From a virus, in the IMG/VR virus record IMGVR_UViG_3300031566_000299, positions 1 through 27,429 of that record: a stretch of 27,429 nucleotides of DNA. One strand, 5' to 3'. This document shows, one piece after another, positions 1 to 27,429 of this stretch. Position numbers and translations under genes: made by a program. Each line of letters opens with the position of its first letter. The stretch's first letter is position 1. Under the pieces are notes generated by a model that worked only from the letters and a program-made list of their open reading frames with translations, had not been told where the DNA came from and did no database searches.

Positions 1-25
1 TCTGCTTTGTGAGGTTGATCCTCAT
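1..25 (-). CDS. Possible start of the next tail gene (partial, off left edge)
   Basis: An ATG at 25 opens a frame that stays open to the window edge (eight codons, beginning MRINLTKQ). It lies 17 bases after the tail tube stop, where myoviruses usually have a tail assembly chaperone or another small tail gene. The only upstream purine stretch is GTTGAG next to the ATG, so the ribosome-binding site is weak. Too little is visible to name a product. Confidence 0.3.
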
Positions 26-42
26 CTCAACTGTCGATCAAA

Positions 43-480
43 TTAGATCGGCAGCACGTCATCCGCTGAGAACGTCCACTCAACCTGAGCAGCCTCACCC
101 TCATTCTCCATCGCCAAGTCAGGCAATGCCCGCTTGGTTGGGAATACACCCGTCAAGGTGTACGACCTGAGAGTGCGACCGGTCAAGGACTTGTGGAGCA
201 AAGTGCCGATTTTTTTGTACAATGGGCTGACAGGGTCTTGCGACTCCTGAAACCATATCTCCAAACCGGCTTGTTCGACCAGGTGGTGCATCATCGTTTT
301 TGCGGTGAATTCCACAGGCTTGGTGTGCCCGCCTGGTGCTTTGGTGCGGTCAGGAAGGTCAACCACTTCCAACTCTTCTTCAATCCCGCTGATCTCAGTG
401 AATCGGATGGTTGGCATTCCAAGTATGATCAGCTCATACTTATTGACCGGCATGTGGTCTTGCTGGATTGTCCCTTTCAT
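43..480 (-). CDS. Tail tube protein (T4 gp19-like)
   Basis: This 145-aa protein has the length and pattern of the myovirus inner tail tube subunit, which stacks in hexameric rings inside the sheath to form the DNA channel. Visible marks are the N-terminal KYELIILGMPTIRFTEISG strand pair, a conserved-looking PGG turn near residue 50, and a closing beta segment with VEWTFSADDVLPI. Other phages of this type carry tube directly after sheath, and here it follows the sheath gene by 14 bases. The start at 480 is supported by an AAGGGGGG ribosome-binding site about 8 bases upstream. Family assignment rests on pattern and gene order; no catalytic residue exists to check. Confidence 0.85.
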   Translation of the reverse strand: MKGTIQQDHMPVNKYELIILGMPTIRFTEISGIEEELEVVDLPDRTKAPGGHTKPVEFTAKTMMHHLVEQAGLEIWFQESQDPVSPLYKKIGTLLHKSLTGRTLRSYTLTGVFPTKRALPDLAMENEGEAAQVEWTFSADDVLPI

Positions 481-494
481 TTCTCATGCCCCCC

Positions 495-2816
495 TTATAC
501 CACAGCTTCAAAGATTCCGGCCTTGCTGACGGTAATGATGAACCGCTCAACAGTGTCGGCAAGCCTGAGTGTGATTTCGGCCAGAAGATCGCCCGCCGCT
601 GCGGTGGCATCGGTGTTGATCTCGTCATCCAGCTTGATGTCGCATGCGTCCTGAAAGTTGTCCCCTCTGAGCGCACCCTTGGTCCACTCCGGCAGGTAAA
701 ATCCCCGCATGGCGGAAAGGGCTGTCTGCTGAATGTCTGAATTGTTGATGGCGTACACCACCCAATCGAATTCTTCACGCATGACATTCTCATAGTAGGA
801 CATCTGTTCACGCTGATGTTTCCACCGCCACGCCGGGTCAGCGGCAATGGTGCGGTCACCCCAGATGATACAGTTGCCCTCTTTGAACTTGATGATCTGG
901 ATTCCATGCGGGTTGAGGAATTCCTCATCCAGTATCTTTTCCCCAGTGGGCAACTTCAAGACTTTGGGCAGATTGACATCCGTGCCCGCAGCCGCTTTGT
1001 GATAGCCATTCCAGTTTTTGGCCGTGAGTGCTTCCCTTCCGTGAATCGCCCCCGTCAACGGTATCAACTTGAGGCCAGCCGCTTCCGGGTTGTCAATGTA
1101 GCCATAGCTGGGGAATGCCGTCACGCCCATGTCGTTGCGTCCAATGGTGTCGTTGATGAATTCTTCAGCCGCAGACTCATCGATGATGGTTGGGTCAATT
1201 TCGACTCTGAACTGATAGTTTTTGGCGCTGGCATATTCCAGCCCCGCCTTTTGAACCGCTGCGGCATACACGCCAGGCACGGCCAACTTGACCAGCCCCT
1301 GGTTTTTGCCGAACAGGCTGTTGATCGGAGATGACTCAACATCGAACACATCGGTGTAATCCGTGTTGTCCACATTTGCCAGCCCGTCATAGCCTCCAGC
1401 CAATCCTTGGGGTTGTTCCACAATGAAAGGATCACCCGCCGTCGCATCCAGGGTCATGTCGTTGCCCGGTCCCACCGTGATGGTGTCGTGGGTGTTGGAG
1501 ATGACCTTGAAAACGATTCTGCGCTTGGCAGTATTTGGGGTGAGGAATCCACCCGCCAATTCATCTGACTTGAACGGCTGGCAGTACACAGAGATGACAT
1601 CAGCCAACGCAAAGTTGTCGGTGCCGGCCGCAACCGTGAGGCTGGGCAACCAATCATATCCGGGCACATACGCAACGCCAGTAGTGGCATCGGGCAACGT
1701 CACGTTCAGCTGTCCCGGTCCGATTGGTGTTGCGACCACAGACCAGACTTCAGCCCCCGGAGTGGTGGCATCAGTGCAAGTCAATGTCAAGATGCACGGC
1801 TGGACATCGGCTCCATACAGGAATGTTCCCGCATTGCCTTTGTCCGGTGTGGTCCCGTCAGACGGTCCCTTGGCGTGGATGATTTCAGACTTGAGCGTGG
1901 TCGCTGTAAGGCCCAAGGCAACGCTGACATTGTAAAAATTGGCCGGTCTGATCTCAGGCGACACAGCACCCGTCCAAAGATCGGTCACCACGATGTCGGA
2001 ATTGCCTTGGTCATCGTTGATCACGTTCACAAAATAGTTGGATGCGGCCGGATCAGAGGACATATTGTCATAGGTCAGCCGCAATTCCCCGTCCACGTAC
2101 ACGTACATGCCCCACTCGGTGGTCGGATTGGAAATGCCATCCTTGATCAAAACCACGGTTTGCGTGGTGGCCAGATTGCTCAAGACCACTCTGATCTCAG
2201 TTGACGCCCCCGCTGCGGCCACATAGTCGGCCAGCATCGTGCTGTCATTGGACACGGTCAACGTGACCGACCCGGCCACCGTGGCCGTGTTGCCCACGAT
2301 TTTGTAGGACTTCCCCGGAACATCGGCAATCTGAAGCACGCCGTCTTTGAGTTCATTCTCTTTGACGTCATCAGCTGCAATGTCCACGGTTGTTTCTGCC
2401 AGGTTGGAAAGGTCGCTCAACACCACCTGTTTCCTTCCGGCCCACCTTCCACCGTTGGCGGCCTCCACCTTCACCACTGGGGTGTAGGGATGCCGTCTGG
2501 CGGCCAAGATCAACTCGCCAGGCACTTCAGACCCGTCCGTGACCCTGACCATAAATAATGCCCCGGCCCCTTGCCCTGCGTCAAAAAAATCCTGAGCGCA
2601 ATCGGGCAACAGGGATTCCGGTATCAAGCCCCCGGTCTTTTTTACCAGCGACTTTTTAGTTGGGCAGTATATCAACTCCCCAACGGCCCCTTTCTGCATG
2701 ATTCCGGTGTAGCATGTCACGCCCAGAGCAGCCGGTTCAATCGGCTTTTCTGATGGACGCTCAATGACTGTGACACCGGCCCCAAGAGTAGGGCCAAACC
2801 GTCTCTGTTCAGCCAT
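495..2816 (-). CDS. Contractile tail sheath protein
   Basis: This 773-aa protein is long for a sheath subunit. The N-terminus has the usual sheath opening: GPTLGAGVTVIERPS, then a predicted strand with a G/A-rich segment and a DFFDAGQGAGALFMVRV motif near residues 75-95. The C-terminus has the typical assembly domain (residues about 670-773), with EEFDWVVYAINN, a GALRG turn, the DACDIKLDDEINT segment and a final strand RFIITVSKAGIFEAVV. The middle (about 130-400) is Val/Thr/Asp-rich and probably forms extra beta domains exposed on the sheath surface. It is followed by the tube gene and makes this a myovirus. The start at 2816 has AAGGGGG at 2827-2833. Sheath identity is firm; the role of the inserted domains is inferred. 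Confidence 0.9.
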   Translation of the reverse strand: MAEQRRFGPTLGAGVTVIERPSEKPIEPAALGVTCYTGIMQKGAVGELIYCPTKKSLVKKTGGLIPESLLPDCAQDFFDAGQGAGALFMVRVTDGSEVPGELILAARRHPYTPVVKVEAANGGRWAGRKQVVLSDLSNLAETTVDIAADDVKENELKDGVLQIADVPGKSYKIVGNTATVAGSVTLTVSNDSTMLADYVAAAGASTEIRVVLSNLATTQTVVLIKDGISNPTTEWGMYVYVDGELRLTYDNMSSDPAASNYFVNVINDDQGNSDIVVTDLWTGAVSPEIRPANFYNVSVALGLTATTLKSEIIHAKGPSDGTTPDKGNAGTFLYGADVQPCILTLTCTDATTPGAEVWSVVATPIGPGQLNVTLPDATTGVAYVPGYDWLPSLTVAAGTDNFALADVISVYCQPFKSDELAGGFLTPNTAKRRIVFKVISNTHDTITVGPGNDMTLDATAGDPFIVEQPQGLAGGYDGLANVDNTDYTDVFDVESSPINSLFGKNQGLVKLAVPGVYAAAVQKAGLEYASAKNYQFRVEIDPTIIDESAAEEFINDTIGRNDMGVTAFPSYGYIDNPEAAGLKLIPLTGAIHGREALTAKNWNGYHKAAAGTDVNLPKVLKLPTGEKILDEEFLNPHGIQIIKFKEGNCIIWGDRTIAADPAWRWKHQREQMSYYENVMREEFDWVVYAINNSDIQQTALSAMRGFYLPEWTKGALRGDNFQDACDIKLDDEINTDATAAAGDLLAEITLRLADTVERFIITVSKAGIFEAVV

Positions 2817-2846
2817 GGTTTTTCAACCCCCTTTTTAGATTTTCCA

Positions 2847-4043
2847 TCACTCCGCAACCTTTGCCGTCACCCTGAAGTCATTGATTATGAACTTGTCTTC
2901 AGCAGGTGTTGTCAATATCGGCACATATCTTACCTCAATTGGTATGATCACTTGCTTGTAATCACCCAAATTTGGCCTGTTATTCGTTTCCACAGCAGGC
3001 ATTACTACCAGGGTGTATTCTTCATCCAGCCCAACAGACCGGAACACGCCCAGGCCTTGTAAAAAATCTTCCATTGCCTGCCTCATCCTCTGCTGGTCAA
3101 CTCCCAACTCGGATATTCCTAACAAATTGAATGTGAACGTCTCAACCATGCTGTCGCTGAATTCAATGGCCGTGGTCCCGTCCCCACTCGTCACGCTTTC
3201 CTTTCCTTGCGGTGTCATCCTGCTGCCTGTGTCATATCCTACCAGAACCAATGCTGGCAATTTTTCCAACTGCAAAAAATCCTGATGGTATGTATAGATG
3301 ACTTCCAGCTTGTATTTCAGCTTCACCCGGACTTTCGTGCCAGACACGACCGCTTCTGTCAAGTTGATATTGATTCCGTCAAAGGAATCGAACAGGCTGC
3401 CAAATACGCCATCGACCAGGACTGCCTCAACCCCGACTACATCCAGGCCCACTCCCAGCGCAGATATGGCAATCTCGTTGGCAGTAGCCTCCATTTCATA
3501 GATAACATCTGCCGTCGGATTGATCCCGGACTCCAGGACTGGAATGAGACTCCTGAAAATCAGGTCTTCATATACCGCAATGTCGCACAACATCGCAAAT
3601 CTCAACTCCAACAGTTGCGGTGTAACAGCCCGGTCCTCAGTGTACAGGTTGCTCACGACTTGCAAACGCTGATTGAGCCAAGCTGATATGTGTTCCCTGA
3701 CTTCAGCTTCCGTGTTCCAATCCAGATCATCATCCAGCACCTCAACCCAAGCAAACCCATCCCACCAGTAATCAGTCGCCCCGTCCGATATTCTGTGTCT
3801 GATGTACGTCCCTTCCGGTTTGATAGACACTTCTTGGAACGCACCCAACCACTGAATAAGTGACGTTGGGTTGGTCACCCAAGACCTGACAGTCATTGTG
3901 AGATCAAGAGGATACCAGCCATCAGACTGTGCCTTGAGTTGAATCCACCCTTTGGGATTGAGCCTGATCTGGCTGGGATCACTCAAGATTATATTTGGTC
4001 TGGCTTGCTCGTTGTATGAGAAGCATTTCAGCACCCTCTTCAT
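2847..4043 (-). CDS. Neck/tail structural protein of unknown family
   Basis: I do not recognise this 398-aa protein. It is acidic and beta-rich, with Trp-rich N-terminal segments (GWIQLKAQSDGWYPLDLT, DYWWDGFAWVEV), a helical middle (about residues 115-185) and a C-terminal half with long beta strands (TFNLLGISELG, VVMPAVETNNRPNLG, IPIEVRYVPI). Its place between the tail-completion-like gene and the sheath suggests a tail terminator, neck or baseplate-side part. The start at 4043 was chosen because its ATG overlaps the preceding TGA in an ATGA junction, with GAGGG about 10 bases upstream. A longer frame opens at 4085 but lies inside the upstream gene and has no better ribosome-binding site. 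Confidence 0.75.
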   Translation of the reverse strand: MKRVLKCFSYNEQARPNIILSDPSQIRLNPKGWIQLKAQSDGWYPLDLTMTVRSWVTNPTSLIQWLGAFQEVSIKPEGTYIRHRISDGATDYWWDGFAWVEVLDDDLDWNTEAEVREHISAWLNQRLQVVSNLYTEDRAVTPQLLELRFAMLCDIAVYEDLIFRSLIPVLESGINPTADVIYEMEATANEIAISALGVGLDVVGVEAVLVDGVFGSLFDSFDGININLTEAVVSGTKVRVKLKYKLEVIYTYHQDFLQLEKLPALVLVGYDTGSRMTPQGKESVTSGDGTTAIEFSDSMVETFTFNLLGISELGVDQQRMRQAMEDFLQGLGVFRSVGLDEEYTLVVMPAVETNNRPNLGDYKQVIIPIEVRYVPILTTPAEDKFIINDFRVTAKVAE

Positions 4044-4606
4044 CTCGCAATTTCCCTCATGGTCATCTGCATCGCCATCTTCCAACGGTTTTGCAGGTCT
4101 TTGGATACACTTCCTGTGTATGCCAATTTAATAAATGGCCTTGGCGGAATTACAATCACCGTGGTAGAATCCAACAATGGTTTTATCACGCCGCCCGTTT
4201 CATGAGCCAAATATCTGAAATATGCCCTCATCCGATCTGTCACCTGGATGCTGGCACCTTCATGTAGTGTGACGCCAATGTCGTACTGCTCCGAACCTTT
4301 TATGATTCCTGCGAACGCTTCCCGCCAACTAACAACCCTGGTGTTGACGTTCATCCACAAGCTGCCTTCATCCACCAACGGCTTATCACTTGACTTCCCT
4401 GAACCCTTGTGGTGCATTTGTGACAACCCTGTTATTCCAGGATTCACACCGCCCTTAATGGTGGCTTGAATTTCCTTTTGAACCACCAACGCATTTTGGC
4501 GTGTAGCCCGACCAACATTGCGCTCCATGTTGGCCTTGAACTTGGCCGGATTCAACCCGGCCTGCAATGCTTTCCATGGTCCTGTCAGTCTGATGAATTC
4601 CGCCAT
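4040..4606 (-). CDS. Tail-completion / neck protein, HK97 gp10-like (tentative)
   Basis: This 188-aa basic protein resembles the family of phage neck and tail-completion proteins (HK97 gp10, Mu G-like). It has an amphipathic N-terminal helix (KFKANMERNVGRATRQNALV), a KEIQATIKGG segment, a central exposed LVDEGSLWMNV strand, the VTLHEGA segment common in such proteins, an IPPRPFIK motif close to the C-terminus, and a final helix. In transcription order it comes after the connector and stopper-like genes, the normal place. Two tandem ATGs (4609 and 4606) overlap the upstream TGA. The second is preferred because AGAGG lies 7 bases before it. The exact role (tail terminator or tail completion) is inferred. 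Confidence 0.7.
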   Translation of the reverse strand: MAEFIRLTGPWKALQAGLNPAKFKANMERNVGRATRQNALVVQKEIQATIKGGVNPGITGLSQMHHKGSGKSSDKPLVDEGSLWMNVNTRVVSWREAFAGIIKGSEQYDIGVTLHEGASIQVTDRMRAYFRYLAHETGGVIKPLLDSTTVIVIPPRPFIKLAYTGSVSKDLQNRWKMAMQMTMREIAR

Positions 4607-5001
4607 CATGCCGCCTCTGGCTTGTCGCCAAAATACGCTTTCAACAACCCGGCCCCGTTTTGATCAGGATAGTGCCCCATTGGCGCAAATCCTCTGATGT
4701 AAGTGTCTTGAACACTCATGAACCCGATCTTCACCACCCGGTCCTGCCGGTTGATACTGATCCCTGCCTCCAACAACTCCGACACGCTGAAAAGCAAATA
4801 GCCACGTGCGTAATAACCAACGCCCGCTTCCCTGGCCTTGGGATCATCCATATTGAACCATTTGACCTGCGCATCAACCGTGATTCGTTTCGTCTTGGTT
4901 TGACGAACAGGCTCACGTGCCTCTTCATCCCAGGCAGTGGCCTCTGGATCAACCTGGTCTATCACCACGGATATCGGGTGTATAAGATTTGGTCTGGCCA
5001 T
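4606..5001 (-). CDS. Head-closure (stopper)-like protein
   Basis: A 131-aa protein with no motif I can name with certainty. The N-terminus (RPNLIHPISVVIDQVDPEATAWDEE) and beta strands around LLFSVSELLEAG and DRVVKIGF fit the small beta-barrel stopper proteins that seal the head after packaging. Its position, directly after the head-tail connector and before the tail-completion-like gene, supports this. It overlaps the connector by 40 bases. Start 5001 has GAGG 5 bases upstream of the ATG. The function is inferred mainly from gene order. Confidence 0.6.
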   Translation of the reverse strand: MARPNLIHPISVVIDQVDPEATAWDEEAREPVRQTKTKRITVDAQVKWFNMDDPKAREAGVGYYARGYLLFSVSELLEAGISINRQDRVVKIGFMSVQDTYIRGFAPMGHYPDQNGAGLLKAYFGDKPEAA

Positions 5002-5684
5002 TTGTTCCTCGGTGCCCCTATGAGCAATGGACTCCTGTAGCGTCCAAGAATCCTGTCCACATCCTGATCCCCGGTGGAATCAGGCCTGTTGAATGACGAC
5101 CCTGCCGCTGTGGCATATGTTATTGAGTGGCCGTCTGTTATTTCCTGCTTGATTGGCCCGGCTGCATTGCTTCCCCCGGTCCCGCCAAATCCATCGGCAG
5201 CTGTGTTGGCCACCAGTCTGTACATCGCCTTGATGATTGGAACTGGTGTGGATCCATCCGGCTCTATGTATCCGAACCTGCCAATGAATTTTTGCTGGTA
5301 TCCTTTCAAAAATAAACCAGCACTGGTACCAACAAAAATATTCCGCCGTTGCCGCTTGAGTTCAACTCTGGGGTTGCGTCGATCATCCGGCCAAGAAATG
5401 GAATTGTGAACAATGTAATTCTCAACCGGCTGTGGAATCTCATCCTCATTCAAATACATTTCGTTGATCTCGATTATGGGCACGCCAAAAAACATCACTG
5501 CGCTGTCAGCCCCGTCGATCACAATCTCAAGCATCCTGGCGTTGAACCATTGCCTGGTGACCAACTCCACAGTTGCCTGCGCATCCAATATCACCAACCA
5601 AGCCGCATCTTCATCGACTTTGTCCCGATTCAAAACCCCAGCATCATACAACTCTTCTGGGGTCACATACGCATATTCCCTCAT
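4962..5684 (-). CDS. Head-tail connector (adaptor) protein, gp6-like
   Basis: This 240-aa protein matches the expected pattern of the connector that docks under the portal. The N-terminus is helical with YVTPEELYDAGVLNRDKVDEDAAWLVILDAQATVELVTRQWF, a layout typical of phage gp6-like proteins: short helices followed by an aromatic residue. Beta segments MLEIVIDGADSAVMFFGVPIIEINEMYLN follow, a layout common in longer connector variants. The C-terminal part (about 170-240) is Gly/Ser-rich and ends with a DQDVDRILGRYRSPL helix, probably the flexible part that meets the stopper. The start shares an ATGA with the previous stop, which implies translational coupling. Confidence 0.7.
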   Translation of the reverse strand: MREYAYVTPEELYDAGVLNRDKVDEDAAWLVILDAQATVELVTRQWFNARMLEIVIDGADSAVMFFGVPIIEINEMYLNEDEIPQPVENYIVHNSISWPDDRRNPRVELKRQRRNIFVGTSAGLFLKGYQQKFIGRFGYIEPDGSTPVPIIKAMYRLVANTAADGFGGTGGSNAAGPIKQEITDGHSITYATAAGSSFNRPDSTGDQDVDRILGRYRSPLLIGAPRNKWPDQILYTRYPW

Positions 5685-6106
5685 GATCCCACCGCCTTTT
5701 TCGCTTCCCCAAATCCCGGAATATCACCGATGCTGGACAACGACTGTGGCTTGGCATCAGGGCTGTACCTTGGTTTCCCAACCTTAGCCACATCAACCCT
5801 GGCCATGTTATTGGTATAGTACACCAACAAGGTTATGCGAATATCATCTGCTTGGCAGGATATGTATTCACCAATCCGCTTCCCTTTGTATTTCCCGGAA
5901 TCCCCCACGACCATCTTGGCCCCAAAACGGATTGCCTTGAACTTCTTGGGAATTGGAAAAGTGTGCATGACCTTTCGATGGTGTATGGCCATCCCTGATA
6001 TATGGGCTGCCTGCTCTTTCAAATACGCTTCACACGCTTGAATTCCGCCGGCAACCTCCATATCAAAGGATTGGGTCACCCCATCTTTGGTGTGCACCTT
6101 AATCAA
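5681..6106 (-). CDS. Head/neck protein of unknown function
   Basis: I cannot assign this 141-aa protein to a family. It is basic, with a helical N-terminal half (GGIQACEAYLKEQAAHISGM), a KKFKAIRFGAKMVVGDSG beta hairpin, and a Lys/Pro-rich tail. A TTG start at 6106 is proposed: it overlaps the upstream TGA as TTGA and has AAGGG 7 bases before it. The frame can also begin at a GTG at 6130 (149 aa), but that GTG is directly adjacent to GAGGG, leaving no spacer. It lies between a C2H2-finger protein and the connector, so a role in head completion is plausible but unproven. Confidence 0.6.
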   Translation of the reverse strand: MIKVHTKDGVTQSFDMEVAGGIQACEAYLKEQAAHISGMAIHHRKVMHTFPIPKKFKAIRFGAKMVVGDSGKYKGKRIGEYISCQADDIRITLLVYYTNNMARVDVAKVGKPRYSPDAKPQSLSSIGDIPGFGEAKKAVGS

Positions 6107-6492
6107 TCGCTGTCCCTTGATTCCTTCCACCCCTCATAGTCATCGGGGTGTTTGGCCCGGATATGTGACGCAAGCCCCTGGGGTGTGTCGAACTGTCTGG
6201 GCTTATCTTCTGGGCAGTATGGACAATCGTGAACACCGTCATCCACTACCACAGGGTTGTCCGCTTCCGTGTCACTGCTGCCATCCTCGGTGGCCTCTGG
6301 CTTGGAAGTGAGTGTGGACTTGATCCGCTTTTGGACTTTGATATCCATTTCCTGGACCTTCAAGCCGGAAGCAACCACAACCGCCGCCTCATCATCATCC
6401 AAATAAACCGGCAGACCCGGAAGGATGTGAAGGTGTCTCTTGCCGGTGTTAACCGACCTTGGCCCTGTTTCCTTGGAAATCAACTGTTTCAT
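6103..6492 (-). CDS. Small protein with C-terminal C2H2-type zinc finger
   Basis: This 129-aa protein has a C-x2-C-x16-H-x4-H arrangement (C90, C93, H110, H115) with the helix GLASHIRAKH, the standard shape of a C2H2 zinc finger. The N-terminal part (residues 1-50) has a beta pattern with HILPGLPVYLDDDEAAVVV; the middle is an acidic, Ser/Thr-rich linker. Its job is unknown. It sits between small head proteins and the connector, so it may be a virion part or a packaging/assembly factor that binds DNA or RNA. The ATG at 6492 has AGAGG 7 bases upstream. Confidence 0.7.
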   Translation of the reverse strand: MKQLISKETGPRSVNTGKRHLHILPGLPVYLDDDEAAVVVASGLKVQEMDIKVQKRIKSTLTSKPEATEDGSSDTEADNPVVVDDGVHDCPYCPEDKPRQFDTPQGLASHIRAKHPDDYEGWKESRDSD

Positions 6493-6555
6493 CTCATTAC
6501 CTCTTTTGATTTGAAAGACCTTTCACCAAATACCTTTCGGCTTGTGTGTCTGGCC

Positions 6556-6861
6556 TTATACTTTCTGGCGCTTCAGCCCGTACAGGGGTGTGCAGTTCAC
6601 TTTGGATTCCGTGAGGAAAGCCAACTGATCCTGCGGATTGGTCACGTTGATCGGTTTGCCGGCCACGAACACATACTTGCGCCCGCTGGCACCATTGATC
6701 GTGTATGACTTCACACCCTCTACAAGCCTGACTGAATAGCCAATCAGCTGCTTTGGCGCCGCCTTGGGCGCATCCGCCTTGGGCTCATCCGCAACTTTGG
6801 CCTTTTCCACCGCCTTTTTCTTGACGGTTGTCTTTTTCACCGCTGCCTTTTTCTTGGTCAT
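6556..6861 (-). CDS. Small head-region protein with Lys/Ala-rich tail
   Basis: This 101-aa protein starts with about 40 residues rich in Lys, Ala and Val (MTKKKAAVKKTTVKKK and onward), similar in composition to histone H1 tails. A compact C-terminal domain follows (YSVRLVEGVKSYTINGASG, then KYVFVAGKPINVTN and a DQLAFL helix). The basic tail may contact DNA or an acidic partner inside the head; that is inference. The start at 6861 was chosen because AAAGGGG lies 6 bases upstream. A longer frame (to 6930) would run into the preceding gene and lacks such a site. The family is not recognised. Confidence 0.7.
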   Translation of the reverse strand: MTKKKAAVKKTTVKKKAVEKAKVADEPKADAPKAAPKQLIGYSVRLVEGVKSYTINGASGRKYVFVAGKPINVTNPQDQLAFLTESKVNCTPLYGLKRQKV

Positions 6862-6908
6862 TTGAATCCCCTTTTCCCGGCTGATGATTCGTGAGAACCA
6901 CCCCGTGG

Positions 6909-7223
6909 TTAGTTGATGTTTGCGATCCACTGGAACACGCTGTCGGCAACCGCAATGGCCGCAGCGATGGTGATCCTGGTCCCGTTGGTTTCCTCAACCA
7001 GCGTGATTCCGTCCCCGTCAGCTGCGATCAGGGTCACGGCCCCGGTCTCATCGATGGCCCAGCATTCTGCTCCATCCTGCAGCTTCAGTTTTTTGTACTC
7101 CAGCAGATCGGTGTTGTTCCTGAGAACGATCTGGTCAACGCCAGCCCCTTCCAGGAAAATTTCCACGTCAGCGTCAGCGCCAACGAACTGGTCCTGTTTG
7201 GTTGATAACACATTCGATCCCAT
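6909..7223 (-). CDS. Small virion protein after the capsid gene (possible head decoration)
   Basis: A 104-aa, acidic, beta-rich protein (VEIFLEGAGVDQIVLRN, ECWAIDETGAVTLIAADGDGITLVEETNGTRITIA, presumed strands separated by tight turns). It follows the major capsid gene by 48 bases and has the same strong AAGGGGGA ribosome-binding site about 9 bases before the ATG at 7223. That pairing is typical of capsid decoration or head-stabilising proteins. No sequence motif confirms this, so the function is a positional guess. Confidence 0.65.
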   Translation of the reverse strand: MGSNVLSTKQDQFVGADADVEIFLEGAGVDQIVLRNNTDLLEYKKLKLQDGAECWAIDETGAVTLIAADGDGITLVEETNGTRITIAAAIAVADSVFQWIANIN

Positions 7224-7260
7224 GTTATTGTCCCCCTTATGGTTTCATTTCAACGTGGTT

Positions 7261-7284
7261 GCCCACCCTTTTTACAGGGTGGAC
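7261..7284 (-). other. Short hairpin spanning the capsid gene stop
   Basis: CCACCCT (7263-7269) and AGGGTGG (7276-7282) form a perfect 7-bp stem with a 6-nt loop at the 3' end of the major capsid gene; the stop codon lies inside it. No U-tract follows on the minus strand, so it is unlikely to be a full terminator. It could stabilise the 3' end of capsid mRNA or cause partial termination. Confidence 0.4.
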
Positions 7285-8471
7285 TCCACATCGATGGCCT
7301 TGACGATGGCGTCAACCTCTTCAAAGTTCACGGACACCTTGGCGGTGATGGCGAACTCGTTGACCCGTCTGTAGATGTTGCGGTCCCGCTCAATGCGGAT
7401 GTCCCGCCCGATTCCCACGATGAAGTTGTTGTAGTGGGTCAGAATCAGCTGGGACTGGACCTCATAGGTGACCTTGACGATCTGGCCGTCACCGATGGCT
7501 CCCAACGCCACTCTGACGATGGTGCCGTTGACTTCATCCAGAGTGTAATCGGTCCCGCCGCCCACATAAGGGGTGGTGGGGGTGCGATTCAGGTCACTGG
7601 GCGTCACGACTTCGCTGCCTGCGATGATGTTCTTGTAGCGCAGCGACACGGCAGTGGTCCCGGAAAGCTGGACGTGCTCCACGATGGTGGGATTGCCCGG
7701 CATGAGCGGAACAGGCACGACCTCGATGCCGAACGCCATGAGCTTGCCGCTGCTGGTGAGAGCCACGTCACCGCCCGCCGTCTCACGCTTGGCAATGGTG
7801 TCTCTGTAGATCTGCTCCAGGTCGCTGGGCATCAGGAAGCGCAGCTGCGCACGGTTGCGCCGGAATTTCCTGGGCATGGCGATGAACATCTTGGAGAACA
7901 GGGTGTGGTCGATGGCCGCACCGGCATTGTCCACGATGTGGCCGCCGTCAGCGATGCGAAGCCAGCCATTGAACAGGGCCAACAGACGGTCCTTGATGTA
8001 CTTGTCGGTTTCCTCGCCTTCATCCAGGTCTGCCGGAGTGGCCGCCTGTCCCAACAGGTCACCGTTGATGTACATCTCTTCCATGTCGTTGGCCATCTGG
8101 GTCGCCATCATCTTGATGACGTGGTCCTCAACCTGCTCGCCCTCGATGTTGATCTCACGGAATGTGTCGCCCAGCTCAAAGGGCACCATGATTTCCTTGG
8201 GAGTGAGCGAGATTTTGGACGTGTTAACGCCCCTGCGCACCCCAGGGTCAATCCCCTCGGCAGCGGGCACCGCCGCACGCTTGCCAACGCCGATCTTGTC
8301 GATGTCCAGTGTTTCAGGAGTGAACCTGACGGTGCGTGCGGCCTGTTTGAGCATCGACTCGTCAACCACATAGTCGATGAACTTGTCAGCTTGCTGCGGG
8401 TTCAGCTTCCCGGCCGCAGCCAGCTGGTGAGTGGTGATGGTCGCTTTTTCGACCAATTCCTGGTTAGTCAT
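7272..8471 (-). CDS. Major capsid protein, HK97 fold with Ig-like insert
   Basis: This 399-aa protein is the shell subunit. Residues 1-60 form the N-arm (QAARTVRFTPETLDIDKIGVG). Residues 95-135 hold the long helix region (FELGDTFREIN, DHVIKMMATQMANDMEEMYINGD), a pattern shared by many phage capsid proteins. Residues about 195-255 hold the P-domain-like RFLMPSDLEQIYRDT region. Residues about 265-338 look like a beta-sandwich insert (YTLDEVNGTIVRVALGAIGDG, VKVTY) of the bacterial Ig-like type. The C-terminus returns to capsid fold (NNFIVGIGRDIRIERDRNIY). The ribosome-binding site AAGGGGG lies at 8480-8486. It is preceded by the scaffold, as expected. Assignment comes from pattern plus order. 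Confidence 0.85.
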   Translation of the reverse strand: MTNQELVEKATITTHQLAAAGKLNPQQADKFIDYVVDESMLKQAARTVRFTPETLDIDKIGVGKRAAVPAAEGIDPGVRRGVNTSKISLTPKEIMVPFELGDTFREINIEGEQVEDHVIKMMATQMANDMEEMYINGDLLGQAATPADLDEGEETDKYIKDRLLALFNGWLRIADGGHIVDNAGAAIDHTLFSKMFIAMPRKFRRNRAQLRFLMPSDLEQIYRDTIAKRETAGGDVALTSSGKLMAFGIEVVPVPLMPGNPTIVEHVQLSGTTAVSLRYKNIIAGSEVVTPSDLNRTPTTPYVGGGTDYTLDEVNGTIVRVALGAIGDGQIVKVTYEVQSQLILTHYNNFIVGIGRDIRIERDRNIYRRVNEFAITAKVSVNFEEVDAIVKAIDVESTL

Positions 8472-8502
8472 TGTTAAAACCCCCTTTTTCCTTTCTGTTG
8501 GG

Positions 8503-9495
8503 TTACTGGTTCACAGCGGCTTTGGGACCGCTGGACATGTCCACAGCGGACCCGGCCCAGATGTTATTGTCACCTTTGGACTTTTCAACGTCCTCAGTGC
8601 CTTCCCCGGCCTGGCTCTGTCCCGCATTCTTTTCCACGTTGTCCAGCCTGGCTCCGATGCCTTTCAGCTGCTCGGCAATGCTGCCAACGCCCTCAAGCTG
8701 CTTGGTGACCGGCTCCAGTGCCTTGGTGATCTGGGCAGCCACCTCTGATCCGTCGATTTTGATGACAGTGTCCCCGTCAGCGTTTTTTTCCGTCTTGGAC
8801 TCTTTGGGGCTGACATCGGCCAGCAGACCTTTGAGAGTGTCCATGGCCTTTTCCACGTCGCCAACGCCCTTTTCAAGCTGGGCCAATCTGGTCTTGCTCA
8901 GCTTCGCCCCGGCCTTTTCCACGTCCTCATCGGTGCCAGTGTCGTCACTGACAGCGTCATCGGACTTTTTGGCTGCCACCGGCCCCATGGCACTCATGGC
9001 TTCCTGCATCATCGCAAGCGCACCCTTGGTGTCACCGGCTTTGAGCTTGGCCATTGCTCCCATGAGCTTCCCTTTGGCAGCCCCGGCCCCGGCCTTTTCC
9101 GTGGTTTCCTCGGTGCCGTCACCGGCATCGTCGCCACCTTTCTGATCCTGGGCTTTTTCGGTTTCGGTGAGCTTCTCAAGCGCACCGGTCATTTTCTCAA
9201 CGGTTTCAACCAGCTGGTTTAACACCATCTGATCGCCGTTGGGCTCAGTGGTATCGTTGTCTGCGGTCCCGTCCGCCTTGGTGACATCGTCCACTTCCGC
9301 AGCGTCAACTTTTTGACGCTTCACTTTGGTTTCGTCAGCCATGTTTGGCCCCCCTTTTCTTTTTATGATTGCGTAATCACGCTCATTAGCCCCTGAATCA
9401 ACCAGGCTAACCTCTTTGACAGACAGGCCAATGAAACGTCTTTTTGGTTTGGCGGATACATCCACCATGTTCTTTTCTGTGTCTAACTCAGCCAT
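8503..9495 (-). CDS. Capsid scaffold protein with XkdF-type VSLVD motif; two in-frame starts
   Basis: The long form is 330 aa. Residues 18-48 carry KRRFIGLSVKEVSLVDSGAN and the following residues up to KRKG. This resembles the closing segment of XkdF-like prohead proteases, here placed on the scaffold. From residue 52 the protein is Asp/Glu/Lys/Ala-rich with heptad-like stretches (LNQLVETVEKMTGALEKL; ITKALEPVTKQLEGV), as expected for an elongated scaffold. A second ATG at 9342 has its own AAGGGGGG (9349-9356), giving a 279-aa scaffold without the motif. The first ATG at 9495 also has AAGGGGGG (9505-9512). Scaffold between protease and capsid genes is the usual order. Confidence 0.75.
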   Translation of the reverse strand: MAELDTEKNMVDVSAKPKRRFIGLSVKEVSLVDSGANERDYAIIKRKGGPNMADETKVKRQKVDAAEVDDVTKADGTADNDTTEPNGDQMVLNQLVETVEKMTGALEKLTETEKAQDQKGGDDAGDGTEETTEKAGAGAAKGKLMGAMAKLKAGDTKGALAMMQEAMSAMGPVAAKKSDDAVSDDTGTDEDVEKAGAKLSKTRLAQLEKGVGDVEKAMDTLKGLLADVSPKESKTEKNADGDTVIKIDGSEVAAQITKALEPVTKQLEGVGSIAEQLKGIGARLDNVEKNAGQSQAGEGTEDVEKSKGDNNIWAGSAVDMSSGPKAAVNQ

Positions 9496-9513
9496 TCATT
9501 GCTTCCCCCCTTT

Positions 9514-10668
9514 TTACGCAGGTATGGTCCTGGCTATTCCGCCGATTGAGAAAGCACGCAGCTTTCCTGCCTTGACATCATCCCAGGTGTTGTCGTCTAG
9601 CACTTTCACGGTCATTATCCAGGAGCCAGCCTTGACATGCTGGTTACCCAGCGCCATCGGTTGCGGAGCGATGTAGCTTTCAACGATCCTGATTTTGCTA
9701 GACTTCCTGAAGTCACGGTGCATGATGCCCATCTTTTGATACTCTATCATGAAGGCGTGTGCTGCATCGGAGATGACTTTGGCACTGTAAATATCGCCGT
9801 GGCTGTCGGTCACTTCCGGCTCCAGCACAACGCCCGTCACTGTCCTTTCCTCTTCACTGGACTTTGCAATTGGCATCGTCCACGCAAGCTCATCGCCTAA
9901 TTCCTGTACTTGTTCACCAGATTCCTTGATCACCTTTTTCGGCTTGTCCATTTCCTGATTCCCCGGCCTGTAAATCATCCACCGCCTTTCCCCGTTGCCA
10001 AGAGGCACGTTGGTGAATATCCACCTGCCGTTCATAACCTTCCCGCCCTTGAACATGAACTCTTTGTAATTCTCATCCTGGACACCGGCTGTCCAAGTGA
10101 ATTTGTCCACTATCTTGAACCGGCTCCAGGAATCATTGGTGGACCCGACTGCGCCTGGCGGATATATTTTGGGTGTTCCATCCCCGACTTTCATCCACGA
10201 CATTGGACCCTTGGCCGTGTCATAGTCGCTGGACAACTTAAATGTCCCGGCCATCCTGGCATATTCCACTTCCCTGAATTTGTTTTCCTTGAACTGATTC
10301 CCCGGAGTGAACACCGTGAATCCTTCCCAATAACCCTTGCCTGCCGGTGCCATGCGAATATCGGTGTGGATGCTAACCGGGTTGACCAGACCAACCAACC
10401 GCTTATCCGCCGCTGACAAGCCCGACAAATCCACCTTGTCGATCTTGGGGAATGCCTCTGTGTTTCCCGCCGCCGCCCGGCCCAAAGCTGCTTCCCAATT
10501 CCCAGGAGCCAATTGCTTGAGGCGTGTCACCTGGCTGGGTTCCAATTCCACTGGGTCCCACCCAAAAGCAAAACCGGCCCCCATTCGCTTCGCCTGATTT
10601 TCTGTCAGACCACGCTCATGAATCTGGGTGATTCCTTTTCCCTTGTCCCCTGGTTTGAAATCAAACAT
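9514..10668 (-). CDS. Prohead protease, XkdF-like, with long N-terminal extension
   Basis: The C-terminal domain (about 275-384) resembles the XkdF putative serine protease: VTGVVLEPEVTDSHGDIYSA, a HAFM helix, MHRD with H317, a KAGSWIMTVKV strand, and KLRAFSIGGIA with S374. H317 and S374 are the candidate catalytic residues. It would process the prohead, cutting scaffold and possibly capsid arms. The N-terminal 265 residues are extra. They contain PPGAVGSTNDSWSRF and GKVMNGRWIFTNV...RRWMIY, vaguely like the 3'-phosphoesterase domain of LigD, but I am not sure of this. The ATG at 10668 has AGGAG 6 bases upstream. The stop lies 18 bases before the scaffold start. Confidence 0.75.
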   Translation of the reverse strand: MFDFKPGDKGKGITQIHERGLTENQAKRMGAGFAFGWDPVELEPSQVTRLKQLAPGNWEAALGRAAAGNTEAFPKIDKVDLSGLSAADKRLVGLVNPVSIHTDIRMAPAGKGYWEGFTVFTPGNQFKENKFREVEYARMAGTFKLSSDYDTAKGPMSWMKVGDGTPKIYPPGAVGSTNDSWSRFKIVDKFTWTAGVQDENYKEFMFKGGKVMNGRWIFTNVPLGNGERRWMIYRPGNQEMDKPKKVIKESGEQVQELGDELAWTMPIAKSSEEERTVTGVVLEPEVTDSHGDIYSAKVISDAAHAFMIEYQKMGIMHRDFRKSSKIRIVESYIAPQPMALGNQHVKAGSWIMTVKVLDDNTWDDVKAGKLRAFSIGGIARTIPA

Positions 10669-10677
10669 CAGCTGCTC

Positions 10678-10905
10678 CTATGCCGCCGCCGCCCAGAAAT
10701 ATGCGCTGCGAACATACATTGTTATTTCCTCAAGATATTTGCTTGGGCTGGTCTTGGGGTCATTTTCCGTTTCCAAGCTGCCCACAATTTCCTTGGCCTC
10801 ACCGGTTGCGTCCTTGGACCAAGCAAGTTCACCTTTTACGATTCTGAGTGACCCCTGGTGCTTGGCTTTTCCGTTCACCGATTTGTAAAAATTTATTTTG
10901 TCCAT
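10678..10905 (-). CDS. Small protein of unknown function
   Basis: A 75-aa protein with no family I recognise. It is Lys/Glu-rich, with beta hairpins at the N-terminus (INFYKSVNGKAKHQGSLRIVKGELAW) and a short C-terminal helix ending in AYFWAAAA. It starts at an ATG with AAGGGGT 7 bases upstream, two bases after the MuF-kinase stop, and ends 9 bases before the protease. It could be a head component or, given its neighbour, a small partner of the MuF-kinase protein; the sequence does not decide. Confidence 0.6.
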   Translation of the reverse strand: MDKINFYKSVNGKAKHQGSLRIVKGELAWSKDATGEAKEIVGSLETENDPKTSPSKYLEEITMYVRSAYFWAAAA

Positions 10906-10907
10906 CT

Positions 10908-12821
10908 TTAATACCCCTTCATCAATCCTTTTTCGCCCATCCCGGTCACCACTTTTTCAAACGCTGTTGCAAAATCATAATCCCTGAAAACGCCCACATT
11001 TTCCTGCATATATTCAAACCTTGCAACCACAGCATTAACTGATGTGTCGTCCAACCCTGAATTGACCAACACATCCTTGAGATCATCAGCTTTTGTTTCC
11101 TTGAAGAACTTGAATATGCTCTGATCGGTCTTCATGGGATCAAGCCCGCCCAACTTAGAATCGCCACGTTGAAGCGCATATCCATTTCCGCCCCTGGGCA
11201 ATCCTTGTGGTGCTGCCAGCCCGTTGTCGATGGCATACACCTTGTTTCCTGAAAACATATAGTTGCCCATGTGCCGGTCGCCATTGGCGAACATGGCATC
11301 CATGACATCCATCTGTTGGACACGCTTACTCCTGAGTGATTTCAGGAATCGCTCACGGTTGCTCCTGTTAATGTCACCAGCCGTCTTGGCGCCTGGGACT
11401 TTTTGCTGTATGGATACAAACCCGTGACCCTCAACTTCACGTGTAACCGTCCTGGGAACAATACCCCAACCAGATATGTTGTGATCAAACTCAGACAAGG
11501 CAGCTTCCCTGCGAGCCATTGAACCTGGTTTTATCTTCTTGGCTGCTGTTTTCCTTGCCGATGACCCTGGAGGTGCTCTCAAATACTCAAGCAAATTCTT
11601 GTGTTCCCCCGCCGCCGGTTTCATTATCCCGGTGATGCCATCTTCCATCGTCACCCAAAATGCTTCATTGGATGCCTGTTGTGCCCCCAATGGCGTTGTG
11701 TTCATGATCTGACTATTCCGCAAACTATTCCCAACCGGGTCAGGCGGAATGAAGACCGGATTGCTTGGTGAGCTTCCCGGCTTCAACGCATCCATCGCAG
11801 GCACCTGTATTGAACCTGATTGGAAGCTGTGAACCACAACGACCGTCCTACACCTGAAGTGATATGGTGGCAGAGCCATTCCGGCCTTGGCCAGCTGCGA
11901 CTCATCCATGCCTTTGATATCGGTCGGTGACTTCCACTGAACAGTCTTGAGCGCATCTGCTTTGTTGTTTGCACCCAAGTAATCATCCATGTAGGTCTGG
12001 GCAACCTGAATATCAAATGTTTGCCCGTCCATCAACCTACATATTTCAGATGTCCGCTGGTCCATGACAGCTTCGATCTTGTAGGTGGCAACCCCGGCCT
12101 GGGTGAATGTTGATATCCTTCCAAAGTTGGCCGCCCTGTTTTGGATGGTCCCGGCCAACCCCTTGAAATAACTCCGAACGCTTCCTGGGAAAGTTGATGG
12201 AACCAGGTCTGCTAAGGTGCTTGCCCCGGCTGCCAACCCCAATTCCTTTGCCAGCTGTTTTTCCAATTCCCCGGCCGCAACTGTCCGGCTGTATCCGCTC
12301 TCAAGCATCACCCTCGTGGTAATATCCCGGACCCGCTTTGAAAGCGCATCATTGTAAAAATCGCCTATCCACCACACCTGTTCCCTGGCCAACGCCTGGA
12401 CTGCGTTTTGATCAATCTGATTCAACGCATATTTGATTCCGAACGTCTTGGCCATCGTGCCCTTTTCCGCCATGTACAGGGCTGATGTGGCAGCGATGAG
12501 TTGCTGGACTTCACTCTTGGACAAGGTGCTGAATTGTCCTGCCGCCCAAGTCATCGCCCGATCTATTCTGGCCTGGCTTAATTCTCCACCCTTCAACTGC
12601 CCAATGATTCCTGCCATGGCCTTTTTAGCCTTGCCCTGGAACTGCTCCAACATCACAGTGCTGAGCCTGGCCTCTGCTAACCGGCCTGTATTTGCCTTCT
12701 CAACATGGCCTATATCTGCCAGCATTTCATCGAGAATGGCAGCCCCTGCCACGATGTCACCTGTATCCATGGTATGAACCACACCACTGAATCCAAGCAT
12801 ATTTCGTGCCAGGTTATTCAT
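10908..12821 (-). CDS. MuF-type minor head protein fused to a PI3/4-kinase-like domain
   Basis: This 637-aa protein has two parts. Residues about 100-330 are a MuF (SPP1 gp7-like) head-morphogenesis region, with YKIEAVMDQRTSEICRLMDG (D254, C261) and the closing PPYHFRCRT (H321, C324). After a Pro/Ser linker, residues about 380-620 resemble a PI3/4-kinase-fold phosphotransferase: GIMKP with candidate ATP-binding K401; RREAALSEFD with E439; catalytic-loop-like NGDRHMGNY (D515, H517, N520); and metal-binding-like YAIDNGLA (D532). MuF proteins sit at the portal and in some phages carry variable toxin or enzyme tails; a kinase-type tail could act on the host after DNA entry, which is inference. 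The ATG at 12821 overlaps the portal end by 8 bases. Other starts up to 12869 cannot be excluded. Confidence 0.8.
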   Translation of the reverse strand: MNNLARNMLGFSGVVHTMDTGDIVAGAAILDEMLADIGHVEKANTGRLAEARLSTVMLEQFQGKAKKAMAGIIGQLKGGELSQARIDRAMTWAAGQFSTLSKSEVQQLIAATSALYMAEKGTMAKTFGIKYALNQIDQNAVQALAREQVWWIGDFYNDALSKRVRDITTRVMLESGYSRTVAAGELEKQLAKELGLAAGASTLADLVPSTFPGSVRSYFKGLAGTIQNRAANFGRISTFTQAGVATYKIEAVMDQRTSEICRLMDGQTFDIQVAQTYMDDYLGANNKADALKTVQWKSPTDIKGMDESQLAKAGMALPPYHFRCRTVVVVHSFQSGSIQVPAMDALKPGSSPSNPVFIPPDPVGNSLRNSQIMNTTPLGAQQASNEAFWVTMEDGITGIMKPAAGEHKNLLEYLRAPPGSSARKTAAKKIKPGSMARREAALSEFDHNISGWGIVPRTVTREVEGHGFVSIQQKVPGAKTAGDINRSNRERFLKSLRSKRVQQMDVMDAMFANGDRHMGNYMFSGNKVYAIDNGLAAPQGLPRGGNGYALQRGDSKLGGLDPMKTDQSIFKFFKETKADDLKDVLVNSGLDDTSVNAVVARFEYMQENVGVFRDYDFATAFEKVVTGMGEKGLMKGY

Positions 12822-14625
12822 TGTCAGCTTCATCCTCATCTTCATCCGGCTCATCCACGTCGGCTTCATAGTCGGATAGCAACCCCTGCCATCCCAGCTG
12901 CCCGGTCCTCAACAGCAATTCAGCGTCCAGGGCATTCCTCATGAAGAGCAATGACTCAACCAGCTTCCCGTCTGCGCCCTTCCGCACCGGCTGTCCGGCC
13001 ACCTGGGCACCTACACCAACCGTGGTCCCCATGTTAACAGGTGCGACATTCTTGGCCGCCTCTGCCACAAGTATCGTGAATGGCGTGTCCGCCTTGTCGC
13101 CCAATTCCTCATCGATGTTCCCCAGCTGCATCCCCATAATATCCTCAGTCATGATCCGGGCAATCCTTGGGGTCATCCCGCCGGACCTTTCTGCCGCCGA
13201 CATAACCTTGGTCACGCTGGCGTCATCGGTCACGTCAGGTGTGTTCGTCTTGAACTTGTAATATTTGGCCTGTAGCCGGGCCATCAACGTGGCGTTGATC
13301 ACCCAGTCATCCTCATTCCTTTCTGGAGCAAACACTTGCTCTTCAGTATCCCGCCTGGACTGTTGCATTGTGGCCCGGTTGTAGTCCTTGATTTCGCCCA
13401 GGAATAATGGGGACAGCCGGAATGATCGCCTGACCTTGTCATTGTTCCCCTTGTCATACTCCTGGAACATAGCGTCTGACATCTGCTGGTCCTTCAACGG
13501 CTTGATGTCCATTTTCATGGTGCCGCTTCCGGTCAACTCTGGCATCTCACTCGCTGGTTCAGCTTCCAATATCAGGAATCGGCTGTAATTCGATTCACCT
13601 TGAATCTGTTCCTCAACGAACTGCTGGACCCGGTTGATTGAGGATTCCGTCAGCTGTCCGTTGGCAACCATGACGACCATGGACGGAATGTTGTTGTTTT
13701 TCAGGGTCACATAGTTGATTTCCTCAGCCGCCCGACTCCCGAAAATGCTGAACAGATTCCCGATGTATCTGGGCAACCCATAAGGTGACCTGGAACTGTA
13801 CAACTTGAAATGGATCATCTCGTTGGCCCTCTGAGCAGCTGGCCAACTCTCATCCTTCATATCGCCGGTTTTGACATCATAGACCCTGGGGTCACCGAAC
13901 TCTTTGAACCAGGCCTTGTTTCCTTCCCTGATCTGGCAATACATTCTGAACCGCTTCCAAACCGTCCGTTCAACATAGTCCCAAGTGCCATCCTCTTTTT
14001 GCTCCAACACCTGCTCTTTGACCTGGACCTGCTCTTTGTCCAGCGTTGACAAGCGGACTGTGTGTGACGGAATCTGGTTGACCATCGCCGGGTCACCCTT
14101 CAAGTTGTTGATGATTTCCCAGTAGGCATTCCCGGTGTCTTCAAGATCGTGTCTGGTGTCCCGTTTCACCTTGGTAAATGATTTGCGCCCATATCCGCAA
14201 TTGCGGAAAAAATTTTCAACCCTGATCATTTCCTTCCGCATTGCTTCTTTGACAGCTTTGTCTGTGCTCTTGGTCACTGGCACAATCGGTTTCAACTTCC
14301 ACCCGAACCCAGCAATGTTGGTTTCCATCGCCTGAACGCACGGCCCCAACTCTGAACTGTGCTCTTCCAGCTGGGCCAGGGTGAGCAAGTCATATGGCGG
14401 ATAGATCAGCTGGTGGCTGGTGTTGGCTCCATACATCCCCGCAAATGGGTCCTTTCCCAGATCATTGCTGCGTCCAGCGACTTCGCCGCCCTGCTTGGTC
14501 ACACCTACCACGATGGCACGAACTGTTTTCTGGTTCTGACTTTCCGTCACAACCTTTTTCCGCTCCACCGGCTGAGCACGCCTGGATTTTTTCACCGGCA
14601 ACTGTCTGATGTTATCATCGCCCAT
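12814..14625 (-). CDS. Portal protein, PBSX (XkdE) family
   Basis: This 603-aa protein forms the dodecameric gate at the packaging vertex. Family marks include IYPPYDLLTLAQLEEHSSELGPC with the following VQAMETNIAGFGW (residues about 75-110), the TGNAYWEI strand (about 165), the PYGLPRYIGNL segment, LKNNNIPSMVV, and the long tunnel/stem helix region near VQQFVEEQIQG. The C-terminus is very acidic (DEPDEDEDEADNE) and may be disordered. The start at 14625 has GAGGT 6 bases upstream. It follows the large terminase by 8 bases and overlaps the MuF gene by 8, the classic terminase-portal-MuF order. Confidence 0.92.
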   Translation of the reverse strand: MGDDNIRQLPVKKSRRAQPVERKKVVTESQNQKTVRAIVVGVTKQGGEVAGRSNDLGKDPFAGMYGANTSHQLIYPPYDLLTLAQLEEHSSELGPCVQAMETNIAGFGWKLKPIVPVTKSTDKAVKEAMRKEMIRVENFFRNCGYGRKSFTKVKRDTRHDLEDTGNAYWEIINNLKGDPAMVNQIPSHTVRLSTLDKEQVQVKEQVLEQKEDGTWDYVERTVWKRFRMYCQIREGNKAWFKEFGDPRVYDVKTGDMKDESWPAAQRANEMIHFKLYSSRSPYGLPRYIGNLFSIFGSRAAEEINYVTLKNNNIPSMVVMVANGQLTESSINRVQQFVEEQIQGESNYSRFLILEAEPASEMPELTGSGTMKMDIKPLKDQQMSDAMFQEYDKGNNDKVRRSFRLSPLFLGEIKDYNRATMQQSRRDTEEQVFAPERNEDDWVINATLMARLQAKYYKFKTNTPDVTDDASVTKVMSAAERSGGMTPRIARIMTEDIMGMQLGNIDEELGDKADTPFTILVAEAAKNVAPVNMGTTVGVGAQVAGQPVRKGADGKLVESLLFMRNALDAELLLRTGQLGWQGLLSDYEADVDEPDEDEDEADNE

Positions 14626-14633
14626 AGCTTACC

Positions 14634-16127
14634 TCAAATCACCCCTGGTTCTGATTTTCTTTTCTTGCGTGTCCGAACCTTCCCCAACGCCATCCTGGTC
14701 GCAATCTCGATGGCGTCAAACATATCATCATGCTCACCATCGGGAAGCTGAACCAATTCAGACAAAAGATCGGTCTGTCCCGATCTGAAGAACATGCGCC
14801 CGTCCTGAAGGTGAGAACTCAACAACCACGCTCTTGTCGTCTTGTCCGTTTGGGTAAAGATCGGAACAACAGGAACATCTTGATATTGAGGATTGGCCTT
14901 GATCTGTTGTGGCACGACCGCCTGGAAGGCATTGGCCTCAATCCCGACTCTGGCTGGCTTGTGACGCCTGGCCATTGCTATGATCTTTTCAATCTGCTGG
15001 TTCATTGTGTATCGCCCACGGATGACTTCATCAACATAAAATTCCCGCTTGTCCCTGTGATGAGCAATAACTGCGGCCGCAAAAAAATCGCCGCCCGCTT
15101 TCCCTACAGACAAATCAACTCCCATCCACTTGACTGTCCCGCCCGGAACATTCTCAAATCTTTTCTGAAGCCAATCCCACAGAACAATCTTGCCCTGCAT
15201 CCCCTCGACATTCTGTTGATACTGGCCATCGAAAAACACTGGCCCCATTTTCTGTCGGTGCTTCACCAACCACTCCAACGGGAATTTTTCAGGCCACTGT
15301 GAACGCCCCTCTTCAATGGAACAACCGTCAGGAATCTCAACCGCCGGAAGTGTTAGAGTGCTGTTCACCATATCGTTGTGGAGCATGTGGTTGTAAAAAT
15401 CCTCTGGGTGGTATCTGGTCCCAAGAATATGCAACTCACCTTCCGGCTCCAGCGTGGGCAACAGAACTTTGTAGAACCACGTCTTGAGCTTCTCACGTTG
15501 GCCCTTGGTCCGGCTGTTGTCTTCATCAACCAGGTCATCGCCAATAATTATGTCAAAATGCCGCCCCGGAAGTGCGCCCCCAATCCCTATACAGGTGAAG
15601 GTGCTTTCCTTGGCATACGTGGTGCGAGGCAACACATTTGCCTCTTTTTCATGCCACTTGTCGGGGTGCCTTTGTTCCCCGAAAATGTCCACCAGCTTCT
15701 GATTGTGCTCCAGGTGCCCTTTGATTTCCTTCAGAAAGGTCTCAGCCTGGTTCTGCGTCTTGGAAGCAATCAGAATTCTGATGTTGGGATTTTTCAATGC
15801 CTGTTCGATTCCGAACGTGACATCACCCATCGTGGACTTTCCCGAACCACGCCATCCCAGGATCATGGAGTGCTTGTGGATCCGCTGGTGGTCAAGTATC
15901 GCAGCGTGAAAATCCAGCACTTGATACCCCAAGACCTTCCTGGCAAGAATATCAGACCGGCCCTGTTGGAACACCGCCCGTCTGATCATTTCATTCTTGA
16001 TCTCCATGTGCGACTTCAGCCTGGTGAGCATCCCGTCCCGCACGGACTGCTCTTTCACCTGCGGCTGAACCACCTGGAACTTGCCCCGGAGTGCATTCAC
16101 GTCTGCTATGTTAACAGTGTCTGTCAT
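14634..16127 (-). CDS. terL: Terminase large subunit (TerL)
   Basis: This 497-aa protein is the packaging motor and headful/end nuclease. The ATPase part has Walker A GWRGSGKST (91-99) and Walker B FDIIIGDDL (191-199), then an LGTRYH motif (235-240) in the coupling position. The RNase H-like nuclease part has D338 in WMGVDLS, E397 in GIEANAF and the DD pair 467-468 in EHDDMFDAI, so the three acidic positions appear complete. Unlike its neighbours it lacks a clear ribosome-binding site (only ATAAG before the ATG), so it may depend on translation of the gene ending one base upstream. Unusually, its small-subunit partner is about 6.9 kb upstream. Confidence 0.95.
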   Translation of the reverse strand: MTDTVNIADVNALRGKFQVVQPQVKEQSVRDGMLTRLKSHMEIKNEMIRRAVFQQGRSDILARKVLGYQVLDFHAAILDHQRIHKHSMILGWRGSGKSTMGDVTFGIEQALKNPNIRILIASKTQNQAETFLKEIKGHLEHNQKLVDIFGEQRHPDKWHEKEANVLPRTTYAKESTFTCIGIGGALPGRHFDIIIGDDLVDEDNSRTKGQREKLKTWFYKVLLPTLEPEGELHILGTRYHPEDFYNHMLHNDMVNSTLTLPAVEIPDGCSIEEGRSQWPEKFPLEWLVKHRQKMGPVFFDGQYQQNVEGMQGKIVLWDWLQKRFENVPGGTVKWMGVDLSVGKAGGDFFAAAVIAHHRDKREFYVDEVIRGRYTMNQQIEKIIAMARRHKPARVGIEANAFQAVVPQQIKANPQYQDVPVVPIFTQTDKTTRAWLLSSHLQDGRMFFRSGQTDLLSELVQLPDGEHDDMFDAIEIATRMALGKVRTRKKRKSEPGVI

Positions 16128-16128
16128 C

Positions 16129-17823
16129 TTATATTGTGATCAAGTCAGTCAGCTTTGCTGTGGGTTGGTCCGGGACAGTGAATGTTTCATCCAGCCCCGC
16201 TTCTATGCACACCACCCGAACTTTGGCCCCTCTGGCCAATGCCACTGTGAATTCGCCGGTGAGGTGATCAGGTTTGGCAACCACTTCCGGCCTTGTTATG
16301 ATGCTTGGGTCCGGCCCCGCCGCCTCTGGCAACACCGCTTCAAACACCACCTCAACCCGGTTGGCATTCTCGGTGGTCAACCCCAAGTCATTTACCTTCC
16401 CCCACACATTACACAAATTGAGATCACTCGGATATGGGACAATCTTGTAACCGAACTGTCCATCACCGATGGTGTCCATGTCATATCCGCCCCGATCCAA
16501 AATGTCATTGGGATAGATTGGATCATCTGTGGGCCTGTACTCGGAAAATGGATTGAAAGGAATCACTGGCGGATACGCAATCATCCCAAAATCACTCTGT
16601 CTGGCAGCCATCATCGCCTTGTATTCATCATCCGCCCCATACCAGGTGTATTCATCGATGGTCCCCGGATTCTCAATGTGTTCCACCAGGTAGTCAGCCA
16701 CATCAGGTTTGACCTCAACACCCCGTCTGCGGCTGTTAAGATATCCTGAACGCTGTTCGTTGGGTGTGAGTGCTCCCCAATACGATGTCATAATTGAACT
16801 GAACTCTGGGCTGCCTTGTTCCGACAAGTATGAATAGACCTCATACAACTCAGCCAGCGACAATTGCGCAAGGCTGTATCCGATCATCTCAGGACTTTCG
16901 ATGGCAATCCCATATTCCGTGTAAATGAACTCAACGGTATTTTGCCACGCTTCCGTGTCCCAATATTTGGTCCCCCAGGCCTCCAAAGTCAAACTGAACA
17001 ACGCGACCGTGTACAGATTCCGCTTGGCCATGTTGCCGATCACCAAGTTGTTGTCCCATATTTCATTGATGCTATTCAGGAAAGTATTGTCCAAGAACCG
17101 ATTGGGGACTGCTCCTACAATCAACGCCTCAAACGATGCGCCGCCGCTTTCAGCAGATGCTTTGATCAAGTCTTCATCCTCGCAATAGATTCCGACCGAT
17201 CCGCCCAGGAATATGTTGCGTCCAAAAATGCTTTGCCCAACACTCCTAAGCACCACGCCATAATCGCTGAATCCCATCGATGATTCAACCAACTTGATCG
17301 GACCGCCGCCCCGCCAATAAAGACCAACTTGAGGTGGTTTGAAAATCCCGCCCAAAACGCACCTGTACAGCGTCAACCCGTTGGCATCATAAGGAACAGG
17401 GTTGTCATTCCATACAGGATACGGTCCAGAATTGTCCAACATATTCCCGGTCGCATCCGAAAAATCAGCCGATGTGTCCAAGTTGGTGATTGTTTCAACC
17501 GTGATTCCCGCCAACATCACACCCGGTTGACGGATGTGTATGGCCTGAAATGCCTGTAATCCCCTTGCGCCGCCCTCATCATTGTCACCGTTGTAAATGA
17601 GGATATCCGGCACATTGACGTCAACCACTTCGCCCGCAGACCTCTTTGACTTGATGCAGATGGCATCCTTGCGGTCAACATTGTCCACAGCGTGTTGGAG
17701 TGTCCTCCAAGGGGCTGCGCTTCCGCCCGGATTGCTATCATCACCAAACAAGCTGCTCACATAGAACGTCCTGTATGGATTGAAGCTGTTGACCACATCC
17801 CAGTATCTGCTAAACTGCGACAT
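16129..17823 (-). CDS. Right-handed beta-helix protein (tailspike/adhesin-like)
   Basis: This 564-aa protein opens with TFYVSSLFGDDSNPGGSAAPW then RTLQHAV, the start pattern of pectate-lyase-like beta-helix proteins (residues about 15-45). Repeating strand-turn segments follow (ILIYNGDN, IHIRQPGVMLAGITVETI, LTLYRCVLGG, DYGVVLRSVGQSIFGRNIFLGGSVGIY, NRFLDNTFLNSIN). The middle (about 300-420) is more helical and Tyr/Glu-rich. The end (about 480-564) is a beta domain with EVVFEAVLPEA and ARGAKVRVVCIEAG. It could be a receptor-binding or glycan-acting surface protein. I see no certain catalytic site. The start at 17823 has AAGGGGG 9 bases upstream; the frame reaches 17922, but the extension lies in the previous gene. 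Confidence 0.75.
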   Translation of the reverse strand: MSQFSRYWDVVNSFNPYRTFYVSSLFGDDSNPGGSAAPWRTLQHAVDNVDRKDAICIKSKRSAGEVVDVNVPDILIYNGDNDEGGARGLQAFQAIHIRQPGVMLAGITVETITNLDTSADFSDATGNMLDNSGPYPVWNDNPVPYDANGLTLYRCVLGGIFKPPQVGLYWRGGGPIKLVESSMGFSDYGVVLRSVGQSIFGRNIFLGGSVGIYCEDEDLIKASAESGGASFEALIVGAVPNRFLDNTFLNSINEIWDNNLVIGNMAKRNLYTVALFSLTLEAWGTKYWDTEAWQNTVEFIYTEYGIAIESPEMIGYSLAQLSLAELYEVYSYLSEQGSPEFSSIMTSYWGALTPNEQRSGYLNSRRRGVEVKPDVADYLVEHIENPGTIDEYTWYGADDEYKAMMAARQSDFGMIAYPPVIPFNPFSEYRPTDDPIYPNDILDRGGYDMDTIGDGQFGYKIVPYPSDLNLCNVWGKVNDLGLTTENANRVEVVFEAVLPEAAGPDPSIITRPEVVAKPDHLTGEFTVALARGAKVRVVCIEAGLDETFTVPDQPTAKLTDLITI

Positions 17824-18427
17824 TGTTCGCAACCCCCTTGGTGGCCTTAAATCTGAAACTGCGAACCACAGACATGAACGCAATACGCTTCCGGCCAGCC
17901 TGATTTGCTGCCTGGGACACAACCGGATTGGGGTGCTCCCGATATTCCTTGAAGTTGTGCGGCAATTGGACCGTCAACAGGACTTCAGCCCCGACTCTGG
18001 CTTGATCCGGGTCATTGAAATCCAGCTTACTCAACATGGCCTTTCGGAAGCGGTCATCAACCCTTGTGTTCTGGCTGAAGTGTGTCCAACCGCCAATGTG
18101 CTTCAAATCGTTGATTGCCGCCGTTGTGACTCGATTCACATTGGACAAAGGCAGATTTGAAAATTCAATCGCCCTGGCCGCCGCCTTGGTCAAAAAATAC
18201 TCGTCAGCCGGTCCCTCAGCCGCAAGCATCTCGATGAGTGCCTGCTCCATGTCCGCCGGTTCAAGCCCCTCAACCCTCATCGTGTTGAATCCAATTGCCT
18301 CAGCGCATGCTTTAGCCTCTTTGTATTCAACCCCGACTCTGGCCCCAAGAGCAGCCACCTGCGGATTAGATGATGCGCTGAGGATGGCCGCCGCCCGGTC
18401 CAGCTTCTCATCCTGTGTTAGACTCAT
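17810..18427 (-). CDS. Unknown alpha-helical protein in the fibre cassette
   Basis: I do not recognise this 205-aa protein. It is Ala-rich and mostly helical in character, with AAAILSASSNPQVAALGARV near the start, ADMEQALIEMLAAEG (about 60) and a basic C-terminal stretch (GRKRIAFMSVVRSFRFK). An ATG at 18427 overlaps the TGA of the small upstream gene (TGATG) and was preferred over a GTG one codon earlier. It overlaps the next gene by 14 bases. Placement suggests a chaperone or a linker for the neighbouring beta-helix protein, but nothing in the sequence proves it. Confidence 0.65.
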   Translation of the reverse strand: MSLTQDEKLDRAAAILSASSNPQVAALGARVGVEYKEAKACAEAIGFNTMRVEGLEPADMEQALIEMLAAEGPADEYFLTKAAARAIEFSNLPLSNVNRVTTAAINDLKHIGGWTHFSQNTRVDDRFRKAMLSKLDFNDPDQARVGAEVLLTVQLPHNFKEYREHPNPVVSQAANQAGRKRIAFMSVVRSFRFKATKGVANNVAV

Positions 18428-18582
18428 CACGCCACCTCACGCTCATCTTCAATTACAAAATCCCTGATGGTGTGCGCCTCACAGCCGGTGGGCACCCAAT
18501 TCTCATCCAGGGTTGATTGCGTGGTCCGCTTGAACTCTTGTTCATCTTCGCAGTACACACGCACGTCATATTCTTTGGCCAT
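18427..18582 (-). CDS. Small acidic protein, 51 aa, unknown
   Basis: A 51-codon frame starts at an ATG at 18582 with a full GGAGGTGTACTG leader (GGAGG 7 bases upstream) and shares one base with the upstream TGA. It also shares one base with the ATG of the next gene. The product starts MAKEYDVRVYCEDEQEF and has two Cys (residues 11 and 34), a charged centre and an acidic end (FVIEDEREVA). Tight overlaps on both sides and a strong ribosome-binding site make it a real gene despite its size. Function unknown. Confidence 0.7.
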   Translation of the reverse strand: MAKEYDVRVYCEDEQEFKRTTQSTLDENWVPTGCEAHTIRDFVIEDEREVA

Positions 18583-19268
18583 CAGTACACCTCCAACTTG
18601 ACGTTGTACAGGTCAAAATCCCCGGTCCCGTCTGTGTAGAACTGTGCTTCAATCACGCAAAGCCCTTCCGTGGGAAAACTGCTGAGTGTTATCTTCTTGG
18701 GAGTGGCCACCGCTTCTGTGAAATCAATCACTCCCAATACATGGTCATTGGTCACATCATACAACTTAACAGTCCCGGTCCCGCCATTGCGTTGCTTCCC
18801 CAAGGCCATCGCCCGAACTGCCACCCCTTCAGGGTACAAGTCAGCGTCAACCGGAATCGGGTCAGCAACCTGCGGTGTGGAATCACTTTTGGTTTGCTTT
18901 CGGCTCACGATTGATATGGTGTCAACGACCAGCGATGTGCTCTGCTTGCCAACGATCTTTCCGCTATCGCAACTGGGGCAATTGCTCGGTGGTGTGTCAT
19001 CCAAGTCCAAGGTGTAACCATCCTCACCGCAATTAAGACACTTGTAGTCATGGCGCACCATAGGCTCACCGGAGTGAGCAGCCACCATTCCGGCCAAGGC
19101 ATCGGAATCCTCTTGCGATAAACTTTCATCAAAGACCACAGCCAATTGATCCGGCTCTGTGAACTCTATCCTGACCAGACCAGTCTCAATCCCAACGGTA
19201 GCAAGCTCATATTTGAACCTGCTAGGATTGTATTGCGCCTTGGTATATTCGTATGCTTGCTCACCCAT
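18582..19268 (-). CDS. Virion-associated protein with internal zinc ribbon
   Basis: This 228-aa protein has a four-Cys zinc-ribbon pattern, C77-x2-C80-x16-C97-x2-C100 (KCLNCGEDGYTLDL and NCPSCDSGK), flanked by beta-rich domains: an N-terminal RFKYELATVGIETGLVRIEF part, and a C-terminal jelly-roll-like part (VKLYDVTNDHVLGVIDF, CVIEAQFYTDGTGDFDLYNVKLEVY). The C-terminal part looks like the galactose-binding-type folds seen on phage fibres. It may attach or fold neighbouring surface proteins. The start at 19268 has AGGGG 6 bases upstream. Confidence 0.65.
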   Translation of the reverse strand: MGEQAYEYTKAQYNPSRFKYELATVGIETGLVRIEFTEPDQLAVVFDESLSQEDSDALAGMVAAHSGEPMVRHDYKCLNCGEDGYTLDLDDTPPSNCPSCDSGKIVGKQSTSLVVDTISIVSRKQTKSDSTPQVADPIPVDADLYPEGVAVRAMALGKQRNGGTGTVKLYDVTNDHVLGVIDFTEAVATPKKITLSSFPTEGLCVIEAQFYTDGTGDFDLYNVKLEVY

Positions 19269-19281
19269 GATTTTCCCCTAA

Positions 19282-19962
19282 TTAGTGACCATACACCCAA
19301 CCGGCCAATCCGACCTTCACCAGCATCTGGGTGTCCACGTCCACCTTGAACTGGATGGTCTTGCCGTCATCTCCGAACTTGACCTCAACCGTCCTGGTGA
19401 ACCAACGCCCGGACACTTGTGGCGCAACCAACTTCGCCTGGCTGAGTGCTGTTTCCCCCGGTCGCCGGAACATAGCAAACACCTGGTCAGCAGCAGGCAC
19501 CGTCCCCATTTCCTTGACGTGCACCTCCATCCTGATCCCGGTCGCCCCGGCTGGAATGTCCACGGACCCTGAAATGTCAAAGTTGGACCAGTCCACATCA
19601 CCGTTGAACGTCTGCTCCTGAAGCCACGTGGGCGATGTTACACAGGCAGAGTGAGCGGACAGGCGAACCACAGCCCGCTTGTCAATGGCTTCCACCACTT
19701 CGCTGCCGTCTGTGGTGATCTCCCACAACGGCTTGCCATGGTCTGGACATCCGGTTGTATTGGCCTCAATCGTGGCACCTCCCACCACTACATAAATGTA
19801 ATTGGTGGCACTGGCAACCAGGGTCAAGACCGCCGGTGGAATGACAACCGGATTGTTCTGAACGTCCAGGATGGCCCCTTGAATTTTCACATCCAGCCCA
19901 TCCTGCTTCAGCAAGGCAAAGGCTGTTTGTTGTGTGACGTCTTTCCTTCCGAACTTACCCAT
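19282..19962 (-). CDS. Fibre-domain protein (tail fibre/surface protein-like)
   Basis: This 226-aa protein contains a pattern seen in phage fibre proteins: a strand with VVIPPAVLTLVASATNYIYV, then a TTGCPDHGKPLWEITTDGS stretch and an IDKRAVVRLS end (residues about 38-105). The second half (about 115-226) is a beta domain (DWSNFDISGSVDIPAGATG, VHVKEMG, TIQFKVDVDTQML). It probably belongs to a surface fibre or its base. It is followed by the zinc-ribbon gene after 13 bases and preceded by the large fibre. The AAGGGGG site lies about 5 bases before the ATG. Confidence 0.65.
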   Translation of the reverse strand: MGKFGRKDVTQQTAFALLKQDGLDVKIQGAILDVQNNPVVIPPAVLTLVASATNYIYVVVGGATIEANTTGCPDHGKPLWEITTDGSEVVEAIDKRAVVRLSAHSACVTSPTWLQEQTFNGDVDWSNFDISGSVDIPAGATGIRMEVHVKEMGTVPAADQVFAMFRRPGETALSQAKLVAPQVSGRWFTRTVEVKFGDDGKTIQFKVDVDTQMLVKVGLAGWVYGH

Positions 19963-19973
19963 GTCAAACCCCC

Positions 19974-22697
19974 TTAATCATTCCACATCAGCGCACTGTT
20001 GGTAATCCTCAACCGGCCTTTGGCGCAAATCCTCATTCGCATGTACGGATAGTCAGTGGCTGTGATGACGCTGTCCAACCATTCGCCCAACATCCCATCC
20101 CCTGGATTCTGGTGTCCGGCCTGTCCCGACTGATGTTCATAAGGCCACAAGCCCAGGAAGCACCTGGCAGTTGTCAACGGTGTTGCGAACCTTTGCCATT
20201 GGAACAAAAGGCCGCTGGTGGTGGCAACACTCCAATCCTGCCTGAAGATGCTTTTCAGATTGTATCCGCTGTGGGAAAGCATCTGTCCAACGACATCTGT
20301 GGTTTGCCGGAAAGCATCGGTGACAATGACTCCAGGCATTCCTTTTTCAAGATTATTGAACAGAACCGTCCCCTGCGTATATCTGAAATTGGCATATATT
20401 CTGATCTGTTGCACATTGGCAAAATTGAAATCATCAGGATTCCCGTGTGTCCCGCCCGGCAACGATGTTCCCCAGGTGATCCCATCCGACACAAACCAAA
20501 CCAGTGACTTCCACTTTCCGCCGTCTGCGTTGAATATTCCATTTTCGGAATCGCCCACGCCGCCAACAACAGGTGATCTTGGGCCATCCATCCAGATCCA
20601 GCGGGTGCCATCATACATCATCAAGATGCAGTTGATGCCATTGCCCGGAGTGAACCCAGTTTCCAACTTCACCTTGACGTGGAAGGCAATTGGATCAACT
20701 CCAAAATTCCACGACCCGGTTTTGTAGATTCCTGTGCTGTTAGCAAAATCAACCCGGACCGCATCACCACCGTTCAGGCCCAAACCGGAAGCCAGCGTGG
20801 GAGCAGTGCCTGCGACCGCTGTCCACCCTGTCAGCGTGTCCATCTGATCGATGACAGTTTGCGCCGTCCAAACTTCATCCTTGTGAACGTGAATGTCATC
20901 AATCTGGTATTGTCCGCTATTCACCAAAGTGACGGACAACCGGAAGCGGATTGCGGTGATGTTATTCCAATTGAAGCCAGCCACAGGCAAGGTGAAATTG
21001 CCGATGACATATGTTTTCTCATCCCAACCCCCAGACGGTGTATCAGAGAATGTCGGACCGTTTGCAACCTTCCCCGTCCCGTCAATCAACTGAATGTACA
21101 GATCAGTTGCGATTGACCCAACAAACTTGGTGCTGAAAGAAAAGTAGTTCATGTCTCTGAGCCGGAGTGGAGTGGAAAAAGATCGTGTGCAATATCCGTC
21201 GTCTGAATTGGCGCCAAAGCCAAACGTCATATATTTGCCGCCGTCGCTGCCGCCACTCGGACCCAAATTCAAAACCATTCCCGCCCCGACCAAAGACCAA
21301 ACAGCCGTCAACGCTGCGACATCAGCGTATTGATCGAAGTTGTCTGCCACCTGGTCATCATGCAAATCAACGTAACCTGCGTCATAATCAGGCTGGATTC
21401 CGTTGCAGTTGGCCACGTCAATCCCAACTGCGTCATCATACCCTTCAACATAGAATCCTCTGTAATCCTGATAGCTGAGTTGCAACTCCAGCTTGACCTG
21501 CGATGCGATGAGCATGGAATTGTATTCTATCCGCTTCAACCCGGCATTGAGAACTCCCATGCCCCAATCAACAGTGGCCGGTGATCCTTGGTCTGTGACC
21601 GCCGACTGAAGGATGCTGTCACCGTCGTTGTTTGCGCCATTCTCATTCGACAATATGTATGAATCACTGTAGTCAACGAACGTCCCGTTGAGCCAGTAAT
21701 TGATGTTGCTGTCAAGGTGGATGATCCTGGGCCCAGGGCCAAAAGCACAATTGGTGAAGTAGTGACAGTTGACCGCTGATGGAATTGTTCCGTTCACATG
21801 ATGGATGTTACCGTATGAACTTGACTTCCCATAAGCCCAGAAAGAACTGTTTTGCCAATCACACTCCCAATGGCCGCTCAGGTTGACAACGCCATAAGTG
21901 GCCAGACACTTGGTGTAGATGTTCCGGCCCCAGATGCGGCTGCTCTGCCCCCACACGCCGTCATCCCCCTCGATGAACGCCCTGCGTGAATAATAGTTTC
22001 CAATGCGCATCTCCCAGGTGATCCCGTCGAACATGACCTGCGATCCGCTTGTCAACTTGAACACGCTATATGCGATGGTGTTGCCTGCCGGCCTGAAGTT
22101 GAATCCCTTGATCCACAGCGGGTTGGTAGCCTGTCCCGCACTGTTGATCTTGAAGATGTGGTCTGCCGGAGTGGCCGCCCCGGTAAAAATCGCCCCCGGC
22201 TCAAATTCCAGCGTCAACGGATAGTTGCTGCCGGGAATGACAACGCCCTCTTCAGTGTATATTCCCTTTTTGAACCGGACCGTCACCGGACCCACCGCCG
22301 CCAAAGCAATCGCCTTGGTGATTCCATTCGCCACGGTGTTGTACTGATTGAACGTGTCACTGTCAGCCGGATAGCTTTGGTCAATCACGACTTCAGCGGA
22401 CACAACCTGCGGCCAAGCCAAAGCAGCTATTCCGCCGGTGACATCGATGTCAACGCCATTTCCCAGATAGTCCAGGATGCTGGCGTCATCGACTCGCACC
22501 CCGTCCTTGTCTATCTCCAAGACCCCGGAAGCACCGCCCACATTGAGCTTCGCCTCCAGCCCGTCCATGACGACCTGCGCACCAGCCCCGACCACATTCA
22601 AGGTTGTGCTTGAGCCTACAACAGCCCCTTCATCCTTGAAGTTGAGGCCACTGGCTCCACCGCCACCACCATCACCCGCTCCACCATGGCTTGACAT
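19974..22697 (-). CDS. Large beta-helix fibre/tailspike-like protein with two beta-sandwich domains
   Basis: This 907-aa protein is the largest in the window. It begins with a Gly-rich stretch (residues 4-16) and a fibre-like attachment region (NFKDEGAVVGSSTTLNVVGAG). A right-handed beta-helix region follows (about 100-420), with GPVTVRFKKGIYTEEGVVIPG and YPLTLEFEPGAIFTGAA. Two related beta-sandwich domains (about 450-610 and 615-795) share Asp-rich openings and D-G-T pairs (YIQLIDGTGKV; LMMYDGTRWIW), as in carbohydrate-binding folds. A C-terminal tip (about 800-907) closes it. It is probably a host-glycan binding or depolymerising spike; no catalytic residues could be verified. The ATG at 22697 has GGAGG 8 bases upstream and overlaps the previous stop by one base (TAATG). 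Confidence 0.75.
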   Translation of the reverse strand: MSSHGGAGDGGGGGASGLNFKDEGAVVGSSTTLNVVGAGAQVVMDGLEAKLNVGGASGVLEIDKDGVRVDDASILDYLGNGVDIDVTGGIAALAWPQVVSAEVVIDQSYPADSDTFNQYNTVANGITKAIALAAVGPVTVRFKKGIYTEEGVVIPGSNYPLTLEFEPGAIFTGAATPADHIFKINSAGQATNPLWIKGFNFRPAGNTIAYSVFKLTSGSQVMFDGITWEMRIGNYYSRRAFIEGDDGVWGQSSRIWGRNIYTKCLATYGVVNLSGHWECDWQNSSFWAYGKSSSYGNIHHVNGTIPSAVNCHYFTNCAFGPGPRIIHLDSNINYWLNGTFVDYSDSYILSNENGANNDGDSILQSAVTDQGSPATVDWGMGVLNAGLKRIEYNSMLIASQVKLELQLSYQDYRGFYVEGYDDAVGIDVANCNGIQPDYDAGYVDLHDDQVADNFDQYADVAALTAVWSLVGAGMVLNLGPSGGSDGGKYMTFGFGANSDDGYCTRSFSTPLRLRDMNYFSFSTKFVGSIATDLYIQLIDGTGKVANGPTFSDTPSGGWDEKTYVIGNFTLPVAGFNWNNITAIRFRLSVTLVNSGQYQIDDIHVHKDEVWTAQTVIDQMDTLTGWTAVAGTAPTLASGLGLNGGDAVRVDFANSTGIYKTGSWNFGVDPIAFHVKVKLETGFTPGNGINCILMMYDGTRWIWMDGPRSPVVGGVGDSENGIFNADGGKWKSLVWFVSDGITWGTSLPGGTHGNPDDFNFANVQQIRIYANFRYTQGTVLFNNLEKGMPGVIVTDAFRQTTDVVGQMLSHSGYNLKSIFRQDWSVATTSGLLFQWQRFATPLTTARCFLGLWPYEHQSGQAGHQNPGDGMLGEWLDSVITATDYPYMRMRICAKGRLRITNSALMWND

Positions 22698-22987
22698 TAT
22701 GACGACCTCCAAGCCTCAATCTGGACGATTCCCCCGGCCCCGGCTGCCTGAATTGAAATGTGCTTGTGCGAAATGTCATCCCGCACTTCACCGCCATCCA
22801 GGACCGTAATGGACCCGTGGATGTTCTGCCCTTTGTCAAAGCTGAACACCAGGTCGGATGACCCCCTGTTGAGGATCATGATATGGGACATTGTCCCGCC
22901 CATGTCCAGGTGAAGCCAATCTGGCGCAGCTGGCACCGCCTCATTCTTGTAATAATCTTTTGTCGGTGCGTTTTGGCTTGATCCCAT
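22697..22987 (-). CDS. Small beta-sandwich-like virion protein
   Basis: A 96-aa protein with alternating short strands (SHIMILNRGSSDLVFSFD, IHGSITVLDGGEVRDDIS, HISIQAAGAGGIVQIEAW), similar in character to small decoration or fibre-base proteins that often precede large fibre genes. No family named. The ATG at 22987 has AGGGGG 6 bases upstream; a TTG two codons earlier is possible but worse spaced. It ends at the ATG of the large fibre gene, so the two are probably coupled and may assemble together. Confidence 0.65.
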   Translation of the reverse strand: MGSSQNAPTKDYYKNEAVPAAPDWLHLDMGGTMSHIMILNRGSSDLVFSFDKGQNIHGSITVLDGGEVRDDISHKHISIQAAGAGGIVQIEAWRSS

Positions 22988-22998
22988 AATCAACCCCC

Positions 22999-23805
22999 TT
23001 ATGATCCTGTCAATTGTTTCGGTTCAACGACTTCAGCGTCAATGATTCCCTCATCGACCAGCTCATTGATTTCCTGCATCTCAAGCATAATGCTCCGGGC
23101 AATGTCCAGATCAGTCATATTCCGAACGTCCAGCGAACCAATGAACTCAATCCGCTTCGCCCGCTTCTCAATCACTCCCATATCCTGTCCCTTGGAAATG
23201 ATCTTGTCCAATATCTCAGACTTGGCTTTCACAGCCCCGACAAGCGCATTGTGTTGCTTCGATGTCTTGAAGCCATCGATCATTTTCTGCAACTCCAGCA
23301 CGCATGATTTCTGCTCTAACACATAATGGGCATACACCTGAAATGTCGTCTGCTTCTGAAGCTGTTCAATCAGCCGGTCCATCACGCCGGTCTGCAGCTT
23401 CCGATATTCCGGCAACCCAATTCCCAATTCCTTGGTTGCCTGTTCATCCGTCAGACCTCGCATGATCGTGTCTTGAACCAGGTCCAACATGACTCTGTGA
23501 TTGGCCGCCGTCCTCATCTTTGAATCCGGCTCAACCTGAGGCACCTTGGCTGGCAGACCTCGTGCCTGACGCAACTCATGCGGCCTCACCGTATTGTCCA
23601 CAACGACCTTTTTGCGCTTGGGTGTGGCCTTCGGTGCATCTTTTTTATCTGCGTTGGCAGGTGGTGTGCTCTGCTTTGCCGGTGCCCTGGTTATGGACGC
23701 AACCGCTGTGGCAATATCTTCTGACGGCGCAACCAATTGATTCTTGATCACTTGACCGCCGCCCCGCTGAATGGCTCGCACATCGTCTTTGACCTTTGAC
23801 GTCAT
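22999..23805 (-). CDS. Terminase small-subunit-like HTH protein
   Basis: This 268-aa protein probably recognises phage DNA for packaging. The N-terminal 90 residues are charged and low-complexity (Lys/Pro/Ala). A helix-turn-helix follows at about 105-140 (VMLDLVQDTIMRGLTDEQATKELGIGLPEYRKLQTG). The rest is long helices, including the segment HNALVGAVKAKSEILDKII then SKGQDMGVI, a pattern I associate with phage small terminase-like proteins. The start at 23805 has GAGGGG 8 bases upstream. The frame stays open to 24018, but those 71 codons overlie hairpins and a repeat and have no ribosome-binding site. It is separated from TerL by seven genes, so identity remains probable. Confidence 0.65.
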   Translation of the reverse strand: MTSKVKDDVRAIQRGGGQVIKNQLVAPSEDIATAVASITRAPAKQSTPPANADKKDAPKATPKRKKVVVDNTVRPHELRQARGLPAKVPQVEPDSKMRTAANHRVMLDLVQDTIMRGLTDEQATKELGIGLPEYRKLQTGVMDRLIEQLQKQTTFQVYAHYVLEQKSCVLELQKMIDGFKTSKQHNALVGAVKAKSEILDKIISKGQDMGVIEKRAKRIEFIGSLDVRNMTDLDIARSIMLEMQEINELVDEGIIDAEVVEPKQLTGS

Positions 23806-23828
23806 GCCGTGCACCCCTCTGTCCCGAA

Positions 23829-23880
23829 CCTCAAACCATCCAACCACAAATTGAGAACGCTTCCCCCGGTCCTCAAACCA
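23829..23880. repeat. 10-bp direct repeat in front of the small terminase gene
   Basis: CCTCAAACCA occurs at 23829-23838 and again at 23871-23880, 42 bases apart, just upstream of the small terminase ATG. A small inverted pair (TTGAG / CTCAA) lies between. Such paired sites near a small terminase gene could be packaging-site recognition elements; only position supports this. Confidence 0.4.
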
Positions 23881-23970
23881 GGTGGACATGCTCCATTCTG
23901 CTTTTTGTGTGTTGTGCGGGAGATGTTTTGGCCCCACCGCCAGGGAGTGCCGATGACAAAATGGTATGCC

Positions 23971-24018
23971 TTGGCCGCCTTCACCGACACACGGTGGGAC
24001 CATGGAGGTGGCGGCCAA
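23971..24018. repeat. 9-bp inverted repeat with inner stem (hairpin)
   Basis: TTGGCCGCC (23971-23979) pairs perfectly with GGCGGCCAA (24010-24018). Inside, CACCG (23982-23986) pairs with CGGTG (23992-23996) around a 5-nt loop. On the minus strand this is about 165 bases upstream of the small terminase start and would form a stable leader hairpin. Confidence 0.55.
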
Positions 24019-24026
24019 ACTTTCCC

Positions 24027-24120
24027 GGTGCTTTCAAGGCTCAAGCCCAGGCAAGTAGCAAACCCGGACTTGAGCCTGTAGCAAAGAATCCCAGACCTCA
24101 GCCTGAGCCTTGAAATCACC
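24027..24120. repeat. 17-position inverted repeat with alternative pairing
   Basis: The arms 24027-24043 and 24104-24120 match at 16 of 17 positions, including a perfect 12-bp core (TTTCAAGGCTCA / TGAGCCTTGAAA). Part of the left arm (GGCTCAAG, 24038-24045) can instead pair perfectly with CTTGAGCC at 24069-24076, so two structures exclude each other. It could be a leader control element or a protein-binding cruciform upstream of the small terminase gene. Confidence 0.55.
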
Positions 24121-24426
24121 GTGCTTACCTTTCCATTCAACTTGGAACCTATTTGTTCAAGATGGTATATTGTAGAATTTTTTGGCCGCACATACAAGTG
24201 CCCAGCCAGGGTGCGGCACGCCAAAATTTGCGTGCCGGAATTAAACCCAGTGGGGTGGGGTGGGCTTGCGCATTTATAAATTAAACTTGAGGAACAAAAA
24301 CATTTTGGTAGCCCCCGCCGGATTCCCCCGCAAAAATCTTTTATCACGATGGCCACCATGGCCTTGCAGATTCCCGATAAAGACAACCGCAAAACTATTC
24401 CACGCCCCCCGGCCACTGGATGGGTG

Positions 24427-24449
24427 GATGGCGCCATTGTTCCATTGTC
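24427..24449 (+). repeat. Dispersed repeat G, copy 1 (23-nt core)
   Basis: The 23 bases starting GATGGCGCCATTGTTCC are identical to 24969-24991. The core contains the palindrome ATGGCGCCAT. It is the shortest copy of repeat G. Confidence 0.7.
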
Positions 24450-24747
24450 TTTCATTTCACCCCTCGATGCCGGAGCAACACCAGGCCTCACGCCGTCGCC
24501 GTGCTCGACATCGACCACACCACACTTCCCAAACCCCTCAGACAAAGGATTGAGAAAACATCCGCACACTTCCCGACTTTCATATTGCCGGGTGGGCCGG
24601 ATCAATTCAGAATGTTTTGTCGCAGGACTCAACGAACAGATATGGGCTGTGGACTTTAGGAATTTTGATATGGCACTTGAACGAACCAATGTGTGAAATC
24701 CCACACCAACACAAATCGGAATCGCCCAACGACCATAATGTTTGACG

Positions 24748-24778
24748 TGTGTGTCAAGCTTGTCAACCTTGTCATGTT
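24748..24778. repeat. TGTCA array A (iteron/operator-like)
   Basis: TGTCA occurs at 24752, 24761 and 24770, exactly 9 bp apart, so the sites lie on nearly one face of the helix. One more TGACG half-site lies at 24743-24747 on the other strand. This is the first of four such arrays in the non-coding region. Confidence 0.6.
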
Positions 24779-24826
24779 GGTGCATACGTTTCGCAGCCGG
24801 ATTCTTGCATGCTGGCCTATGCAGTT

Positions 24827-24868
24827 GCGTATGCATAAGTAGTTGAAAAGGTTGAATACACGAATGCA
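24827..24868 (+). repeat. 42-bp direct repeat, copy 1
   Basis: It begins GCGTATGCATAAGT (containing palindromic TATGCATA) and ends TTGAATACACGAATGCA. It matches copy 2 at 35 of 42 positions. It lies between TGTCA arrays A and B. Confidence 0.7.
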
Positions 24869-24895
24869 ATGCTGAATGCAGGCCGGTGGCATGTG

Positions 24896-24929
24896 TGACA
24901 TGTTTGTCATCGTTGTCATTCTTGTAGGA
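24896..24929. repeat. TGTCA array B (iteron/operator-like)
   Basis: TGACA at 24896, TGTCA at 24905 and 24914, and TGTAG at 24923 form a series with a strict 9-bp step. Arrays C and D end in a similar TGTA site. Confidence 0.6.
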
Positions 24930-24954
24930 TGGATTGCGGCCTTTCCGGTCCGCT

Positions 24955-24991
24955 CCACCAGATGGCGAGATGGCGCCATTGTTCCATTGTC
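24955..24991 (-). repeat. Dispersed repeat G, copy 2 (inverted orientation)
   Basis: Read on the minus strand, about 33 bases match the copies at 26092-26124 and 26196-26228 with three differences, sharing CCATCTCGCCATCTG. Read on the plus strand its 3' part is identical over 23 bases to copy 1. Confidence 0.7.
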
Positions 24992-25015
24992 CGGCCATTG
25001 TTCGTTGTTGCTTTG

Positions 25016-25057
25016 GCGTATGCATAAGTGTTTGAATTAATTGAATACACGATTGCA
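25016..25057 (+). repeat. 42-bp direct repeat, copy 2
   Basis: Second copy of the element at 24827-24868 (35 of 42 identical), 189 bases downstream. Both copies keep GCGTATGCATAAGT and TTGAATACACGA. Confidence 0.7.
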
Positions 25058-25088
25058 GGGGTGAGATGGACCGTGGGTGGCTTGGGTG

Positions 25089-25136
25089 GCCGGTCCCCGT
25101 AGGGGACAATGCTGTGGAGCTTGAGCATTGTGCTGG
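25089..25136. repeat. Stem-loop element X (related to Y)
   Basis: GTCCCC-GTA-GGGGAC (25093-25107) is a 6-bp hairpin with a 3-nt loop. AATGCT (25108-25113) and AGCATT (25124-25129) form a second hairpin immediately after. GTCCCCGT, ATGCT-TG and TGAGCATTGTG recur in the same order at 25970-26006 (element Y). Confidence 0.55.
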
Positions 25137-25734
25137 CTGGGCGTGGCACACGCACACATGGCATGCTTGGTGTTTGGTCAAGTAGGAATTATCAACGCCC
25201 AAGTTCAAGCAACCATCCTCCAATCAGCTTTCCAGGTTATCACTTAGCAGGTTGTTACAGCCCTTCCCAGTCTCATCCTTCATTGTCCGCTGTACGCTTT
25301 CCTGCACCTCATCCGCTTCCGTCCGCCTGTACATTTCGCTTTCCCGTTTCATCCCTCTGAATATACCCTTCGCACTCCCATTAGTCAAGCTTTTTCTTTC
25401 CCACTCATTGCCCTGTTGTGCTCCCCTTTGAAAACTTTTCTCAAACAGTCACGCCTCAATCGTGATGTCCAGGGCGAACTCAGGACCATTCTCACTTCCC
25501 GTGGCCTTGTTCATCGTGCTCCCCCGGTCCTTTCAGCTTCACTCACCTCATTCGATTCCGTCCAAAGCTTGAGCAATCCGTCTGCCTATGTAGATGAATG
25601 TTCATTATGTAGCATGGTAGGTGGATATGTAGCGTGGCCCCCCTTCCCCCTTTCCGCCCTGCTCTGGATGGCTCCATCTCCCATCCCCTCCATCTGGTGG
25701 TCCCCTCGATTTTTCCCCGCCAGGCACCGCATCG

Positions 25735-25777
25735 TGTCAACCTTTGTCATGTGTGTCAACCTTGTCAGGCTCTGTAG
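25735..25777. repeat. TGTCA array C (iteron/operator-like)
   Basis: TGTCA at 25735, 25745, 25754 and 25763, then TGTA at 25773: steps of 10, 9, 9 and 10 bp. The last site is within CTCTGTA, as in array D. Confidence 0.65.
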
Positions 25778-25881
25778 GTGAGTGGACCCGGTGCGCCGCT
25801 TCCCCTTCCCGTGTAATGGCCCGTCCCCCATCCCCTCCACTGTCCGCTCCACCTCGACAATCCTATACATCCATCAAGCTT

Positions 25882-25933
25882 TGTCGGCTTTGTCAAGCTT
25901 TGTCACCGGTGTCAAGGTTGTCACGCTCTGTAA
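25882..25933. repeat. TGTCA array D (iteron/operator-like)
   Basis: TGTCG at 25882, TGTCA at 25891, 25901, 25910 and 25919, and TGTA at 25929: steps of 9, 10, 9, 9 and 10 bp. This is the longest of the four arrays. Confidence 0.65.
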
Positions 25934-25965
25934 TCCGGCCCGGCCCCGCCCTCTCACCTCGCACG

Positions 25966-26006
25966 CCCGCCGTCCCCGTGATGCTCTGCCCTGTGAGCAT
26001 TGTGTT
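25966..26006. repeat. Stem-loop element Y (related to X)
   Basis: GTCCCCGTG is followed by ATGCTC (25981-25986) paired with GAGCAT (25995-26000). It repeats the layout of element X, without the first hairpin's right arm. Confidence 0.5.
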
Positions 26007-26064
26007 CCCCCTGGCCGCCGCTCGGATTCCGCCCGCCAAACACGTCATACAGCCGTGGTTTTGG

Positions 26065-26140
26065 GATTATGATGAGATATGATGGAATATGATGGAACAG
26101 TGGCTCCATCTCGCCATCTGATGGATTATGATGAGATATG
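26065..26140 (+). repeat. AT-rich direct repeat with repeat G, copy 1
   Basis: 76 bases that recur at 26164-26244. It begins GATTATGATGAGATATGATG, contains repeat G (GGAACAGTGGCTCCATCTCG, then CCATCTGATGG) and ends with GATTATGATGAGATATG again. The ATGA-rich flanks make it the most AT-rich part of the region. Confidence 0.75.
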
Positions 26141-26163
26141 ATGAGACTTGATGCCAAATGATA

Positions 26164-26244
26164 GATTATGATGAGATATGATATGATGGAATATGATGGA
26201 ACAGTGGCTCCATCTCGCCATCTGATGGATTATGATGAGATATG
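26164..26244 (+). repeat. AT-rich direct repeat with repeat G, copy 2
   Basis: Identical to 26065-26140 except for a 5-base insertion (an extra GATAT-type step), 99 bases downstream. The near-identity points to a recent duplication. Confidence 0.75.
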
Positions 26245-26269
26245 TAGCCTGGTTTAGCAAAATGTAGTC

Positions 26270-26323
26270 GGCTGAACAAAACTTCAGCCCCTTCCCGGCT
26301 CTCAACAGGTTGGGGCTGAAGTT
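26270..26323 (-). terminator. Terminator-like hairpin with a competing alternative stem
   Basis: Arms 26280-26291 and 26312-26323 form a perfect 12-bp stem (AACTTCAGCCCC / GGGGCTGAAGTT), loop 20 nt. On the minus strand the stem is followed by TTTTGTT, a short U-tract, about 80 bases after the stop of the 26405 gene. GGCTGAA at 26270-26276 can instead pair with TTCAGCC at 26283-26289, which uses the same arm, so the two hairpins exclude each other. It could end the upstream operon or be a conditional terminator. Confidence 0.55.
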
Positions 26324-26329
26324 GCTCAA

Positions 26330-26396
26330 CACGTCCGGGTCAAGGAGCCAACCGCCGGTGAGTTAGGCCAACGGCTGTGAAAAATCCCCGGACGTG
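26330..26396 (-). repeat. 10-bp inverted repeat with inner stems
   Basis: CACGTCCGGG (26330-26339) and CCCGGACGTG (26387-26396) are perfectly complementary. Inside, AGCC (26346-26349) can pair with GGCT (26373-26376), giving a multi-stem fold. It starts 8 bases after the stop of the upstream gene and precedes the terminator-like hairpin. No tRNA signature is present. Confidence 0.55.
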
Positions 26397-26404
26397 GAGC
26401 AAAA

Positions 26405-26884
26405 TCAATCGCTGGTCGCCGCTTCCCGGACTCTGTGCAATATCCCCAAGGCCACAGGCAACTCGCAACCCGAACACGGGTCACCAGGCAGGTGTCGGTC
26501 ATCCCCGCCGCAATCCCCGCACTGAGCTTCCATAGCTGCCAACGCTTCATCCAACTTGGGTATCGGTATGGCGGCCTGGTCCACCGTGGCCCCCTGTGTC
26601 ACGCAGGGCATCACCGTCTTGGCTACCTGCTTGCCCGCTTCCGGCTCCACCCCTTTCACCGTGATCCCGGCCCGCTCATCTGTCTCGATGTCCTGCCAGG
26701 TCAATTCCAGCTCACCCAGCCCCGGAAAGTAACAGGCTGTGATCTTGTGTGTTGCCTTTTCCTTCCGGTATGCCTTGGCCAGCACGCTCACCGCCAACTC
26801 CAGCCGGGTCAACTCCCTCAGATCACTATTGACGAACTCTGTCTTGAGCCGGTCCGCCAGTGCCAATGCTTCTTGTTCAGTCAC
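26405..26884 (-). CDS. Unknown protein with C-terminal Cys4 knuckle
   Basis: This 159-aa protein has a helical N-terminus (EQEALALADRLKTEF, LELAVSVLAKAYRKEK) and a Cys4 motif near the end, C122-x2-C125-x11-C137-x2-C140 (CGDCGG and CSGC), probably binding zinc. I do not recognise the family. A GTG at 26884 is preferred (AAGGGG 6 bases upstream) over the GTG directly before it at 26887. It overlaps the gene upstream by 8 bases. It is the last gene before the non-coding region. Confidence 0.65.
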   Translation of the reverse strand: MTEQEALALADRLKTEFVNSDLRELTRLELAVSVLAKAYRKEKATHKITACYFPGLGELELTWQDIETDERAGITVKGVEPEAGKQVAKTVMPCVTQGATVDQAAIPIPKLDEALAAMEAQCGDCGGDDRHLPGDPCSGCELPVALGILHRVREAATSD

Positions 26885-27429
26885 CACTTTCCCCTTTTTC
26901 GTTGTAAGTCCAACAAATAGACACCGCCCGGTCCGGTGCTGAGCACACTCCCCCCTCTACACTCACGTTCAACGGAAAAACATTTGTCAAGCGCAGCCGC
27001 TTCCCCTGCTTTGTGGTAATGATCCAATCTGTTTGATCCGCAACCCCTTTCACCACCATAAGTGCGACCGCATCATATGTTTCGCCCTTGTATGTTAATT
27101 GACCTGTGATCTGCCTGGGATTAGGCAATGGAACCAACTCCGACACACCGTGTATTGGATTCCCGTCCAATTCATCCTTCCATTGCCCTATCACCTCTGA
27201 CACCGGTGTCTCGAACAACTCCAACTCGCAATCACCTGTATTGTCGGCCATTCCGTCGCCCTCGCACACCTTACAATCGCCGCCGTTGAAGTCATCAACA
27301 CCTGCCCCCTCGCACGCCGGACATTCAACAATGGCTGTTTCAATTTCCTTCACAGGCACACCCGGATAACCGGCCCGGTGATGATCAGCTTCCATCGCCA
27401 CGTCATAGCACGTGCTTGAACAATATTCG
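26877..27429 (-). CDS. Cys-rich zinc-finger-like protein, partial (5' end outside window)
   Basis: The frame is open to the right edge: codons beyond the GTG at 27401 read EYCSSTCYDVAMEADHH, which looks like a Cys-pair knuckle continuing into the known part, so the true start is likely outside. Two further CxxCxG motifs follow (CPACEGAG and CKVCEGDG), like the zinc repeats of DnaJ-type proteins. The C-terminal half is a beta domain (ITGQLTYKGETYDAVALMVVKG, WIITTKQGKRLRLTNVFP). Function unknown. If the start is the GTG at 27401, the protein is 174 aa. Confidence 0.65.
   Translation of the reverse strand, partial: EYCSSTCYDVAMEADHHRAGYPGVPVKEIETAIVECPACEGAGVDDFNGGDCKVCEGDGMADNTGDCELELFETPVSEVIGQWKDELDGNPIHGVSELVPLPNPRQITGQLTYKGETYDAVALMVVKGVADQTDWIITTKQGKRLRLTNVFPLNVSVEGGVCSAPDRAVSICWTYNEKGESGD

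Follow-up and report, generated by a model that had tools for sequence, protein, structure and literature searches.

A stop-free frame open beyond chance and without coding signature upstream of a putative small terminase gene in a contractile-tailed phage

The largest gap between genes in the phage studied here contains a frame of 473 codons (positions 23802–25223, minus strand) that is free of stops beyond chance expectation and lacks a coding signature, a result of sequence comparison that we consider established. The best reading of the gap as a whole is a compound control region of four parts between two operons on the same strand. It is possible, at somewhat less than an even chance, that a leader within it is held open for the passage of ribosomes and coupled to the gene behind it, with RNA elements embedded inside.

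The gap, its neighbours and its conservation

The window, i.e., the complete IMG/VR record of 27,429 bases, has all of its recognisable genes on the minus strand and was assigned to a contractile-tailed phage on the basis of PHROG matches of tail sheath, portal and large terminase. Two related records were available. The first (G001; 82,156 bp) is 99.95% identical to window positions 1–24206, where its contig ends. The second (G002; IMGVR_UViG_3300035158_000550, 17,579 bp) is a diverged relative whose large terminase is 84% identical to that of the window and which covers the full gap region. Conservation was therefore judged from one pair (two distinct species, one of them a fragment). The annotated phages and bacterial genomes searched contained no close relative of the window phage, and profile searches (TerL, portal and terS in viral contigs, TerL in genome contigs) returned no additional ones.

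The gap of about 2.6 kb is bounded by a gene ending at 26405 and a gene starting at 23805. It is about four times as large as any other in the 82-kb sister contig, in which the next largest measures 607 bp, and homologous neighbour genes enclose a gap of 2.28 kb in G002. The large gap pointed out in the preliminary description is thus real, being the largest in the genome and conserved with the same neighbours, and the expectation that such a region must be paying its way agrees with the conservation of the gap, its position and several of its elements. Pfam, PHROG, NCBIfam, Rfam and tRNA searches of the gap region gave no match, and neither the gap region nor the two reading frames at its downstream end (the 473-codon frame and the putative terS) had a blastn or tblastn match among phage records. 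Comparing the two gaps with each other by blastn, we found four blocks scoring above shuffled sequences (shuffle maximum 31 bits), at 23923–24414 (196 bits), 25065–25519 (67 bits), 24661–24700 (37 bits; block B2, minus strand, 80% to G002 10110–10149) and 26284–26347 (37 bits).

On the upstream side, the last gene of the preceding operon (26405–26887, minus strand, 160 aa) has C-terminal DnaJ-type CxxC-like motifs, with a weak Pfam DnaJ_CXXCXGXG hit below cut-off. The first gene of the morphogenesis operon (22999–23805, minus strand, 268 aa) is a putative small terminase gene (terS), so named for its position and a predicted helix-turn-helix plus helical region. Its AlphaFold model has a pLDDT of 50, rising to 70–80 in the helix-turn-helix part; searches for a TerS family or PDB match were negative, and Foldseek of this low-confidence model was uninformative.

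A frame kept free of stops

The homologous frame of G002 is likewise stop-free (9299–10660, 453 codons). The frame starts align, with TTG in the window and ATG in G002, and both frames end across the terS start, by 4 nt in the window (ATGA) and by 8 nt in G002 (ATGCCTGA); the start and stop contexts are conserved between the two phages. No internal stop occurs, where about 15.5 (window) and 16.8 (G002) would be expected, and the other two minus-strand frames hold 21 and 16 stops in the window and 21 and 18 in G002. Permuting the substitutions along the alignment gave an expectation of 10.0 and 12.5 stops, and not one of the 20,000 permutations was free of stops. The absence of a convincing gene, as claimed in the preliminary description, holds as far as family matches are concerned, but a frame spanning 1.4 kb of the gap is stop-free in both phages, which that first inspection had missed. 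A programmed frameshift into terS was discarded, as the frame offset differs between the window and G002.

The amino acids encoded by this frame look unselected. Changes between the two phages are spread evenly over the codon positions (116, 106 and 120, each of 274), gaps in the alignment are mostly not multiples of three, and frameshifts are compensated after short runs. Amino-acid identity in the frame (0.325) equals that obtained in the other two frames (0.319 and 0.280), whereas the putative terS gene reaches 0.605 in frame vs 0.402 and 0.321. Neither purifying selection on amino acids nor a third-position excess of changes was found in the long frame between the window and G002. Residue and codon-position composition of the window frame correspond to random stop-free sequence (chi2 4.1, null mean 7.5), its codon score is non-coding-like and unlike that of the phage's own genes, and the frames of the two phages rank lowest among 53 long open stretches.

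An ordinary fast-evolving or de novo phage protein gene is the main rival to a leader, with the conserved block B1 described below as a separate, overlapping DNA or RNA signal. Openness in a relative with matching start and stop contexts is what such a gene would show, tblastn aligns the window frame to that of G002 with 29.6% identity over 453 aa (E 3e-33), and the G002 frame has a slight codon-position bias (17.7 vs a null 95% limit of 15.9). De novo proteins are moreover expected to have a random-like composition. Against this stand the in-frame identity no different from that of the other frames, the flat distribution of substitutions and the compensated frameshifts, together with the lack of any family, PDB or phage match and a pLDDT of 27 for the AlphaFold model built from the two-sequence alignment, shallow alignments always being limiting for models of this type. 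We consider a protein gene of this kind somewhat unlikely. That translation of the leader, and not its product, is under selection appears closer to an even chance, and it is conceivable, if a little less so, that the frame is an amino-acid-neutral "ribosome track", i.e., 1.4 kb in which any residues would be accepted if no stop precedes terS and which hosts nucleic-acid signals. Such a track would be far longer than any leader ORF known to us.

Upstream of the frame, a sigma-70-like promoter is predicted at 25360–25388 on the minus strand (TTGACT-17-TATATT), and its sequence is conserved in G002, the aligned counterpart being TTGACT-17-TATTAT at 10826–10798. A uORF of 42 codons (25224–25352, minus strand) starts about 8 nt past the -10 hexamer, making it near-leaderless, and its stop codon (TGA) directly adjoins the TTG with which the long frame starts. 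Its amino acids are not conserved; a similar uORF can be read in G002, with MKR at its start. Reading frames consequently cover the whole path from the predicted transcription start to terS, and a promoter and a leader ORF, both conserved, precede the first gene in the manner of a Rho-attenuator leader. Block B4 (25059–25136, minus strand; G002 10492–10569) is C-rich and G-poor on the minus strand, a candidate rut-like site with two small hairpins whose covariation between window and G002 was not significant. Windows with an excess of C over G lie at homologous places of the leader in both phages, reaching only about the 95–99th percentile; windows stronger than the rut-like one of the leader occur on the plus strand. 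Another C-rich, G-poor window of the RNA strand lies just after B8, the element next to the upstream operon.

Structured elements and repeats

Two local elements stand out by their predicted folding. B8 (26262–26404, minus strand) consists of two hairpins, which were obtained when the window and G002 were folded independently. Hairpin I (26324–26400, minus strand), of the same architecture in both phages, has a 14-bp stem, 9-nt internal loops, a 10-bp inner stem and a 9-nt loop, while hairpin II (26281–26322, minus strand) carries an apical CCUGUUGAGAGCCGGG and is followed by UUUGUUC. The stems are largely rewritten between the two phages and the apical CCUGUUGAGAGCCGGG is invariant. Folding z-scores of B8 are -6.05 (window) and -5.28 (G002), compared with +0.55 for the G002 plus strand. 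Hairpin II, a candidate intrinsic terminator whose tail reads UUUCCUUCC in G002, was not called by the terminator scan. Scanning DNA for the pattern of the B8 loop returned 27 matches, chance-like apart from G002. An attC-like reading of hairpin I was rejected on inspection, as the left core does not match and folding favours the RNA strand.

The second element, B1 (23923–24310, minus strand, about 390 nt), is a conserved nucleic-acid block about 70% identical to G002 9342–9727, which lies within the stop-free frame, shortly before terS. It contains a long hairpin with a helix of about 21 bp (24026–24121, minus strand; z -5.35 in the window and -5.50 in G002), in which six two-sided compensatory and two one-sided G-U changes have accumulated and none of the shared pairs is broken. 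A permutation test of B1 was significant, with 14 two-sided changes kept vs 6.7 expected; it was not significant for terS, used as coding control, or for the middle part of the leader. Some plus-strand comparisons were significant as well, so B1 may also act as DNA. Two scans with B1 patterns returned the known relatives and otherwise chance-like matches, those of one scan not having been screened individually. Together, B8 and the 21-bp hairpin of the leader are candidates for new structured RNAs, each drawn from a single phage pair.

The direct neighbourhood of B1 and terS also raises the question of packaging. B1 might act as DNA, as a cos or pac site that the terminase recognises next to its gene: it is the strongest conserved block and lies directly upstream of the putative terS, it holds three copies of AGGCTCARG-type arms, and the near-identical 82-kb contig ends within it, at window position 24206. 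The other end of that contig, however, does not continue the window sequence, and an assembly break is the simpler explanation for the end within B1. In addition, the G-U changes of the hairpin pair on the minus strand only, where its fold is also much stronger than on the plus strand. We regard a packaging site as unlikely.

The repeats of the region are of several kinds. Next to B8, a direct-repeat array with a 10-bp period (ATGATGGAAT/ATGATGAGAT type, with two 70-bp copies; 26062–26246) contains little G on the minus strand; at its place, G002 has another 10-bp array, GGTCAATGTN. Repeat analysis located TGTCA(A) clusters with a spacing of 9–10 bp at 25735–25783 and 25874–25933 (plus strand), and further TGTCA clusters inside the leader at 24741–24783 and 24893–24927 (plus strand); TTGTCA reaches 3.85 per kb in the region vs 0.66 per kb across the rest of the sister genome. 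Two ATGTAGC motifs are found at 25601–25640 (plus strand) and a third at 26241–26247, which amounts to 3 in 2.6 kb vs 4 in 82 kb, and in G002 to 5 in 2.3 kb vs 1 in 15 kb. Repeat F3 (GATGGCGCCATTGTTCCAT) is located at 24955–24991 and 24413–24449, with inverted copies at 26092–26125 and 26196–26229. The TGTCA clusters, the 10-bp ATGATGG array, F3 and ATGTAGC are concentrated in the gap region. Repeat D5 (25009–25064, plus strand; second copy 24820–24875) is dispersed in G001, directly upstream of minus-strand genes, and has the opposite orientation in the gap region, pointing away from the operon. The many repeat families and hairpins reported at the outset are therefore present, several of the families being specific to the locus. 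The density of structure, for its part, does not extend throughout: in sliding windows along the transcribed strand, folding energy is ordinary except at B1 and B8.

This ordinary folding elsewhere argues against one large ornate RNA. An RNA of the size of GOLLD or ROOL filling the region had been named as one option among several, and its length and the phage context would suit it, as would the abundant ORF-less transcript of about 800 nt that phage ICP1 makes between operons (PMC7567579). Instead we found the two local elements, at 26281–26400 and 24026–24121 on the minus strand. Rfam gave no meaningful match at gathering thresholds or at relaxed E-values, no tRNA was detected in the window, the middle part (24310–24700) showed no covariation, and a continuous covarying structure over several hundred nucleotides was not found between the window and G002. 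An ornate RNA is highly improbable here.

The suggestion of a replication origin fared better in one respect. If the region were mainly an origin, the TGTCA, ATGATGG and ATGTAGC arrays would be initiator binding sites and the rest incidental. Arrays that are specific to the locus and have a period of 9–10 bp, about one helical turn, do fit an origin or operator array; ATGTAGC is enriched at the locus in both phages, this is the largest gap in the genome, and there is a precedent in the satellite PLE, whose iteron-bearing origin is situated within an extensive non-coding stretch (PMC7145576). On the other hand, the cumulative GC skew has no turning point in 82 kb, no 500-bp window of the region is AT-rich as an unwinding zone would be, and no initiator gene was recognised nearby, the upstream genes having no informative family match. 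An origin would also leave the stop-free frame and the strand-specific RNA folds unexplained. As the main function of the region it seems doubtful to us. Origin and packaging functions may nevertheless be compatible with a leader, and the probabilities we attach to them need not add up to certainty.

A leader held open for ribosomes

According to the leader model, the upstream transcript would end with the two-hairpin RNA of B8, followed by the repeat arrays and the promoter, from which a leader of about 1.55 kb would run into the morphogenesis operon. The uORF, the frame of about 470 codons and the terS start would form an unbroken path for ribosomes, with hand-over to terS by termination-reinitiation. 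Coupled ribosomes are known to prevent termination by Rho (PMC7858274), and ribosomes following the polymerase would here probably guard the long, partly C-rich leader by keeping Rho off. We treat Rho as a hypothesis, and its use by the host is assumed. B1, with its hairpin at 24026–24121, may act as RNA in the leader transcript, serving in processing or attenuation, or may alternatively double as a DNA site in packaging. Ribosomes would disrupt stable RNA structures within a translated frame, which complicates B1 as an RNA and was counted against the leader model. Sequence comparison establishes the layout shared by the two phages, a frame open beyond chance yet lacking a coding signature, the sequence of the promoter and both local folds, the chief weakness being that only one pair of species was compared. 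Transcription and translation of the leader, a part for Rho, coupling to terS, and what B1, B8 and the repeats do, go beyond this and are inferred.

Several known systems resemble parts of this arrangement. Translation of a leader ORF controls Rho-dependent termination in mgtL, corL and tnaC. Similar to the leader frame, these are ORFs ahead of a first gene with leader RNA structure, and for the leader frame, too, translation is proposed to set termination; the known ones differ in being short, as opposed to about 470 codons that are apparently amino-acid-neutral and overlap the next start. In corL and mgtL, translation lowers downstream expression (PMC11552253). The overlap with the terS start (4 nt in the window, 8 nt in G002) is of the kind seen in translational coupling by stop/start overlap (ATGA), except that the upstream cistron of the window shows no sign of encoding a selected protein.

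Resemblance also extends to RNAs of phages. GOLLD and ROOL are phage-borne, have conserved secondary structure and are often near tRNA islands, whereas the window has two short local elements, a stop-free frame, no Rfam match and no tRNA neighbours. Likewise, phage late-leader and put-type antitermination RNAs, such as the lambda 6S leader and HK022 put, are hairpin pairs in transcripts near operon boundaries, a similarity by description only, and differ from B8, which sits at an operon's 3′ end. The ICP1 inter-operon transcript (PMC7567579), of GOLLD/ROOL-like length, is similar in its setting, about 1 kb of ORF-less sequence in an otherwise compact phage; it differs in its place, the lysis cluster, and the frame of the window is open.

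In gene finding, an open frame is taken either as a protein gene or as chance. The frame described here is open beyond chance while its residues look unselected. If the leader model is true, "non-coding" phage leaders could be under selection for the passage of ribosomes, which would change the annotation of orphan ORFs beside operon starts, and translation-dependent protection from Rho would become directly testable.

Leader frame and conserved element

Within the stop-free leader frame of the diverged relative IMGVR_UViG_3300035158_000550 (sequence L024), an exact 27-bp tandem duplication, TTCCCCGGCCCCGGACACATGCACATA, was found at L024 9830-9883; its length is a multiple of three. The near-identical 82-kb contig of the sister genome, G001, terminates exactly within the conserved element B1, at window position 24206; either the assembly broke there or the genome itself may physically end at this point.

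Neighbouring and distant genes

Each of the two adjacent upstream genes (window 26405-27401) carries DnaJ-type CxxCxGxG-like motifs, which in both score below the Pfam cut-off. In G001, a single 1020-aa ORF (12289-15351 of stretch L019) has PHROG matches to both SbcD-like and SbcC-like proteins and is an apparent SbcD-SbcC fusion.

Promoter-like repeats

Four intergenic gaps of G001, spanning 1881-34507 overall (L019 1881-2066 and 3506-3992; stretch L020 12715-12892 and 14148-14507), carry a ~150-bp repeat with the pattern GGGCTACACCAAAAAAAAGTT ... AAAAAAAGTTTGG ... CGATTTTTTTCTTGCCTTTCCATTCAAGA ... CTATACT. Its terminal part is a sigma-70-like promoter, and the repeat has the look of a regulated promoter, or of a leader, that has been duplicated.

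The dispersed element D5, ATGCATAAG ... TTGAAAAG.TTGAAT.CA, occurs in G001 at 9516-9567, 12157-12240, 27407-27468 and 38095-38145, directly upstream of ribosome-binding sites; the window copies (24820-24875 and 25009-25064) are reversed in orientation relative to these. D5 is likely a phage promoter or 5′ leader motif.
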